NCBI RefSeq assembly: GCF_001040705.1
Contig: NZ_CVQP01000007.1
Coordinates: 89,815 to 153,814, forward strand
Length of the DNA: 64,000 nucleotides
Direction: 5' to 3'
Source: Rhodococcus sp. RD6.2
GTDB lineage: Bacteria; Actinomycetota; Actinomycetes; Mycobacteriales; Mycobacteriaceae
Part shown: one piece after another, positions 1 to 64,000 of the stretch
Layout of the letters: each line of letters starts with the position of its first letter
Position numbering within the stretch: the first letter of the stretch is position 1
Made by a program: the position numbers and the translations under genes
The notes under the pieces: model-generated
The model's input: only the letters and a program-made list of their open reading frames with translations
Told to the model about the DNA's origin: nothing
Database searches by the model: none

Positions 1-2036
1 CCCGCACACGCGAGGCCCGCAGCGTACGAACTTGTTTCGGCGGCAACGCCGAGTGCATGTGCATGCGGGATCAGGTCGGTGGGCGACTCGGTGAGGATCG
101 CTGCCTGCACGCCGTACCAGTGCAGCGGGGTGCCCCACAGGATCGGTTCGTCGAGTCGCGTCAGCAGTTCGCGTGCCTGGTCGACGAGATGTGCGACCCG
201 CTCGGTGGCGCCGAGACGTGCTGCACCGAGCCATAGTTCGCCGAGAGGAAGCAGGCTGAGCAGATCCACCGAATGCTCGGCGACAACGGGACCCGCGGCT
301 TCCCAGGCCTGGTGCAGTGCCCCGATGTCACCACCCCGGCGCGCAACACCGACCCGCAGTGCGGCGGCGAACAGGGCGTCGCGGGGTCGTTCCGCCACCG
401 CGGACAGCGCGTCAACCGTGCGGGTCGCGGCGTCGAGATCGCCCTGCAGCATCGACACCCACGCACCCAGGAGGCGGTGCCGATTGTGGGCGACGTCGGT
501 GTCGGGGTCGCCTTCGCTCGCCCGCGCGAGAACCGCAGCCGCGCGACCCAGCTCGCCGCAGTGCATGGCGGTCAGCGCCGTCACCGCCGAGCCGGTGTCG
601 GGGAGCAGTCGGGTCCGAGGGGCGTTGGCGGACAGGGACACCGCGCGTGCCATCGAGTTCAGCGCTACCGCCGTCGGGCCGTCCATCGACTGACGCAACC
701 CCTGAGCGAGAAGTGCCTCGCCCGCCGAGGTCGAGGTCGGCGGAGCATCGGTTCCGCCTGCCGCTGCCGCGTCGGCCGCGTCGGGCCGGCCCGCGGCGAG
801 CAGGACGGACTCGGCGATCGGCCGGTCGACGCCGAGACGATCCGGCCCCAGCCACTCGTACAGGTCCGCACTGCGGACCAGCATCCCCTGGTGGGCGGCG
901 ATGCTCGCCGCGATGCGGACGGCAGCTGCCAGCTCGGGTCCGGGTGTCGTCGAGGCCTTCTCGAGCAGGGTGTCGGCGAGTCGGGCAGCGGTCACCAGGT
1001 CGCCCGACAGGCCCGCTGCCTCGGCCCGGCGCAGCGTGAAGGCCTCGGCATCCGCGCCCGCCCACACCGCCTCCTCGTACAGCGCGGTCGCCAGTCGCGG
1101 AGTCGCGAGAGCGGCCTGGGTGCAGAGGTATTCGGCTAGCTCGGGGTCAGTCAGCCCGGCTGCCGCGAAGGCGCGCGCCGACGGGACGTCGAGGGTGCCG
1201 AGTTCGATCTTGACGCGAAGGAGTTCGAGTTGCAGTGCCGTCACCCGCTGGGGTCCGACCGCGGAACGCAGGGGTTCGCATGCCGACGCCACCAGGGCGC
1301 CGGTGGGGAGCAGGAGCCCGCATCCGCGTGCTCGTTCCACCAGGTCGCGCGCGTCCGGCAGTGCGAGCAGGCGGGCCAGTTCGCCCGCGTCGAGTCCAAT
1401 GCCGGTCATCGCAACGGTCAACGCGGACAACAGGTTCGCATCCATCGGCGCGAGCACCTCGGCGTGGCAGGAGGCGACGGACGTCGCGACGACGCGGTCC
1501 GCCGCCGCCGTCGACGGCATGTCGGCCAACCCCGCCAGAGCGGCATCGACGCATCGCGGAGCTCCCGCCGTGAGCCGGTGGATCAGCGCGACCAGGGTGG
1601 TGGGAAGTGTCGCTCCGAGTACCGCTTCCGCTCGGCGGGAGACCTCCCGTGACGTGAGGTTCGTCAATGTCAGCGATCCGCCCAGCGCGGCGGCGAGGGC
1701 CTGCAGATTCGGGTTGCCGGACCGTGGCTCGGAGGCGACCACGACCGTCGTGTCCGGGCGCCTCGCCAGATCGGCCAGTGCGTCGAGCGTCGACGCCGAC
1801 AGCAGGTGCGCATCGTCGACGACCACCGCGGCGCCGGGGGCCGTGGCCTCCGCCGGATCCGAGGTCACCGGCCCGGGAACGTGATCCCGCACCAGGGCCA
1901 GCAGCGCCGACTTGCCGGTGCCCGACGCGCCGCGAATCAGGACGTGCGGATGACCGGAGCGGACACCGTCGAGGAGGGCACGCGCGGGGGCCGACGACGC
2001 GACGGCGGGGGCCGGGCGGGTGAGCTGTGCGGGCAC
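1..2036 (-). CDS. iniR: IniR-like ATPase transcriptional regulator (3' end cut by window edge)
   Basis: The minus-strand frame stays open from a start near 2036 to the left edge, giving about 678 visible residues. A Walker A motif (GASGTGKSA) lies about 38 residues from the start and a VVVDDAH Walker B follows; the rest is alpha-helical and Ala/Leu-rich, as in large STAND/LuxR-type regulators. The C-terminus, where a DNA-binding domain would be expected, lies outside the window. The GTG at 2036 is preceded by AGGAAGG at 8 nt spacing. An alternative GTG at 2069 overlaps the stop of the Hsp70-like gene as GTGA. In M. tuberculosis the regulator next to iniBAC is Rv0339c (IniR), reported to be needed for iniBAC induction; family size, ATPase domain and position match. 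The assignment to IniR is inference from context and domain type. Confidence 0.72.
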   Translation of the reverse strand, partial: MPAQLTRPAPAVASSAPARALLDGVRSGHPHVLIRGASGTGKSALLALVRDHVPGPVTSDPAEATAPGAAVVVDDAHLLSASTLDALADLARRPDTTVVVASEPRSGNPNLQALAAALGGSLTLTNLTSREVSRRAEAVLGATLPTTLVALIHRLTAGAPRCVDAALAGLADMPSTAAADRVVATSVASCHAEVLAPMDANLLSALTVAMTGIGLDAGELARLLALPDARDLVERARGCGLLLPTGALVASACEPLRSAVGPQRVTALQLELLRVKIELGTLDVPSARAFAAAGLTDPELAEYLCTQAALATPRLATALYEEAVWAGADAEAFTLRRAEAAGLSGDLVTAARLADTLLEKASTTPGPELAAAVRIAASIAAHQGMLVRSADLYEWLGPDRLGVDRPIAESVLLAAGRPDAADAAAAGGTDAPPTSTSAGEALLAQGLRQSMDGPTAVALNSMARAVSLSANAPRTRLLPDTGSAVTALTAMHCGELGRAAAVLARASEGDPDTDVAHNRHRLLGAWVSMLQGDLDAATRTVDALSAVAERPRDALFAAALRVGVARRGGDIGALHQAWEAAGPVVAEHSVDLLSLLPLGELWLGAARLGATERVAHLVDQARELLTRLDEPILWGTPLHWYGVQAAILTESPTDLIPHAHALGVAAETSSYAAGLACA

Positions 2037-2065
2037 GGTGTTCGCCTTCCTGATGCCGGTCGGGG

Positions 2066-3832
2066 TCACTGGCCGAGGAGTCCGTCGGTGACGCCGCCGA
2101 CGACACCTCCGACGAGTTGGCCGGTGCCGCCGAGCACACCTCCGACGAGTCCACCCGCGCCGTCGACCACGTTGCCGAGGCCCTCACCTGCGCCTGCGGC
2201 AGCGTCGCCGACACCCTGTCCGATTCCGGTGCCGCCGCCACTCGGAGCCGGAGCGGGTGGCGTGTAGGCGGGGGCGGGCGGAGGAGCCACCACCGGTGCC
2301 TGAGGCGTGTTCGCCTCGGGCGCAGCGGCAGGCGGGCTTGGGGGCCGAGCCCCGGTGGTCGCCGCCACCGTCGCGGCCCGCGCGGCGTCGGTCGTGGATG
2401 CCGCACGAGCGGACCCTGTCGCGCCGGTCGCCCGGCCCGTGGACGCCGCTTCGGTTGTCGACGGAGAACCGTTCGACGGGCTCGAGTCGACCGCGACCTG
2501 GGCCGTCGTCCCCGGCGTCGTCCCCGGCGTGGTCTCGGAGGTGGTGGTCGCGGCATCGGACTTCGATCCGGATGACGAGTCGAACACCCCGGTGCCCAAC
2601 GACAGGCCGCCGGCCGCGAGCAGCACGATCGCGGCGGCGGCCGCGGAGACGAGCGCCGCCTTCTTCGGTGTCGTCAGACCGCCACCTCGGTGCACGGTCG
2701 GCGCGATCGTTGACGTGACCTCGGGCGCCGCCGGTGCCGCGGCGCCGAGGGCAGCGCCGAGTGCGGCGAACGCGGCCGTGTCCGTCTCGGCCGGTGTCGC
2801 GGGGAGGGGCACCGCCGACTCGGAGGCCAACAATGCGGCACCCGATGCCGCGGTCGCCGTCGGGTCCGCGTCAGCGACGACCGGCACACGCAGGGTCGAC
2901 GACAGCAGTTCGGCAACAAGGGGAATCGACGAACTGCCGCCGACGAGAAGTATCGACCCGATGTCCGACATGTCGAGACCTGCGCCGCGGACCGCCTCGT
3001 GCACCAGGTTCACCGAGTCGGCGAGCGGTTCCCGGAGCAGGTCCTCGAGCTCCTCCCGGACCAACCGGACGTCGCAGCGGACCCCGGGCAGGTCGACCGT
3101 GAGGACCGTCGCCGTGTCCGACGACAGCGCCTCCTTCGCTGCACGGCACTGCATCCGTAGTTGCGTCAATGCGGCGGCCGCGCGGGGCTCGAACGGGTCG
3201 ATGCCGTTCACCCCGTCCGGCAGGGCACCGAGGACGTGCTGCAGCGTCATGTGGTCGAACGCGGAACCCGAGTACTCCTCGGACCGCAGCGGCGCGCCGA
3301 GGATCTCCGGATCCTCCTGTGGGCGAACCACAGTCACGTCCAGCGAGCCCGCGCCGAGGTCGTACACCACGACCGGGGCGTCGTCCGTGTGGGACCGGGT
3401 GCGCTGCATCCACCGGACCGCGGCCTGCGGTTCGGTGACGAAAGCGACGTCGGGGAGGCCCGCGAGGTCCAGCGCGGCGGCCAGCACGTCCACCTGGTAG
3501 CCCGTCCAGACGGCCGGATGCGCCAGGGCGACGGCATCCGCCGGCGGAACCGAATCGGCCAGGCACCGCGCCGTCGCGGCGACGAGATCCTCGCCGGAAT
3601 GAGTGCTGCCGTCGTCGGCGATCAATCCCACCGGATCGCCCACCCGGCCCGCATACCCCGCGATCACCACGGGTGGTGTCGCGCCGTCCGACACCAGCGA
3701 CACTGTCGCCCCGTCGAGGGCGAGCGCCGTCGGGACCGTCACGATCTCCGCCCTGCCCGCCGCGGCGTCATCCGCGTCGAGCGCCGCCGTCGACTGCGCC
3801 GAGCCGATGGTCAGTCCGAGCCCTGTCGCCAT
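2066..3832 (-). CDS. Membrane-anchored Hsp70-like protein
   Basis: 588 aa from ATG 3832, which has GGGAG 7 nt upstream; an in-frame start further upstream would run into the divergent promoter region. Residues 1 to about 340 form an Hsp70-type actin-fold ATPase: an N-terminal phosphate loop (GLTIGSAQS), a second loop (VYDLGAGSLDV near 157) and an adenosine motif (LLVGGSSSIP near 296). There is no recognisable Hsp70 substrate-binding domain. Instead there is one membrane segment at about 391-412, a Ser/Thr-rich linker, a Pro/Ala stretch and a hydrophobic Gly/Val/Leu tail that resembles the repeats of IniB across the intergenic region. The protein is probably anchored in the plasma membrane with the ATPase inside and the tail outside. 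Its stop overlaps or adjoins the iniR start, so the two are likely co-translated. Function unknown; a client-specific chaperone or envelope sensor is an inference. Confidence 0.85.
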   Translation of the reverse strand: MATGLGLTIGSAQSTAALDADDAAAGRAEIVTVPTALALDGATVSLVSDGATPPVVIAGYAGRVGDPVGLIADDGSTHSGEDLVAATARCLADSVPPADAVALAHPAVWTGYQVDVLAAALDLAGLPDVAFVTEPQAAVRWMQRTRSHTDDAPVVVYDLGAGSLDVTVVRPQEDPEILGAPLRSEEYSGSAFDHMTLQHVLGALPDGVNGIDPFEPRAAAALTQLRMQCRAAKEALSSDTATVLTVDLPGVRCDVRLVREELEDLLREPLADSVNLVHEAVRGAGLDMSDIGSILLVGGSSSIPLVAELLSSTLRVPVVADADPTATAASGAALLASESAVPLPATPAETDTAAFAALGAALGAAAPAAPEVTSTIAPTVHRGGGLTTPKKAALVSAAAAAIVLLAAGGLSLGTGVFDSSSGSKSDAATTTSETTPGTTPGTTAQVAVDSSPSNGSPSTTEAASTGRATGATGSARAASTTDAARAATVAATTGARPPSPPAAAPEANTPQAPVVAPPPAPAYTPPAPAPSGGGTGIGQGVGDAAAGAGEGLGNVVDGAGGLVGGVLGGTGQLVGGVVGGVTDGLLGQ

Positions 3833-4209
3833 GCTGATTCTCCCGTCTGCGAGGCGTCGACCCCGACGCATCGAACTGCGCGTCGAAAGGTCCACAACCC
3901 GTGTCGTGCGGTGGGCGTCAGCCCGGTGTCCCCGGGGCCGAGAAGGGGCCCCAGGGGGCGGCCCCAGGGACCGCGCTATTGCCATCAGTGTCGTCCTCGA
4001 AAGCGATTCCGTTACCGAATGCGAACCCATAACCGCAGTTGAGGGGCATTTCCCCCATATCGCCGGGATCCCCTATATCCCCTACCCCCGGGTCGGCCGA
4101 TCCAATGGGGGAGTCGACCCCGTTGGGCGGGGCGTCACCGCTGCCTAGTTTCGAAGTGTCACTTTTCCTGTGGGCCACGCCGAGCCACACGACACGTCAG
4201 GAGTCCGAC
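3833..4209. promoter_or_regulatory. Divergent control region between hsp70-like and iniB
   Basis: 377 nt without a supported gene. It must hold the promoters for the Hsp70-like/iniR unit and for iniBAC. A GC-rich symmetrical stretch (GGGGCC...GGCCCC) lies near 3946-3966. Two similar elements, CCCCATATCG and CCCTATATCCCC, lie near 4052-4085 and could be regulator half-sites. No regulatory site here was tested beyond reading the bases. Confidence 0.5.
4123..4151 (+). promoter_or_regulatory. Candidate iniBAC promoter
   Basis: TTGGGC (4123-4128) and TAGTTT (4146-4151) are separated by 17 nt, which fits a housekeeping-type promoter. This predicts a transcription start near 4158 and a leader of about 50 nt before the iniB ATG at 4210. 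The match to consensus is partial. Confidence 0.4.
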
Positions 4210-6078
4210 ATGGCCACCAACGCGCTGCTCGATTTCATCCTCAGCCTGCTGCGCGACGACGAGGCGCGGGCCGCGTACTGCGCGAATCCCGACGCGGTTC
4301 TCGCGGCCGCCGGGCTCGGCGACGTCACGCACGCCGACATCACGGCCGTCGCCCCGCTCGTCGCCGAATCCGGACTGTTCGCGGGAGCGGGCACCGCACT
4401 GACCGGCATCCTCGGCGCGGGCGCCGAGGCGGGCGGAGCGCTCGGAGGCGCCGTCGGCGGCGGGCTCGGCGCCGGCCTCGGCGCGGGACTGGGCGGCGGT
4501 ATCGGACTCGGCGCCGGGGCGGGCCTCGGGCTCGGTGCAGGAGGAGGCCTCGGCCTCGGTGCGGGAGGAGGCCTCGGCCTCGGCGGCTCCGCGGGCGGAA
4601 GTGTCGGAGGTGGCGTCGATCTCGGCGCCGACCTGGCGGCTGCCCTCGGTGCCGCCCTGCAGGTCGGTGGGCAGATCGGAGCCGATCTCGGTGCCGCACT
4701 CGGCGCGGCCCTCGACGCCGGAGCCGGTGTCGGTCTGGATCTCGGAGGCGTGGCCGACCTGGATCTCGGCGGAGCACTCGGCCTCGGCGGTGGACTCGAT
4801 CTCGACGCCGCACTGGGCCTCGGCACGTCCGTCGCCGCCGCACTCGGTGGCGCGCTCGGAGTCGGAGGCGACCTCACCGCAGACCTCGGCGGGGCACTCG
4901 GTGGTGTGCTCGGCGCGGTCACCGGCCTCGACCTCGGCGGTGCCGCGGACATCGGTGGTGCACTCGACCTGAGCTCGGTGCTCGGTGCGGCATTCGGAGT
5001 CGGCGGCGACCTCGGCGCCGCACTCGGAACCAGCCTCGGCGGTGTCCTCGGCGGCGCACTGGGAGCAGGCGGGGACCTCGGCGGGGTGCTGGAAGCAGGA
5101 GGCGGCCTTGGCGGGGCGCTGGACCTGGGAGGTGCCCTGAGCTCGGTGCTCGGTGGATCCCTCGGTCTCGACTCCGCCCTCACGACGGACCTCGGCGCTG
5201 CTCTCGGCGGCGCACTAGAGGTGGGCGGGCTCACGGGTCTGGACCTGTCCGGGCTGGTCGGCGGTGCGCTCGGCGCAGGCGCCGAGGCCGGATCGGCTCT
5301 CGACGCCGGGCTCGGAGGGGTGCTCGGCGGCGGGATCGACGGTGTGCTCGGCGCGGATCTCGGTGCGGCGGTCGACGGTGTGCTCGGCGGCGGGATCGAT
5401 GGTGCGCTCGGCGCGGACCTGGGTGCGGCAGTTGACGGTGTGCTCGGCGGCGGGGCAGCCGGTGATGTGGGCGCAAGCTTGGGCGGCCTGCTCGACGCGG
5501 GCGCCGGGCTGACCGGCGGACTCGGTGGCGCGCTGGGCGGCGTTGTCGATGCGGGAGGGGGAGCGGCAGCCGACCTGAACACCGCGCTGACCGGCGCCGC
5601 GAGTGGCGGCATCGAGACCGCTGCGGGTCTCGGGCAGGGCCTGGTCGCCGGTGTCGGCGGCGGGGTCGGAGGCGCCATCGACGCCGGTGCAGGACTCGGC
5701 GGCGACCTCGCGGGAACCGTCGATGCGGCGGCGGACGCGGGCGCGAGCCTCGGCGGAGCGGTCACCGGAGCGATCGACGCAGGCACCGCGATCACGTCGG
5801 GACTCGACGCGTCCGCGGCCGCAGGCGGCCACCTCGACACGGGCCTGGCCGGCGACCTGACCTCCGGGCTGCAGGGCGCCGCGTCCGGTGTCGGCAACGC
5901 ATGGACCTCCCTGGACGCGTCGAGCGCGTTCGGTGCGGAGACGTCGGCGTCGACCGGGCTCGAGGCGGGCGTCACGTCCGGTTCGGACAGCCTGTTCTCG
6001 ACGGGGGACAGCCTGTTCGGCCAGGCCGAGGCCGTCACCCACACCGATGTCGCCGACACCGCGATGCACGGCGAGTAG
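4210..6078 (+). CDS. iniB: IniB-like Gly/Ala-rich envelope protein
   Basis: 622 aa from ATG 4210, with AGGAG 6 nt upstream. The first 60 or so residues match the conserved IniB N-terminal domain (LLDFILSLLRDDEARAAYC, then an AVLAAAGL helix). The remainder is a low-complexity Gly/Ala/Leu/Asp repeat region, with repeating LGGALG, DLGAAL and GVLGGG units, ending in a Ser/Thr/Gly-rich tail. No classical signal peptide or single membrane helix is visible. In mycobacteria IniB is the first product of the iniBAC operon, which is induced by inhibitors of cell-wall synthesis; its biochemical role is not established. It leads iniA and iniC here with an intervening hairpin. The repeats explain the large antisense reading frames over this gene, which are not genes. 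Confidence 0.88.
   Translation: MATNALLDFILSLLRDDEARAAYCANPDAVLAAAGLGDVTHADITAVAPLVAESGLFAGAGTALTGILGAGAEAGGALGGAVGGGLGAGLGAGLGGGIGLGAGAGLGLGAGGGLGLGAGGGLGLGGSAGGSVGGGVDLGADLAAALGAALQVGGQIGADLGAALGAALDAGAGVGLDLGGVADLDLGGALGLGGGLDLDAALGLGTSVAAALGGALGVGGDLTADLGGALGGVLGAVTGLDLGGAADIGGALDLSSVLGAAFGVGGDLGAALGTSLGGVLGGALGAGGDLGGVLEAGGGLGGALDLGGALSSVLGGSLGLDSALTTDLGAALGGALEVGGLTGLDLSGLVGGALGAGAEAGSALDAGLGGVLGGGIDGVLGADLGAAVDGVLGGGIDGALGADLGAAVDGVLGGGAAGDVGASLGGLLDAGAGLTGGLGGALGGVVDAGGGAAADLNTALTGAASGGIETAAGLGQGLVAGVGGGVGGAIDAGAGLGGDLAGTVDAAADAGASLGGAVTGAIDAGTAITSGLDASAAAGGHLDTGLAGDLTSGLQGAASGVGNAWTSLDASSAFGAETSASTGLEAGVTSGSDSLFSTGDSLFGQAEAVTHTDVADTAMHGE
5320..5460 (+). repeat. 60-bp tandem repeat inside iniB
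   Basis: The 60-nt unit beginning GTGCTCGGCGGCGGG starts at 5320, 5380 and 5440, encoding a 20-residue unit (VLGGGIDG followed by LGADLGAAVDG). Unit number could vary by slippage between strains. Confidence 0.8.
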
Positions 6079-6096
6079 CACTCGGGTGTAACGAAA

Positions 6097-6132
6097 CCGG
6101 CCCCGCACGCGGTGAGACACGTGCGGGGCCGG
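6097..6132 (+). terminator. Hairpin between iniB and iniA
   Basis: Perfect 12-bp arms CCGGCCCCGCAC (6097-6108) and GTGCGGGGCCGG (6121-6132) enclose a 12-nt loop, 19 nt after the iniB stop and 30 nt before iniA. There is no T-run, so it may act as a partial terminator or an RNA-stabilising structure that sets iniB above iniAC. Confidence 0.6.
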
Positions 6133-6162
6133 ACCTCGCGGAAAGAACGGTGAGTCGGGTTC

Positions 6163-7989
6163 ATGGACAACGCATCCGGTTCGGCGATGCCGACGAGTGC
6201 GACGCGAACGGCCGAGTTGACCGGTCTCGTCGACGAGGTCGCTGCTGTCGCCGCCGCTGCGGGGCGCACCGATCTGGTTGCCAGGCTGGAGGGTGCCCGC
6301 ACGAGGCTCGTCGACCCGCGGATGCGCATCGTCGTGGTCGGCCCCCTCAAACAGGGCAAGAGTCAGTTGGTGAACTCGCTGCTGAACCTGAGCGTCTGTT
6401 CGGTCGGGGACGACGAGACCACCGCGATCGCGACCGTCGTGCACAACGCGGATGTCGCGTCCGCGGAACTCGTTCTGGCGGAACCGGGGCTGGACCCGGT
6501 GCGGGTTCCGATTCCTCTCACCGACCTCGCCGGACTCGACCCGTCGACTCCGGCGGCCGGTGGTCGCGAGGTGCTGCGAGTCGAGATCGGTGTCCCGAGC
6601 CCGCTGCTGGCGGACGGGCTGGTGTTCGTCGACACGCCGGGCGTCGGAGGTCACGGGAACCCGCATGCCGCCGCCACTCTCGGTCTGGTCACGTCGGCCG
6701 ACGCCGTACTCGTGCTCTCCGATGCCAGTCAGGAGTTCACCGAACCCGAGGTCGCGTTCCTCCAGCAGGTCGTCGGACTGTGCCCCGCCGTGGCCTGCCT
6801 GATCAGCAAGACGGACCTGTACCCGCACTGGCGCGAGATCGTGGAGGCCGATCGCGGTCACCTCGTGCGGGCCGGTCTGCAACTGCCGTTGATCCCGATC
6901 TCGTCCGTGCTGCGGACACACGCACTGCGACTGCAGGATCGGGAACTCGACGTCGAGTCGGGCTTCGCGGCGCTCTACGACTTCCTCCGCGAGCAGGTGC
7001 GCGCCCGCACCGAGGAGACCATCAGGCAGTCCGTTGCACTCGATGTTCGTTCCGTTGCCGAACATCTCGCGCTGACGCTGGGAAGCGAGCTGGCGGCACT
7101 GCGTGATCCGGCGAAGGGTGCCGCCGCCGTCGCCGAACTGCAGAAGGCGAAGGCGGTTGCGGAGGATCTGCAGAAGAAGTCGTCGAAGTGGCAGCAGACG
7201 CTTGCCGACGGCATCGCCGACCTCGCCGCCGACATCGACCACGACCTGCGGGACCGCCTGCGGCGCGTCACCAGGGAAGCGGAGGAGACCGTCGACGAGG
7301 GCGATCCCGGCCGGGACTGGCCCGCACTCGGGGAGTGGCTCGAACAGCAGGTGGCGGTGTCGATCGGCGACAACTTCGTGTGGGCGCACGAGCGGTCGGT
7401 GTGGCTGGCGGAAGTGGTCGCGAGCAACTTCTCCGACTCGGGTGCGGTGGCGTTGCCGCACCTGCACGTCGCGGATCTCGACGGACTGCTCGATCCGGTG
7501 GCGTCCCTCGCCGACCTGGAGTCGGGACGAATCGGCATCACCCAGAAGGTTCTGGTCGGCATGCGCGGATCGTATGGTGGCGTGCTGATGTTCGGGCTGA
7601 TCACCACGATGATGGGAATGGCGCTGGTCAATCCGATCTCGGTCAGCGCGGGACTGCTGCTCGGAACGAAGGCGTACCGGGAGGATCGGGAGTCCCGAAT
7701 TCTCAAGCGCCGCAGCGAAGCCAAGGTCGCGATCCGGCGATTCGTCGACGACGTCAGTTTCCAGGCGGGCAAGGAGTCGAAGGATCGGCTGCGGATGATC
7801 CAGCGGATGCTGCGCGACCACTTCTCCGAGGTCGCGGAGCAGACGTTGCGCTCGCTCGCGGAATCCCTGCGCGCAGCCCAGGATGCGGCCCAGGTCGCCG
7901 CATCGGATCGCGCCCGCCGCGCCACCGAGATCGAGGAGCGGATGCGGGTTCTCGCGGCGGCGCGGGACGCTGCCGGAGCGTCGAGGTGA
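6163..7989 (+). CDS. iniA: IniA-like dynamin-family GTPase
   Basis: 608 aa; M. tuberculosis IniA is about 640 aa. Bacterial dynamin-like proteins remodel membranes using GTP. The GTPase domain is complete: G1 GPLKQGKS at 60-67, a Thr-Thr switch region near 86-87, G3 DTPG at 157-160 and G4 SKTD at 214-217. A long helical region follows, with a coiled-coil-like stretch after about 300 and a hydrophobic paddle-like segment at about 467-500 (GGVLMFGLITTMMGMALV) suited to membrane insertion. The ATG at 6163 has GGTGAG 8 nt upstream. It follows iniB after the hairpin and overlaps iniC by 4 nt, so iniA and iniC are translationally coupled. It is likely an effector of the envelope-stress response controlled by the nearby IniR-like regulator. 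Confidence 0.9.
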   Translation: MDNASGSAMPTSATRTAELTGLVDEVAAVAAAAGRTDLVARLEGARTRLVDPRMRIVVVGPLKQGKSQLVNSLLNLSVCSVGDDETTAIATVVHNADVASAELVLAEPGLDPVRVPIPLTDLAGLDPSTPAAGGREVLRVEIGVPSPLLADGLVFVDTPGVGGHGNPHAAATLGLVTSADAVLVLSDASQEFTEPEVAFLQQVVGLCPAVACLISKTDLYPHWREIVEADRGHLVRAGLQLPLIPISSVLRTHALRLQDRELDVESGFAALYDFLREQVRARTEETIRQSVALDVRSVAEHLALTLGSELAALRDPAKGAAAVAELQKAKAVAEDLQKKSSKWQQTLADGIADLAADIDHDLRDRLRRVTREAEETVDEGDPGRDWPALGEWLEQQVAVSIGDNFVWAHERSVWLAEVVASNFSDSGAVALPHLHVADLDGLLDPVASLADLESGRIGITQKVLVGMRGSYGGVLMFGLITTMMGMALVNPISVSAGLLLGTKAYREDRESRILKRRSEAKVAIRRFVDDVSFQAGKESKDRLRMIQRMLRDHFSEVAEQTLRSLAESLRAAQDAAQVAASDRARRATEIEERMRVLAAARDAAGASR

Positions 7990-9452
7990 CCGCCGCGGCG
8001 TTGGACTCGGCACGGACGCTGATCGGGTCGGCGCGGGAGGCGGTCGGTGCGCGGGCGCGGTCCGGGCTGGACGACTGTGCCCGACGGCTCGAGGAGCCGC
8101 TTCGTGTGGCGCTGGCGGGTTCACTCAAGGCGGGCAAGTCAACCCTCCTCAATTCCATTGTTGGGCAGGACATTGCACCGACAGATGCGACGGAGTGCAC
8201 CCGGGTCGTCACCTGGTACCGCAGCGGCGCGACGCCCACCGTTACCGCCCGCTACGACGGCGACCGCACGGCCAACGTCCCGGTCCACCGTATCGGCGGC
8301 GCGCTCACCTTCGACCTCGGACAGTTGACCGCGGCCGACGTGGACCGGCTCGAAGTGGAATGGCCCGCCCGCGCACTGCGGCACACCACGATCATCGACA
8401 CCCCGGGCACGTCGTCGCTGTCACGCGACGTCTCCGCCCGCACCCTGCGCATGCTCACCCCCGAGGACGCGACGTCGGGTGCGGACGCGGTGGTCTACCT
8501 GCTGCGCACCCTCAGCGCGTCCGACGTGGACTTCCTGGGTCGGATCGGCGCACACGTAGGCGGCGAATCCGGCCCGCTCGGGGTCGTCGGGGTGGTGTCG
8601 CGGGCCGACGAGGTCGGTGCGGGCCGCATCGACGCGATGTCGTCCGCGCGCGACGTGGCCGACCGGTTCGCCACCGAACTCGAACGCACCGGGCTCTGTC
8701 AGGCCGTGGTGCCCGTCGCGGGTCTCCTCGCACTCGGCGCACGCACACTCCGTCAGGCCGAATTCGAGGCGTTCCGTACCCTCGCCGACGTCCCGGCGGA
8801 CGACCTGCAGGTGGCGATGCTCTCGGCGGACCGGTTCGCGCGCCCGGACTCTCCACTGCCGGTCGATGCCGAACTGCGTGCCCAGCTGGCACATCGCTTC
8901 GGGCTGTTCGGGATTCGACTCGCGGTGACGCTGATCAAACTCGGGACGCAGGATTCGCCGACGCTCGCCGCCGAACTCGTCGAGCGCAGTGGGCTCGACG
9001 AGCTGCAGCAGGTGATCGACGTCCAGTTCGGGCAGCGCGCAGATCAACTCAAGGCGCATTCGGCGTTGCTCGCCGTCGAACGAGTGCTCGCCCACGAGCC
9101 GGGAACGGACGCCGGACGGGTCCTGGGCGCCGTCAAGCAGGCGTTGTCGGACGGCCACGGGTTCCAGGAGATCCGGCTCCTCGGGCGACTGCGATCGACA
9201 CCGGTGACGCTCGGCGACGACGACACCCGACTACTGCAGAGGCTCGTCGGCGGCAACGGTGTCGCGGCCACCCAGCGTCTCGGTCTCGCACCCGACGCCG
9301 GCCTCGCGCAGCAGCGGGACACCGCGCTCGGAGCGGTGCGCTTCTGGCGCACGCGTGCACAGCACCCGCTCGTCGACGGCTTCACGGCGCGGGCCTGCGC
9401 CGTCGCCGCCCGCAGCGCGGAGGGTGTGCTCGCGAACCTCGCCGCTCAGTGA
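7986..9452 (+). CDS. iniC: IniC-like dynamin-family GTPase
   Basis: 488 aa; M. tuberculosis IniC is 493 aa. The GTG start at 7986 overlaps the iniA stop (GTGA) and has GGAG 7 nt upstream. G1 is AGSLKAGKS (about 44-52), G3 is DTPGTSS, and SRAD serves as G4. It lacks an obvious membrane paddle and is shorter than IniA, as in mycobacteria where the two GTPases differ in architecture. A heteromeric action of IniA and IniC is plausible from their coupling but is inference. The long frame extending upstream into iniA is not used, since it would overlap iniA by hundreds of bases. Confidence 0.9.
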   Translation: MTAAALDSARTLIGSAREAVGARARSGLDDCARRLEEPLRVALAGSLKAGKSTLLNSIVGQDIAPTDATECTRVVTWYRSGATPTVTARYDGDRTANVPVHRIGGALTFDLGQLTAADVDRLEVEWPARALRHTTIIDTPGTSSLSRDVSARTLRMLTPEDATSGADAVVYLLRTLSASDVDFLGRIGAHVGGESGPLGVVGVVSRADEVGAGRIDAMSSARDVADRFATELERTGLCQAVVPVAGLLALGARTLRQAEFEAFRTLADVPADDLQVAMLSADRFARPDSPLPVDAELRAQLAHRFGLFGIRLAVTLIKLGTQDSPTLAAELVERSGLDELQQVIDVQFGQRADQLKAHSALLAVERVLAHEPGTDAGRVLGAVKQALSDGHGFQEIRLLGRLRSTPVTLGDDDTRLLQRLVGGNGVAATQRLGLAPDAGLAQQRDTALGAVRFWRTRAQHPLVDGFTARACAVAARSAEGVLANLAAQ

Positions 9453-9468
9453 CGCGACCCACATCCGC

Positions 9469-9498
9469 TTGAGTTCGTACCGGCCGGTCTCCTAGGTT
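9469..9498 (+). promoter_or_regulatory. Promoter of the secreted Gly/Ala-rich protein
   Basis: TTGAGT (9469-9474) and TAGGTT (9493-9498) are 18 nt apart, placing the start of transcription near 9505 and leaving a leader of about 38 nt. It implies that the gene at 9543 can be expressed separately from iniBAC. Confidence 0.5.
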
Positions 9499-9542
9499 CG
9501 TTGTGCCTCCGTGCACTCGCGGAGCTTTCTTTGGGGGGATAC

Positions 9543-10214
9543 ATGATTCATCGTCGATTTGTCGTGCGCGCAGGTCGGATCGCCGTCGCCGCCGCACTTC
9601 CGGTTGCTGTCGCAGCCGCCGGGACCGGAGTCGCGTCTGCGGCGCCGGTCGTCGCAGAACCCGCGCCCGTCGCTCTGCCCGATCAGATGTTCGCGTTGCT
9701 CGGATCTGGCTCGGCGCAGGGGGATTCGGTGCCCGCGCTCGCGGACATCGCCCTTCCGGCCGCGCCGATCTCGGCGACGGTCGAGGATGCCGCGGTGGTC
9801 GGAGCGGTCGCAGGCGGGGTGCCCGCCGCGTTCATCGGCGGAGTCGGCGGCGCCGCGGCCGGTGCGGTCGTCGGCGCAGGCGCCGGATTCCTGGTCGGAA
9901 TCGGCGCGACCGCAGCCGGAATCTTCACCGGCTCCATGATCGGATGCGCGACCACGGGCTGCACCATCAACGTGCCGGTGTTCGTGGCAGGCCTTGCGGC
10001 ACAGGCGGTCACGGCCGGTCCCGCGATGGCGATCGGCGGCGTCCTCGGCGCCGGTGTCGGCGCAGCGCTCGGAGCGGCGGCGCTCGGCATCCCCGCAGCG
10101 GGTGCGGGCGCGGCGATCGGTGCCGGAGCCGTCAACGCGGGAATCCCGATCGACGTGCCACAGCTTCCGGCCGGACTTCCGCCGCTCCCGGCCGGGCTGC
10201 CGCAGCTCGGCTGA
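9543..10214 (+). CDS. Secreted Gly/Ala-rich hydrophobic protein
   Basis: 223 aa from ATG 9543, with a G-run ribosome site (GGGGGG) just upstream. The N-terminus is a signal peptide: basic MIHRRFVVRAGR, a hydrophobic Ala-rich core, and a probable cleavage at ASAAP near residue 34. The mature part holds long Gly/Ala/Val stretches (about 80-200) interrupted by a Cys pair (IGCATTGCT) that could form a disulfide, and ends in a Pro/Leu repeat (LPAGLPPLPAGLPQL). Proteins of this kind are common in Rhodococcus and Nocardia and have no known function. Composition resembles IniB and the tail of the Hsp70-like protein in the same locus. Location in the cell envelope is inferred from the signal peptide. 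Confidence 0.8.
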   Translation: MIHRRFVVRAGRIAVAAALPVAVAAAGTGVASAAPVVAEPAPVALPDQMFALLGSGSAQGDSVPALADIALPAAPISATVEDAAVVGAVAGGVPAAFIGGVGGAAAGAVVGAGAGFLVGIGATAAGIFTGSMIGCATTGCTINVPVFVAGLAAQAVTAGPAMAIGGVLGAGVGAALGAAALGIPAAGAGAAIGAGAVNAGIPIDVPQLPAGLPPLPAGLPQLG

Positions 10215-10244
10215 TCACAGCGACCGGCCGCGTCGACACATCAC

Positions 10245-10281
10245 CTCGGACCACGACCCGACTCGCGGGCCGTGGTCCGAG
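10245..10281. terminator. Bidirectional terminator hairpin
   Basis: Perfect 11-bp arms CTCGGACCACG (10245-10255) and CGTGGTCCGAG (10271-10281) lie between the convergent genes ending at 10214 and 10289. No T-run. Confidence 0.6.
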
Positions 10282-10288
10282 TGCGCTG

Positions 10289-10837
10289 TCACGCGAATGC
10301 CGGTGCGACGAACCGGCGAACCAGGTGCCGCTCGGCGTCCGCGTCGTCCAGCGGCCACGTCAGCAGGGCGAGGACGACCCGCACCGTCCACTGCGCCCTC
10401 TCGTCGGCCGGGCCGAGTCCGGTGAGCGTCGCGGACAGTGCGCCGAGGTGTGTCGACGTCGCGAGGTAGTCGTCGACGCTGCGGGTGCGGGGGCCGGCGA
10501 ACCACGCGTTCAGGGCCGGGTCCGCGCGAATCGCCCGGACGGACGTGAGGATCGCCTCGACCACCCGGTCCGCGCCGTCGACGCCCTCGACGGCCGCGGC
10601 CACCCGGCGGGCGACGTCGGCGGCGGCCCGGGCGATGACCCCGTCGAGAATCGCCTGCCTGCCACCGAGGTGTCGGTACAGGGTCGCGCGTGAGCAGCCC
10701 GCACGCGCCACGACGGCGTCGACCGTGACGGCGTCGAATCCGTGCTCGGCCATGAGCGCCGCCGCCGCGGTGAGGATGCGGTCGGTCGCGGCGTCGTGGC
10801 GCGGTGTTCCGGTGAGCCAGTCGCTGCGATCGGTCAT
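10289..10837 (-). CDS. TetR family transcriptional regulator
   Basis: 182 aa. Residues about 15-60 form a TetR helix-turn-helix (ILTAAAALMAEHGFDAVTVD followed by AGCSRATLYRHLGGR). The C-terminal ligand domain is Ala/Val-rich and not diagnostic of a ligand. The gene is divergent from the cytochrome P450, and the intergenic region carries a 17-bp palindrome close to its start, so it probably represses itself and the P450. Nothing in the sequence names the inducer. Confidence 0.9.
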   Translation of the reverse strand: MTDRSDWLTGTPRHDAATDRILTAAAALMAEHGFDAVTVDAVVARAGCSRATLYRHLGGRQAILDGVIARAAADVARRVAAAVEGVDGADRVVEAILTSVRAIRADPALNAWFAGPRTRSVDDYLATSTHLGALSATLTGLGPADERAQWTVRVVLALLTWPLDDADAERHLVRRFVAPAFA

Positions 10838-10866
10838 CGAATCTCCTGAAACTCGGTGGATGAACT

Positions 10867-10883
10867 TGTCTCAGTGTGAGACA
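10867..10883. promoter_or_regulatory. Palindromic TetR-type operator
   Basis: TGTCTCA-GTG-TGAGACA, perfect 7-bp arms, lies 30 bp upstream of the TetR start and about 175 bp upstream of the P450 start. Size and symmetry are typical of TetR-family operators. Confidence 0.65.
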
Positions 10884-11056
10884 GAACGGCCATCATCGTC
10901 TACCTCTGGTTGGGGGCCGACCTGCGGCGCTCCGGAACGTCGTGAGACGGCGGAGAATCCTTCCTGGACTGGGGGTTCTCACTTTCCCGCGACCCCTTGA
11001 CGCTCCCGATCCGATCTTGCGACGGTGACCCGGACACGGCGCGACGGAAGGACTCG

Positions 11057-12262
11057 ATGATGACGAAGGCACCGGTGCAGGACCTGTTCGATCCGGAGGT
11101 GCAGCGCGACCCGTACCCGCTGTACGGATGGCTGCGCGAGCAGGCGCCGGTGTACCGGGTGCCCGGAACGGACGTGCATCTGGTGGCCACGGCGGAGCTG
11201 GTCGCGCAGGCCTGCGCCCGCACCGACGATTTCTCGTCCCACCTGACCGGGACCCTCGTGCACGGTCCGACGGGCCCGTCGACCTTCGACATGACCGGTG
11301 GTGGCCACGCGATCCAGGTGCTCGCGACCGCCGACGATCCCGACCACGCCGCGCACCGGAGGCTGGTACTTCCGGCATTGGTGGCCAAGCGGATTCGCGC
11401 ACTCGAACCCCACGTCGGTGCGCTCGCGGAGACACTGTGGAACGAGGGCCTGGACGGCCGCCGCATCGACTGGGTGTCCGCCGTCGCCGACCGGCTTCCG
11501 CTCACGATGGTGGCGCGGCTGATCGGATTGCCGGACGACGACGTGCCGCAACTGCTGTCCTGGTCCTACGACAGCACGGAGATGCTCGGTGGTGTGGTCA
11601 CCGAGACGGAGTTGCCCGCGCTGACGACGTCGGCGGCCCGGCTCGCCGGCCACCTGTACTCGGCGTTCCAGCGGGCTCAGGGCGATCCGCGCGACGACCT
11701 GCTCGGCGACCTGGCACGTGCCTGCGCCTCAGGGGCAGTGACCGCGGACGAGGCCGTCCTCATCCTCGTGCAGCTCGTCGGTGCCGGAGGCGAGTCGACC
11801 GCCGGGCTGATCGGGTCGGCGGCCCGGCTGCTGGCGGATCGGCCGGAGCTGCAGGCGATGCTGCGCGCGGACGCGACGCTGATCGCGCCGTTCCTCGACG
11901 AGGCGTTGCGCTTCGAGTCGCCGTTCCGCGGTCACCACCGCCACGTCACCCGGGACACGACGCTCGGCGGCGTCGCGCTCCCCGAGGGCAGTCACCTGAC
12001 GCTGCTGTGGGGGTCGGCGAACCGGGACCCCGCGGTGTTCGACGCGCCGGACGAGTTCCGACTGCACCGTCCGAACCTCAAGTCGCACCTTGCGTTCGGT
12101 AAGGGGGCGCACTTCTGTGTCGGCGCGGCACTGGCCCGGATGGAGGCGCAGGTCGCCGTGCGTCTGCTGCTGGATCGCAGTGATCGCATCGAGCCGGTGG
12201 ACGCCGAGTGGGCGGCGAGCCTGTTCGTGCGCAGGCACTCCACGCTGATCCTGGCGGTGTGA
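11057..12262 (+). CDS. Cytochrome P450
   Basis: 401 aa, the usual size of soluble bacterial P450s. The start is the first of two adjacent ATGs at 11057, with GGAAGG 5 nt upstream. The heme-binding loop is FGKGAHFCVGAALARME near residue 350, with Cys as axial ligand. The K-helix ExxR is EALR, and the I-helix oxygen-activation site reads GAGGEST, with Ser replacing the first of the usual Thr-Thr pair. As a class I enzyme it needs separate ferredoxin and reductase, and none is adjacent. The divergent TetR gene suggests induction by a substrate-like molecule. The substrate cannot be read from the sequence. Confidence 0.92.
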   Translation: MMTKAPVQDLFDPEVQRDPYPLYGWLREQAPVYRVPGTDVHLVATAELVAQACARTDDFSSHLTGTLVHGPTGPSTFDMTGGGHAIQVLATADDPDHAAHRRLVLPALVAKRIRALEPHVGALAETLWNEGLDGRRIDWVSAVADRLPLTMVARLIGLPDDDVPQLLSWSYDSTEMLGGVVTETELPALTTSAARLAGHLYSAFQRAQGDPRDDLLGDLARACASGAVTADEAVLILVQLVGAGGESTAGLIGSAARLLADRPELQAMLRADATLIAPFLDEALRFESPFRGHHRHVTRDTTLGGVALPEGSHLTLLWGSANRDPAVFDAPDEFRLHRPNLKSHLAFGKGAHFCVGAALARMEAQVAVRLLLDRSDRIEPVDAEWAASLFVRRHSTLILAV

Positions 12263-12354
12263 TCGGCGGAGTCGTCGTGACGGACATCACATCGATTCGG
12301 CTGCGGCGATCGGGGAACAAATCCCGGGACGGTCCCGTTGAGAACATCGACAGC

Positions 12355-12375
12355 CTTGAGTGTGGTCGACTCAAG
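12355..12375. promoter_or_regulatory. HAIR operator 1 for HspR (dnaK promoter)
   Basis: CTTGAGT-N7-ACTCAAG is an exact copy of the HspR-associated inverted repeat consensus known from Streptomyces and Mycobacterium dnaK operons. It lies 136 bp upstream of dnaK. Confidence 0.92.
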
Positions 12376-12381
12376 TTTGGT

Positions 12382-12410
12382 TTGACTCCGAGTGGAGTCG
12401 AGTGCAAACT
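12382..12410 (+). promoter_or_regulatory. Candidate dnaK promoter
   Basis: TTGACT (12382-12387) is followed after 17 nt by CAAACT (12405-12410). The -35 is good and the -10 weak. It sits between the two HAIR elements, as expected for a promoter silenced by HspR bound on either side. Confidence 0.4.
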
Positions 12411-12429
12411 TGAGCGCGTGCCACTCACT
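12409..12429. promoter_or_regulatory. HAIR operator 2 for HspR (imperfect)
   Basis: CTTGAGC-N7-ACTCACT keeps the 7-nt spacer and most of each arm of the HAIR consensus. It starts 54 bp after the first element and overlaps the expected transcription start. Confidence 0.75.
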
Positions 12430-12510
12430 TAGGGTGAGGAAGCTGACGAAGACCCGGGCCGAACAGACCACAACCGGTTCGGCCGGGCGCAACACGTAGG
12501 AGGAAACACC

Positions 12511-14345
<1,835 letters not shown>

Positions 14346-14349
<4 letters not shown>

Positions 14350-14909
14350 GCGCCGAGAACCCCGACCGCGAACCGGCCGACGCGCCCGCCGCTGACGCCG
14401 ACACCACCCCGGCCGCCGCTGATGCGGCGGCCGGGCCCGCGGCCGAGATCGAGGTGGACGAACTCGCCAAGGCCATCGTGGAACGAGACCAGGCCGTCAA
14501 GGATCTGGGCTACGCGAAGGCCGACCACGCGAACGATCTGCGCAAGTTCAAGATCCGGCAGGCCGAAGCGGTCGAGAACACCACCGCCTCCATCGTCACC
14601 AAGTTCCTCGACGTGGCAGACGACCTCGACCGGGCACGCGCCCACGGCGACCTCGAGAGCGGTCCGCTGAAGGCGCTGTCGGACAAGCTGATCGGAGTGC
14701 TCGAAGGTATCGGGCTGGTCGGGTTCGGTGAGGAGGGCGACGCCTTCGCCCCGGATTTGCACGAAGCCGTGCAGATGGAGGGCGACGGCCACAACCCGGT
14801 GCTCGGGACGGTGCTGCGCAAGGGCTACAAGCTCGGCGACCGCGTGCTTCGGCACGCGATGGTGACCGTCACCGACGGCGAGCCTGCCGCAGACGAGCCC
14901 GCCGAGTAA
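14346..14909 (+). CDS. grpE: Nucleotide exchange factor GrpE
   Basis: 187 aa; starts at GTG 14346, overlapping the dnaK stop (GTGA), so it is translationally coupled. It releases ADP from DnaK. An acidic Ala/Pro-rich N-terminus is followed by a long helix (about 35-85, with [14 protein letters not shown]) and a C-terminal beta domain with the family signature near [23 protein letters not shown]. Second gene of the heat-shock operon; 34 nt separate it from dnaJ. Confidence 0.97.
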
Positions 14910-14943
14910 GTACACAGAAAACAGCGAGAGGAGGAGACGCCCG

Positions 14944-16131
14944 GTGAGCCAGCGGGAGTGGATCGAGAAGGACTTCTACAAGGATCTGGGCGTCTCCCCC
15001 GACGCCTCGGACAAGGACATCAAGGCGGCGTTCAAGAAGCTGTCGCGGGAACTGCATCCCGATGCCAACCCAGGTGACGAGGCAGCCGCCGAACGCTACA
15101 AGGCCGTCACCGAGGCGAAGTCGGTGCTGACCGATCCCGCCAAGAAGAAGGAATACGACGAGACGCGGAAGATGTTCGCGTCCGGCGGATTCGGACGTGG
15201 TGGCTACGCCCCGAGCGGCGGGTACTCCACGACCAGCGGGGGCGGGTTCGGCGGTGCCGAGTTCAACATCGGCGACCTGTTCGGCGGTGGCGCCACCAAC
15301 GACAGCGGACTCGGCGACATCTTCGGCGGTCTGTTCGGCGGGGGGCGGGGCGGCCGCACCGCGACCGCGTCACGCCCGAAGCGAGGCGCCGACGTCGAAG
15401 CCGAGATCACCCTTCCGTTCCGCGACGCCGCGGCGGGCACCACGGTGCCGCTGCGGCTGACCAGCCCGGCCGCCTGCACCACCTGCCACGGAAGCGGTGC
15501 CAAGCCCGGCACCAGCCCGCGGGTGTGCCCGCACTGCAACGGATCCGGCATCGTCAGCCGCAACCAGGGCGCGTTCGGGTTCAGTGAACCGTGCGACGAC
15601 TGCCGCGGCACCGGATCGATCATCGACGACCCCTGCACCGACTGTCATGGCACCGGCGTCCAGAACCGCACCCGCACTATCACCGTTCGCATCCCGTCCG
15701 GTGTCGCCGACGGGCAGAAGATCCGCCTCGCCGGACAGGGCGAAGCCGGACTGCGCGGGGCACCGTCGGGCGACCTGTACGTCGTCGTGCACGTCACCGC
15801 GGACAAGGTGTTCGGCCGCAACGGCGACGACCTCACCGTGATCGTGCCCGTCAGCTACGGCGAACTCGTCCTCGGCACCACCATCTCCGTCCCGACGCTC
15901 GAAGGTCGGGTCGGCGTCAAGGTGCCCGCGGGCACCGCCGACGGCCGCATTCTGCGAGTCCGTGGCCGCGGCGTTCCCAAGCGATCGGGTGGCGCGGGCG
16001 ATCTGCTCGTCACCGTCAAGGTCGCGGTGCCCACGCACCTCGACGACACCGCCACCGAGGCGCTGACCACCTATCTGGAGGCGGAGAAGGCCAGCGGATT
16101 CGATCCGCGTGCAGGGTGGGCGGGCGCATGA
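14944..16131 (+). CDS. dnaJ: Co-chaperone DnaJ (DnaJ1 type)
   Basis: 395 aa from GTG 14944, with GGAGGAG about 8 nt upstream. It stimulates the ATPase of DnaK and delivers substrates. The J domain covers about 10-75 with HPD at 38-40. A Gly/Phe-rich linker follows (about 80-140), then four zinc-binding motifs ([32 protein letters not shown]) and two C-terminal substrate-binding barrels. Being in the hspR operon makes it the counterpart of mycobacterial DnaJ1 (Rv0352); actinobacteria usually carry a second dnaJ elsewhere. Confidence 0.97.
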
Positions 16132-16175
16132 CGCCCCGCCCCGAACACGACACCGGGACCACGCGGAGGTGAGTG

Positions 16176-16574
16176 ATGGCCGAAAAGCAGGGCAAGGACG
16201 GACCCCTCGATCCGGACGCACAGGTCTTCGTGATCTCGGTGGCCGCCGAACTCGCCGGGATGCACGCGCAGACGCTGCGTAACTACGACCGCCTCGGTCT
16301 CGTCATCCCGCAACGCACCACCGGGGGCGGCAGGCGCTACTCGCCCCGCGACGTCGCGCTGCTCCGCGAGGTGCAGCGTCTGTCTCAGGACGAGGGCGTC
16401 AACCTCGCGGGCATCAAACGCATCATCGAGCTCACGAACCAGGTCGAGGCGTTGCAGGCCCGCGTCACCGAGATGGCAGCGGAGATCTCCCGACTCGCCG
16501 CCGGTTACCGCCGCGAACTGGCTCCCGCCCCACGTAATTCGATCGTGGTGTGGAAACCCCGGCACGAGCGCTGA
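16176..16574 (+). CDS. hspR: Heat-shock repressor HspR (MerR family)
   Basis: 132 aa. ATG 16176 is chosen over the GTG at 16173 because GGAGG lies 6 nt upstream. The MerR-type helix-turn-helix reads VAAELAGMHAQTLRNYDRLG, followed by the wing (TTGGGRRYSPRD) and a short coiled coil. There is no effector domain, as in known HspR proteins, which use DnaK as co-repressor. It closes the dnaK operon and should bind the HAIR elements at 12355 and 12409 and the similar element upstream of clpB at 25556. Confidence 0.96.
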   Translation: MAEKQGKDGPLDPDAQVFVISVAAELAGMHAQTLRNYDRLGLVIPQRTTGGGRRYSPRDVALLREVQRLSQDEGVNLAGIKRIIELTNQVEALQARVTEMAAEISRLAAGYRRELAPAPRNSIVVWKPRHER

Positions 16575-16633
16575 CCCACCCGCGGGGCCCGCGACAACGC
16601 GATGTGGGTCACACATCACACGGGTCGCACAGC

Positions 16634-16663
16634 TTCACACCCGCCCCTCGAGTCGCCTAGACT
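16634..16663 (+). promoter_or_regulatory. Candidate promoter of the flavohemoglobin-like gene
   Basis: TTCACA (16634-16639) and TAGACT (16658-16663) are 18 nt apart, upstream of the hairpin at 16698. This implies a leader of about 80 nt containing that hairpin. Confidence 0.4.
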
Positions 16664-16697
16664 CTCTGAAACCCGCGGCGACCGCCGAGGGCGACCA

Positions 16698-16724
16698 CGG
16701 CCTGCCGGGGACTGCGGCAGGCCG
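16698..16724 (+). terminator. Hairpin in the leader of the flavohemoglobin-like gene
   Basis: CGGCCTGCCG (16698-16707) and CGGCAGGCCG (16715-16724), perfect 10-bp arms with a 7-nt loop. It may terminate the dnaK operon, or act as a leader structure if transcription starts near 16670. Confidence 0.5.
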
Positions 16725-16751
16725 TTGCCTGTGCAGAACGGGGAACCTGCA

Positions 16752-17915
16752 GTGGATTCGACGGCTGTTTCACACATCCGAACGACGTTCAAGGCCCTTG
16801 CGGCGGCCGAGGACGGCGGCGTCCACGTCACACGGTCGTTCTACTCGATCCTGTTCGCGAAGTACCCGGACATGCGCGAGATCTTCCCTGCCGTCATGGA
16901 GATGCAGGCAGACCGTCTTCTCCAGGCCATCGCCTACGTCGTCGACAACCTCGACGACATGGACAAGGTCCAGCCCTTCCTCGCGCAGCTCGGCCGTGAC
17001 CACCGCAGGTACGGGATCACCGAAGACCACTTCATCGCTGTCGGCGGCACCCTGATCGCCACCCTCGAACGCTTCACGAGCACCGAACTGTGGACCGAGG
17101 AAGTCGACCTGGCCTGGCGTGAGGCGGTCGCGCTGATCGCCGCGATCATGCTCGGCGAGATCAACTCCAAGGACGGACCGGGCACCTGGACGGGCACCGT
17201 CGTCGAACACAAGCAGGTCCTGCAGGACGTCGCCGTGGTGCGATTGCAGCTCGACCAGCCGATGCAGTACGGCGCCGGGCAGTACGTCGGCGTCTCGGTG
17301 CCGTCCCGCCCGCGCATGTGGCGGTACCTGTCGCCCGCGATCCCCGCGAACGACGCCGGTCAGATCGAATTCCACGTACGTCGCGTCACGGGGGGATGGG
17401 TGAGCCCGGCGATGGTTCGTGAGGTGACACCCGGTGAGGTGTGGAAGCTCAGCGCACCGCTCGGCGGTCTCGGTGTCGACCGCACCCAGGGTCGCGACAT
17501 GCTGATGATCGCGTCCGGCACCGGCATCGCGCCGCTGCGCGCACAGATCATGGAGATGGCGATGCGCGGCAACAACCCGCGCGTGCACCTCTTCGTCGGC
17601 GGCACCTACCCGTGCGACCTGTACGACCTCGAGACGCTGTGGCAGTTGGCGCGGACGAATCCGTGGTTGACGGTGATCCCGGTGTCCGAGGAGAACGTCA
17701 ATCCGTGGTGGCACACCGACCCCACCCCCGTCGCCCCTCCCGGGATGAGCGCCCGGCTCACCGGCAAGCTCGGCGCGGTGGTCGCCGAGTTCGGGACGTG
17801 GGAGGACCGCGACATCCAGATCGTCGGATCGCCGTCCACCGTGCAGACCATCAAGTACCGCCTGCAGGCCAAGGGAACCCCGATGGCGAACATCCGGCAC
17901 GATCCGCTGTTCTGA
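16752..17915 (+). CDS. Flavohemoglobin-like globin/oxidoreductase
   Basis: 387 aa from GTG 16752, with GGGGA 7 nt upstream; its position beside the DnaK region matches M. tuberculosis Rv0385. Domain order: a globin (about 1-135) with a FYSILF segment carrying the B10 Tyr and a likely proximal His in RDHRRYGI; an FAD-binding barrel (about 145-240); an NAD-binding domain (about 250-387, GTGIAPLRAQI). The canonical flavohemoglobin FAD motif RxYS is altered to RMWRYLS. Classical flavohemoglobins detoxify NO. Mycobacterial homologues with an atypical FAD site have been described as type II flavohemoglobins with little NO dioxygenase activity, so the NO role should not be assumed. A related reductase lies convergently 19 nt downstream. 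Confidence 0.85.
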   Translation: MDSTAVSHIRTTFKALAAAEDGGVHVTRSFYSILFAKYPDMREIFPAVMEMQADRLLQAIAYVVDNLDDMDKVQPFLAQLGRDHRRYGITEDHFIAVGGTLIATLERFTSTELWTEEVDLAWREAVALIAAIMLGEINSKDGPGTWTGTVVEHKQVLQDVAVVRLQLDQPMQYGAGQYVGVSVPSRPRMWRYLSPAIPANDAGQIEFHVRRVTGGWVSPAMVREVTPGEVWKLSAPLGGLGVDRTQGRDMLMIASGTGIAPLRAQIMEMAMRGNNPRVHLFVGGTYPCDLYDLETLWQLARTNPWLTVIPVSEENVNPWWHTDPTPVAPPGMSARLTGKLGAVVAEFGTWEDRDIQIVGSPSTVQTIKYRLQAKGTPMANIRHDPLF

Positions 17916-17936
17916 CCGAGGGTCCCGGCCCGGTTC

Positions 17937-18695
17937 CTAGCCCACCTGAATCGCCCCTGCTGGGGTGCCGCTGTCGACCAGGGCGCGGACGGTGGAGCGG
18001 ACCATCGCGGGTGATCCGACGACGAGCACCTGGTGGTCGATGTACGCGCCGTACGAGCTGACGACCTCGGCGAGCGTGCCCTGAATGTAATGGTCGGCGC
18101 CGTATCCGACGGCCCCGCGCACGCGGTCGTACCACTGGTCGGGCCAGACCGGGTCGGTGACCTCCTCCACGACGGGAATCACCGTCAGCCAGTCCAGCTG
18201 CTCGTCGAGCAGCCACAGCATGTCCGAGGCGTAGAGGTCGCGTGGATTCCGTCCGCCGATGAACAGAAACACCTGCGGCGGGTTCGGACGGCGGGTCAGG
18301 TCGAGGATGATCGCGCGCAGCGGCGCCAGGCCGGTGCCGCCTGCGACCATGATCACCTCTCGGGCATCGCGGTCGACGACGAGACGTCCGCTGGGCGCGG
18401 CGACCTGCCACTCGTCACCGACGACGGTGTCGGTGACGATGGCCCGGCTGAGCCAGCCGGCGGGCACGGCGCGGACGTGGAATTCGAGCTTGCCGTCGAG
18501 TGACGGCGGCAGTGCCGGGGAGTAGCGCCTGCCGACGTTCGGGTTCTGCGGCACGATGACGCCAACGGACTGCCCCGCTGCGAACGGGACGAACTCGCCT
18601 TCGAGGCGGATGACGGCGAGGTCCTCACGCAGCCGGTGATGCTGCACGACCGTCACCGTCGACAGTTCCAACTCCTGCTCACTCACGCCGTGCAT
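17937..18695 (-). CDS. FAD/NAD(P)-binding oxidoreductase (ferredoxin reductase-like)
   Basis: 252 aa from ATG 18695 (GTG 18686 is an alternative). It contains only the FAD barrel, with a canonical RRYS motif (GRRYSPAL), and the NAD(P) domain (GGTGLAPLRAI). It aligns along its length with the reductase half of the convergent globin protein, sharing VGV-VP, EFHVR-V-GW, LFIGG and VVGSPA segments, so the two are paralogues. It could supply electrons to a globin or other oxygenase, or act alone as a flavin reductase; no partner is evident. Confidence 0.8.
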   Translation of the reverse strand: MHGVSEQELELSTVTVVQHHRLREDLAVIRLEGEFVPFAAGQSVGVIVPQNPNVGRRYSPALPPSLDGKLEFHVRAVPAGWLSRAIVTDTVVGDEWQVAAPSGRLVVDRDAREVIMVAGGTGLAPLRAIILDLTRRPNPPQVFLFIGGRNPRDLYASDMLWLLDEQLDWLTVIPVVEEVTDPVWPDQWYDRVRGAVGYGADHYIQGTLAEVVSSYGAYIDHQVLVVGSPAMVRSTVRALVDSGTPAGAIQVG

Positions 18696-18760
18696 GGTAT
18701 GCGCCCGCGGGCGTGTCGATGCGCGGACGTCCGGAACTGCATCGCCGGGCTTTGCGCAAC

Positions 18761-18792
18761 CACTAGAACATGTGTCAGTTTTCGATCTAGTG
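18761..18792. promoter_or_regulatory. Inverted repeat with a KstR-like motif upstream of acyl-CoA synthetase
   Basis: CACTAGA (18761-18767) and TCTAGTG (18786-18792) are perfect 7-bp arms 18 nt apart. Inside, TAGAACATGTGTCA (18764-18777) matches the KstR consensus TnnAACnnGTTnnA at all but one fixed position. The site lies about 50-80 bp upstream of the ATG at 18840, a good position for a repressor. Confidence 0.45.
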
Positions 18793-18839
18793 TGTGAGGC
18801 AACCCACGCGCACCCGGCGCCCACGAGAGCGGAGTATTC

Positions 18840-20408
18840 ATGACCACCGACGCCCTGCACCGGCCGCAATTCCTGGCCGACCTGCTGATCACGGCGCTCG
18901 AGCGCAACGCAGACCGCCCGGCGCTGTACCTCGGCGACGTCGTCCTGACCGGCGGCCAGATGCGCGACCAGATCAGCAGCTTCGTGCAGGCGCTCGCCTC
19001 GCAGGGCATCGGCAAGGGTTCGACGGTGGCGATGCTGTCGAAGAACCGGCCCGAGGTGCTCATCAGCGTCGGATCGCAGATGATCCTCGGCTGCCGCAAC
19101 ACCGCCCTCGCCCCGATGGGCTCGGTCGACGACCACTCCTACATCCTCGGAGACGCCGAGATCGAGACGCTGATCTTCGATCCGACCGCGTTCGAGGAGC
19201 GCGCCGCCCAGCTCAAGGACACCGTCCCGACGCTGAAGAACTTCTTCTCCCTCGGCCCGTCCGAGGTGGGCGTCGATATTCTCGCGCTCGCAGCGGAATT
19301 CGAGCCCGCGCGGCTCGTCGCCGCCGACGTCGACGGTGACGACGCGTCCAGCATGGTCTACACCGGCGGCACCACCGGCAAGCCGAAGGGCGTCGTCAAC
19401 ACCTTCGCGTCCGGCGTCACGCTGCCGCAGATCCAGATGGCGGAATGGCAGTGGCCCGACGAGATGCGATTCCTCGCCTGCACCCCGCTCTCGCACGCGG
19501 GTATGGCGTTCTTCGTTCCGACGCTGATGCGCGGTGGCTCCCTCGTCGTGCTGCCCGCGTTCGAGCCCGGCGCGGTGCTCGAAGCCATCGAGAAGCACAA
19601 GATCACCGCCACCATGCTGGTGCCGACCATGATCTACATGCTGCTCGACCACCCGGACCTGAAGACCCGCGACGTCTCCAGCCTGCAGACCCTGTACTAC
19701 GGCGCGTCCGCGATGTCCCCGGCGCGGCTGCGTGAGGGCATCGAGAAGCTCGGCCCGATCTTCTTCCAGTACTTCGGGCAGTCCGAGTGCGGCATGACGA
19801 TCTCCGTGCTGCGCAAGGAAGAGCACCTCGCGGACGATCTGGAGAGGCTCGCGTCGTGTGGCCGTCCGGTGCCCTGGCTCAACGTCAAGCTGCTCGACGA
19901 CGACCTCAACGAGGTCGCGCAGGGCGAGCTCGGCGAGATCTGCGTCCGCGGACCGCTGGTGATGAAGGAGTACTGGAACAAGCCGGCGGAGACCGAGGAG
20001 GCGCTGCGCGGAGGTTGGTTGCACACCGGCGACATCGCGCGCGCCGACAAGGACGGCTTCCTGTTCATCGTCGACCGCAAGAAGGACATGATCGTCACCG
20101 GCGGGTTCAACGTGTTCCCGCGTGAGATCGAGGACGTCATCTCCGCGCACCCCGCGGTCGCGTCGGTCGCGGTCGTCGGTGTGCCCGACGAGAAGTGGGG
20201 CGAGGCAGTCAAGGCGTGCGTCGTGCTGCGCGAGGGGCAGACCGTCGCAGGCGAGGACCTGTCCGCGATGGTCAAGGACGCCAAGGGTGCGGTGCACGCC
20301 CCGAAGACCGTCGACTTCGTCGACACCCTGCCGCTGACCCCGATCGGCAAGCTCGACAAGAAGGCCCTGCGCGCCCGCTACTGGGAAGGTTCCGCTCGAT
20401 CCGTGTAG
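18840..20408 (+). CDS. Acyl-CoA synthetase (FadD-like, AMP-forming)
   Basis: 522 aa, normal for the ANL superfamily. It activates a carboxylic acid to its CoA thioester through an acyl-adenylate. Motifs: the AMP-binding P-loop YTGGTTGKPKGVV (about 176-188), YYGASAMSPARL, GQSECG, the adenine/hinge region LHTGDIARADKDGFLFIVDRKKDMI (about 397-421) and the C-terminal catalytic Lys in TPIGKLDKKALR. GAGCGGAG lies shortly upstream of the ATG. The chain-length or aromatic specificity cannot be read. The KstR-like element in the promoter hints at steroid or lipid catabolism, but no steroid genes are adjacent. Confidence 0.9.
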   Translation: MTTDALHRPQFLADLLITALERNADRPALYLGDVVLTGGQMRDQISSFVQALASQGIGKGSTVAMLSKNRPEVLISVGSQMILGCRNTALAPMGSVDDHSYILGDAEIETLIFDPTAFEERAAQLKDTVPTLKNFFSLGPSEVGVDILALAAEFEPARLVAADVDGDDASSMVYTGGTTGKPKGVVNTFASGVTLPQIQMAEWQWPDEMRFLACTPLSHAGMAFFVPTLMRGGSLVVLPAFEPGAVLEAIEKHKITATMLVPTMIYMLLDHPDLKTRDVSSLQTLYYGASAMSPARLREGIEKLGPIFFQYFGQSECGMTISVLRKEEHLADDLERLASCGRPVPWLNVKLLDDDLNEVAQGELGEICVRGPLVMKEYWNKPAETEEALRGGWLHTGDIARADKDGFLFIVDRKKDMIVTGGFNVFPREIEDVISAHPAVASVAVVGVPDEKWGEAVKACVVLREGQTVAGEDLSAMVKDAKGAVHAPKTVDFVDTLPLTPIGKLDKKALRARYWEGSARSV

Positions 20409-20415
20409 GTGTCGT

Positions 20416-20464
20416 CGCCTGTGCGCCTTTGTGATCGCGGGACTACCACGAAGGCGCACAGGCG
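20416..20464. repeat. Palindromic intergenic element, copy A
   Basis: Perfect 14-bp arms CGCCTGTGCGCCTT (20416-20429) and AAGGCGCACAGGCG (20451-20464) with a 21-nt loop that contains TGATCGCGGG. Copy B at 32523-32572, read in reverse complement, shares TGATCGCGGG and GAAGGCGCAC. It also serves as a plausible terminator for the gene ending at 20408. Confidence 0.6.
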
Positions 20465-20470
20465 TAGCCT
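20465..20470 (+). promoter_or_regulatory. -10 box for a leaderless start at 20477
   Basis: TAGCCT ends 6 nt before the ATG at 20477, so transcription would start at or near the first base of the start codon. No ribosome-binding site is visible. Confidence 0.45.
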
Positions 20471-20476
20471 CGCCAC

Positions 20477-21163
20477 ATGGCGACCTACGTCCTCGTTCCC
20501 GGCGCCGGCGGGGAGTCGGCGTACTGGCAGTTCGTGACCCCGCTCCTGCGCGAGCGCGGGCACGACGTGATCGCACCGGACCTGCCCAGCGACGACGATG
20601 CCGCCGGCCTGGTCGACTACGCCGACGTCGTGGCCGGTGCGGTCGGCGACCGCCGCGATCTGGTCCTGGTGGCGCAGTCGATGGGCGGATTCCTCGTCCC
20701 GCTGCTCTGTCCGCGCATCGATGTGCGGCTCGTCGTCCTGGTCGCGGCGATGGTGCCCGAGGAGGGCGAGTCGCCCGGAGACTGGTGGTCGAACACCGGG
20801 CAGGAGGCGGCAAGCCGCGCCCTCGCCGTCCAGGACGGTCGCGACCCGGACGCCGATTTCGACCCGATGGTCACCTTCCTGCACGACGTTCCGGCGGACG
20901 TGCTCTCCGTTGCGCTCAGTGGTGCTCGCCCGCAATCGGACACGCCGTTCGAGCAGGCGCTGCCGATGCCGCCGTGGCCGGACGTGCCGACCCGGTTCCT
21001 GCTGTGCACGCGCGATCGTCTGTTTCCCGCCGACTTCATGCGCCGCGTGGTGCGCGATCGTCTCGGGGTCGAGCCGGACGAGATCGACAGCGGACACCTG
21101 CCCGCGCTGGCCCGCCCGGACGAACTCGTGGAACGTCTCGAACGTTTCCGCGTGGCCGGGTGA
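20477..21163 (+). CDS. Alpha/beta-fold hydrolase
   Basis: 228 aa. The nucleophile elbow is AQSMGG (Ser about 72), with an oxyanion segment LVPGAGG near the N-terminus. A late His in DSGHLPAL (about 209) and an Asp in CTRDRLF complete a plausible triad. Similar small esterase-like hydrolases are common in actinobacteria, and the substrate is unknown. Its stop is 4 nt from the GTG of the next membrane protein, suggesting an operon of two. Confidence 0.85.
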   Translation: MATYVLVPGAGGESAYWQFVTPLLRERGHDVIAPDLPSDDDAAGLVDYADVVAGAVGDRRDLVLVAQSMGGFLVPLLCPRIDVRLVVLVAAMVPEEGESPGDWWSNTGQEAASRALAVQDGRDPDADFDPMVTFLHDVPADVLSVALSGARPQSDTPFEQALPMPPWPDVPTRFLLCTRDRLFPADFMRRVVRDRLGVEPDEIDSGHLPALARPDELVERLERFRVAG

Positions 21164-21167
21164 TCGG

Positions 21168-22997
21168 GTGGCGGTCGAGGCGGACAACTCCAGACGGTGG
21201 ACGCCCCGCACCCTGCTCGTCGCCGCGCTCGTGCTGGTGGCCGCGCAGACGGCCGTTCGCGGTGCCCTCGCCCTCGGCGGAAACCTGTACTGGGACGACC
21301 TGATCCTCACCGGACGGTCCGCCGCGCTCCCGCTGCTCTCTCCCGAGTTCCTGTTCTACAACCACGACGGCCACCTCATGCCCGCCGCGTTCCTGACCGC
21401 GGGCATCACGACGGCGCTTGCCCCGCTGCAGTGGTGGGCCGCGGCCGTCACCCTGATCGGACTGCAGTTGCTGGCCGCGCTGGCGGTGCTGCGTGTGCTG
21501 TGGCTGCTGATCGGTCCACGCCCCGCACTCCTCGCGGTGCTGGCGCTGTACCTGTTCGCGCCGCTGACGGTGCCGTCGTTCGCGTGGTGGGCGGCGGGGC
21601 TGAATTCGCTTCCGCTGCAGGCGGCGCTGGCCTGGGTGGCCGGTGACGCGCTGCTGCTCGCACGGACCGGGCGGCGTCGGTACGCCCTGACTGGAACCCT
21701 CGTCACCGCGCTGGCATTGGCGTTCTTCGAGAAATCGGTGCTCGTGCCGTTCGTCGCGTTCGCCGTCGTCGCGTTGACGATGCGGGTCGACGGCGACGCC
21801 ACCCCGATGCGGTCGGCGTGGCGTTCGGGCAGGCGCCTGTGGCTCGGTACCGGTGCCGTCGTCGCGGTCTGGGCCCCCGTCTACCTCGTCGTCGCCGGCA
21901 CCGGCATCCACGTCCCCCCGGCGTCCGATGTGATCGCGTTCATCCGTCACGGGACGTCCCTCGGCATCGTGCCGACGCTGCTCGGCGGCCCGTGGCAATG
22001 GGAACGCTGGCCCCCAGGACCGCCGTGGGCGGCACCGCCGACCGGACTCGTACTGGCGGCATGGGTGGTGCTCGCAGCGGCCTTCGTCGTCACCGTCCGG
22101 GGGACGAAGCGCACCGGCTGGGTGTGGGCGGGCATCGTCGCGTACGTGGCGGCGTCCGAAGTGGCGATGATGCTCGGGCGTTCCGGAGCGGATACCACCC
22201 ACGAGCTCGCGCAGACGCTGCGCTACACCAGCGACAGCGCCGTGATTCTCGTTCTCGGCCTCGCGATCCTGTTCCGGGCGCCACGACGATCGGTGGCGCG
22301 GGCCCCGCGGCCCGACGACACCGGCGCGTTCCGGCGCACGATCACGAACCCCGTCGTCGTGACCGCCCTCGTTGCCGGGCTGGTGGCGTCGAGCGTCTGG
22401 TCGACGGTGACCTTCGCGCGCAGTTGGCAGGACAACCCGGGCGCCGACTACCTCGCCACCGCGACCCGGTCGCTGGCCGAACACAGGGATGTTCCGCTGC
22501 TCGACCAACCGGTATCGCTGATGACGCTGCTGCCGGTCGCGGCGCCCTGGAACAACGCCTCGAACGTCTTCGCGCCGCTGAAGGACCGGCCCGAATTCGT
22601 CGACGCGACATCGGAACTGCGCGTCCTCGACGAGTCCGGACGTCTGGTGCACGCGACCGTCGAGCCGGCGCGGTGGACCGTGCAGGGGTCGGAGCCGCGA
22701 TGCGGAATCCGGATCGGTCCGGCCGGTGGGGAGGTGCCTCTCACCGGTCCGCTGATGGTCTGGCAGTGGACCGCTCAACTGAACTACCACGCCACGGTGG
22801 ACGGGGTGGTCGACGTCGGTCTCGGTGCCGGCGAGGCGGTCGCGGTGCCCGTGCACAAGGGCCTGAACCAGGCGTTCGTGCGGATCTACGGGACCGGCGA
22901 CCACCTGTCGGTTCGGCCCGTGACGCCGGGGCTCCAGCTGTGTCTGGGAGCGGGCCCGGTCGGCGTCGTGCTGCCGGGCACCGACGCGATCGAATGA
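21168..22997 (+). CDS. Polytopic membrane protein, possible GT-C type glycosyltransferase
   Basis: 609 aa from GTG 21168, just after the hydrolase stop. The first half contains about ten or more hydrophobic segments, and the last 170 residues form an extracytoplasmic domain. After the first membrane helix lies a loop with YWDDLIL and, further on, NHDGHLMPA; an acidic pair in the first loop is a hallmark of polyprenyl-phosphate-dependent GT-C enzymes (PMT, ArnT). That assignment is inference from topology and this motif. The protein could equally be a transporter-like hypothetical. No sugar or acceptor can be deduced. Confidence 0.65.
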   Translation: MAVEADNSRRWTPRTLLVAALVLVAAQTAVRGALALGGNLYWDDLILTGRSAALPLLSPEFLFYNHDGHLMPAAFLTAGITTALAPLQWWAAAVTLIGLQLLAALAVLRVLWLLIGPRPALLAVLALYLFAPLTVPSFAWWAAGLNSLPLQAALAWVAGDALLLARTGRRRYALTGTLVTALALAFFEKSVLVPFVAFAVVALTMRVDGDATPMRSAWRSGRRLWLGTGAVVAVWAPVYLVVAGTGIHVPPASDVIAFIRHGTSLGIVPTLLGGPWQWERWPPGPPWAAPPTGLVLAAWVVLAAAFVVTVRGTKRTGWVWAGIVAYVAASEVAMMLGRSGADTTHELAQTLRYTSDSAVILVLGLAILFRAPRRSVARAPRPDDTGAFRRTITNPVVVTALVAGLVASSVWSTVTFARSWQDNPGADYLATATRSLAEHRDVPLLDQPVSLMTLLPVAAPWNNASNVFAPLKDRPEFVDATSELRVLDESGRLVHATVEPARWTVQGSEPRCGIRIGPAGGEVPLTGPLMVWQWTAQLNYHATVDGVVDVGLGAGEAVAVPVHKGLNQAFVRIYGTGDHLSVRPVTPGLQLCLGAGPVGVVLPGTDAIE

Positions 22998-23008
22998 CCG
23001 CGGTGACG

Positions 23009-23045
23009 GGAAGGGCCCGCAACCCTGGCGGGTGCGGGCCCTTCC
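23009..23045. terminator. Bidirectional terminator between membrane protein and icd
   Basis: Perfect 13-bp arms GGAAGGGCCCGCA (23009-23021) and TGCGGGCCCTTCC (23033-23045), 11-nt loop, between convergent genes ending at 22997 and 23059. Confidence 0.8.
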
Positions 23046-23058
23046 TCGTGAGCACGGC

Positions 23059-25296
<2,238 letters not shown>

Positions 25297-25664
25297 GTTC
25301 TGCTCTCTGCTCCCGTCTCGGCCGGACACGTGTTGGTGTCCGCGGCTCAGGTCAGGCCACGGGGTGATGGCCACTGTCACTATCCGCCATCGCGCTCGCG
25401 GCGGTGTAGGCGCCGTCTCATTCGAGCCGGAATCGGGGCTCCGGTCACCGGGTCGTGGAGCGACGAATGTCGTCGCGCACCCGGTTCCGCATCGGAGTCG
25501 GCGAGGTCGAACGAGTGGGAAACCGGGTTGTCCGGCTTCTCCGAGAATTTTCAAAGTTGAGCGGAACAGACTCAACCTTTCGTGCGTTGATCTTGATGAC
25601 AACGCCGCACCAGCCGCGCCTAGGCTGACAGGTGGCGACCTACGTCCTCTCGAAGGGGTGACCA
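25297..25664. promoter_or_regulatory. Divergent control region icd / clpB
   Basis: 368 nt with no supported gene. The HspR-type inverted repeat at 25556-25576 is the clearest element; TAGGCT at 25621-25626 could be a -10 box for clpB but lacks a well-spaced -35. Promoter elements for icd were not recognised. Confidence 0.6.
25556..25576. promoter_or_regulatory. HAIR-like operator for HspR upstream of clpB
   Basis: GTTGAGC-N7-ACTCAAC keeps the HAIR core (TTGAG / CTCAA) and its exact 7-nt spacer, with 6 complementary pairs. It lies about 90 bp upstream of clpB, a known HspR target in related genera. Confidence 0.8.
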
Positions 25665-28217
25665 GTGGACTCGTTTTCTCCGACCACCAAGACTCAGGCG
25701 GCCTTGACGGCCGCCCTGCAATCCGCATCCTCGGCAGGCAATCCGGACATTCGTCCGGCGCACCTGCTCGTGGCGCTGCTCGACCAGACGGACGGCATCG
25801 CCGCGCCGCTCCTCAAGGCGGTCGGCGTCGACCCGACCGTCGTACACCGAGAGGCGCAGGCCCTCGTCGACCGGCTACCCCAGGTGACCGGCGCAACCGC
25901 TCAGCCGCAACTCGGTCGTGAGGCGATCGCCGCGATCACCGCGGCGCAGCACCTCGCCACCGAGATGGACGACGAGTACGTCTCCACCGAGCACGTCCTC
26001 TTCGGGCTCGCGTCGGGCGACTCCGATGTGGCGAAGATCCTCACCGGACACGGCGCCACCCCGCAGGCACTGCGGGATGCATTCACCGCCGTCCGCGGCA
26101 GCGCCCGCGTCACCAGCCCCGACCCCGAGGGCAGCTACCAGGCGCTCGAGAAGTACTCGACCGACCTCACCGCCGCCGCCCGCGCGGGCAAGCTCGACCC
26201 CGTCATCGGCCGCGACACCGAGATCCGCCGCGTCGTGCAGGTTCTCAGCCGCCGCACCAAGAACAACCCGGTGCTCATCGGTGAGCCCGGCGTCGGCAAG
26301 ACCGCCATCGTCGAAGGGCTCGCGCAGCGCATCGTCGCGGGCGACGTCCCGGAGTCGTTGCGCGGCAAGACCGTCATCTCCCTCGACCTCGGTTCGATGG
26401 TCGCGGGCGCCAAGTACCGCGGCGAGTTCGAGGAGCGTCTCAAGGCCGTTCTCGACGACATCAAGAACTCGGCCGGGCAGGTCATCACGTTCATCGACGA
26501 GCTGCACACCATCGTCGGCGCGGGCGCGACCGGCGAATCCGCCATGGACGCAGGCAACATGATCAAGCCGATGCTCGCCCGCGGCGAACTGCGACTGGTC
26601 GGCGCCACCACTCTCGACGAGTACCGCAAGTACATCGAGAAGGACGCCGCCCTGGAGCGTCGCTTCCAGCAGGTGCTCGTCGGTGAGCCGTCGGTCGAGG
26701 ACACCGTCGGCATCCTGCGCGGACTCAAGGAGCGCTACGAGGTGCACCACGGCGTGCGCATCACCGACTCGGCTCTCGTGGCGGCGGCCACGCTGTCGGA
26801 CCGCTACATCACGTCCCGATTCCTGCCGGACAAGGCGATCGATCTCGTCGACGAGGCGGCGTCGCGACTCCGCATGGAGATCGACTCGCGTCCCGTCGAG
26901 ATCGACGAGGTGGAACGGAAGGTGCGTCAACTCGAGATCGAGGAGATGGCACTGACCAAGGAGACCGACGCCGCCTCCCAGGACCGGCTCGCGAAGCTGC
27001 GCGAAGAGCTCGCCGACGACCGCGAGAAGCTCTCGCAGTTGAGCGCACGCTGGCAGAACGAGAAGCAGGCCATCGACTCGGTCCGCGAGATCAAGGAGCA
27101 GCTCGAGGAACTGCGGGGTGAGTCGGAGCGTGCCGAACGCGACGGCGACCTCGGCAAGGCCGCCGAGTTGCGGTACGGCCGGATCCCCACGCTGGAGAAG
27201 GATCTCGAGGCCGCGGTGGAGGCGTCCGGTGGCGCCTCCGACGGCGACGTGATGCTCAAGGAGGAGGTCGGCCCGGACGACGTCGCCGATGTCGTCGCCG
27301 CGTGGACCGGCATTCCCGCCGGTCGGATGATGGAAGGTGAGACGGCCAAGCTGCTGCGGATGGAATCGGAGCTCGGCAAGCGTGTCGTCGGTCAGTCCGA
27401 CGCCGTGCAGGCTGTTTCCGACGCGGTGCGCAGGGCGCGTGCCGGGGTCGCCGACCCGAACCGGCCGACGGGCTCGTTCATGTTCCTCGGCCCGACCGGT
27501 GTCGGCAAGACCGAGCTCGCGAAGGCGTTGGCGGACTTCCTGTTCGACGACGAGCGGGCGATGGTGCGGATCGACATGTCCGAGTACAGCGAGAAGCACT
27601 CGGTCGCACGCCTCGTCGGCGCGCCTCCCGGGTACGTCGGCTACGAGACCGGTGGCCAGCTGACCGAAGCGGTGCGTCGACGGCCGTACACGGTGGTGCT
27701 GTTCGACGAGGTCGAGAAGGCGCACCCGGACGTGTTCGACATCCTGCTGCAGGTGCTCGACGACGGCAGGCTCACCGACGGGCAGGGCCGCACCGTCGAC
27801 TTCCGCAACACCATCCTGATCCTCACCTCGAATCTCGGGGCGGGTGGTGACAAGGAGCAGGTGATGGCCGCGGTGCGGTCGAAGTTCAAGCCGGAGTTCA
27901 TCAACCGGCTCGACGACGTCGTGATCTTCGATCCGCTGTCGGAGGAGCAGCTCGAGTCGATCGTCGACATCCAGCTCGGCCAGCTCGCCAAGCGTCTGCA
28001 GGCGCGGCGGCTCACGCTGGACGTGTCGCCCGCGGCGCGCATGTGGCTGGCCGTCCGTGGGTACGACCCGCTGTACGGGGCACGGCCCCTGCGTCGGCTC
28101 ATCCAACAGTCGATCGGTGACCAGCTCGCGAAGAAGTTGCTCGCGGGTGAGGTGCACGACGGGGACGCGGTCTCGGTCGGAGTATCCGAGGACGGCGATC
28201 GGCTGGTTCTCGGCTGA
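25665..28217 (+). CDS. clpB: ATP-dependent disaggregase ClpB
   Basis: 850 aa, full length, starting at GTG 25665 with GAAGGGGTGACCA upstream. It is a hexameric AAA+ disaggregase working with DnaK. Layout: N-terminal Clp domain (1 to about 145), AAA1 with GEPGVGKT (about 206-213), a coiled-coil middle domain (about 410-520), and AAA2 with GPTGVGKT (about 610-617) and DEVEKAH. There is no ClpP-binding loop, as expected for ClpB. It is separated from the dnaK operon but shares a HAIR-like operator, so it belongs to the same regulon. A strong terminator follows. Confidence 0.98.
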
Positions 28218-28223
28218 CACGCA

Positions 28224-28266
28224 CAGACGCACGGTCCGGGAGGGGGTATTTCGGACCGTGCGTCTG
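28224..28266 (+). terminator. Rho-independent terminator of clpB
   Basis: Perfect 15-bp arms CAGACGCACGGTCCG (28224-28238) and CGGACCGTGCGTCTG (28252-28266) are followed by CTTTT, the best canonical terminator in the window. Confidence 0.88.
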
Positions 28267-28545
28267 CTTTTCACGCATCCGGCTCATGACTCGTGAGGGG
28301 CGAGGCATGCGGTGCCGAATACGGCGTCGTGCCAACAGGCACTCGATCGAAACTATCGGCATCATTCGCGTGGATCAACGAAATCGACACGACCCGAGTG
28401 AGACACATGTCACGCATGTCTTGCGCGACATCCGGGTTGGAGTGTGATCCGAGGGTGAGGCGGACGACACAATGCGCGCGGATGACTCTCCACACCCGCC
28501 TCCCGACGGTATTGTTCGCAACCACCGCGCCGGGAGGCGGTGCGG

Positions 28546-28647
28546 TGCACGGGGACCGACGGTGCACGGGGGCATCAAGTGCACGGGGATTGCAGTGCCG
28601 AGGGGTTCGCAGTGTCATGGGGTATGCACTGCCAGGGGATATGCAGG
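28546..28647 (+). repeat. Degenerate 17-bp tandem array upstream of FCD regulator
   Basis: Six units of 17 nt, each with GGGG at the same place: GGGG begins at 28551, 28568, 28585, 28602, 28619 and about 28635. The first three units begin TGCACGGGG exactly; later ones drift (GCCGAGGGG, GTCATGGGG, GCCAGGGG). The array ends immediately before the start codon of the regulator. Confidence 0.7.
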
Positions 28648-28658
28648 GGGCAACAGCA

Positions 28659-29402
28659 GTGGTGAGCAACAGGTCCGGGCGTCCGCAGAAAACGGCGATG
28701 ATCATCGCGCGGCGCATCGTCGGAGAGATCCACCGAGGCGGTCTCGTGCGGGGCGACAAACTGCCGTCCGAGAAACTCATGCTCGACGAGTACCAGGTGG
28801 GTCGCGGCACCCTGCGTGAAGCGTTGCGCTACCTCGAACTGTCCGGGGCCATCTCCCTCAAACCGGGGCCCGGCGGCGGACCCACCGTCGAGAAGCCCGA
28901 CGCGACCCACCTGATGAACAGCCTCGGGCTCGTCCTCCAATTCGAAGGTGCACCCTTCTCGACCATCGTCGAGGCCCGCGCCGGGCTCGAGCCGATGGCC
29001 GCGCGGCTCGCGGCCGAACGGATCACCGGCGACCAGCTGCAGGCACTGGCCGACTCGGTCACGAAGATGGGCGAGAACCTCCGCGACCTCGAGGTGTTCC
29101 TCGAGACCAACAGGGTCTTCCACGACGTCATCGCGACGGCATCGGGCAACGTCCTGTTCGGATACCTGATCGACGCCGTCGACGGGATCTTCGAAGGCGT
29201 CGCGGTCGGAGTCGAGTATCCGACCGTCCGGCGAGCGAAGGTTCACGAGGCGCACCGGGCGATCCTCGACGCCATCGAATCGGGTGACGGCACGGCGGCT
29301 GAAGAGGCGATGCGCACGCACGTGGCGGAACTGTCGGCCTACCTCCGGAAGAAGTTCCCCAGCGCATTGTCGAAGCCGGTCACCTGGGAAGCAATGCAGT
29401 GA
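28659..29402 (+). CDS. GntR family regulator, FadR/FCD type
   Basis: 247 aa. The GTG at 28659 is preferred: AGGGGG lies 8 nt upstream, whereas the ATG at 28641 has its G-run only 2 nt away. The winged helix (about 10-75) contains GDKLPSEKLMLDEYQVGRGTLREALRYLE-type sequence, followed by a helical FCD ligand domain (about 95-235) with the metal-ligand pattern Asp/Asn...His (NRVFHDVI) and a late EAHRAILDAIESGD helix. FCD regulators respond to small organic acids or acyl-CoAs. The adjacent 17-bp array may be its own operator. Confidence 0.85.
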   Translation: MVSNRSGRPQKTAMIIARRIVGEIHRGGLVRGDKLPSEKLMLDEYQVGRGTLREALRYLELSGAISLKPGPGGGPTVEKPDATHLMNSLGLVLQFEGAPFSTIVEARAGLEPMAARLAAERITGDQLQALADSVTKMGENLRDLEVFLETNRVFHDVIATASGNVLFGYLIDAVDGIFEGVAVGVEYPTVRRAKVHEAHRAILDAIESGDGTAAEEAMRTHVAELSAYLRKKFPSALSKPVTWEAMQ

Positions 29403-29509
29403 AGGGGCGGGAGCAGGGGTAGTGCCCGCACCGTCTCACAGGCGCGCCTCAGGATCTGCCCCTACCCTGGAGGGTCGGCCCGAACCCGCGGAGAGAGCAG
29501 GCCCGAACC

Positions 29510-30538
29510 ATGAGCAACACGGACGACAAGCGCACACCCGACGGCACAGAAGCGCTGCCCGTCGACGCCGATCCGACATCGGACTGGGCGCCGCGCCCGA
29601 ACCCGCAGACACCGGACCAGCAGACGGAGCGGCTGGATCCGCAGGGCTACACCACCAACCCGTACGAGGCGTACGGCGGCGGGCCCACCCAGTCGATTCC
29701 CACACACGTCGATCCGGCACAGAACCAACCCACGCAGGCGTATCCGACGTACGAGGCGTACCAGGGCCAGCAGCAGCCGAACGCCACGCAGGCGTATCCG
29801 ACGTACGAGGCGTACCAAGGTCAGCAGCAGCCGAACGCCACGCAGGCGTATCCGACGTACGAGGCGTACCAAGGTCAGCAGCAGCCGAACGCGACGCAGG
29901 CGTATCCGACGTACGAGGCGTACCAAGGTCAGCAGCAGCCGAACGCGACGCAGGCCTACCCGACGGGTGATCCTCGGCAGCCGTACCCGCCGGAGCAGCC
30001 GTACGAGTCGGGCGAACCGGGTGGCGGCAAGAAGGGGCCGAGCAAGGGCGTGCTCGTCGCGGCGGTCACCGTCGCAGGGCTGTTGCTGATCGCGGTCATC
30101 GGAGTCGGCGCGTTGCTGTTCTCGGGTGGCGACGACGACACGACGGCATCGGCGCCGACGACGACACGGGCACTGCCGCCGGCGCCAATACCGGCACCGA
30201 GCACACCCCGGTCCGCGGATCCCGAGATCGTGCCCCCGGACCTGTCGCAGATCCCGGGTGGTGTCGGCGAGGCGATCGGAGCGGCGGGTGCCGCTATCGG
30301 GAGCGTCACCTCCAACGACGGCACCACCCTGATCCTCAATGGGATCGGTGGTTCCAAGGTGACGGTGACGACCGACGCGTCCACGCAGGTGATCGCGATC
30401 GGCGCGAGCAGCGTCGACGAGCTCGACGTGGGGGAGACGGTGCTCGTCCAGGGCGACCCGGGCCCGGACGGCACGGTCGCCGCCCGCGTCATCATCAGCA
30501 CCACGATTCCGAATCTGGGTGAGTTCGGTGGCAACTGA
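29510..30538 (+). CDS. Membrane protein with N-terminal Gln/Tyr repeats and DUF5666-like domain
   Basis: 342 aa. The cytoplasmic N-terminal half is hydrophilic and includes four perfect 18-residue repeats (TQAYPTYEAYQGQQQPNA). One membrane segment (about 183-205) follows, then a Thr/Pro linker and a C-terminal domain (about 260-340) whose VTVTTDASTQVI...LDVGETVLVQG...DGTVAARVII pattern resembles DUF5666. The topology predicts the repeats inside and the domain outside. Function unknown; the domain is found in envelope-associated proteins of actinobacteria. Confidence 0.75.
   Translation: MSNTDDKRTPDGTEALPVDADPTSDWAPRPNPQTPDQQTERLDPQGYTTNPYEAYGGGPTQSIPTHVDPAQNQPTQAYPTYEAYQGQQQPNATQAYPTYEAYQGQQQPNATQAYPTYEAYQGQQQPNATQAYPTYEAYQGQQQPNATQAYPTGDPRQPYPPEQPYESGEPGGGKKGPSKGVLVAAVTVAGLLLIAVIGVGALLFSGGDDDTTASAPTTTRALPPAPIPAPSTPRSADPEIVPPDLSQIPGGVGEAIGAAGAAIGSVTSNDGTTLILNGIGGSKVTVTTDASTQVIAIGASSVDELDVGETVLVQGDPGPDGTVAARVIISTTIPNLGEFGGN
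29732..29947 (+). repeat. 54-bp tandem repeat, four units
   Basis: Four in-frame 54-nt units beginning ACGCAGGCGTATCCGACG, differing at a few silent sites; a partial fifth continues to about 29965. In-frame length keeps the protein readable after unit gain or loss. Confidence 0.9.
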
Positions 30539-30596
30539 CGCGGCCCCCGATCCGAGCGAGTTCGAGCCGAGTGCCGCGCGTGTCGGTCCGGCTGGA

Positions 30597-30602
30597 TATT
30601 GT
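30597..30602 (+). promoter_or_regulatory. -10 box for a leaderless start at 30611
   Basis: TATTGT ends 8 nt before ATG 30611 and no ribosome site is seen. Confidence 0.45.
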
Positions 30603-30610
30603 GGCGTGCA

Positions 30611-31300
30611 ATGACGCTCATCTGGTTCGGACTCTCGGCGATCGCGCTCGCGGGCGCGGTCGTGTTGTTGTACATCGATCGCGACCGCCGTGAGCAGTTC
30701 GGCCGGGTCCGGCAGATGTGGGCGAAGGCGCAGGGCTACATCTACAACGAGTCCGACGACCATCTCCCGTCCACCTGGCATCGGGCCGCGCTCTCCCGGC
30801 AGGAGTATCTCGGTGCGGTCGACGTGGTGCACGGCACCCGGCGCGGTGAGAACTTCGTGCTGTTCGACCTGCCCGAGTCGATGACGATCGTCGCGGTGCA
30901 GCGGACCTCCGGTTCCGACGTCGACATCGACCTGCGTCTCAAGTCGACGCCGCCGCCCAAGGACTCGGACCTGAATCTGCTCGGTGCCATCGGGCCGCGC
31001 GTGGTGTTCACGACCGACCTCGAGATCGCCCGTCGCGTGTGCGACCAGCGGATGGTGACGTTCACCGAGTCGGTGCCCCCGCAGATCCAGATGTTGTGGA
31101 GCGAGGGCGACTGGACGCTCGGCTCGCTTCCGATCACGAGCAGTGGCCGGGACTGGGAAGCCGCCATCGAAGCGGTGTCGCGGCTGTCGGGCATTCTGCA
31201 CGTCCTGCCGCCCGCGTCCCAGCCGACGGGCACTCGCTCGGGCAGCGTGCACGATCCGGGTCGGCCTCGTCCGCATCCGCTGGATCTTCACGACGACTGA
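30611..31300 (+). CDS. Conserved single-pass membrane protein (Rv0383c-like by position)
   Basis: 229 aa from ATG 30611. One N-terminal membrane segment (about 3-22) is followed by a basic stop-transfer region (DRDRREQ) and a soluble domain with no recognised fold. The TTG at 30599 is rejected as start because it overlaps the -10 box. In M. tuberculosis the gene between clpB and pyrE is Rv0383c, a conserved secreted or membrane protein; order is the only link I can offer. Function unknown. Confidence 0.7.
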   Translation: MTLIWFGLSAIALAGAVVLLYIDRDRREQFGRVRQMWAKAQGYIYNESDDHLPSTWHRAALSRQEYLGAVDVVHGTRRGENFVLFDLPESMTIVAVQRTSGSDVDIDLRLKSTPPPKDSDLNLLGAIGPRVVFTTDLEIARRVCDQRMVTFTESVPPQIQMLWSEGDWTLGSLPITSSGRDWEAAIEAVSRLSGILHVLPPASQPTGTRSGSVHDPGRPRPHPLDLHDD

Positions 31301-31347
31301 CGAGTTCTCGCCGCCTGACCGGTGTGGCGGGTGATGTCCGAAGTGAG

Positions 31348-31353
31348 TAGATT
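31348..31353 (+). promoter_or_regulatory. -10 box for a leaderless start at 31362
   Basis: TAGATT ends 8 nt before GTG 31362, with no ribosome site between. Confidence 0.4.
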
Positions 31354-31361
31354 TCTGCTCC

Positions 31362-31985
31362 GTGACTGTTGTGGCGATTGTGCTTGTTGTTGCCCTGGTT
31401 GTGTGCTGGGTCGCGACCGTGGCGCGCCGCGTGCGGCGGTGCAGCGCGAGCCTCACCGCGAGTCGCGCGCTCCTCGAGACGGAGATCGACCGTCGTCACG
31501 CGCAGACCGAGACCCTCGTGGCAGCGACGCGCGTCGCGGGGGTCGGCTCGGCATTCACCGGGCCGCTCGCCGGGGCCCGATCACTGGCGATCGGCGTCCG
31601 CGACCAGGGCCTGACGCTGCGTGAACGGGCGGGCGCCGAGAATGCGCTGTCCGTCGCCCTGCACGCGGTGACGAACGTCGCGGCGACGGACCCGACGGTG
31701 AAGAACGACTGGGCGGTCCAGCGCCCCATCCTCGACCTCGCGACCACCGAGCAGCGTCTCGCCGGAGCGGCCCGCGTCTACAACGACCACGCTGCCGCGA
31801 TGAACGCACTGCTCCGCGGAGTCACGCGTGCGCCGGCCCAATTGTTCGGCGCCCTCCCGGCCACCCTGTTCGAAGCGGACGTCACCGAGGTGGCGCCGTA
31901 CGCCGACGACGCGGTGCGGTCGTCGGATGATCATGGCCTAGGCTCATTGGTCGAGACTGGACGCGACGAGGGAGCGGTTCGATGA
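31362..31985 (+). CDS. LemA-like membrane protein
   Basis: 207 aa. An N-terminal membrane helix (about 2-20) is followed by a helical domain. The segment AARVYNDHAAAMNALLRGVTRAPAQLFG followed by LFEADV (about 137-175) matches the conserved C-terminal part of LemA proteins (YN...YN...P...F..FE). LemA is a widespread helical bundle protein of unclear function. Its stop overlaps the pyrE start by 4 nt (ATGA), so the two are translationally coupled. The last 30 residues are hydrophilic and may be non-conserved. Confidence 0.65.
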   Translation: MTVVAIVLVVALVVCWVATVARRVRRCSASLTASRALLETEIDRRHAQTETLVAATRVAGVGSAFTGPLAGARSLAIGVRDQGLTLRERAGAENALSVALHAVTNVAATDPTVKNDWAVQRPILDLATTEQRLAGAARVYNDHAAAMNALLRGVTRAPAQLFGALPATLFEADVTEVAPYADDAVRSSDDHGLGSLVETGRDEGAVR

Positions 31986-32512
31986 CGGAAAAGGCTGAGC
32001 TCGCAGGGCTCGTACGCGAGCTGGCTGTGGTGCACGGCAAGGTCACCCTGTCGTCCGGCAAGGAAGCCGACTACTACGTGGACCTGCGTCGCGCGACGCT
32101 GCATCACCGCGCGGGACCGCTCATCGGCTCCCTGCTGCGTGACCTCGTCGCGGACTGGGACTTCGACGCCGTCGGTGGCCTCACCATGGGAGCCGACCCG
32201 GTCGCGCTCGCCGTCATGCACGCCCCCGGACGCCCCATCGACGCGTTCGTGGTCCGCAAGGCAGCGAAGGCGCACGGCATGCAGCGTCAGATCGAGGGCC
32301 CGGACGTCGTGGGCAAGCGGGTGCTCGTCGTCGAGGACACCACCACCACCGGCAACTCCCCGCTGACCGCGGTCCGCGCGCTGCGTGAGGCCGGCGCGAT
32401 CGTCGTCGGCGTCGCGACCGTCGTGGACCGTGCCACCGGCGCCGACGAGGTCATCGCCGCCGAGGGCGTCGAGTACCGGTCGCTGCTCGGTTTGGCAGAT
32501 CTGGGCTTGTAG
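31982..32512 (+). CDS. pyrE: Orotate phosphoribosyltransferase
   Basis: 176 aa, in the normal range. It joins orotate to PRPP to make OMP in de novo pyrimidine synthesis. The PRPP-binding signature is VLVVEDTTTTGNSPL (about 116-130), and the orotate-binding loop region FVVRKAAKAHG is present. M. tuberculosis PyrE (Rv0382c) lies in the same neighbourhood. Coupled to the LemA-like gene by an ATGA overlap. Confidence 0.95.
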   Translation: MTEKAELAGLVRELAVVHGKVTLSSGKEADYYVDLRRATLHHRAGPLIGSLLRDLVADWDFDAVGGLTMGADPVALAVMHAPGRPIDAFVVRKAAKAHGMQRQIEGPDVVGKRVLVVEDTTTTGNSPLTAVRALREAGAIVVGVATVVDRATGADEVIAAEGVEYRSLLGLADLGL

Positions 32513-32522
32513 CCGCCCTCGG

Positions 32523-32572
32523 CGCTCGTGCGCCTTCTGGGGTCCAGGGGACCCGCGATCAACGCACGAGCG
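32523..32572. repeat. Palindromic intergenic element, copy B
   Basis: CGCTCGTGCG (32523-32532) and CGCACGAGCG (32563-32572) enclose a second perfect hairpin GGGTCC-AGG-GGACCC (32540-32554). In reverse complement it shares TGATCGCGGG and GAAGGCGCAC with copy A at 20416. It starts 11 nt after the pyrE stop and may also terminate transcription. Confidence 0.6.
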
Positions 32573-32583
32573 GCGGCGCCCCC

Positions 32584-32589
32584 TATCGT
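32584..32589 (+). promoter_or_regulatory. -10 box for a leaderless start at 32596
   Basis: TATCGT ends 6 nt before GTG 32596; no ribosome site is seen. Confidence 0.45.
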
Positions 32590-32595
32590 GGTGCG

Positions 32596-33726
32596 GTGCC
32601 GATCCGGAAGACCACGACCGCGCTCGCCGACGGCCGCGAGCTGATCTACTTCGACGACACCGCGCCGTACGTGGACGGGTCGGCGACACGCGAACTGCGC
32701 GACAGCAGGACGCTCGATGCCGTCGCGTCGACCGGGACGATGCGCTACGACGTCCTCACCGGCGAGTGGGTGACGCTCGCGTCGCACCGCAACGCCCGGA
32801 CCTTTCAGCCCGCGGCCGCCGAATGCCCCCTGTGCCCGACCCGTCCGGGCCTGCCCGCGACGGAGATCCCCGGCGACTACGACGTTGCGGTGTTCGAGAA
32901 CCGCTTCCCGTCCTTCGCATCCGGAGTGGCGGAGCCCGGCGCGGACCATGTCGACGGCGAACCGCTGTGGCCGCAACGCGCCGCGGCAGGCCGCTGCGAG
33001 GTGGTGTGTTTCACCAGCGATCATGACGTCGACTTCGCTCGGCTACCGGTGTCGCGGGTGCGGACGGTGCTGGGCGCGCTGGTCGACCGGACCCGCGCGC
33101 TGTCGGCGTCGCCCGGTGTCGCGCAGGTGTTCTGCTTCGAGAACCGTGGCGCGGAAATCGGTGTGACGCTGGATCATCCACACGGGCAGATCTACGCCTA
33201 CCCGACGGTGACGCCACGAACGGAGGCGCTGCTGCGGCAGTCGCGTGCGCACCGTGCCCGGACCGGAGGCAACCTCCTGCGCGACGTCATGGACGCCGAA
33301 CGACGCGCCGGGACCCGCATGGTGCTCGAGGGTGAGCACTGGTGCGCCTACGTGCCTGCAGCGGCCCGCTGGCCGGTGGAACTGCACGTCGCGCCGCTGC
33401 GTGACGTCGCGGACCTCACCGAACTCACCGATGCCGAACTCGACGAGCTCGCCGGCGTGTACGTCGACGTACTGGGACGGCTGGACCGGTACTTCGACGG
33501 AGTCGAGCGGCTGCCGTACATCGCGGGCTGGCACCAGGCGCCGGTCGGCGACGGTCGGGAACTGGGCCGGCTGTACCTGCAGGTGTTCTCGCTGATGCGG
33601 TCGCCACACCGGATGAAGTACCTGGCCGGGTCGGAATCGACGATGGGGGCATGGATCTCCGACGCCGCACCGGAGTCCATCGCGGCCCGCTTGCGCGACG
33701 TGGCGCCGGGGCGGTCGGCGCCGTGA
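32596..33726 (+). CDS. galT: Galactose-1-phosphate uridylyltransferase
   Basis: 376 aa. It transfers UMP between UDP-glucose and galactose 1-phosphate in the Leloir pathway. The active-site HPHGQIYAYP motif (about 195-204) contains the nucleophilic His; CPLC (about 77-80) and ENRFP near the N-terminus supply the metal site and nucleotide contact expected for GalT. The start codon GTG follows a -10 box by 6 nt. Its stop overlaps the galK start. Confidence 0.93.
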   Translation: MPIRKTTTALADGRELIYFDDTAPYVDGSATRELRDSRTLDAVASTGTMRYDVLTGEWVTLASHRNARTFQPAAAECPLCPTRPGLPATEIPGDYDVAVFENRFPSFASGVAEPGADHVDGEPLWPQRAAAGRCEVVCFTSDHDVDFARLPVSRVRTVLGALVDRTRALSASPGVAQVFCFENRGAEIGVTLDHPHGQIYAYPTVTPRTEALLRQSRAHRARTGGNLLRDVMDAERRAGTRMVLEGEHWCAYVPAAARWPVELHVAPLRDVADLTELTDAELDELAGVYVDVLGRLDRYFDGVERLPYIAGWHQAPVGDGRELGRLYLQVFSLMRSPHRMKYLAGSESTMGAWISDAAPESIAARLRDVAPGRSAP

Positions 33727-34913
33727 CGGAGTGGGTGCGGGCGACGCCCGACGCGGATCTCGCCGCATCGGCGACCGCGACGTTCCGGGATGCGTTCGGA
33801 GGTCCTCCGGACGGGGTGTGGGTGGCACCGGGCCGAGTGAATCTGATCGGCGAGCACGTGGACTACGCGGGCGGACTGTCGCTGCCGATCGCGCTGTCTC
33901 ACCTCACCGCCGTCGCCGTGCGGCAACGCGGGGACGGATACCTCCGTCTGCGGTCGGGTCTCGGGTCGTGGGAGGGCGCGGTGGACGCCGTCGGGCCCGG
34001 CGCTCCGTCGGGATGGCCGGCGTACCTCGCCGGGGTGGTGTGGGCGATGCGTCGAGGCGGATTGTGCGACACCGATTTCGGCGCCGATGTCGCGGTCGCG
34101 TCGGCGGTCCCGATCGGTGCGGGCCTGTCGAGTTCGGCGGCGCTGGAGTGTGCACTGGCGATCGCGGTCGCCGACCTGGTCGGTGCGCCGACCGACGACG
34201 CCGGACGCACCGCGCTCGCAGCCGCGTGCGTCGCGGCGGAGAACGAGATCGCCCTCGCCCCGACCGGCGGCATGGACCAGGCGATCGCCCTGCACGCCAG
34301 GGCCGGTCACGCAGTCCTCGTCGACTCGGGCGACGGTACCGTCGCCCCCGTCCCGTTCGACCTCGCAGCGGACGGCCTGGCGCTGCTGGTGATCGACACC
34401 CGCGCCCCGCACCGTCTCGTCGACGGGAAGTACGCGCAGCGGCGGCGGTCGGTGGAGGATGCGGCAGCGCGGCTCGGCGTGCCGACGCTGCGGCACGCGA
34501 CGCGCACCGATCTGGACCGACTGGGTGATCCGCTCACGGAACGCCGGGCCAGGCATGTCGTCACCGAGATCGACCGGGTGCGGGAAGTCCTGCAGTTCTT
34601 GAGCTCTGGACGTCTCAGAGATGTGGGCGCCGTGCTCACCTCCTCGCATGTCTCGCTGCGCGACGATTTCGAGGTGTCCTGTCCCGAACTCGACAGCGCG
34701 GTCGACGCCGCGCTTGCCGCAGGCGCGCACGGAGCCCGGATGACGGGCGGCGGATTCGGAGGCTCCGCCATCGCACTCGTGGACGCGGTGGATGTGGACA
34801 AGGTTGCGGGGGAGGTGCTTTCGACGGCAGAAACGCGGGGGCTTGTGGCCCCCGCGTTCCTCCGGATCGACACCGGGGGAGCCGCGGCGCGGCGTGTGAC
34901 CCCGGTGTCGTGA
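33723..34913 (+). CDS. galK: Galactokinase
   Basis: 396 aa from GTG 33723, overlapping the galT stop (GTGA). It phosphorylates galactose at C1. GHMP kinase motifs: GRVNLIGEHVDYAGG near residue 35 (sugar binding), the ATP loop PIGAGLSSSAALE near 130, and the C-terminal MTGGGFGGSAIAL. With galT it forms a minimal gal operon; no galE is in the window. Confidence 0.95.
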   Translation: MTEWVRATPDADLAASATATFRDAFGGPPDGVWVAPGRVNLIGEHVDYAGGLSLPIALSHLTAVAVRQRGDGYLRLRSGLGSWEGAVDAVGPGAPSGWPAYLAGVVWAMRRGGLCDTDFGADVAVASAVPIGAGLSSSAALECALAIAVADLVGAPTDDAGRTALAAACVAAENEIALAPTGGMDQAIALHARAGHAVLVDSGDGTVAPVPFDLAADGLALLVIDTRAPHRLVDGKYAQRRRSVEDAAARLGVPTLRHATRTDLDRLGDPLTERRARHVVTEIDRVREVLQFLSSGRLRDVGAVLTSSHVSLRDDFEVSCPELDSAVDAALAAGAHGARMTGGGFGGSAIALVDAVDVDKVAGEVLSTAETRGLVAPAFLRIDTGGAAARRVTPVS

Positions 34914-35702
34914 CGTTCCGATTACGGAACCACGAAGTAGGCCTGGATGGACGAAGAGGTTCGAGGTCGGACGCGCACCCCATTCCATGCACGCCCCACG
35001 AGTTCTGAGCGACCGTCGCCGAGACCGATCGCGTGGGTCCGTCCTGTAGGCCGTTGCACCTGAACCTGCACCTGGCCTTCGCGGCCGGTCATCGGCAGGT
35101 ACGCCTCCTGGCGCGACAAGAGCGCCGGCTGCGGTGCGGCAGCCGAAGTCGCGCATCGGCGGTCTGCGACGGTGAATCCTGCGCCGGCGTGCCGATGTGG
35201 ACAAGGCGGTGGGGAACCCTGCTCGACGCCCGGAGCAGGGTGGTCCGCGCGGACGCGGTCCCCGCGGGTTCGTTGGTAGACTGCATTGGTGCAGATCAGG
35301 TACAGGGCTCCGCGTATGGAGCTGCGGTCTGCCTTCATTCCCGCGAGTGCCGAGTGCTCATCCGACAGATATGCGGTGCGGTTCGGTGCCCCGTCGATGG
35401 TGTTCGTTGAGGAGAACCTGCGCCCCGGCGGGACGAACGGGTACACCACCTCGTGGGGGACCAACGCGCACGGCAAGCTCGCGGGCGCCCCGCCGCCAGC
35501 ACTGGACTGAGCGGCTCCTTCTCGGCGTACACCTTGACCTTCCTCGATTACCCTGCCCGGACGGGCATAGGCGGACGGTCGAACCGCAACCTCGTCGGTA
35601 TCCGATAGGTGTGCCCCTGAACCGCTTGCAGTCGACTTCCCTTTCCCTGGCTCGATCCACCCTCTTGCAGGGGTGGTGAGTCCGGTCTGCCGATGGAGTG
35701 AG
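34914..35702. other. Gene-poor leader region before glpX
   Basis: 789 nt without a convincing gene. A small hairpin GTTCCG-ATTA-CGGAAC (34915-34930) follows galK. TGCCCG-GA-CGGGCA (35554-35567) is a second hairpin about 140 nt before glpX. A 74-codon frame at 35286-35510 has no ribosome site and no recognised domain and is not called. The right part may be a long leader of glpX or decayed sequence. Confidence 0.5.
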
Positions 35703-36680
35703 ATGAACCCAAATACTGTTCCTGACCGCAATCTGGCCCTAGAACTCGTTCGTGTCACCGAGGCGGGCGCTCTTGCCGCCACCCGCTGGGTCGGCCGCGG
35801 TGACAAGGAAGGCGGCGACGGCGCCGCGGTCGACGCGATGCGCGCGATGCTTGCAACCGTCGCCATGGACGGCATCGTGGTGATCGGCGAGGGCGAGAAG
35901 GATGATGCACCGATGCTTTTCAATGGGGAACGCGTCGGTGACGGGACCGGCCCGGAGTGTGATTTCGCAGTAGACCCGGTGGAGGGCACCACACGGATGG
36001 CCACCGGCAGTCCCGGCGCGATCAGTGTCGTCGCGGTCGCCGAGCGAGGCACGATGTACGACCCGTCGGCAGTGTTCTACATGGACAAACTCGTGGTCGG
36101 GCCCGAGGCCGCGGGGCTGGTGGATCTGGACATGCCGACTGCCGACATCGTCGAGGTGGTCGCGAAGGCGAAAGGGATCCGGCGGCGGGACGTGACCGTC
36201 GCGGTTCTGGACCGGCCACGCCACCAGCGTCTGATCGACGATATCCGCGGCTGCGGCGCGCGGGTGAATCTGCTCGGTGACGGGGATGTGGCGGCTGCGA
36301 TCGCCGTCACCCGCCCCGAGTCGGGTATCGACATCGCCGCGGGAATCGGGGGCAGCCCCGAAGCGGTGCTCGCCGCCGCGGCATTGCGTTGTGCGGGCGG
36401 TGAGATCCAGGCCCGGATCGCCCCACGGGACACTGGCGAGGTTGACCGCGCCCGTGCGGCCGGCCACGACACCGATCAGGTGCTGTCGACCACCGATCTC
36501 GTTCGGGGCGAGAACGTGTTCTTCGCCGCGACCGGTGTCACGGACAGCCCCCTGCTCGACGGTGTCCGCTTCCACGGTGGACGCGCGCTCACACAATCGA
36601 TCGTGATGCGCAGCCGGAGCGGAACGCAACGCATCATCAACGCCGAACACATCTGGCCGCAGGCACCACGCGCCCGCTGA
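35703..36680 (+). CDS. glpX: Class II fructose-1,6-bisphosphatase (GlpX)
   Basis: 325 aa from ATG 35703; the reading frame extends upstream but [20 protein letters not shown] is the usual GlpX N-terminus. It dephosphorylates fructose 1,6-bisphosphate in gluconeogenesis. Metal and substrate motifs are intact: [13 protein letters not shown] near 61, the DPVEGTT loop near 86 and [17 protein letters not shown] near 211. Mycobacterial genomes usually carry glpX in another context, near fumarase, so this may be a second copy; that cannot be settled from one window. It stands alone at the edge of a decayed segment and is followed by a good terminator. Confidence 0.93.
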
Positions 36681-37311
36681 CCAACCGGTCCCGGCAGGCT
36701 CTCGCCCTCCACCGGAAAGTGCCGACCGAACGGCATGGCAACTTCGCCCGGGCGGACTGCTGGCACTCGCAGAACTTGCGGAAGGCCCGGCCCCCATCGG
36801 GGACCGGGCCTTCCGTGTGTTGGGTCAGTGGCTGTTGTCGTTGTTGAAGTGTTGGTCGGCGCTGCCGTTGCCGTCCGCGCCGGGGCCGCGGCCGTCGGTG
36901 CCAGGCTCGACGTGGTTGGTCTTGGTGTGCACGAAGTCGTAGTAGACGCTCATGTCGGCTGTGTTCACTACGGGCAGTACGAGCTGTAGTCCGCGGCCGT
37001 GTCGCTTTGTTCCGCTTCCGAGAATGTCTTGTCAGGCAACATCACCACCCGCAACGCCTGACACTCCTCGTATGAGTACGACGGACCCTCGTCTCGAGCG
37101 GGCGCGTTCCCATCGTTGCCACCGAAACCGCCACCAACACGCAACGAAACTCGGTGGACATGTCGGCGTCGCGGAGCTGTTGTAACCAGGCTGGACGCAA
37201 TACAGCGTCGACTCCTGTCCGACAACGGGAATGGACTTCCGTGAAACGAGTGCCGTCGAGATTTCGTATGGATCCTGGTGTGGACGTGAGAGTGGGGGTA
37301 GGTGTGAATGC
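36681..37311. other. Decayed intergenic stretch after glpX
   Basis: 631 nt. Beyond the terminator at 36780, the minus strand shows short protein-like pieces in different frames: a 42-residue Asp/Gly/Asn-rich tail from 36953 down to 36825 and a second piece ending at 36968 (EECQALRVVMLPDKTFSEAE). They look like the broken remains of a small secreted protein gene, but I recognise no family. Confidence 0.4.
36780..36814 (+). terminator. Terminator of glpX
   Basis: Arms GGAAGGCCCGG (36780-36790) and CCGGGCCTTCC (36804-36814) continue inward as CCCC/GGGG with one mismatch; 99 nt after the stop. Confidence 0.75.
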
Positions 37312-37668
37312 ATGGCTACTGAGGAACCTCCCGACTTGAGGATTGATGAGCTTGAGCGCGGGATCGGGGTGTGGGCGGGTACTCGCAGGTGGGGGGCGTG
37401 TGCAGGTGCCGCCGGCTTGTTTCGGCTGGTGTCTGAAGGTGGTGGTGTATCCACCAGGAATCAGTGCAGGGGAACCGCGGTGGATGCGGTGAGCGTGGCT
37501 TCTTCCGTCGTCGGCGGTGGTCGTGTTTCGGGCGATGGTTGCGGTGGTGGGAGAGGGGCTCACAGCGTGGGCGGCCTGATCAGTGAGTTGGAGTGTGAAT
37601 TCAGGCGGGCACGTTGTCATTCGGTGGCGTCCTCGATAGGGCTGGCCATTGGGGGACTGGGTCGATGA
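37312..37668 (+). CDS. Unrecognised small protein
   Basis: 118 aa from ATG 37312 (MATEEPPDLRIDELERGIGVW). A hydrophilic N-terminus with an amphipathic helix is followed by Gly/Ser/Val-rich sequence with several Cys and Arg. Codon use is less GC-rich at third positions than in neighbouring genes. Its TGA overlaps the ATG of the next small ORF (ATGA), the main argument that it is real. A G-rich stretch ending in GGTGTGAATGC precedes the start, but spacing is poor. Confidence 0.3.
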   Translation: MATEEPPDLRIDELERGIGVWAGTRRWGACAGAAGLFRLVSEGGGVSTRNQCRGTAVDAVSVASSVVGGGRVSGDGCGGGRGAHSVGGLISELECEFRRARCHSVASSIGLAIGGLGR

Positions 37669-37841
37669 TTGATCCAGTCGTGTTGGCACTGCTCGGTATT
37701 CCACTGTTGGTGCTGTCGACGGTGAGATTTCTCAATCGACGCGATGAGCGTCGTGACACTGCCCGGGAGCAGTCGGCGCCAGGAATGGTGCGCATCGCCG
37801 GGTCGGGAGGTCCCGTTCCACAGGCTGTGGGATGTGATTGA
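37665..37841 (+). CDS. Small single-pass membrane protein, tail altered by IS remnant
   Basis: 58 aa from ATG 37665, overlapping the previous ORF by ATGA, with GGGGGA 8 nt upstream. Residues about 4-23 (PVVLALLGIPLLVLSTVRFL) form a membrane helix followed by a basic cluster. The last 10 or so residues read through sequence belonging to the antisense transposase remnant, so the original C-terminus was probably lost. Confidence 0.35.
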   Translation: MIDPVVLALLGIPLLVLSTVRFLNRRDERRDTAREQSAPGMVRIAGSGGPVPQAVGCD

Positions 37842-38425
37842 ACCAGCCGACCCATTCGAGGGTGGCGGATCTCGACATGGTCCGTGGCCCGCAGCAGTCC
37901 CTGGGTCCTGATCAGTTCGTTGGTGTCAGTCGATCGGTTCTGCGAGCACGTTGTCGTATCTGTTGCCGGTTGCGCCGATCGAGGCATCGATGCCGGCGTC
38001 GATACGGATGATCGTTGAGGGCCACGGACGTGTACAGAAGCCTCGGCAGAACTGGTTTCTGCACCGGCTTGTCCGGACGCCCTCCTGCGGATCAGTGATC
38101 GTGGCGCGCTGGGTCCTGCCGTGACGGGCTCCCTCGAGGCCGATATATCCCCCATCAGGCGTTCGGCCGTGCGGCGGGCCACCCCGATGCCCTCCCGGTG
38201 GCAGTGCAGCCATATCTCGCGGGCGCCGTCGACCGAGTAGTTCTCCCGGTGAACGCGTGCGATCTCCACGTTGAGGTCTTTGTCGTGGATCTGCCGCTTC
38301 GAGGGCTGACGCCGGCGCCGCATCCCTGTGCGGTCAGCACGCGGCAGATCGGTTCGACCGCCGCGAAGTAGATCGACGCAGGAACCAGAATACTGCTGGC
38401 GCGCTTGAGTTCTCGATCATCGTCC
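37815..38425 (-). pseudogene. IS3-family transposase remnant
   Basis: On the minus strand, pieces of an IS3-type transposase are recognisable in several frames. The end of OrfA (RELKRASSILVPASIYFAA) runs without a break into VEPICRVLTAQGC from the start of OrfB. The OrfB block VEIARVHRENYSVDGAREIW with VARRTAERLM, the block GLEGARHG, and the catalytic-core block TGNRYDNVLAEP follow. A final segment needs a 1-nt correction to read VEIATLEWVGWFNH. Part of OrfB, including the first catalytic Asp region, is missing. No terminal inverted repeats could be identified. Dead insertion sequence. Confidence 0.8.
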
Positions 38426-38705
38426 CGGAGTCGACGTGTTCTCGGGTTCCGGGTGAGTACTGGATCGGCGACGAGTGTCCGGAACGATCCGACCGACGCG
38501 AGACGGTTGCCTCGAACTGGTGGTGCATCACTACGGTCTTCCTGCCGCCGGCTCGAGTGACCGGTGACGTGCCGGCACGCCTTTCCCGACAATGCCGCAA
38601 CCTGGTGGGAGTGATGTCACCGCCACCGAGCGCGTCGAATGCGATCGACGCGGCAGGAACGGGGGGTCCTTGAGCAGCGTGCACCGCACGACCGCGGTAC
38701 CGCCG

Positions 38706-40505
38706 TCAGGCCCGCAGGCTCAGATTCCGGTGTGCGGGGTTGATGTGGAACGCGATCTGGCACACCAGCGCATCGCTGTGCTTGCGCAGGGCGTGTTCGA
38801 TCTCGTCGGCGCGGTGAGTGGGCAGGAGCCGGTGCCACGTGGTGGCGGGTTCGATGGTGGCCACGACCACGAACACGCGGTCGTCTCCGAAGTGGGTGCG
38901 AATGTATCGCGCCAGCGACAGCCCGACCGAGTTGTCTGTGTCCTCGATCAGAATGAGTCGAGTGTCGGGGTACCGTTCCTGCCACTGCCGGGTGAACTCG
39001 GTTGTGGATTCGTGGGGGTGGCAGACGCGGATCGCGGCCGGCGTAGGTGTCATCGCCGTGGCGGCGGCCAACGCCATCCGGCTCAGTTCGGTCACCCCTG
39101 ACACCGGAACCAGTACCGTCGGCCGTGATCCGATGACGCGTGGGCCAACACGGTCCGGGCCGATGGTGAGCCGGTCGCCGAGGTGTTCGTAGGCGGCGCG
39201 GACCCGTTGCATCCCTGCCACGAGCAGCGGTAGGGCAACGACGACGAGCCAGGCGCCCTCGGTGAACTTCATTGTCGTGGTCACCACTGCCGCAACGGCG
39301 GTCAACAGTGCGCCTGTGCCGTTGAGGGCGGTTCGCCATGCCCATCCAGACGTCCGCTCGATGCACCAATGCCGCACCATCCCGACCTGCGCCAGGGTGA
39401 ATCCGACGAACACACCGATGGCGAACAGGGGCACGAGGGCGTTCATGTTGCCCCCGGATCCGATCACCAGCACCCCGGCCGCGACCCCCAGCGCCAGCAC
39501 CCCATACGCGTACACGTCCCGGGAAGTTCGCCGGGCAAGTCGATGGGGTAGAAGGTTGTCGTCGGCGAGAACGCGCATCAGGGTCGGCAAACCGCCGTAC
39601 GAGGTGTTTGCTGCGAGCGCCAGCAGCACCACCGTCGAGAACTGGACGACGTAGTAGCCGGCACCGTCTCCGAGGGACGCCGCGGTGAGCTGGGAGAGCA
39701 CGGTGGTGCCCTCGACGGGGGCGAGTGAGAACTTTTCGATCAGTACAGCCAGACCGATCAGCATCGTGCCGAGGAGCACACCCAGTGCCACTTCGGCGCG
39801 CTGAGCATTGACCACTCGTGGCGTCCTGAAGCTCGGGACGGCATTCGCGATCGCCTCCACACCCGTGAGCGCCGCGCACCCACTCGAAAAGGCCTTGAGC
39901 AGTAGCAGAATGCCGATCGTGTGGGCATTGTCCATGGCGACACCTTCGCCGACGGTGCCCGCCGGTTCCGAGCGCAGCAGGCCGGCGACGATGACGGTGA
40001 GGATGCTCGCGACGAAGACGATCGTCGGAAGCATGAACGCACGAGCCGAATCCGCGATTCCCCGCAGGTTCAGTGCGGTGATACCGAGCAGGATCACCAG
40101 CGCGATCCACACCGTGTAGGGAAGCAGCGCGGGAAAGGCCGATGTCAACGCCGCCACACCGGCCGCGATCGACACGGCGACGTTGAGAACGTAGTCGATG
40201 ATCAACGATGCCGCCGCGGTCAGACTCGACCGCCGGCCCAGGCGTTTGCGTGCCACCGCGTAGGCGCCGCCGCCGTTGGGGAATGCCGCGATGACCTGAC
40301 GATAGGACGCGACCAACACGGCCAGGAGTACGGCAATGGCGACAGTGACCGGGAGGGTGAAGCCCAGTCCGGCTCCTCCCGCGACCGCCAGCACCAGGAC
40401 GATGGCCTCGGGCCCGTAGGACACCGAGGCCATCGCATCGAGGGAGAGCCCCGCCAATCCTGTCGCAACAGAGAGTTTCTTCCGTTCGCTGCCGGAACGG
40501 GTCAC
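38706..40505 (-). CDS. APC-superfamily permease, KimA-like
   Basis: 599 aa from GTG 40505, which has AGGAA 7 nt upstream; a longer frame starts at 40583. About twelve membrane segments lie in the first 430 residues, opening with SLDAMASVSYGPEAIVLVL, the helix-1 signature of KimA/APC permeases, and containing FPNGGGAYAVA. The last 170 residues form a cytoplasmic domain with VLVPVSGVTELS, similar to universal-stress-type folds. Close relatives transport potassium or amino acids; KimA imports potassium, and the open SY-GPEA loop favours that guess. It lies between two pseudogenes yet its frame is intact. Confidence 0.75.
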   Translation of the reverse strand: MTRSGSERKKLSVATGLAGLSLDAMASVSYGPEAIVLVLAVAGGAGLGFTLPVTVAIAVLLAVLVASYRQVIAAFPNGGGAYAVARKRLGRRSSLTAAASLIIDYVLNVAVSIAAGVAALTSAFPALLPYTVWIALVILLGITALNLRGIADSARAFMLPTIVFVASILTVIVAGLLRSEPAGTVGEGVAMDNAHTIGILLLLKAFSSGCAALTGVEAIANAVPSFRTPRVVNAQRAEVALGVLLGTMLIGLAVLIEKFSLAPVEGTTVLSQLTAASLGDGAGYYVVQFSTVVLLALAANTSYGGLPTLMRVLADDNLLPHRLARRTSRDVYAYGVLALGVAAGVLVIGSGGNMNALVPLFAIGVFVGFTLAQVGMVRHWCIERTSGWAWRTALNGTGALLTAVAAVVTTTMKFTEGAWLVVVALPLLVAGMQRVRAAYEHLGDRLTIGPDRVGPRVIGSRPTVLVPVSGVTELSRMALAAATAMTPTPAAIRVCHPHESTTEFTRQWQERYPDTRLILIEDTDNSVGLSLARYIRTHFGDDRVFVVVATIEPATTWHRLLPTHRADEIEHALRKHSDALVCQIAFHINPAHRNLSLRA

Positions 40506-40926
40506 CCCGGGTTCCTGGTGGCCGATCGTGGCTCCAATTCTCACTGGCCCAGCGTGAGCATTTTCGCGGTGACAGAGAAGCACTTTGACACCATCTTGAC
40601 GATCGCGGCGAGCTCCTGACGCACCTCACTTGCCCGCTGCACCACCTCCCGGAGCAACCACAACCGTCTCGCATGGCACTGCTGGACAACGGAATGTGCC
40701 TCCGGCTGCCGATTGTCGAGGCGAGTGCGCGGGCCGCACCGGCATCGACCGCACACGGGCCCGAGACGGCGCCCGGCATCGAATCCGGGCGTTCGACCCG
40801 ATCCTGACGACTTCCAGACGCCGGAAATCGTGAATCGGACGCTGAGTTCGGCCCACCCGGTGGTGGAATGGGGTATTCCCCCGGCGCCAGCAGTCCTCAG
40901 CGCTCGCCGTCTGGGACGAGGGTGAC
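40506..40926. other. Region between permease and corA remnant
   Basis: 421 nt. The minus strand carries a stretch (about 40541-40720) that reads like a helical protein fragment (LWLLREVVQRASEVRQELAA), without a good start or domain. No riboswitch-like conserved core was recognised upstream of the permease. Confidence 0.35.
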
Positions 40927-41452
40927 ATGACGATTGTGGACAACGCGGTGTACGTCGACGGGAAACGTACCGACAACCAGGAAAGCCACGACTGCACCTA
41001 CGAGACCATGCGGGGCGTGGCGGGATGGCCTGGATCGGTCTGTACCGGCCCGACCGCGCCGAAATCAGCTCCGCCGCGAACGAGTTCGACCTGCATCATC
41101 TCGCGGTCGACGATGCCATCGCTGCCCACCAACGACCCGAACTCGAACGATAGGACACCACGTTGTTGGTCGTCCTGCGCCCTGCCCGCTATCTCGACGA
41201 CGTGGAGAAGGTCGAATTCGGTCCCCACACCTGCTGAAACTGGGGCCGGAGGCGGTTCTGTATGCGGTCAAGAAGATCTCGGCCTGGGCCGCCATCCTTT
41301 TCGCTCCCACCCTGGTGGGAACCATCTACGGGATGAATCTTGACCACATGCCCGAACTCGGCTGGACCATCGGGTACCCGCTGGCGCTGGTGCTGATGGT
41401 GGCAACCTCGGTGGTCCTGTTCCGGGTCTTCAAACGTCAGCGCTGGTTGTAG
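40927..41452 (+). pseudogene. corA: corA magnesium transporter pseudogene
   Basis: Three frames together give a CorA-like protein missing its middle. Frame 1 holds the N-terminus (TIVDNAVYVDGKRTDN). Frame 2 continues with MAWIGLYRPDRAEISSAANE up to an in-frame TAG near 41150, then DDVEKVEFG. Frame 3 gives the two C-terminal membrane helices with the CorA signature GMN inside GTIYGMNLDHMPELGW and the basic tail FKRQRWL. About 175 codons remain of the usual 350 or so. Two frame changes, a stop and a central deletion make it non-functional. Confidence 0.85.
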
Positions 41453-41918
41453 TCGACGCCTCTGTGTCGTCCAACACGGCACGTGATCGCCCTGTCACCT
41501 CCCCGGCGAACGGGCGGGTCATGAAGGTGATGCTGGGGCGAGGGAACCGGTAGGTGACGCACGCCGTCTCGATGGTGTCGTTGACGGACTCGATCAGGTC
41601 GGCTTCGTGACCGGCCGGCGAATGGTCCATTTCGAGGACCAGCTCGGGCAGGATCAGTCCGTGATCGAGGTAGACCTGGTGCATTAGGGAGATCACCAGG
41701 TCGATGGTGGCCCGCGAGCTCGGTGTTTGGGGATCGCCGCCGGGGTGCAGCGTGCAGCTCAAACCCACGAGTGTGAGGTTTGGCTGTGCGATGGCCTCGG
41801 CGAGCTCACGGCCAATCGAATCCCGCGTGGCGGAATCGGCCCGCGAGGGGACATGGACCAACGTGTTGCAGCGCAGTCGTGGATCGACCCGGTGTCGACG
41901 CTGGAGATGAATGGTCAT
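41430..41918 (-). CDS. Unrecognised 162-aa protein
   Basis: 162 aa from ATG 41918 with a strong GAGGAGG ribosome site 5 nt upstream. The sequence is a mixed alpha/beta soluble protein without membrane segments or signal peptide, with a TIDLVISLMHQVYLDHGLILPELVLEMD central helix region and two Cys. Its end overlaps the tail of the corA remnant on the other strand by 23 bp. I recognise no family. An intact frame with a strong start inside a decayed segment suggests it is still expressed. Confidence 0.6.
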   Translation of the reverse strand: MTIHLQRRHRVDPRLRCNTLVHVPSRADSATRDSIGRELAEAIAQPNLTLVGLSCTLHPGGDPQTPSSRATIDLVISLMHQVYLDHGLILPELVLEMDHSPAGHEADLIESVNDTIETACVTYRFPRPSITFMTRPFAGEVTGRSRAVLDDTEASTTTSADV

Positions 41919-42546
41919 CGAATCCTCCTCGGTCACCCCGGTGTCCGTAGATTCGTGGGGGCCTGCTTCCCGGTGTACCGGCCTGATCGGGTGGCGGGCA
42001 CCATACTGGCGCGTTTCTGACAGCGCTGACGCAAACCCTGATGCCCCGGTTACACCGGGGTCGCGCGCCCCTGAATCTTCTCCGAACGCCACCCGGAACT
42101 CGCTCGTCGTGTCACCGCTCGCGCTTGCCTTGCCGCCGGCTGTGTAGTGGCTCCGGTCATCGTGGTCACCCGTACCCTCGTCGGACTCGTCGGCATGGTC
42201 GTCTGCGTCAATCAGGGTCCCCGGCCTGGTCCCCGACACCGAGACCGGGCCACCGCGCCAGGACCCCCACTCGTCCTCACCGGCGCGTGGCGGCCGCCAG
42301 GTCAGGCGGAACTGGCATCGGCGTCGTGAGCCCTGCGGCGACGCGGCCGGTGTTGCCCTCGGGTAGCGGCTGGTGAGCGATTCGGGTGCGGCGACGACGA
42401 TGCGGTTCGCCTGGCCGAGCGCCTCACGGCGTGTTGCCGCAGCGCCGAAGCCGGCATGGCCACGCTTGTCGCCATTGCAGCCACGCCCGATTCGCCTGAA
42501 TTGTCTGCCCAGTCGGCGGTGGCTTCGTAGTGCTGCCGTGGGATCC
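41919..42546. other. Gene-poor stretch upstream of the 162-aa ORF
   Basis: 628 nt. Several open frames exist on both strands but none has a start, ribosome site and recognisable protein together. The minus strand near 42360-42480 gives a short protein-like piece (EALGQANRIVVAAPES) that may be decayed coding sequence. It also must hold the promoter of the ORF starting at 41918. Confidence 0.4.
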
Positions 42547-43800
42547 TCAGTCGGCGTCGCCGACGGTGACCGCGGTGGCTTCCTCGATGCTGTGCGGCGC
42601 GGGGTCGTGGTCGTCCACGTGCGCGAGAACCTTCCGCCCGCTGGCGAGCACACCGATCGCGAGGACGGTGCACGCCGCACCCACCCAGAACGGCAGGTTC
42701 GCCTGGTGTTCGCCGAGCTTGCCTGCCACCCAGGGTGCGGCGGCGCCGCCGACGAAGCGGACGAAGCTGTACGCCGCGGACGCGGTGGACCGTTCGACGG
42801 GCGCCGAGATCATCACGGTTTCGGTGATGAGGGTGTTGTTGACGCCGAGGAACAGTCCGGCGGCGACCACGCACGCGATCAGTACCGGTTTCGAGTCGGT
42901 GAACAGGGCCATCACTGCCAGGTCGGCCGCGAACAGCGTCAGTGACAGCATCATCATCGGCAGTGTGCCGTAGCGGCGTTGGAGGCGAGGCGCGAGGAAC
43001 ACCGACGAGATCGCCAGCGCGAGGCCCCATCCGAAGAAGATGAACCCGATGGGATAGGCGCCCATGTCGAGAGGGAACGGCGTGTAGGCGAGCAGGGTGA
43101 AGAAGCCGTAGTTGTACAGCAGTGCCGTGATCGCGACGGTGAGCAGTCCGCGGTGCCGCAGGGCGAGGAAGGGTGCGGCGAGGGAGGTGCCTCCGGATGC
43201 GGGTGGCGGTGTCGCGGGCAGCATCACGACGAGCAGGATGAACGCGACCGCCATCAGCGTGGCGACCCCGAAGAACGGTGCCCGCCAACTGATGTCGCCG
43301 AGGACGCCCCCGACGAGCGGCCCGACGGCGATGCCGACGCCGAGTGCCGCCTCGTACAGGATGATCGCCTTGGCGACTCCTCCGGATGCGGCGCCGACGA
43401 TGGTGGCCAGGGCGGTCGCGATGAACAGGGCGTTGCCGAGTCCCCAGCCGGCGCGGAAGCCGATGATGCCGCCGACGGTGTCCGAGGCTCCTGCGAGCGC
43501 GGCGAAGACGACGATGATCGCGAGGCCGCTGAGCAGCGTCTTCTTGGATCCGATGCGGCTGGAGATGGCTCCGGTGACGAGCATGGCGACGCCGGTGACG
43601 AGCATGTACGACGTGAACAGGAGTGAGACCTGGGACGGCGAGGCATCGAGTTCCTCGCCGATCGGTTTGAGGATGGGATCGACGAGTCCGATTCCCATAA
43701 AGGCGATGACGCTGGCGAACGCGACCGCCCAGACCGCTTTCGGTTGGTGCAGGATGCTGGACGCGCGTTCCGTGACGGGGGCCGTGGCAGTGCTGGTCAC
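42547..43800 (-). CDS. MFS drug-type efflux transporter
   Basis: 417 aa from GTG 43800, with AGGAGG 6 nt upstream. Twelve membrane segments are predicted; the first contains FMGIGLVDPILKPIGEEL, typical of DHA1-type exporters, and motif A appears as GAISSRIGSKKTLL between helices 2 and 3. The C-terminus is cytoplasmic and acidic. It lies 29 nt downstream of a MarR gene on the same strand, which is a common drug or solvent efflux arrangement. The exported compound is unknown. Confidence 0.9.
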   Translation of the reverse strand: MTSTATAPVTERASSILHQPKAVWAVAFASVIAFMGIGLVDPILKPIGEELDASPSQVSLLFTSYMLVTGVAMLVTGAISSRIGSKKTLLSGLAIIVVFAALAGASDTVGGIIGFRAGWGLGNALFIATALATIVGAASGGVAKAIILYEAALGVGIAVGPLVGGVLGDISWRAPFFGVATLMAVAFILLVVMLPATPPPASGGTSLAAPFLALRHRGLLTVAITALLYNYGFFTLLAYTPFPLDMGAYPIGFIFFGWGLALAISSVFLAPRLQRRYGTLPMMMLSLTLFAADLAVMALFTDSKPVLIACVVAAGLFLGVNNTLITETVMISAPVERSTASAAYSFVRFVGGAAAPWVAGKLGEHQANLPFWVGAACTVLAIGVLASGRKVLAHVDDHDPAPHSIEEATAVTVGDAD

Positions 43801-43829
43801 CGGCACCTCCTTGTATGTGAAATATGTTG

Positions 43830-44303
43830 CTATCGTGTGATTTTCGATTCCTTCACGATTTCTCTGAGATCGCGGAGGCTGCGGGACAAGCGCTCGACCT
43901 GGTCGACATCGAGGTCGCGCAGGTGTTCGGCGAGGGTTGCGCCGATGTGGTCGCGTGCCTGCGCTAGCCACTGGCGTCCCGCGTCGGTGATCTCGACGAC
44001 AACGGCCCGAGAATCGATCGGGTCGCGTTGCCGCCGCACGAGTCCCGCCTCGCCGAGCTGCTTGAGCAGGGTGGTTGCCGTCGGTTGTGACGTGCTGTCG
44101 AGGCGGGCGAATTCGCTGACTCGGAGTCCGCCGTACTCCTCGAGGAGGGAGAGCGCGCGCGTCCACGGCCGGGGGAGGTTGTCCGTGGCCATGGACGACG
44201 CGAGCCGGGTGAGGCGGGACGAGTTCGTGACCAGTTCCGCCAGTACTCGGCGCAGGTGGGCCTCGGTGTCGTCGGATGCGTTCGAGTGCCCTGCTGTCTC
44301 CAC
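43830..44303 (-). CDS. MarR family regulator
   Basis: 157 aa. Winged helix at about 45-110: LRVSEFARLDSTSQPTATTLLKQLGEAGLV is the recognition region, followed by the wing RRQRDPIDSRAVVVEITDAG. N- and C-terminal helices form the dimer interface. It is co-directional with and just upstream of the MFS gene, and a CATAG-N5-CTATG palindrome lies 15 bp before its start, so it probably represses this operon until a ligand binds. Confidence 0.92.
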   Translation of the reverse strand: METAGHSNASDDTEAHLRRVLAELVTNSSRLTRLASSMATDNLPRPWTRALSLLEEYGGLRVSEFARLDSTSQPTATTLLKQLGEAGLVRRQRDPIDSRAVVVEITDAGRQWLAQARDHIGATLAEHLRDLDVDQVERLSRSLRDLREIVKESKITR

Positions 44304-44317
44304 GAGGAGAATTATTG

Positions 44318-44332
44318 CATAGCGTAACTATG
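44318..44332. promoter_or_regulatory. Candidate MarR operator
   Basis: CATAG-CGTAA-CTATG, 5-bp arms, in an AT-rich patch directly upstream of the marR start. Confidence 0.45.
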
Positions 44333-44373
44333 TATGTAAACGGTGTCCGCAGCGCGTGCGGAACGATGCGTCG

Positions 44374-44973
44374 TCAGGACGCCGACCGCACCGCCGCCGC
44401 GAAGGCCGTCATCAGCTCCGGGTCCTTGACGCCGCGGCTCGACTCGATGCCGCTGGACACGTCGACGCCCCACGCCCCCGACGTCGTGACTGCCCGCGCG
44501 ACGTTCTCGGGGGTGAGGCCGCCCGCGAGGATCCACCGGCCGGTGGGCAGGGCGCTGCGGTCCTGCCAGTCCCAGGTCACCCCGGCGCCCGCGACGGCGC
44601 CGTCGACGAGGAGCAGGTCGGCGCCGAAGTCGGCGTTCACGGCGTCGGCGCCGCCCGAGTTGACGGCGCGGATCACCGTCAGGCCGGCGTCGTGCAGGAC
44701 GCGGACATCGTCGGCCGAGCGGAGATCGTGAACCTGCACGTGGTCGAGGCCCGCCGCCGACGCCGTCGCGACGATCTCGTCGAGCGGCATCCGGACGTAC
44801 ACCCCGACCGCGAGCACGCCTGCGGGCACCCGCGCGCGCAGCTCCGCGGCCTGCTCCGGCGTCACACGCCGCGGGCTCTCGGCGAGGACGAAACCGACCG
44901 CATCGACGCCGAGCTCCACCGCGTGATCGACCGTCGCCTCGTTCCGCAGCCCGCACATCTTGATGAACGCCAT
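44374..44973 (-). CDS. trpF: Phosphoribosylanthranilate isomerase-like protein
   Basis: 199 aa, a (beta/alpha)8 barrel of TrpF size. The catalytic Cys is in KMCGL (residue 7), the phosphate loops are ILAGGLTPENV (about 147) and the ending SSGIESSRGVKDPELM, and LLVDGAVAGAG carries a candidate general acid Asp. TrpF isomerises phosphoribosylanthranilate in tryptophan synthesis. Most actinobacteria lack trpF and use the dual-function PriA, so a standalone copy outside a trp operon is unusual. It may be a true TrpF or a divergent barrel with another job. Confidence 0.8.
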   Translation of the reverse strand: MAFIKMCGLRNEATVDHAVELGVDAVGFVLAESPRRVTPEQAAELRARVPAGVLAVGVYVRMPLDEIVATASAAGLDHVQVHDLRSADDVRVLHDAGLTVIRAVNSGGADAVNADFGADLLLVDGAVAGAGVTWDWQDRSALPTGRWILAGGLTPENVARAVTTSGAWGVDVSSGIESSRGVKDPELMTAFAAAVRSAS

Positions 44974-45065
44974 CGCCTACCTCTCCGTCACATCCCGGTG
45001 GTTCGAGGATATGGCCAGGGGAGGCGGCTACCGTCATGCGGAGATATCCGCAACCGGAGGTGGGC

Positions 45066-45746
45066 ATGAAACTCGAGCACGTCGTGTTCCTTGGCGCGAC
45101 CGCGGCGACCGTCGTCGGCGCCGTCACCGAGAACGAGAAGTTGCAGTTGGCCGCGAAGCCGCTGATCGGCCCGGCCCTGGCGGCACGGGTGCTGCGGCGA
45201 CGCGGGAACATCGACCGCCTCGACACCGGACTGCTGCTCGGGTCGCTGGCCGCCGCCACGGTCGGTGACGTGTTCATGATCGACCCCGACGACGACGCCC
45301 GCTTGAAGGCAGGCGCGCGGTCGTTCGCGGTGATGCAACTCGGGTACTCGGCCGTCCTCGCGCGCCGCGGCGCGCGCCCGACCGCGCCCGCGCTGGTCCC
45401 GCGTGTACTCGGCTGGCTCGGTGCCGCCGGCCTGCTGCGGGCTCGGGCAAAGTCCGTGGCACCGACGCTTACTGCCTACGGCGCGGTGCTCGCGACGACG
45501 TCGACACTGTCGGCCGATCCCGCGCTCGCACCGGGCGCCCGGGTGGTCGCGGGCACGGCCGTGCCGAACGCCGATCCGCGGAGCAGGCTCGCGCTCGGCG
45601 GAATCCTGTTCACCGGATCGGACGCGATGATCGTGGTTCGGCGACTGTTCGTCCGCGGGCACGCGGGTCGGCGGGTCGCGGAGGCCGCCATCCTCGCGAG
45701 CTACGCCGCCGCCCAGGCTCTGCTCGTGGAGGGCATGACCGAATGA
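45066..45746 (+). CDS. YhhN/TMEM86 family membrane protein (lysoplasmalogenase-like)
   Basis: 226 aa from ATG 45066, with GGAGG 5 nt upstream. Six to eight hydrophobic segments; the LLLGSLAAATVGDVFMI stretch near 58 and the conserved acidic residues around DVFMIDPDDD fit the YhhN family, whose animal members hydrolyse lysoplasmalogens. Bacterial roles are mostly unknown. Its end overlaps the start of the SDR gene by 4 nt. Confidence 0.75.
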   Translation: MKLEHVVFLGATAATVVGAVTENEKLQLAAKPLIGPALAARVLRRRGNIDRLDTGLLLGSLAAATVGDVFMIDPDDDARLKAGARSFAVMQLGYSAVLARRGARPTAPALVPRVLGWLGAAGLLRARAKSVAPTLTAYGAVLATTSTLSADPALAPGARVVAGTAVPNADPRSRLALGGILFTGSDAMIVVRRLFVRGHAGRRVAEAAILASYAAAQALLVEGMTE

Positions 45747-46528
45747 CGGTGCGCGCCGTCGCGATCACGGGAGCTGCCGCGGGTATCGGGCGTGCGACGG
45801 CCTTGCGGTTCGCCCGCGACGGCTGGTCGGTCGGGGCGTTCGACGTCGACGAGGCCGGGTTGGCGTCGCTCGCGGACGCGATCCGGGGTGCGGGCGGAAC
45901 CGTGCACACCGGGGTCCTCGACGTCACCGCCGCGGGGCAGTGGCGCGAGCGTCTCGCCGAGTTCGTCGCGGCTTCGGGCGGACGGCTGGACGTGCTGGTC
46001 AACAACGCCGGGGTGCTGGCGTCGGGGCCGTTCGCGCAGACCGACCCGGCCCGGCATCGCGCGATGATCGACGTCAACGTCGGCGGCGTGGTCAACGGCT
46101 GCATCGCCGCGTACCCGCATCTGGCCGCGAACCCGGGATCGGTGCTGGTGAACCTGTGCTCGGCGTCGGCGATCTACGGCCAACCCGACCTCGCCACGTA
46201 CAGCGCGACCAAGTTCGCGGTCCGCGGACTCACCGAGGCACTCGAACTGGAATGGCGGGCGGTGGGGATCAGGGTCCTCGCCGTCTGGCCGCTGTTCGTG
46301 CAGACCGCGATGGTCGAGGGGATGCACACGGGGGCCGTCGCCTCGCTCGGTGTCCGGTTGACCGCCGACGACGTCGCGGACGAGATCGTGTCGGCGGTGC
46401 GGAAGGGCCGGCGCCTGCCGACGGTGCACTATCCCGTCGGCCGCCAGGCGCGGGCGATGATGCTCGCGTCGCGGTTCGCACCCGCCTGGCTGAGCCGCGC
46501 GATCAACTCCCGCCTCACCCGTATGTAA
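45743..46528 (+). CDS. Short-chain dehydrogenase/reductase
   Basis: 261 aa. Classical SDR motifs: the nucleotide loop TGAAAGIG (about 9-16), NNAG (about 90-93) and the catalytic YSATK (about 152-156) with an upstream Ser. The C-terminal part is mobile and contains a hydrophobic tail that could touch membrane. Translationally coupled to the YhhN gene. The substrate is not deducible. Confidence 0.9.
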   Translation: MTVRAVAITGAAAGIGRATALRFARDGWSVGAFDVDEAGLASLADAIRGAGGTVHTGVLDVTAAGQWRERLAEFVAASGGRLDVLVNNAGVLASGPFAQTDPARHRAMIDVNVGGVVNGCIAAYPHLAANPGSVLVNLCSASAIYGQPDLATYSATKFAVRGLTEALELEWRAVGIRVLAVWPLFVQTAMVEGMHTGAVASLGVRLTADDVADEIVSAVRKGRRLPTVHYPVGRQARAMMLASRFAPAWLSRAINSRLTRM

Positions 46529-46614
46529 CGACCAGGGTTCGCGACGTGGGTTCCGTCACTCTCGTCGCGGCCCGTAGGGTCTAACGGGTTCTTTGCGAGG
46601 AAGAAGGAGTGCCG

Positions 46615-47190
46615 GTGGTTTTTCGTCGAACGGTGATCGGGCTGGGTGCGGTTGTGACCGCAATGGCGGTGACGGGCTGCGGAGGGGCCGAGACGCCAGA
46701 GGCGGCGAGCATCACGACGACCACCGCCGCGTCGTCGGTACCGGTCACGACGACCACGGCGCCTCCGACGACCACCACTTCGAGCGCCACCCCGACCACG
46801 ACCAGCGCGGCACCGACCACGACGTATCGGCGTAACGAAGCCGTGTACTTCACGGCACTGAACGGCGAGTTCCAGTGCGGCATCATCGAATTGGCGACCC
46901 GCGTCGAAGCGGGCTGTCAGGGACCGACGACGCCGATCCCGCCGCGTCCGGAGAACTGCATGATCGCGTGGGGAACGGGCATCCGCGTCACCAGTGCCGG
47001 ACCTGCGGAATTCCTGTGCGCCGGCGGTGTCGTCTACACGTCTGGTGACAGTGATCCGGAGTTGCCGGTCGGGGAGTCCGTGTCCTCGTTCGGGTTCACA
47101 TGCACATCGGAGGCGGCCGGCGCAAGATGCCTTAACGACTCGAATGGTCATGGCTTCGCGATAGGCGAAGATTTTAACGAAATTTTTTGA
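46615..47190 (+). CDS. Putative lipoprotein with Thr-rich linker
   Basis: 191 aa from GTG 46615 (AGGAG 5 nt upstream; the GTG at 46609 overlaps that ribosome site). A signal sequence ends in a lipobox VTGC (Cys about 23), giving a lipid-anchored envelope protein. A long Thr/Ser/Pro linker (about 30-70) precedes a domain of about 115 residues with six Cys, suggesting disulfides. The domain is of unknown function. Confidence 0.75.
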   Translation: MVFRRTVIGLGAVVTAMAVTGCGGAETPEAASITTTTAASSVPVTTTTAPPTTTTSSATPTTTSAAPTTTYRRNEAVYFTALNGEFQCGIIELATRVEAGCQGPTTPIPPRPENCMIAWGTGIRVTSAGPAEFLCAGGVVYTSGDSDPELPVGESVSSFGFTCTSEAAGARCLNDSNGHGFAIGEDFNEIF

Positions 47191-47252
47191 AAAGTCCTGG
47201 TTAACAACAGGTTGCGCATGTGCTTATGTGAGCCAACTCACTGCTGTAGCGC

Positions 47253-47282
47253 TTGAAGCAGACCTTGGTCGGTACGTACGGT
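47253..47282 (+). promoter_or_regulatory. Candidate promoter of the 44-aa peptide gene
   Basis: TTGAAG (47253-47258) and TACGGT (47277-47282) lie 18 nt apart, predicting a leader of about 80 nt. Confidence 0.4.
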
Positions 47283-47371
47283 CATCACCGTTGTTGTCAT
47301 CGAATTGTGATGTCGACTCCGATCACAAGCCCAGTGCGGCCCGCCAGCTGCGCTCGACGAAAAGGAACACC

Positions 47372-47506
47372 ATGGACTTCGATCAGGCCATCGAGCTGCT
47401 CACCGCCCTCGGCGACTTCGGCAACCTTCTCACCGGCGTCGGCGACGCCCTCGTTGGTGTCGTTGAGTTCGGCGGCTCCGTCGAAAAGCTCGCCAGCGGC
47501 AGCTAG
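47372..47506 (+). CDS. 44-aa amphipathic peptide, PorA/PorH-like
   Basis: 44 aa, from ATG 47372 with AAAGGAA 5 nt upstream (start MDFDQAIELL, end EKLASGS). It has no signal peptide, is acidic and alternates hydrophobic with Gly/Asp/Glu residues, consistent with one amphipathic helix. It has its own promoter and a perfect 19-bp hairpin directly downstream, so it is a monocistronic gene. Corynebacterial PorA (45 aa) and PorH (57 aa), and small channel peptides reported from Rhodococcus, share size, lack of signal peptide, acidity and Gly-Asn/Phe patterns. Homology to them is inference from composition and architecture. Confidence 0.6.
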   Translation: MDFDQAIELLTALGDFGNLLTGVGDALVGVVEFGGSVEKLASGS

Positions 47507-47518
47507 TCATACCCCTCG

Positions 47519-47558
47519 CCTGTGGGCGGGTACCGCATCTGCGGTACCCGCCCACAGG
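47519..47558 (+). terminator. Perfect 19-bp hairpin terminator
   Basis: CCTGTGGGCGGGTACCGCA (47519-47537) pairs fully with TGCGGTACCCGCCCACAGG (47540-47558), 12 nt after the stop of the 44-aa gene. The longest perfect stem in the window; no T-run. Confidence 0.8.
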
Positions 47559-47610
47559 TGTATCCGGGGTCCCTTCGCTCGGCGTTCGCAGCGAGCGGAA
47601 CAATGACCTC

Positions 47611-48312
47611 ATGAGTGCGAGCGGTCCCAGCGGCAACGAGCCAGGCCCCGGCGAGGACCACGAGGCCGGCCCCACCGAGTGGGGTGAGCATCCGCACGGA
47701 GTCGGTCCGTGGACCCTCGAGCATCCGGGCGAGCCGGCCGACGATCCGCGGTACGACCCCGAGTTGCTCGCAGGCGGTGACCGCCGCAACGTCGTCGACG
47801 CCTACCGGTACTGGAGCCGCGAGGCGATCGTCGCGGACATCGACTCCCGCAGGCATCCGTTCCACGTCGCGATCGAGAACTTCGGGCACGACGCCAACAT
47901 CGGCACCGTCGTCCGCTCCGCAAATGCGTTCGCCGCGGCGGCCGTGCACATCGTGGGTCGCCGCCGCTGGAATCGGCGCGGAGCAATGGTCACCGACCGC
48001 TACCAGCACATCGTGCACCACCCGACCGCCGAGGAACTGTTCGAGTACGCGGCCGTCGAGAACCTGGCAGTCGTCGCCGTCGACAACGTTCCCGGGTCGG
48101 TTCCACTGGAGACGGCGAGCCTGCCTCGCGAGTGCATCCTGCTGTTCGGGCAGGAGGGTCCCGGCGTCAGCGACCACGCCAAGCAGTCCGCGGTGATGAC
48201 CGTGTCGATTGCGCAGTTCGGTTCCACCAGAAGCATCAACGCCGGGGTGGCCGCAGGCATCGCCATGCACGCCTGGGTCCGGCAACACGCCGATCTCGGC
48301 CGTAGTTGGTAG
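47611..48312 (+). CDS. SpoU/TrmH family RNA 2'-O-methyltransferase
   Basis: 233 aa. The SPOUT fold is evident: NIGTVVRSANAFAAAAVHIVG (motif 1, about 97-117), ILLFGQEGPGVS (motif 2, about 172-183) and VSIAQFGSTRSINAGVAAGIAMHAW (motif 3, about 195-219). It methylates ribose in tRNA or rRNA using SAM. The N-terminal 50 residues are hydrophilic and variable. Corresponds to Rv0380c by type and region. Confidence 0.92.
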   Translation: MSASGPSGNEPGPGEDHEAGPTEWGEHPHGVGPWTLEHPGEPADDPRYDPELLAGGDRRNVVDAYRYWSREAIVADIDSRRHPFHVAIENFGHDANIGTVVRSANAFAAAAVHIVGRRRWNRRGAMVTDRYQHIVHHPTAEELFEYAAVENLAVVAVDNVPGSVPLETASLPRECILLFGQEGPGVSDHAKQSAVMTVSIAQFGSTRSINAGVAAGIAMHAWVRQHADLGRSW

Positions 48313-48346
48313 CGATTTGTGACACGAGTGGGCAAGATCGGTTGTC

Positions 48347-49504
48347 ATGCAGCACCAGTGGTCGGGGCGGGCGGATGCGGCGGAAGCCGCTGTGGTCACC
48401 CGGCACCTCCGACGATTGTGGGCGCTGCCCGGCACATCGATGGCGGTCGTCGCGTGGCCCCCGGTCCGTCGTGAGCGGATGTTCTTCTCCTGGCACTACT
48501 GGTGGCAGGCGCATCTGCTGGACTGCGTCGTCGACGCCGCCGACCGAGAACCCACCCCGCGCCGTCGGCGCAGGATCACGAAAATCGCCCGGGCCCACCG
48601 AATCCGGAACGTGACCGGGTGGACCAACAACTATTACGACGACATGGCCTGGCTCGGGATCTCGTTGGAGCGGGCGCAGCGGCTGCAGCATCTGGACTTC
48701 CGTCGTCCGATCGGTGACCTCGAAGCCCAGCTGTGGGATGCCTGGGCGCCGGAATCCGGCGGTGGAATCCCGTGGCGAACCCGGTCCGACTTCTACAACG
48801 CCCCCGCGAACGGGCCAGCCGCGATCCTGCTCGCCCGCACCGGGCGCCTGCTGCGCGCCCAGGCGATGACCGACTGGATCGACCTCGCTCTCAAGGATCC
48901 GGCTACCGGGCTGATCCTCGACGGCATCCGCTTTCCTCCGGGGAAGCCGGTGCCCGCAGGCATCCTCGACCGCGCCGTCTACAGCTACTGCCAGGGCGTG
49001 GTGCTCGGCGCGGAGACGGAACTCGCCCGCAGTCTCGACGAGCCTCGGCACCGACTGCGGGTCCATGCCCTCGTCGATGCCGTCGACAAGCACCTGACCG
49101 TCGACGGGGTGATCGTCGGAGGTGGGGGTGGAGACGGGGGACTGTTCAACGGCATCCTGGCCCGCTACCTCGCGCACGTTGCCGCGTCGCTGCCAGGGAG
49201 TGAGGACGCCGACCAGCGTGCGAGGACGGTCGCCGCGCAGATCGTTCTCGGCTCCGCCGAGTCGGCCTGGGAGAACCGGTTGCAGGTGGAAGGTCAGCCC
49301 CTGTTCGGCTGCGACTGGGCGAGCCCGGCCCGCCTGCCCGGTTTGGGTGACGGCATCGCCGCGTTCTCAGGCGGAACCGTGCACGCGTCCGACATCGCCG
49401 AGCGGGACTTCTCGGTGCAGCTCGGTGGCTGGATGCTGATGGAGGCCGCCCACGTCGCGGCGGGCACACTCGAACGGAAGGCGACCCGTCCGCGTCACGT
49501 CTGA
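48347..49504 (+). CDS. Glycoside hydrolase family 76-like protein (Rv0365c-like)
   Basis: 385 aa. The catalytic pair of Asp characteristic of GH76 endo-alpha-1,6-mannanases is in YYDDMAW (about 96-102), within an (alpha/alpha)6 barrel that includes GGIPWRTRSDFYNAPANGP and YCQGVVLGAE. There is no signal peptide, as in M. tuberculosis Rv0365c, which lies near fba as here. A cytoplasmic role in mannan or lipomannan turnover is possible, but the lack of export makes the substrate uncertain. Confidence 0.82.
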   Translation: MQHQWSGRADAAEAAVVTRHLRRLWALPGTSMAVVAWPPVRRERMFFSWHYWWQAHLLDCVVDAADREPTPRRRRRITKIARAHRIRNVTGWTNNYYDDMAWLGISLERAQRLQHLDFRRPIGDLEAQLWDAWAPESGGGIPWRTRSDFYNAPANGPAAILLARTGRLLRAQAMTDWIDLALKDPATGLILDGIRFPPGKPVPAGILDRAVYSYCQGVVLGAETELARSLDEPRHRLRVHALVDAVDKHLTVDGVIVGGGGGDGGLFNGILARYLAHVAASLPGSEDADQRARTVAAQIVLGSAESAWENRLQVEGQPLFGCDWASPARLPGLGDGIAAFSGGTVHASDIAERDFSVQLGGWMLMEAAHVAAGTLERKATRPRHV

Positions 49505-49508
49505 CGAC

Positions 49509-49539
49509 TTGCACCTCACGTAGCGTGAGGTTCTAGCGT
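49509..49539 (+). promoter_or_regulatory. MerR-type promoter with 19-bp spacer
   Basis: TTGCAC (49509-49514) and TAGCGT (49534-49539) are 19 bp apart, the overlong spacer typical of MerR-activated promoters. The -10 ends 7 nt before ATG 49547, giving a leaderless mRNA. Confidence 0.7.
49513..49531. promoter_or_regulatory. MerR operator
   Basis: ACCTCACG-TAG-CGTGAGGT, perfect 8-bp arms, fills the spacer between -35 and -10, exactly where MerR-family activators bind. Confidence 0.8.
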
Positions 49540-49546
49540 GGCTGAC

Positions 49547-50035
49547 ATGACCGACCTACCGCGCTCCTGGACACTCGACGAGATGACGACCAGGGTCGCC
49601 GCGATGGACGGGGTACGGATTCTCGTCGCAGATGCGGAGTCCGGGGCCCCTGAGTCCGCGTGGGGTGACATGTTCGTCTACGACGCCGGCGCTTCCGCTG
49701 CCGCGGCATCTGCGGGCGCCGGGATCCCGTTCGCGACGATCGTGGTCAGCGACTACCCCGGATTCGACACCGCATCGGACCTCGACCGCCTCGGCGTGTA
49801 CCGGGTCAACATCCATGTCGGACGCGACCGGTTCCGCGACCTCGTCGGGTACGGCCCGGAGTCGAGTTCGTCCCGCCGCGACGAGCACGACTACCGCGAA
49901 GCGGACCGGGTGCTCCCGCATCCCGTGTACGCGCCGCAGGCGTGGGTGTCGATCGTCAATCCGGGTCCGAGGACCGGTGACCTGGTGACGTCGCTGCTCG
50001 CCGAGGCGCTGGCGTGGAGCCGCCGTCGTGGCTGA
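49547..50035 (+). CDS. DUF6194 family protein
   Basis: 162 aa from ATG 49547. The GTG at 49538 is rejected because it lies inside the -10 box. The sequence (GDMFVYDAG, FATIVVSDYPGFDTASDLDR, YRVNIHVGR and HPVYAPQAWVSIVNPG blocks) matches the DUF6194 family of actinobacterial proteins of unknown function. The last 8 nt overlap the MerR gene, so it is co-translated with and controlled by its MerR/TipAS regulator, suggesting a role in response to a small molecule. Confidence 0.75.
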   Translation: MTDLPRSWTLDEMTTRVAAMDGVRILVADAESGAPESAWGDMFVYDAGASAAAASAGAGIPFATIVVSDYPGFDTASDLDRLGVYRVNIHVGRDRFRDLVGYGPESSSSRRDEHDYREADRVLPHPVYAPQAWVSIVNPGPRTGDLVTSLLAEALAWSRRRG

Positions 50036-50771
50036 CTACTCCGTCGGCGAGGTCGCGGCCATGTCGGGAATCTCGATTCGGACGCTGCATCACTACGACG
50101 AGATCGGCGTGCTGGTCCCGAACTCCCGTACCGCGGCGGGGCACCGCCGCTACTGCGACGACGACCTCGCGCGACTGCGGCGCATCCTCTACTACCGCGC
50201 GCTCGACTTTCCCCTCGACCGGATCGCGGCACTGCTCGACGACCCCGATCCCGGGACGCATCTGCGACGCCAGCACCGGTTGCTGAGGCAGCGGCAGGCC
50301 CGCACGTCCGACATGCTCGCCCAACTGGACCGCGAGGTGGAGGCGCTGGAACTGGGCATCGCGCTGTCGCCGGCCCAGCAGCGGGAGATCTTCGGGACGG
50401 ACCGGTTCGCGGACCTGCTCGCCGAGGCCGAGGGAACGAGCGCGCAGTGGCGGGTGACGGCGGTGTACGGGGAGCAGGAGTGGCGAGCGATCAAAGCGGA
50501 GGCGGACGCCGTCATCGGGCTCTTCGCGGATGCCATCGCGGCGCAGGCACCCGTCGGATCGGACTCGGCGACGGACGCCGCGGAGCAGCATCGGCAGCAC
50601 CTCGAGCGATGGTTCTTCGAGTGCGGCCCGCAGCGTCACGTCGAGATCGCAGACCAGTATCTGGCGGATCCGGCGGCCGCCGCGACCTGGGATGCCGTCG
50701 CCCCGGGATTCGCGCAGTACGTCCACGACGCTGTCGTCGCGAACGTCGCGCGTCGTCACTCCACCTCGTAG
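50028..50771 (+). CDS. MerR family regulator with TipAS-type ligand domain
   Basis: 247 aa. The N-terminal MerR winged helix (SVGEVAAMSGISIRTLHHYDEIG, then the HRRYCDDD wing) is joined by a coiled coil (about 75-110) to a C-terminal domain of about 115 residues with the TipAS pattern (helices rich in Trp, Phe, His: HLERWFFECGPQRHVEIADQYL). TipAS domains bind thiopeptides and other antibiotics. It probably autoactivates the operon through the palindrome at 49513. Its 3' end overlaps the convergent DedA gene by 16 bp. Confidence 0.9.
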   Translation: MADYSVGEVAAMSGISIRTLHHYDEIGVLVPNSRTAAGHRRYCDDDLARLRRILYYRALDFPLDRIAALLDDPDPGTHLRRQHRLLRQRQARTSDMLAQLDREVEALELGIALSPAQQREIFGTDRFADLLAEAEGTSAQWRVTAVYGEQEWRAIKAEADAVIGLFADAIAAQAPVGSDSATDAAEQHRQHLERWFFECGPQRHVEIADQYLADPAAAATWDAVAPGFAQYVHDAVVANVARRHSTS

Positions 50772-51406
50772 TCCTCGGCCGGTTTCGCGAGTTCCTGCCG
50801 GTACTGCGCCACACCGACGGCGGTGCCGACGACGAGTCCGACCACCAGCACCCCCAGGACCGCGGGCATCAGCCACGGCACCCGTTCGAGGAACTCGCCC
50901 GCATAGAAACCGAGCAGCAGCAGGACCGGCGCCCAGGCGAGCGCGCCGAGGGTGCTCGCGATCGTGTAGGTGCGGTGGTTCATCCGCGCCGCGCCCGCGA
51001 CGAGCGGGCAGAGGGTCCGCACCCACGGAATCCAGCGGGCGATCAGGACAGCCCAGAATCCGTTCCGGTCGAGCAGGGCGTTGACCTTGTGCAGATTCTG
51101 GGTGTTGACGTAGCGGCCGTTGCGGCGGGCGACGAGGTGGTGACCGCTGCGATGCCCGAGCACATAGCCGACCTGGTTCCCGGCGATCGCGGCAGCAGCA
51201 GCGGCCGCCGACAGCGTCCACACATGGGTGCTGCCCGCCGAATGACCGGCCAGGACGATGCCCGCGGTCAGCAGCATCGAGTCACCGGGCAGGAACAGTC
51301 CGATGACGAACGCGCACTCGAGGAACACGAATGTGACGACCAGGACCCACACGAGCACAGGGCCGACGGTCGCGAAGTGCCCCAGGTCGGGGGCTGCGAA
51401 CGCCAT
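50756..51406 (-). CDS. DedA family membrane protein (first copy)
   Basis: 216 aa. DedA hallmarks: FVIGLFLPGDSMLLTAGIVLAG (re-entrant loop with the conserved Pro-Gly-Asp/Glu), GYVLGHRSG, and the Arg-rich FxRxxPxxR-type segment IARWIPWVRTLCPLVAG. The family flips or transports undecaprenyl phosphate and phospholipids and affects membrane potential and resistance. It is directly downstream of a second DedA gene, 3 nt apart. Confidence 0.9.
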   Translation of the reverse strand: MAFAAPDLGHFATVGPVLVWVLVVTFVFLECAFVIGLFLPGDSMLLTAGIVLAGHSAGSTHVWTLSAAAAAAAIAGNQVGYVLGHRSGHHLVARRNGRYVNTQNLHKVNALLDRNGFWAVLIARWIPWVRTLCPLVAGAARMNHRTYTIASTLGALAWAPVLLLLGFYAGEFLERVPWLMPAVLGVLVVGLVVGTAVGVAQYRQELAKPAEDYEVE

Positions 51407-51409
51407 CGA

Positions 51410-52153
51410 TTACGGCGTGTACTCGTCCGCGGGGTTGTCGGCGGCTGGCTTGCTCTTACGGGACGCCGTGTAGCGCTTGACGATCTCGACCATGATCGGG
51501 ATGACCGAGACGAACACGATGAGCAGGAAGATCGCGTCGACGTTGTCGCGGATGAACTCGATCTGGCCGAGCAGGAATCCGAGCAGCGTGACGCCCGCGC
51601 CCCACACGACCGCGCCGAGGATGTTGTAGGTGAGGAACACCGTGTACTTCATCTTCGACGCGCCGGCGACCAGCGGCGCGAAGGTGCGCACGATCGGAAC
51701 GAAGCGGGCCAGGAAGATGGTGATCGGACCGTGCTTCTCGAAGAACGCATGCGACTCGTCGATGTAGCTCTTCTTGAAGAACTTCGCGTCGTTCGACTTG
51801 AACAGTGCGGCGCCGCCCTTCGCGCCGATCCAGTAGCCGACCTGGTCGCCGAGGAACGCGGCGATCGGAATGGTCACCAGCAGGACCCACAGGGGGGCGA
51901 ACGGCTCGACCTCGGTGGACTTCGACGCTGCGATCAGGCCCGCGGTGAACAGCAGGGAGTCGCCGGGCAGGAGCGGGAACAGCAGACCCGACTCGATGAA
52001 CACCACCAACAGCAGACCGACCAGCACCCAGGTGCCGAACGAGTTGAGGAGGTTGACCGGGTCCAGGAATCCCGGCAGAAGTGCCAGATTCGTCACGGAG
52101 TCCTGGCCTGCGGTCACGAGGTCAGCGGCTGCCTGCACAATCACGCGGACCAC
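51410..52153 (-). CDS. DedA family membrane protein (second copy, Rv0364-like)
   Basis: 247 aa from GTG 52153 (start somewhat uncertain; no clear ribosome site). Shares DedA motifs: FIESGLLFPLLPGDSLLFTAGLIA, DQVGYWIGAKGG, and FLARFVPIVRTFAPLVAGASKMKYTVFL. M. tuberculosis Rv0364, a DedA protein, lies divergently next to fba as here. The C-terminal tail is basic then acidic and cytoplasmic. Tandem duplication with the gene at 50756 is possible, but the two differ enough to be old paralogues. Confidence 0.9.
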   Translation of the reverse strand: MVRVIVQAAADLVTAGQDSVTNLALLPGFLDPVNLLNSFGTWVLVGLLLVVFIESGLLFPLLPGDSLLFTAGLIAASKSTEVEPFAPLWVLLVTIPIAAFLGDQVGYWIGAKGGAALFKSNDAKFFKKSYIDESHAFFEKHGPITIFLARFVPIVRTFAPLVAGASKMKYTVFLTYNILGAVVWGAGVTLLGFLLGQIEFIRDNVDAIFLLIVFVSVIPIMVEIVKRYTASRKSKPAADNPADEYTP

Positions 52154-52305
52154 AGTACCGTCGATGCGGGGCAGCGCCCGTATCGCCCGATCTCGGACTT
52201 GCAGGAGACGGCGTGCCCGGCAGTTGCCATACTGCTAGGACGACGCTGCCGGCCCGACCGGCCGAGCGCACCCGAATGAATTCGTCGACGTGGAGGTCAG
52301 CCGCC

Positions 52306-53343
52306 GTGCCCATCGCAACTCCCGAGGTCTATGCCGAGATGCTCGGACGGGCCAAGGAACACTCCTTCGCCTTTCCCGCCATCAACTGCACCTCGTCCGA
52401 GACGATCAACGCGGCCATCAAGGGGTTCGCGGACGCGGGCAGCGACGGCATCATCCAGTTCTCCACCGGTGGCGCCGAGTTCGGTTCGGGCCTCGGCGTC
52501 AAGGACATGGTGACGGGCTCCGTCGCGCTCGCCGAGTTCGCGCACGTCATCGCCGCGAAGTACGACGTCACCATCGCGCTGCACACCGACCACTGCCCGA
52601 AGGACAAGCTGGACGGATTCGTCCGCCCGCTGCTGGCCATCTCGCAGGAGCGCGTCAACCAGGGTCTGAACCCGCTGTTCCAGTCGCACATGTGGGACGG
52701 GTCGGCCGTGCCGATCGACGAGAACCTGCAGATCGCGCAGGAACTCCTCAAGCTGTCGAAGGCAGCGAACATCATCCTCGAGGTCGAGATCGGCGTCGTC
52801 GGCGGCGAAGAGGACGGCGTCGAGGCCGAGATCAACGACAAGCTGTACACCTCGCGTGAGGACTTCGAGAAGACCATCGACGCCCTCGGCGTCGGTGAGA
52901 ACGGCAAGTACCTGCTTGCGGCCACGTTCGGCAACGTCCACGGCGTCTACAAGCCGGGCAACGTAGTCCTCAAGCCGGAGGTTCTCAAGGAGGGCCAGGA
53001 GGCGGCCGTTGCCAAGCTCGGCCTCCCTGCCGGTTCGCAGCCGTTCGACTTCGTCTTCCACGGCGGCTCGGGCTCGCTGAAGTCGGAGATCGAGGACTCG
53101 CTGCGCTACGGCGTCGTGAAGATGAACGTCGACACCGACACCCAGTACGCGTTCTCGCGTCCGATCGCCGGACACTTCTTCAGCAACTACGACGGCGTGC
53201 TGAAGATCGACGGCGAGGTCGGCAACAAGAAGGTCTACGACCCGCGCAGCTACCTCAAGAAGGCCGAGGCGGGCATGACCGCTCGCGTCGTCGAGGCCTG
53301 CAACGACCTCAAGTCCGCCGGCCGGTCGGTTTCCGCCGGATAG
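52306..53343 (+). CDS. fba: Class II fructose-1,6-bisphosphate aldolase
   Basis: 345 aa from GTG 52306, with GGAGG 9 nt upstream; PIATPEVYAEMLGRAKE is the known actinobacterial start. It cleaves fructose 1,6-bisphosphate in glycolysis and forms it in gluconeogenesis. Zinc ligands and catalytic loop: LHTDHCPKDK (about 94-103), EIEIGVVGGEEDGV-like block (VEIGVVGGEEDGVE), GNVHGVYKPG and FHGGSGS. Very close to M. tuberculosis Rv0363c. Confidence 0.98.
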   Translation: MPIATPEVYAEMLGRAKEHSFAFPAINCTSSETINAAIKGFADAGSDGIIQFSTGGAEFGSGLGVKDMVTGSVALAEFAHVIAAKYDVTIALHTDHCPKDKLDGFVRPLLAISQERVNQGLNPLFQSHMWDGSAVPIDENLQIAQELLKLSKAANIILEVEIGVVGGEEDGVEAEINDKLYTSREDFEKTIDALGVGENGKYLLAATFGNVHGVYKPGNVVLKPEVLKEGQEAAVAKLGLPAGSQPFDFVFHGGSGSLKSEIEDSLRYGVVKMNVDTDTQYAFSRPIAGHFFSNYDGVLKIDGEVGNKKVYDPRSYLKKAEAGMTARVVEACNDLKSAGRSVSAG

Positions 53344-53368
53344 TCCTCCCGCCACGGTTCTCGCCGAC

Positions 53369-53416
53369 AGTGCAGTTCCCGTCGCGTTCGCCGAATGGCG
53401 CGACGGGCACTGCACT
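53369..53416. terminator. Long hairpin after fba
   Basis: AGTGCAGT plus CCCGTCGCG on the left (53369-53386) pairs with CGCGACGGG plus ACTGCACT on the right (53399-53416), 17 bp with one mismatch. It starts 26 nt after the fba stop. Confidence 0.7.
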
Positions 53417-53433
53417 CTCGTGCTTTCCCGCCT

Positions 53434-53439
53434 TAGGCT
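53434..53439 (+). promoter_or_regulatory. -10 box for a leaderless start at 53446
   Basis: TAGGCT ends 6 nt before ATG 53446; no ribosome site. Confidence 0.45.
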
Positions 53440-53445
53440 TGTCGC

Positions 53446-54282
53446 ATGACCGTCGCGGTGTCTGGGGCAAGCGGATTCATCGGCGGGGGAGTGGCTCGCC
53501 TGCTCTCCGAGGCGGGCACCGACCTGCGCCTGCTCTCCCGCGACCCGTCCCGACTACCCGACCTGCCGCACGCGACCGCCGTGCAGGCCGGATTCGGTGA
53601 CGCCGGGTTGACGGACGCGCTGCGCGGCGTCGACACCTTCTTCATGGTCTCGGCGACCGAAACCGAGCACCGCGTCGACCTGCATCGCGCCGCCGTGCGG
53701 GCCGCCGCGGACGCCGGGGTCCGGCGGATCGTGTACCTCTCCTTCGTCGGCGCCGCACCCGACTGCACGTTCACCTTCGGGCGCGACCACTGGCACACCG
53801 AACAGGCCGTCCGCGACACCGGGCTGACGTTCACGTTCCTCCGCGACAACCTGTACCTCGACCTCATGCCCGGCATGGTCGGCGCCGACGACGTCATCCG
53901 TGGGCCCGCCGGCCACGGGCGTGCCGCGATGGTCGCGCGGGCCGACGTCGTGGAGGTCGCTGCCGCGGTGCTCGGCTCGGCCCGTCACGACGACCGGACA
54001 CTGGACCTCACCGGTCCGGCGGCGCTGTCGCTGACCGATGTCGCGGACGCGTTGACCGCAGCGCTGGGACGCCCGATCCGGTACCACCGCGAAACGCTCG
54101 ACGAGGCGTACGCGTCCCGCTCGGACCTCGGCGCGCAGCGGTGGGAGGTCGACGGCTGGGTCAGCTCCTACGCGGCGATCGCGAATGGGGACCTCGCGCG
54201 GGTCACGAGGGACGTCCGACATGTCCTGCACCGCGACCCCGTCGGGATCGGTGACGTGTTTCCGCCGCTCGCCGAACTGTAG
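53446..54282 (+). CDS. NmrA-like NAD(P)-binding protein
   Basis: 278 aa. The Rossmann start VAVSGASGFIGGGVARLL (about 3-20) is that of atypical SDRs of the NmrA/HSCARG type. No Tyr-x-x-x-Lys catalytic pair is evident. Similar proteins act as quinone oxidoreductases or redox sensors. The middle has YLSFVGAAPD and FTFLRDNLYLDLMPGM. Monocistronic with a probable leaderless start. Confidence 0.85.
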   Translation: MTVAVSGASGFIGGGVARLLSEAGTDLRLLSRDPSRLPDLPHATAVQAGFGDAGLTDALRGVDTFFMVSATETEHRVDLHRAAVRAAADAGVRRIVYLSFVGAAPDCTFTFGRDHWHTEQAVRDTGLTFTFLRDNLYLDLMPGMVGADDVIRGPAGHGRAAMVARADVVEVAAAVLGSARHDDRTLDLTGPAALSLTDVADALTAALGRPIRYHRETLDEAYASRSDLGAQRWEVDGWVSSYAAIANGDLARVTRDVRHVLHRDPVGIGDVFPPLAEL

Positions 54283-54300
54283 GGCGTCAGGAGACACGCC

Positions 54301-54915
54301 CTAGCTGCACACCTTCCACACGCCGTCCTGCTGCTCCAGTGCGAACGAGCGCACCGACGTCGCCGCCGGATCGTTCGCCGTGTGCACGGTGACCTGCGCG
54401 AGGGCGGTGCCGTCGGTGACGGCGACGGCGTCGATGCTGTCGATGATCGGGACCGCACGGTCCGAGTTCGCCGACTTGTACACGTCGGCGAAATCGGCAT
54501 CGGACACCTGTTGGTAGTAGGCGCCGAGTTCGCCGCAGGTACCGGCCCGCAGGGTCGCGAGGTCGCCGCGGTCCACGGCGTCGACGAATCCGTTGATGGC
54601 GCCGCGGACGTCGTCCTCGGTGGAGTTGCCGCCTACTCGGCTCGCGAGAAGCGCGATGCCCGTCGCGACCACAGCGAGCAGAACCACGGCCGCGAGGACC
54701 AGTGGCCAGCGTCGCCGCCCGCGTGGGGCAGGGTCGGGGATACGGGTCGGCGTCGGTGCCACGCCGGGTGGGGGAGGCGTCCCGGGCCCGACACGGGTAG
54801 GGGTTGCCCGCGCCGCGTGCGGGATGGCGACCGTCGGTGCCTCGGACGGCGCGGCGGGCGGCGGGGGTACGGCTGCCGGCGACGACGGCGTCGCGTCCGA
54901 TTCGCTGTTGTCCAC
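54301..54915 (-). CDS. Conserved membrane protein (Rv0361-like)
   Basis: 204 aa from GTG 54915. A Pro/Ala/Thr-rich cytoplasmic N-terminus (about 1-70) precedes one membrane segment (about 72-93) and an extracytoplasmic domain (about 98-204) with an NTF2/DUF4878-like look (DDVRGAINGFVDAVDRGDLATLRAGTCGEL). M. tuberculosis Rv0361, a conserved membrane protein near fba, has the same arrangement. Function unknown. Divergent from the DUF3151 gene. Confidence 0.75.
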   Translation of the reverse strand: MDNSESDATPSSPAAVPPPPAAPSEAPTVAIPHAARATPTRVGPGTPPPPGVAPTPTRIPDPAPRGRRRWPLVLAAVVLLAVVATGIALLASRVGGNSTEDDVRGAINGFVDAVDRGDLATLRAGTCGELGAYYQQVSDADFADVYKSANSDRAVPIIDSIDAVAVTDGTALAQVTVHTANDPAATSVRSFALEQQDGVWKVCS

Positions 54916-54977
54916 GGCCAGCAGCCTACGGGGGTGTCGGGGGATCGTCGGGGATGCGCGGCGCGCACAATGGACGA

Positions 54978-55394
54978 ATGACCTCCTTCGGTGATCTGCT
55001 CGGCCCCCAGCCCACCCTCCTGCCCGGCGATGACGACGCCGAGTCCGAACTGCTGAACAAGGCCGACCCCAAGCAGGTGGCCGCCGACCATCCGACGGCG
55101 TCGATCGCGTGGGCCTACCTGGCGGAAGCTGCGCTCGAGAGCGGCGAGACGATCACCGCCTACGCCTACGCTCGTACCGGCTACCACCGCGGACTCGACC
55201 AGCTGCGTCGCAACGGATGGAAGGGCTTCGGGCCCGTCCCCTACAGCCACGAACCCAACCGTGGATTCCTGCGGTGCGTGGCCGTGCTGGCACGTGCCTC
55301 GCAGGCCATCGGTGAGAACGACGAGCACGCCCGCTGCCTGGACCTGCTCGAGGACTGCGATCCGCGCGCCGCCGAAGCGCTTGGCGTCGAATAG
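54978..55394 (+). CDS. DUF3151 family protein (Rv0360c-like)
   Basis: 138 aa from ATG 54978. The sequence (HPTASIAWAYLAEAALE, YAYARTGYHRGLDQLRRNGWKG and a CLDLLEDCDP end) is that of DUF3151, a small soluble tetratricopeptide-like protein conserved in Mycobacteriales. M. tuberculosis Rv0360c is the equivalent. Function unknown. Confidence 0.85.
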   Translation: MTSFGDLLGPQPTLLPGDDDAESELLNKADPKQVAADHPTASIAWAYLAEAALESGETITAYAYARTGYHRGLDQLRRNGWKGFGPVPYSHEPNRGFLRCVAVLARASQAIGENDEHARCLDLLEDCDPRAAEALGVE

Positions 55395-55410
55395 GTTCCG
55401 TCCCTACTCA

Positions 55411-55436
55411 CGCAGTCGCGCGCGAGAGCGACTGCG
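55411..55436. terminator. Hairpin after DUF3151 gene
   Basis: CGCAGTCGC (55411-55419) and GCGACTGCG (55428-55436), 9-bp arms with an 8-nt loop, 17 nt after the stop at 55394 and just before the FUSC gene. Confidence 0.55.
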
Positions 55437-55452
55437 GGCGTCGACTGTCCGG

Positions 55453-56523
55453 GTGCGGGCGTCCGCGTTCCCGGTACTGCAGTGCGCGTTGGCGGCGGGC
55501 CTTGCATGGTTCGTCGCCAACGACGTGTTCCATCACCATGATCCGTTCTTCGCCCCGATCGCGGCGGTGGTGTCCCTCGGGCTCTCGCTCGGTGCGCGGG
55601 TCCGTCGCTCGGTCGAGCTGATCGTCGGTGTCACCGTCGGAATCGGCATCGGCGACACCCTGATCTCGCTGATCGGTACCGGCGCCTGGCAGATCACACT
55701 CGCCGTCGCGTTGGCGATGACGACGGCGATCTTCCTCGACGGCGGCCCGATCATCTCCATGCAGGCGGGGACGTCCGCGGTCCTGGTCGCGACCCTGATT
55801 CCGCCGCAGCAGGGCGGCGGTCCGGACCGGATGCTCGACGCCCTGATCGGTGGGGTGGTCGGTTTCCTCGTCGTCACACTCGTCCCCGTGCATCCGGTGC
55901 TGCGCGCCCGCAAGACCGCTGCCGACATCCTCGGCGCCGCGTCCGAGGTGCTGCAACTGGTCGCGGACGGGCTCGTGGCGAACGATCCGAAACCGATCGA
56001 GGCGGCGCTGCGCAAGGCTCGGGCGTCGCAGTCCGCGATCGAGGGGCTGCGGTCGAGCCTGAGTGGTGGTCGCGAGATCAGCCGGTTGTCGCCGCTGTAC
56101 TGGGGGTCGCGGGATCGGTTCGACCGGCTCGCCGCCGCGGCGGACCCCCTCGACAACGCGATGCGCAACATCCGCGTGTTGGCGAGACGGTCGCTGACGT
56201 TGGTCCGGGACGACGAGATTCTCGACCCCCGGCTGGTCGACGAGGTGGAGAAGCTCGCGCACGCGGTGGACGTGCTGCGCGGTGTCGTCCTCGCCGACCC
56301 GGGCCAGCAGCCCGACCGCGCGGAGGCGGCGCGGGTGCTGCGTTCGGTAGCGGTGGGCGCGAAGGCCGAACTGGTCGAGAACGCGGGTATTTCGGCAACC
56401 GTGGTGTTCGCGCAGATTCGGTCGCTGATCGTGGACCTGCTGCAGGTGGCGGGGCTGAGCCGGATCTCGGCGATCGCGACCCTGCCCCCGACGGTGCCGA
56501 ACCCCGCCTACCCGCCGGAGTAG
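55453..56523 (+). CDS. FUSC/aromatic acid exporter family protein
   Basis: About 356 aa from GTG 55453; the frame is open upstream, no ribosome site is clear, and the start is uncertain. Four to six membrane segments fill the first 150 residues (AGLAWFVANDVF then APIAAVVSLGLSLG, and VGVTVGIGIGDTLISLIG), followed by a cytoplasmic helical domain of about 200 residues. This is the half-size FUSC/ArAE layout. Family members export aromatic acids or polyamine-like compounds; the substrate here is unknown. Confidence 0.75.
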   Translation: MRASAFPVLQCALAAGLAWFVANDVFHHHDPFFAPIAAVVSLGLSLGARVRRSVELIVGVTVGIGIGDTLISLIGTGAWQITLAVALAMTTAIFLDGGPIISMQAGTSAVLVATLIPPQQGGGPDRMLDALIGGVVGFLVVTLVPVHPVLRARKTAADILGAASEVLQLVADGLVANDPKPIEAALRKARASQSAIEGLRSSLSGGREISRLSPLYWGSRDRFDRLAAAADPLDNAMRNIRVLARRSLTLVRDDEILDPRLVDEVEKLAHAVDVLRGVVLADPGQQPDRAEAARVLRSVAVGAKAELVENAGISATVVFAQIRSLIVDLLQVAGLSRISAIATLPPTVPNPAYPPE

Positions 56524-56582
56524 GCGGTTCCGCCCGCCCGTGGGTCCTGGTGGCCCCCGAGTGGACCGGAAGGACTCACGGT

Positions 56583-57722
56583 TCAGTCGAGTGCGGCGTA
56601 CGCGGCGGCCACGTATTCGGCGGAACGCGGGGAGCCGAGGAAACCGGCACCCATCCGGTTCATCGTGTAGGCGATGGTCGCGCGGCGCTCGGTGTCGATG
56701 ATGATCTGCGAGCCACCCCAGCCACCCCAGAAGCAGATCCGGCCCTCGGGGATGAAGGCCACGGATTCGGGGGTGGGCAGACCGAATCCCATGCCGAATC
56801 GGACCGGTACACCGAGAACGACGTCCACGCCGTCGGACTGCTTCTCGAAGATCAACTCGACGGTGTCGGGGGACAGCAGTCGCACCCCGTCGACCTCGCC
56901 GCCGCACGCGATCACGGACTGGATGCGGGCCAGGGCGCGGGCGTTGGAGTGGCCGTTCGCGGCGCCGATCACCGCGCCTCGCCATTCGTCGGTCCAGGCG
57001 ATGGTGGCGTTGGCGGGAGGGTTGCCGAACGTCTTGACGAGGATCGAGTCGGGGTCGAGGGATGCGAAGTCGATGGGGAGCGGCGGCGGGGGAACGACGT
57101 TCGAGACGCGCCCGTAGTCGGCGCGGTCGACGCCGTACCGGAAGTCGGCGCCGAGTGGGCCAGTGATCTCGTCGGCGACGAACTGCTGCAGGTCGCGTCC
57201 GTCGACGCGCCGGACGAGTTCGCCGAGCAGGTGGCCGTGGTTGATCGCCTGGTAGCCGGACGCGGTGCCGGGTTCCCACCACGGCGCCTGTTCGGCGAGC
57301 CGGGAGCAGGCGAGGGTCATGTCGTAGATCTCGTGGGGCGCGATGGGTTCCTGCCAGCCGGGCACCCCGGAGGTGTGGGACAGCAGATGCCGGACCTCGA
57401 CGGTGTCCTTGCCGTTTGCCGCGAACTCGGGCCAGTACTTCGACACCAACGCGTAGGGGTCGATGCGACCGCGGTCGATCAGGATCAGCACCGCCAGTGC
57501 GGTGACGGTCTTGCTGCACGACCACACGTTGGTGATCGTGTCGCGCTGCCAGGGTGTGGTCCGTTCGGTGTCGGACCAGCCGCCCCAGATGTCGACGACG
57601 GGGGAACCGTCCACCGTGACGGCCAGGGACGCGCCGAGGTCCTCGCCCGTGTCGAGGTTGCGGCGCAGCGCCTCGCGCAGTCCGTCGAAGCGTGCGTCGC
57701 AGGTACCCGAGATGTCGGTCAT
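56583..57722 (-). CDS. Serine hydrolase of the beta-lactamase/esterase (EstB-type) family
   Basis: 379 aa, no signal peptide. Catalytic SxxK is SCSK (68-71), preceded by ITNVW, and the Tyr-x-Asn element is YQAIN (about 156-160). The C-terminal GWGGSQIII block replaces the KTG triad of beta-lactamases, as in class VIII esterases and mycobacterial Lip proteins. It likely hydrolyses an ester or amide. A 20-bp palindrome lies 41 bp upstream of its start. Confidence 0.88.
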
Positions 57723-57762
57723 GGTGGCCCTTCGAGACGAGTGGTGTGAGTCAGGTCACCTT

Positions 57763-57782
57763 AGTTGAAGTTGACTTCAACT
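57763..57782. promoter_or_regulatory. 20-bp palindromic operator
   Basis: AGTTGAAGT-TG-ACTTCAACT, perfect 9-bp arms. It lies between the divergent esterase and CDF genes, nearer the esterase. No regulator gene is adjacent; the shape is common for MerR/ArsR-type regulators. Confidence 0.65.
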
Positions 57783-57808
57783 GTGAATGGGCGGGCTGGG
57801 GTTTCTAT

Positions 57809-57828
57809 ATATGCGAATGTATGCATAT
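57809..57828. promoter_or_regulatory. Candidate metal-regulator operator before CDF gene
   Basis: ATATGC-N8-GCATAT (57809-57814 and 57823-57828), in an AT-rich patch 30 bp before the CDF start. Such ATATGN...CATAT sites are typical of ArsR/SmtB-type metal sensors. Confidence 0.5.
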
Positions 57829-57858
57829 GATGGCCGCGAGTGAACCAAGGGAGTGGTG

Positions 57859-58788
57859 ATGGGCGTCGGACACGGACATTCGCACGGGCAGGTCGGGGTC
57901 GAGCCCGGCGCAGCCGGGCCGAGCACGCAGCGCATCCGCCGCATGGTGTTCGCGCTCGCGATCCTCCTGGGCTTCCTCGTCCTCGAGGTCGTGGTCGGCC
58001 TCGCCATCGGGTCGCTCGCCCTGCTCGCCGACGCGGGGCACATGGTCACCGACGTCGTCGGTATGAGCATGGGCCTGGCCGCGCTCCTCCTCGCCCGCCA
58101 GGGTTCGACCGCCGCCGCCCGCACCTTCGGCTGGCATCGCGCCGAGGTGCTCACCGCGATGGCCAACGCCGTCCTGCTTCTCGCCGTCGCCGCCTGGGTG
58201 ATGTACGAGGCGATCGGGCGCATCGGGGACAGCCCCGAGATCCCCGGCCTTCCGCTGATGCTCACCGCCGCCGCAGGTCTCGCCGCGAACCTCGTCGTCA
58301 TGCTCATGCTCCGCGGCGACTCCAAGGATTCGCTCGCCGTCCGCGGCGCCTACCTCGAAGTCCTCGCCGACGCCGTCGGTAGCGTCGGTGTGCTCATCGC
58401 CGGCGCCCTCGTTCTCGCGTTCAACTGGACCTGGGCCGACGTCGTCGTCGGCGTCGCGATCTCCCTGTGGGTGGTGCCGCGGGCGGTCAAGCTCGCCGCC
58501 GCGTCGCTGCGCATCCTCACCCAGGCATCACCGGCGAACGTCGACATCGAGGGCGTCCGCGCCGATCTGCTCGCGCTGCCCGGGGTCACCGACCTGCACG
58601 ACCTGCACGTCTGGACGCTGACCACCGGCATGGACGTCGCGACCGTGCACCTGACCACCGACACCGACACCCAGGCCGTGCTGCGGGCCGCGAAGACGGT
58701 GCTCGACGCGCACGGACTCGGGCACGCGACCGTCCAGGTCGAATCCAGCGCGGACGGCGCGCACTGCGAGGAGAACCTGACCTGGTGA
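57859..58788 (+). CDS. Cation diffusion facilitator (zinc-type exporter)
   Basis: 309 aa from ATG 57859, with AAGGGAG 5 nt upstream. His-rich N-terminus (GVGHGHSHG), six membrane segments, the metal site HMVTD in helix 2 (LLADAGHMVTD) and YLEVLADAVGSVG in helix 5, then a cytoplasmic domain with DLHDLHVWTLTTG. ZitB/CzcD-type proteins exchange cytosolic Zn(II) or Co(II) for protons. The operator-like site upstream suggests control by a metal sensor encoded elsewhere. Confidence 0.93.
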   Translation: MGVGHGHSHGQVGVEPGAAGPSTQRIRRMVFALAILLGFLVLEVVVGLAIGSLALLADAGHMVTDVVGMSMGLAALLLARQGSTAAARTFGWHRAEVLTAMANAVLLLAVAAWVMYEAIGRIGDSPEIPGLPLMLTAAAGLAANLVVMLMLRGDSKDSLAVRGAYLEVLADAVGSVGVLIAGALVLAFNWTWADVVVGVAISLWVVPRAVKLAAASLRILTQASPANVDIEGVRADLLALPGVTDLHDLHVWTLTTGMDVATVHLTTDTDTQAVLRAAKTVLDAHGLGHATVQVESSADGAHCEENLTW

Positions 58789-58792
58789 CGGG

Positions 58793-59713
58793 TCAGCGAT
58801 AGCCGTCGGTGTTCGCAGGCAGGTCGCGGTCGGCCACCTCGACGAGATAGCGCCAGCAGTCGGGCCGCGATCCGTCCACATCGGTGAAGCCGTACCGCTG
58901 CGCCAACTGCCCGCTCGAGACGACGGTGCCGCTGAACTCACCCGCATCGGGGTCGGCGGCCAGCGCCGCAACCGCCCGGCCGACGAACGTCGGCGTCTCC
59001 GAGATCGCGAAGTGCGGCACCCGGTCCAGCGCGTCGCGCCAGGTGTCCTCCGTGACGCCGAACGCGTCGAGCATGTTCTCCGACCGCAACCAGCCCGGCG
59101 TCAGCGCGACCGCCGCGCCACCGTGCGGCGCCAGTTCGTAGGCCTGCGCGGTGGTCATCCGCTGCACCGCGGCCTTCACGAGGTCGTAGTAGAAACCCAC
59201 GTGGTGCCGGTAGGCGACGTTGTAGTCGGCTGTCCCGTCGGTCATCTCGACGACCAACCCGCCTGGCCTGCGGATCAGCAGCGGCAGCGCGAAATGACTC
59301 GTGATCGCGTGGGTGTCGATGCCCATCCGCAGCATCCGCAGCCCGCCGTCGAGGTCGTGCTCCCACAGGGTCGTGCCGAACTGCGCGTACCGATCACCGC
59401 CGAAGATGTCGTTGACGAGAACGTCGAGACGCCCGTGGTCGGCATCGATCCGCTCGACGAGGGCGCGCACCTCGTCGGGCTCCAGGTGGTCGACGCGCAG
59501 CGCGACGCCGTCGCCGCCCGTCGCGGCGATGAGTTCACCTGTCTCCTCGATGGTTTCGGGCCTGTCGATCTCGGACCTGCCCGCGCGACTGCTGCGCCCC
59601 GTCGCGTAGACGTATGCGCCCGCCCGTGCCAGTTCGACGGCGATCGCCCGCCCCGCGCCGCGTGTCGCGCCCGCGACCAGCGCCACCTTCCCGGTCAGAT
59701 CGGGTGTGCTCAT
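58793..59713 (-). CDS. SDR family oxidoreductase
   Basis: 306 aa from ATG 59713, with AGGAGG 5 nt upstream. Nucleotide loop AGATRGAGRAI (about 15-25). NDIFGG replaces the usual NNAG, and the catalytic region VGFYYDLVKAAV gives Tyr and Lys with a longer gap than classical SDRs, as in a divergent subgroup. It overlaps the PPOX gene by 4 nt and converges on the CDF gene with a 4-nt gap. Confidence 0.88.
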   Translation of the reverse strand: MSTPDLTGKVALVAGATRGAGRAIAVELARAGAYVYATGRSSRAGRSEIDRPETIEETGELIAATGGDGVALRVDHLEPDEVRALVERIDADHGRLDVLVNDIFGGDRYAQFGTTLWEHDLDGGLRMLRMGIDTHAITSHFALPLLIRRPGGLVVEMTDGTADYNVAYRHHVGFYYDLVKAAVQRMTTAQAYELAPHGGAAVALTPGWLRSENMLDAFGVTEDTWRDALDRVPHFAISETPTFVGRAVAALAADPDAGEFSGTVVSSGQLAQRYGFTDVDGSRPDCWRYLVEVADRDLPANTDGYR

Positions 59714-60174
59714 CGGCTCCTCCTGACGACACCGGCGCCCGGCCGCCACAGGTCGACGTGCAGTTTGTTTGCCGACACGGTGGTCAGCACCACCGACTCG
59801 ATGTCGAGTGCGAAGAACTGGGCGTCGCCGCCCGGATCGTCCGGGTAGCAGTCGCGGATCGCCCGCTTCTCGGCGCCGAGCAGTTCACGGGCGCGCCCCG
59901 AGATCTTGGCGTCTCCGCCGTCCATCGTGTGGTGTCCGGGATTCGAGTGCAGCGAGTAGCGCGGGTCCCGTCGCAGGTCCAGGACCTTGCGGGCGTTCGG
60001 CATGGAGCCGAGCACGAGCTCGCCGAGGAACGTCTCGACCTCGGTGCCGCTGACCCGCGGTGAGCCGTCCGCCCGCAGGGTCGCGAGGACGTGGTGCTTG
60101 TGCGCCGTGAGGCGTGCGCGGACGGCATCGGCAAGGTCGGGGGCTTCGTCGGTGAACTGCTGCCAGGTCGTCAT
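59710..60174 (-). CDS. PPOX-class flavin-binding protein
   Basis: 154 aa from ATG 60174 (MTTWQQFTDEAPDL); a longer frame would cross the operator upstream. Split-barrel blocks of the pyridoxamine 5'-phosphate oxidase-like family: HHVLATLRADGSPRVSGTEV (about 33-52) and NARKVLDLRRDPRYSLHS (about 65-82). Family members bind FMN, F420 or heme and reduce or oxidise small molecules; in Mycobacteriales many use F420. First gene of a two-gene unit with the SDR, divergent from the WYL regulator. Confidence 0.85.
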   Translation of the reverse strand: MTTWQQFTDEAPDLADAVRARLTAHKHHVLATLRADGSPRVSGTEVETFLGELVLGSMPNARKVLDLRRDPRYSLHSNPGHHTMDGGDAKISGRARELLGAEKRAIRDCYPDDPGGDAQFFALDIESVVLTTVSANKLHVDLWRPGAGVVRRSR

Positions 60175-60194
60175 GGATTCCAGTCTGCGCCCGT

Positions 60195-60219
60195 ATCCCT
60201 GACATCTCCTGTCAGGGAT
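60195..60219. promoter_or_regulatory. 25-bp palindromic operator for the WYL regulator
   Basis: ATCCCTGACA-N5-TGTCAGGGAT, perfect 10-bp arms, in the 64-bp gap between the divergent PPOX and WYL genes. CTGACA/TGTCAG cores are typical of YafY-type regulators. Confidence 0.8.
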
Positions 60220-60225
60220 TGTCAC

Positions 60226-60231
60226 TACTCT
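60226..60231 (+). promoter_or_regulatory. -10 box for a leaderless start at 60239
   Basis: TACTCT ends 7 nt before ATG 60239; the palindrome lies just upstream and would block the -35. Confidence 0.45.
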
Positions 60232-60238
60232 GTCCGGT

Positions 60239-61195
60239 ATGCGATCCAGCCGATTGCTCGACCTGATGCTGCGACTGCAGGGCAGTGCGGGCAGCACCGC
60301 GGGTCGCCTCGCCGACCAGCTCGGAGTGTCCGTCCGCACCGTCTACCGGGACGTCGCGGCGCTGCAGGCGGCGGGCGTCCCGCTCTACACCGAATCTGGG
60401 CCGGGCGGCGGAATCCGTCTGCTCGACGGCTGGCAGTCCAAGCTCAGCGGCATGACGGCACTCGAAACGTCCGCGCTCATGCTGCTCGGCATCCCCGGGC
60501 TCGCGGACGACCTCGGCCTGGGGGAGGAGACGGCCGCTGCCGAGGCCAAACTCCTCGGGGCCATGCCCCTGCCCCTTCGTGCGGGAGCGCAGATGTGGCG
60601 CAGCAGGATTCACGTCGACGCCCCCGGCTGGTTCGACAGCCCCACGCGCGCACCGCACCTCGCCACCGTCGCGCGGGCTGTCCTGGAGGGGAGACGGCTG
60701 TGTGTCGACTACCGGCGCGGGGAAGGCACCGTCACCCGAACCGTCGACCCGTACGGTCTCGTCGCGAAGGCCGGGACCTGGTACCTCGTCGCCGCGCACC
60801 GGGGTCGCGTTCTGTCCTACCGCGTGACGCGGATCGACTCTGCCGAGCACCTCGACGCCCCCGCCGAGCGGCCCGCCGACTTCGACCTGGCGTCGTGGTG
60901 GACCGAGTCGACCGCCGAGTTCGACCGGTCCCTGCTGCGGTGCCCGTGCCGGGTGCGACTCGCTCCCGCCGCGTGGCGCGCGCTTCCCGCCGTCGTCGGG
61001 GTCGAAGCCGCCCGCGTGACACCGGGGCCGCCGGACGGCGACGGCTGGGTGGAGGTCGACCTCGCCCTCGAATCGGAAGCCGTTGCGGTGCATCAGTTGA
61101 CCGCGCTCGGCGATGGCGTCGAGGTGGTGGCGCCCGCGTCGGTGCGAGCAGGTCTACGCGAGATTGCGCAAAGGATGGTGGCGAACAACTGCTGA
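60239..61195 (+). CDS. YafY-type HTH/WYL domain regulator
   Basis: 318 aa. The winged helix (about 1-60) has TAGRLADQLGVSVRTVYRDVAALQAAG, typical of DeoR/YafY N-termini. The WYL domain (about 140-225) has the signature near YGLVAKAGTWYLVAAHRG, followed by a WCX-like C-terminal extension. WYL regulators sense nucleic-acid or small ligands. Its operator lies between it and the PPOX-SDR unit, so it likely controls both. Confidence 0.93.
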   Translation: MRSSRLLDLMLRLQGSAGSTAGRLADQLGVSVRTVYRDVAALQAAGVPLYTESGPGGGIRLLDGWQSKLSGMTALETSALMLLGIPGLADDLGLGEETAAAEAKLLGAMPLPLRAGAQMWRSRIHVDAPGWFDSPTRAPHLATVARAVLEGRRLCVDYRRGEGTVTRTVDPYGLVAKAGTWYLVAAHRGRVLSYRVTRIDSAEHLDAPAERPADFDLASWWTESTAEFDRSLLRCPCRVRLAPAAWRALPAVVGVEAARVTPGPPDGDGWVEVDLALESEAVAVHQLTALGDGVEVVAPASVRAGLREIAQRMVANNC

Positions 61196-61228
61196 CCGGA
61201 CCTCGTGTCCCGGCATGGTCTCCCTCTT

Positions 61229-62191
61229 CTACAACATGCGTCGTCTGCGGTCGAGTGCCTTGGCCCGGCGGACCGACACCTTCGACCACACCGCCTGCTG
61301 GATCGCCAGCGTCGCCCAGCCTGCCAGCGCCATTCCCGTCAGGTTGAGCAGCAACTGCAGTGTGCTGCCCCAGATCTCCGCACCGATACCGAACGCGAGA
61401 CCGAGCCCGACATTGCCCGCCGCCGGAACCGTCGTCACGGAGATGAACACGCCCGACAGCCCGCCGAGCTTCGACGACGTCAGTGACAGCACTCCCGCGG
61501 CGGCAGCGATGATGGCGACGATGAAGGACCACTTGTCCGGGGTGTAGATGAACGCGGTTTCCGGGCGTGGACCCGTCACGTCCTCGAGGGTCACCCAGCC
61601 GAGGGCGCGCCCGGCCAGCGCCGCGAGCGCCGTCGCCGCGATCGCGACGACGAACCCGACCACGAGTGTGCGTATTGCCGTCGCGAGCAGCACGTACCGA
61701 TGTTTGACCAGCGCGACACCGAGGGCGGCGATGGCGCCGAACTCCGGTCCGAGCACCATCGCGCCGATGACCAGGATCTGTGAGTCCGTGATGATCGCGA
61801 TCCCGGCGAGCAGCGTCGCCATGGTCATGAAGCTGAGGTACGTCCAGTTCAGTTCGACGTCCTCGTAGGAGCGTTGCGCGACCTCCGCCCACACGACGGT
61901 GTCGGCGGAGCTGCCGGGGCTCTTCAGTTCCGCGTCGAGGCCGTCGCGGGAGAGCCAGGTGTGCACCGGTTCGAGTTCGATCGTGCCGTGGTGGTGCAGG
62001 CCGGTCGCGCGCAGTTGCTGGATCACGTCGTTGGCGACTTCCCGCGCGAGGTCGGCGTGGACGATGTCGCCCACCGGACGGACCGCAGCCCCGCGGTGGA
62101 CCGCGAGGCTGCTGACGCCGGGTTCGTCGCCGAGGATTCCCAGGACGTCGTCGGTGTATGCCGTGGGCGCCAGGATCCGAAGATGCAGCAT
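61229..62191 (-). CDS. DUF389 family membrane protein
   Basis: 320 aa from ATG 62191. The N-terminal soluble domain (1 to about 85, ferredoxin-like fold) is followed by six or more membrane helices with the DUF389 patterns ITDSQILVIGAMVLGPEFGAIAA (about 133-155) and TSSKLGGLSGVFISVTTVPAAGNVGL (about 240-265). The family is widespread in actinobacteria and of unknown function. Monocistronic. Confidence 0.85.
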   Translation of the reverse strand: MLHLRILAPTAYTDDVLGILGDEPGVSSLAVHRGAAVRPVGDIVHADLAREVANDVIQQLRATGLHHHGTIELEPVHTWLSRDGLDAELKSPGSSADTVVWAEVAQRSYEDVELNWTYLSFMTMATLLAGIAIITDSQILVIGAMVLGPEFGAIAALGVALVKHRYVLLATAIRTLVVGFVVAIAATALAALAGRALGWVTLEDVTGPRPETAFIYTPDKWSFIVAIIAAAAGVLSLTSSKLGGLSGVFISVTTVPAAGNVGLGLAFGIGAEIWGSTLQLLLNLTGMALAGWATLAIQQAVWSKVSVRRAKALDRRRRML

Positions 62192-62238
62192 CCGCTCAGT
62201 CTGCCGGGAGCGGCCCGCTGCCGCGCGCAGGCGCGCGC

Positions 62239-63003
62239 CTAGCTGATCTTGCGGTTGTAGACGGCCGTCGCTGCGATGTAGGCGAGGACGAGAATGCCGA
62301 CGCACCAGGCGAGGGCGATCCAGATGTCGCCGCCAACCGGCTGCTGCGCGAACAGGGCGCGAATGGTGTTGACGATCGAGGTGACCGGCTGGTTCTCGGC
62401 GAACCAGCGCACCGGGCCCGGCATGGTGTCGGTGGGCACGAACGCGGAGCTGACGAACGGCAGGAAGATGAGAGGGTAGGCGAAAGCGCCTGCGCCGTCG
62501 ACGGTTTTCGCGGAGAGGCCGGCGATCACCGCGACCCAGGTCAACGCCAGGGTGAACAGGATCAGGATGCCCGCGACCGCGAGCCACGCCAGCACACCGG
62601 CGCCGGTGCGGAAGCCCATGAGGAGGGCGATGCCGATAACGACGACGAGGGAGATCATGTTGGCGACCAGCGAGGTGAGAACATGTGCCCACAGTGCGCT
62701 CGACCGGGCGATCGGCATGGACTGGAATCGCTCGAAGATCCCGCCCTGCATGTCCATGAAGAGCCGGTAGGACGTGTAGGCGATGCCCGACGCGACCGTG
62801 ATGAGCAGGATGCCGGGCAGCATGTAGTTCACGTATGACGCGGACCCGGTGTCGATCGCGCCGCCGAACACGTAGACGAACATCAGCATCAGGGCGACCG
62901 GGGTGACCGCCGTGGTGATGATGGTGTCCGGGCTGCGCAGGATGTGGCGTAGTGAACGCCCCGTCAGCGCGGTGGTGTCGCCGTAGAAGTACGTGGTGGT
63001 CAT
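62239..63003 (-). CDS. ABC-2 type transporter permease
   Basis: 254 aa from ATG 63003. Six membrane segments; the ABC-2 signature block runs near FLPFVSSAFVPTDTMPGPVRWFAENQPVT. It pairs with the ATPase upstream, whose stop overlaps its start (ATGA). Drug-export type (DrrB-like) by arrangement. Substrate unknown. Confidence 0.92.
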   Translation of the reverse strand: MTTTYFYGDTTALTGRSLRHILRSPDTIITTAVTPVALMLMFVYVFGGAIDTGSASYVNYMLPGILLITVASGIAYTSYRLFMDMQGGIFERFQSMPIARSSALWAHVLTSLVANMISLVVVIGIALLMGFRTGAGVLAWLAVAGILILFTLALTWVAVIAGLSAKTVDGAGAFAYPLIFLPFVSSAFVPTDTMPGPVRWFAENQPVTSIVNTIRALFAQQPVGGDIWIALAWCVGILVLAYIAATAVYNRKIS

Positions 63004-63776
63004 CGCCGTTCCTCCTGGTCCGTGTGGGTGTCGCCGACGATCGCGAGGAAGACCTCCTCGAGGGTGGGCTGCTTCTCGACGTACTCCACGGTCGCGGGTG
63101 GCAGCAGTGCCTTGAGCTCGGCGAGGGTGCCGTTCACGATGATCCGGCCCTCGTGGAGGATCGCGATGCGGTCGGCGAGGTGTTCGGCCTCGTCCAGGTA
63201 CTGCGTCGTCAGCAGCACGGTCGTCCCGCGGTTGGCGAGCTCCTTGACCGTGTGCCACACGTCGATCCGCGCCTGCGGGTCGAGCCCGGTGGTCGGTTCG
63301 TCGAGGAAGACGAGCGGCGGATCCCCGATCAGGCTCATCGCGATGTCGAGGCGGCGCCGCATGCCGCCGGAGTACTCGGTCGCCTTCCGGTCACCGGCGT
63401 CGGTGAGCGAGAATCGAGCGAGCAGGTCGTCGGCGACCTGGGCCGGGTTCTCGACGTGACGCAGCTTGGCGACGAGCACGAGATTCTCTCGCCCGCTGAG
63501 GATCTCGTCGACTGCCGCGAACTGGCCCGTGAGGCTGATCGACTCGCGGACGTTCTGCGGCTGTGCGGCGGCATCGAAGCCGTTGACCGTGGCTGTGCCC
63601 GCATCCGCCTTGAGCAGCGTCGCGAGGATCTTCACGACCGTGGTCTTGCCCGCGCCGTTCGAGCCGAGCAGCGCGAAGATGCTGCCCGGCGCCACGTCGA
63701 AGTCGACGCCGCGCAGCACCTGCAGATCCTTGTACGACTTCTCCAGGCCCCGCACCTGGATCGCTGCCGAGGTCAT
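63000..63776 (-). CDS. ABC transporter ATP-binding protein (DrrA-like)
   Basis: 258 aa from ATG 63776. Walker A GSNGAGKTT (about 39-47), signature YSGGMRRRL (about 134-142), Walker B PPLVFLDEP and the H-loop region TTQYLDEAEHLADRI. The C-terminal extension ending in PTLEEVFLAIVGD is the DrrA-type regulatory domain. Overlaps the permease gene and the DUF1048 gene by 4 nt each, so all three are translated together. Confidence 0.93.
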   Translation of the reverse strand: MTSAAIQVRGLEKSYKDLQVLRGVDFDVAPGSIFALLGSNGAGKTTVVKILATLLKADAGTATVNGFDAAAQPQNVRESISLTGQFAAVDEILSGRENLVLVAKLRHVENPAQVADDLLARFSLTDAGDRKATEYSGGMRRRLDIAMSLIGDPPLVFLDEPTTGLDPQARIDVWHTVKELANRGTTVLLTTQYLDEAEHLADRIAILHEGRIIVNGTLAELKALLPPATVEYVEKQPTLEEVFLAIVGDTHTDQEERR

Positions 63777-64000
63777 GACTGCTCCCGTTCCGCGTCGTCG
63801 ATCGCCTTGGTCAGGCGGGCACGTTCCTTGTCGATCCACTGCTTGCCGGTGTAGGCCTCGACGAACGCCTCGGCGAACTCGACCGGGTTCTCGCCGACGA
63901 TCTCGCGGACCGGTGTGCCGTCGACTGCGGCGCGCTCCCAGAGGTCGGCCAGGTCACCCACCATCTGGACGAGGGTTGCGCCGTCGGTGATTCCACTGGA
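63773..64000 (-). CDS. DUF1048 family protein (5' end cut by window edge)
   Basis: The frame is open from the right edge, leaving 75 residues. The visible part (LADLWERAAVDGTPVREIVGENPVEFAEAFVEAY, then KERARLTKAIDDAE) matches DUF1048, a small helical protein commonly encoded between a PadR-type regulator and a DrrAB-like ABC transporter. An internal ATG at 63964 exists, but the frame continues upstream (DGATLVQMV), and the true start lies outside the window. Confidence 0.7.
   Translation of the reverse strand, partial: SSGITDGATLVQMVGDLADLWERAAVDGTPVREIVGENPVEFAEAFVEAYTGKQWIDKERARLTKAIDDAEREQS

Follow-up and report, generated by a model that had tools for sequence, protein, structure and literature searches.

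A conserved Hsp70-like gene beside iniR may encode a membrane-tethered partner of the IniR regulator in Mycobacteriales

A gene for an Hsp70-like protein lies directly 5' of iniR in 139 of the 178 distinct IniR loci that we compared within the GTDB family of Rhodococcus sp. RD6.2, across 14 genera. Judged by these conservation counts, the linkage between the hsp70-like gene, iniR and iniBAC exceeds chance. Based on sequence comparison, the encoded protein may well be a nucleotide-binding, membrane-tethered regulator of IniR, a reading that we hold with moderate confidence.

The window analysed here is a stretch of 64,000 nucleotides from Rhodococcus sp. RD6.2 (NZ_CVQP01000007.1, positions 89,815 to 153,814). 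Profile matches and coordinates bore out an earlier note on this DNA, which had described a regulator, an Hsp70-type ATPase and a divergent iniB-iniA-iniC at one locus (Table 1). The GTGA overlap that it reported is also present, with the stop codon of the hsp70-like gene at 2066-2068 and the GTG start of iniR at 2067-2069. The iniBAC operon was recognized by a profile match to the N-terminal domain of IniB and by the two dynamin-like GTPases that come next; an open reading frame at 7883-9472, which lies in a different frame, was dropped as a gene. Because the window cuts iniR, the whole gene was taken from L008:14395-16884 (829 aa). IniR of this genome scores 581 bits against the curated 750-bit cut-off of NF038181, and scores in six genomes of the same genus (571-604 bits) are also below 750. 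We use "IniR-like" outside Mycobacterium, because orthology there rests on length and gene order. The listed hsp70-like open reading frame (2066-4030, minus strand) opens at 4030, and the start was taken at M67 (3832).

Table 1. Features of the ini locus in the window.
Feature	Position	Strand	Details
iniR 5' part, STAND/LuxR-type regulator	3..2069	-	NCBIfam NF038181, E 1.3e-122
hsp70-like gene	2066..3832	-	start M67 of ORF by comparison with relatives
T/P/A-rich tail of hsp70-like protein, 178 aa	2069..2602	-	Gly-rich repeats at end; predicted outside membrane
Predicted transmembrane helix of hsp70-like protein	2603..2659	-	19 residues, mean hydropathy 2.25, KK precedes
Hsp70 ATPase-type domain	2822..3832	-	residues versus DnaK: D8 to T, K70 to A, T199 to S; E171, D194 kept
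Three direct repeats, candidate IniR operator	4052..4084	+	CCCCCAT 4052, CCCCTA 4070, CCCCTA 4079
GGGGGAGTCGACCCC, near-palindromic element upstream of iniB	4107..4121	.	
iniB, conserved N-terminal domain, Gly/Ala/Leu-rich body	4210..6078	+	NF038175, E 1.6e-22, over cut-off
iniA, dynamin-like GTPase	6163..7989	+	Dynamin_N
iniC, dynamin-like GTPase	about 7980..9452	+	Dynamin_N; start inferred, GTG overlapping iniA end

Pfam HSP70 (PF00012) matches the window's hsp70-like protein with 84 bits (cut-off 20.6) over profile positions 136-372 of 599, which corresponds to the ATPase domain. No PF00012 match to the substrate-binding domain was found past profile position 372 of 599, and the predicted helix and tail stand there instead. 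The match and the hydropathy agree with the earlier description of an Hsp70-type ATPase with a membrane segment and without a chaperone substrate domain. Hsp70 catalysis involves D8, K70, E171, D194 and T199 (E. coli DnaK numbers); the window protein carries T, A, E, D and S at these positions and thus lacks the full set. D8 and K70 are found in none of the 135 iniR-proximal family copies and T199 in only four. The likeness to Hsp70/DnaK covers the ATPase domain in the window protein and, in the Mycobacteriaceae copies, the Asp of the phosphate-2 loop (135/135) and the adenosine-side motifs GG (135/135) and AKExLS (Lys in 128/135), whereas the ini proteins have no substrate domain, have lost D8 and K70 and have gained a transmembrane helix and tail. 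The nucleotide-binding domain of most Mycobacteriaceae copies is followed by a single predicted transmembrane helix and then a tail rich in Thr and Pro. No membrane helix was seen by eye in the copies of family f15 and in some of family f14, which counts against a membrane-anchored partner of IniR; f14 is represented in the residue comparison by 8 of 10 loci, L283 (below 100 bits) and L285 (gene absent) being omitted. Actin-fold nucleotide-binding domains serve as membrane adaptors in PilM/GspL-type proteins, to which the ini proteins may be likened.

The earlier note had proposed, as its own refutation test, a search for the hsp70-like/iniR/iniBAC neighbourhood across relatives. The neighbourhood proved to be conserved far beyond this strain, across the family and outside it, which rules out a strain-specific insertion. 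The 139 loci comprise 137 from an automatic count and two with a split IniR match (L173, L177) that were added by hand; all loci were chosen among the matches listed, several per genus and non-randomly. The hsp70-like stop codon and the start of the IniR match are separated by a median of 1 nt in these 139 loci (quartiles -10 and 7). No hsp70-like gene lies beside iniR in 30 of the 178 loci, all from Mycobacterium (a label that for genus g29 rests on the IniR cut-off and on three loci identical to named ones), and nine loci stop too early for the upstream gene to be judged. L183, L189, L193 and L194, at first among 13 contig-edge loci, are counted with the 30 because an iniB match lies 171-232 bp from iniR. 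Three other families (f14, f15 and f16) show the arrangement in 19 of 20 loci, and in the outer families f18, f27 and f51 the hsp70-like/iniR pair stands alone in two of four loci. The pair is kept where iniA was not found, namely in L112-L114 (three genomes of genus g24), L292 and L293. L285, L290 and L291 have IniR and no hsp70-like match upstream, which counts against a partnership.

The direct TCCCCTAA repeats in the divergent promoter are a candidate IniR operator. The limits of the divergent region could be set for 133 of the 178 loci, and 120 of these contain at least two CCCCTA[ACT] (99/99 in Mycobacterium, 21/34 elsewhere; shuffles 0.75). In Mycobacterium, the candidate operator also precedes 20 of the 22 hsp70-like copies located downstream, while among control genes it was found upstream of FeS in 0/153, protease in 0/76, iniA in 1/147 and iniC in 0/141 cases. 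Scanning 20 whole genomes gave 17 strict matches, 16 of them at ini, against three for a reversed control. The candidate was absent upstream of the moved hsp70-like copies described below (0/10), the rapid-grower copies past iniC (0/31) and the downstream copies outside Mycobacterium (0/29). Elements resembling GGGGGAGTCGACCCC were seen by eye in several relatives and left uncounted.

We propose that the membrane-anchored pseudo-Hsp70 acts as a dedicated partner of IniR. Its cytosolic domain would bind nucleotide and dock onto IniR, which it would keep at the membrane in an inactive or poised state, as MalK keeps MalT, and its outer tail would report the state of the cell wall. An altered nucleotide or tail state would release IniR, which would then bind the TCCCCTAA repeats and activate iniBAC, together with a second hsp70-like gene in some mycobacteria. 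IniR has been described as MalT-like (PMC5760070), and E. coli MalT is a STAND LuxR-type activator with partners, one of which is a membrane-associated ATPase (PMC5760070, PMC10427625); MalY blocks MalT oligomerization (PMC10427625). The likeness of MalK and MalY to the hsp70-like protein is one of arrangement, with no homology claimed, and the inhibition is known for the MalT system. We favour the partner reading because of the hsp70-like/iniR linkage, the stop/start junction, the pair kept without iniA, the weaker hsp70-like matches of IniR-negative genomes outside Mycobacterium (see below), the operator counts and the MalT-like nature of IniR. It is weakened because 30 Mycobacterium loci have IniR without an adjacent hsp70-like gene, because the candidate operator is missing upstream of moved and some other copies, and because IniR functions in M. 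marinum and M. tuberculosis, where iniB* is all that the published text places between iniR and iniBAC (PMC5760070). The loci of these two species resemble the window in IniR, iniB, iniA, iniC, the divergent layout and the MalT-like regulator, and differ in this iniB*. The same text proposes free trehalose as the IniR signal and leaves binding partners for future work. In a comparison of distances, with FeS held out and 41 of 96 loci usable, all ini genes correlated (partial r 0.59-0.84), and the IniR-Hsp70 pair was not singled out.

Alternatively, the protein could scaffold IniB, IniA and IniC at the membrane and extend its tail into the wall, with no role in IniR control. This is rather unlikely, although the gene lies within the ini locus in most loci and, in 21 of the 30 Mycobacterium loci without one beside iniR, an hsp70-like gene sits just past iniC. 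The Gly-rich ends of several non-Mycobacterium tails resemble iniB repeats by eye; the printed Mycobacterium tails, however, are Thr/Pro-rich without Gly repeats. Moreover, the gene is tightly joined to iniR, on the strand opposite to iniBAC, and the pair survives without adjacent iniBAC in genus g24, L292 and L293.

In a tree, the copies that lie past iniC on the opposite strand (15 rows, support 100) fall within the Mycobacterium iniR-proximal clade (support 95; nearest join 94), separate from the rapid-grower copies that lie past iniC on the same strand; the labels slow and rapid grower are ones that we take from species names. The tree has 147 rows, among them a random draw of 25 from the 79 iniR-proximal rows of Mycobacterium, with pieces under 230 residues excluded. 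It was built by a quick method with SH-aLRT support only and has several long branches; L200 and L205 each have a same-strand copy that was too short to enter it. Where sequence sufficed, the placement suggests that the opposite-strand copies were moved, not lost, and a loss in slow growers is not supported. The earlier note had regarded the hsp70-like gene as an unusual add-on; instead, the Mycobacterium loci without it beside iniR look derived.

It is unlikely, too, that the protein is a separate envelope protein, a neighbour of iniR through co-expression and independent of IniR and IniBAC. L294, a single-contig Mycobacterium genome, has a moved-type hsp70-like gene and, over 11 kb, no match to IniR, IniA or IniC, and all 20 tested Mycobacterium genomes without a strong IniR match (E 1e-40 or 1e-100, by search) give Hsp70-like matches with E values of 2.3e-110 or lower; both findings speak against the partner reading. 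Some of these matches are paralogues outside the ini locus, of a kind that IniR-positive genomes carry too. In the tree, hsp70-like genes were repeatedly duplicated at ini, and half-size downstream copies in five loci retain the helix and tail with an ATPase domain that lacks its second half, which would allow a structural role. The division of the downstream copies into full and half size was made with a loose text pattern. Against this stand the gene order and stop/start junction, conserved across genera and families, and 15 IniR-negative genomes outside Mycobacterium, none of which gave an hsp70-like match better than 1.0e-33 (117 bits), whereas all 56 iniR-proximal copies outside Mycobacterium score at least 170 bits with the same profile. 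That the protein is an active Hsp70 chaperone, folding or taking apart IniR or IniBAC, is very improbable: it belongs to the Hsp70 family by Pfam and the outer copies L292 and L293 retain the full catalytic set, but the substrate domain is absent and K70 is missing from all 153 aligned iniR-proximal Mycobacteriales copies.

An anti-phage system was rejected, since PADLOC matches were weak (dynamins at best LeoBC 37 and LeoA 30 bits, the rest 17-24 bits), as were GTPase/HSP70 conflict systems, described with an HSP70-domain-only protein beside GAP1-N2 GTPases and no IniR in the published passages seen (PMC7159879).

A dedicated partner of IniR remains our preferred reading. The earlier note's idea that the ATPase acts with the regulator is supported in direction by the pair being kept without adjacent iniBAC, whereas L294, with the hsp70-like gene alone in 11 kb, speaks against a strict unit. 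That the ATPase senses or passes on envelope stress, or that a three-part system repairs the envelope, is hypothetical. Tentatively, and with some doubt, the protein could be a conserved, overlooked ini core member across Mycobacteriales: a membrane-tethered, hydrolysis-impaired Hsp70 that serves a STAND activator as gatekeeper and as sensor of the envelope, descended from an active Hsp70-regulator pair such as other members of the class still carry. It would have escaped notice because descriptions of iniR in the species used to study IniR do not mention it as a neighbour; the published text mentions a "dnaK-like gene" beside iniR once, as a species difference of M. smegmatis (PMC5760070, 2017). 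Among our loci, the closest IniA to that of M. smegmatis (G707, 95.6% over 204 residues) comes with an iniR-proximal copy and no downstream copy.

In the compared genomes, the hsp70-like gene usually stays with the ini switch and may be an overlooked part of the envelope stress response. If the partner reading is true, a conserved membrane-spanning protein with a wall-facing tail would give IniR a direct sensor of cell-wall damage and would represent a pseudo-enzyme use of Hsp70; the candidate operator offers a defined sequence that IniR may bind, and the best-studied mycobacteria would carry a rearranged version of the ini locus.

The genes at the start of the window bear out, with two amendments, the locus described in the earlier note. 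An Hsp70-like gene, encoding an Hsp70 ATPase domain followed by a predicted membrane helix and a tail, precedes the gene for the MalT-like regulator IniR on the same strand, and iniB and the dynamin-like iniA and iniC are transcribed in the opposite direction. The coordinates are collected in the table.

Features at the start of the window and, with the prefix L008 (the locus on the window contig), beside it
Feature	Position	Strand	Remarks
iniR-like gene		minus	window opens inside the gene; complete gene, read from the same contig, 829 aa
Hsp70-like gene	protein start 3832	minus	start set by comparison with relatives; stop overlaps iniR start (GTGA)
iniB	4210-6078	opposite to iniR	body of Gly/Ala/Leu repeats
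Open frame	7883-9472		not accepted as a gene
Secreted-type serine proteases	L008:6866-9760		tandem pair
Second membrane Hsp70-like gene	L008:9889-11766		Thr/Glu-rich tail; beyond encapsulin
DyP-type peroxidase and encapsulin genes	L008:12476-14382		just beyond the window, 3' of iniR

The peroxidase and encapsulin genes lie 3' of iniR in six loci of the window genus (L008 and L072-L076), and queries for them found no match in the other 55 loci screened. Many relatives have serine protease genes similar to the tandem pair between iniR and an Rv0338c-like gene. The iniB bodies differ wholly by genus, those of Mycobacterium being Asn/Asp/Thr-rich (L115, L121), yet the N-terminal domain is conserved.

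IniR is present in 219 of 401 genomes and 19 of 31 genera of the GTDB family (E 1e-30). In genus g29 the NCBIfam IniR model matched 268 of 396 genomes at E 1e-100; since 257 exceed the curated cut-off, we read this genus as Mycobacterium. Using profiles built here, we annotated 101 loci and a further 80 named loci, the latter among the matches listed; removal of three duplicates left 178. The Hsp70-like gene lies directly 5' of iniR in 139 of these (137 scored by rule, and L173 and L177, which have a split IniR match, added by hand), so the neighbourhood proposed in the earlier note is conserved well outside this strain. The 139 include a truncated locus, L108, from which iniA and iniC have been lost. 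Nine loci stop too early to be scored, and 30 lack the adjoining gene (26 by rule and four showing iniB next to iniR). Among the 128 of the 139 loci with at least 7.5 kb on the iniBAC side, 125 showed iniB, 124 iniA and 119 iniC. The distance from the Hsp70-like stop to the 5' edge of the IniR match has a median of 1 nt (quartiles -10 and 7, range -598 to 921, n=139).

All 30 exceptions belong to Mycobacterium, for example M. gastri, M. szulgai, M. triplex and M. scrofulaceum, which we take to be slow growers. In 19 of them an Hsp70-like gene lies past iniC within the same stretch, and a genome search placed one there in two more (G491, G606). None was seen past iniC in the remaining nine, eight of which end before or inside iniC; the ninth, L186, has no match in an estimated 1.6 kb. 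The opposite-strand copies past iniC group in a single clade of the tree (15 rows, support 100), which is nested in the Mycobacterium iniR-proximal clade (support 95), so the gene in the exception loci seems to have moved across iniBAC. Same-strand copies past iniC of rapid growers form a separate clade. The second Hsp70-like copies downstream of iniR in the window genus and in Mycobacterium sit in different parts of the tree.

In three other families of the class (f14, f15, f16), 19 of 20 loci combine an Hsp70-like match on the 5' side of iniR with divergent iniA and iniC; iniB was recognised in 16 of the 19, and in one, L283, the match is degenerate (79 bits). The twentieth, L285, has IniR, IniA and IniC and no Hsp70-like match. 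At E 1e-45, an f14 IniR query matched 33 of 345 genomes and 12 of 127 genera of the class, counts that take in Mycobacteriales. Four outer loci were read: in L292 (f18) and L293 (f51) the regulator has an Hsp70-like gene immediately on its 5' side, and the next 3.5-4 kb contain no match to iniB, iniA or iniC; in L290 and L291 (f27) no Hsp70-like match lies in the 4.7-4.9 kb upstream of the regulator.

Catalytic residues were aligned to the window genome's own DnaK, with what we take to be the DnaK numbering. Of 135 iniR-proximal family copies, none keeps D8 or K70 and four keep T199; position 171 is Asp or Glu in 134, and D194 is present in all. Among 18 copies from f14-f16, K70 is absent throughout and D8 retained in 13; all four f16 copies keep D194, which none of the 14 f14 and f15 copies has, and most copies of f15 and f16 lack E171. 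Only L292 and L293 keep D8, K70, E171, D194 and T199 together. On the simplest reading of these alignments, hydrolysis would have decayed inside Mycobacteriales. The window genome has two more membrane Hsp70-like paralogues elsewhere, of which that at L003 retains the catalytic residues and that at L006 does not.

A hydrophobic helix follows the ATPase domain in 134 of 138 iniR-proximal family ORFs, and the tail after it, rich in Thr and Pro, has a median of 146 aa. The four ORFs without a helix are the degenerate L108, L128 (matched as two pieces), and the two loci L149 and L250. By eye, f16 copies have a helix and a long tail, some f14 copies a helix and a short tail, and other f14 copies and those of f15 no helix. 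In several genera, downstream copies have only the first half of the ATPase domain; in the five loci examined (L089, L084, L105, L087, L096) it is followed by the helix and Thr/Pro-rich tail.

In the divergent regions, which in slow growers as delimited take in iniB* (a gene between iniR and iniBAC in some mycobacteria), 8-letter words around TCCCCTAA were the most enriched, in 103 of 133 regions versus 0.9 in shuffles, with pairs mostly spaced 15, 17 or 18 nt apart. At least two CCCCTA[ACT] repeats occur in 120 of the 133 (Mycobacterium 99/99, elsewhere 21/34). Of the second Hsp70-like copies found downstream of iniR, 20 of 22 in Mycobacterium and 0 of 29 elsewhere also have them upstream; they precede none of ten moved, opposite-strand copies and none of 31 same-strand copies past iniC. 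Across 20 whole genomes a strict pair pattern gave 17 matches (two overlapping) in 13 genomes, versus three for the reversed pattern; 16 lie at ini, and the only match in G704 lies elsewhere in that genome. The window genome has no strict match because its repeats vary. ChIP has placed IniR directly upstream of iniBAC (PMC5760070), and a term search of that paper's text returned no IniR binding motif. We infer that IniR binds these candidate operator repeats.

Some observations count against a tight unit. Each of the 20 tested Mycobacterium genomes in which IniR gave no strong match contains an Hsp70-like match of 2.3e-110 or better, paralogues counted. L294, from a single-contig genome, has a moved-type copy (up to 67% identical) near an Rv0338c-like gene and no IniR, IniA or IniC match within 11 kb; L295 carries two copies of this type, 90% and 65% identical at best, next to a weak IniR match (31 bits) at the stretch edge. 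In 15 IniR-negative genomes outside Mycobacterium no Hsp70-like match was better than 1.0e-33 (117 bits); the same profile gives at least 170 bits for all 56 iniR-proximal copies outside Mycobacterium.

A dnaK-like gene adjoining iniR is mentioned for M. smegmatis (PMC5760070), and the open-licence literature yielded no other treatment of iniBAC with Hsp70 or of a dnaK-like gene with iniR. The linkage, the gene junction, the membrane topology and the residue loss together make a regulatory role as partner of IniR likelier than a chaperone function. Such a protein might inhibit, activate or localise IniR. We consider the chances evenly balanced that the Hsp70-like protein is indeed a partner of IniR.
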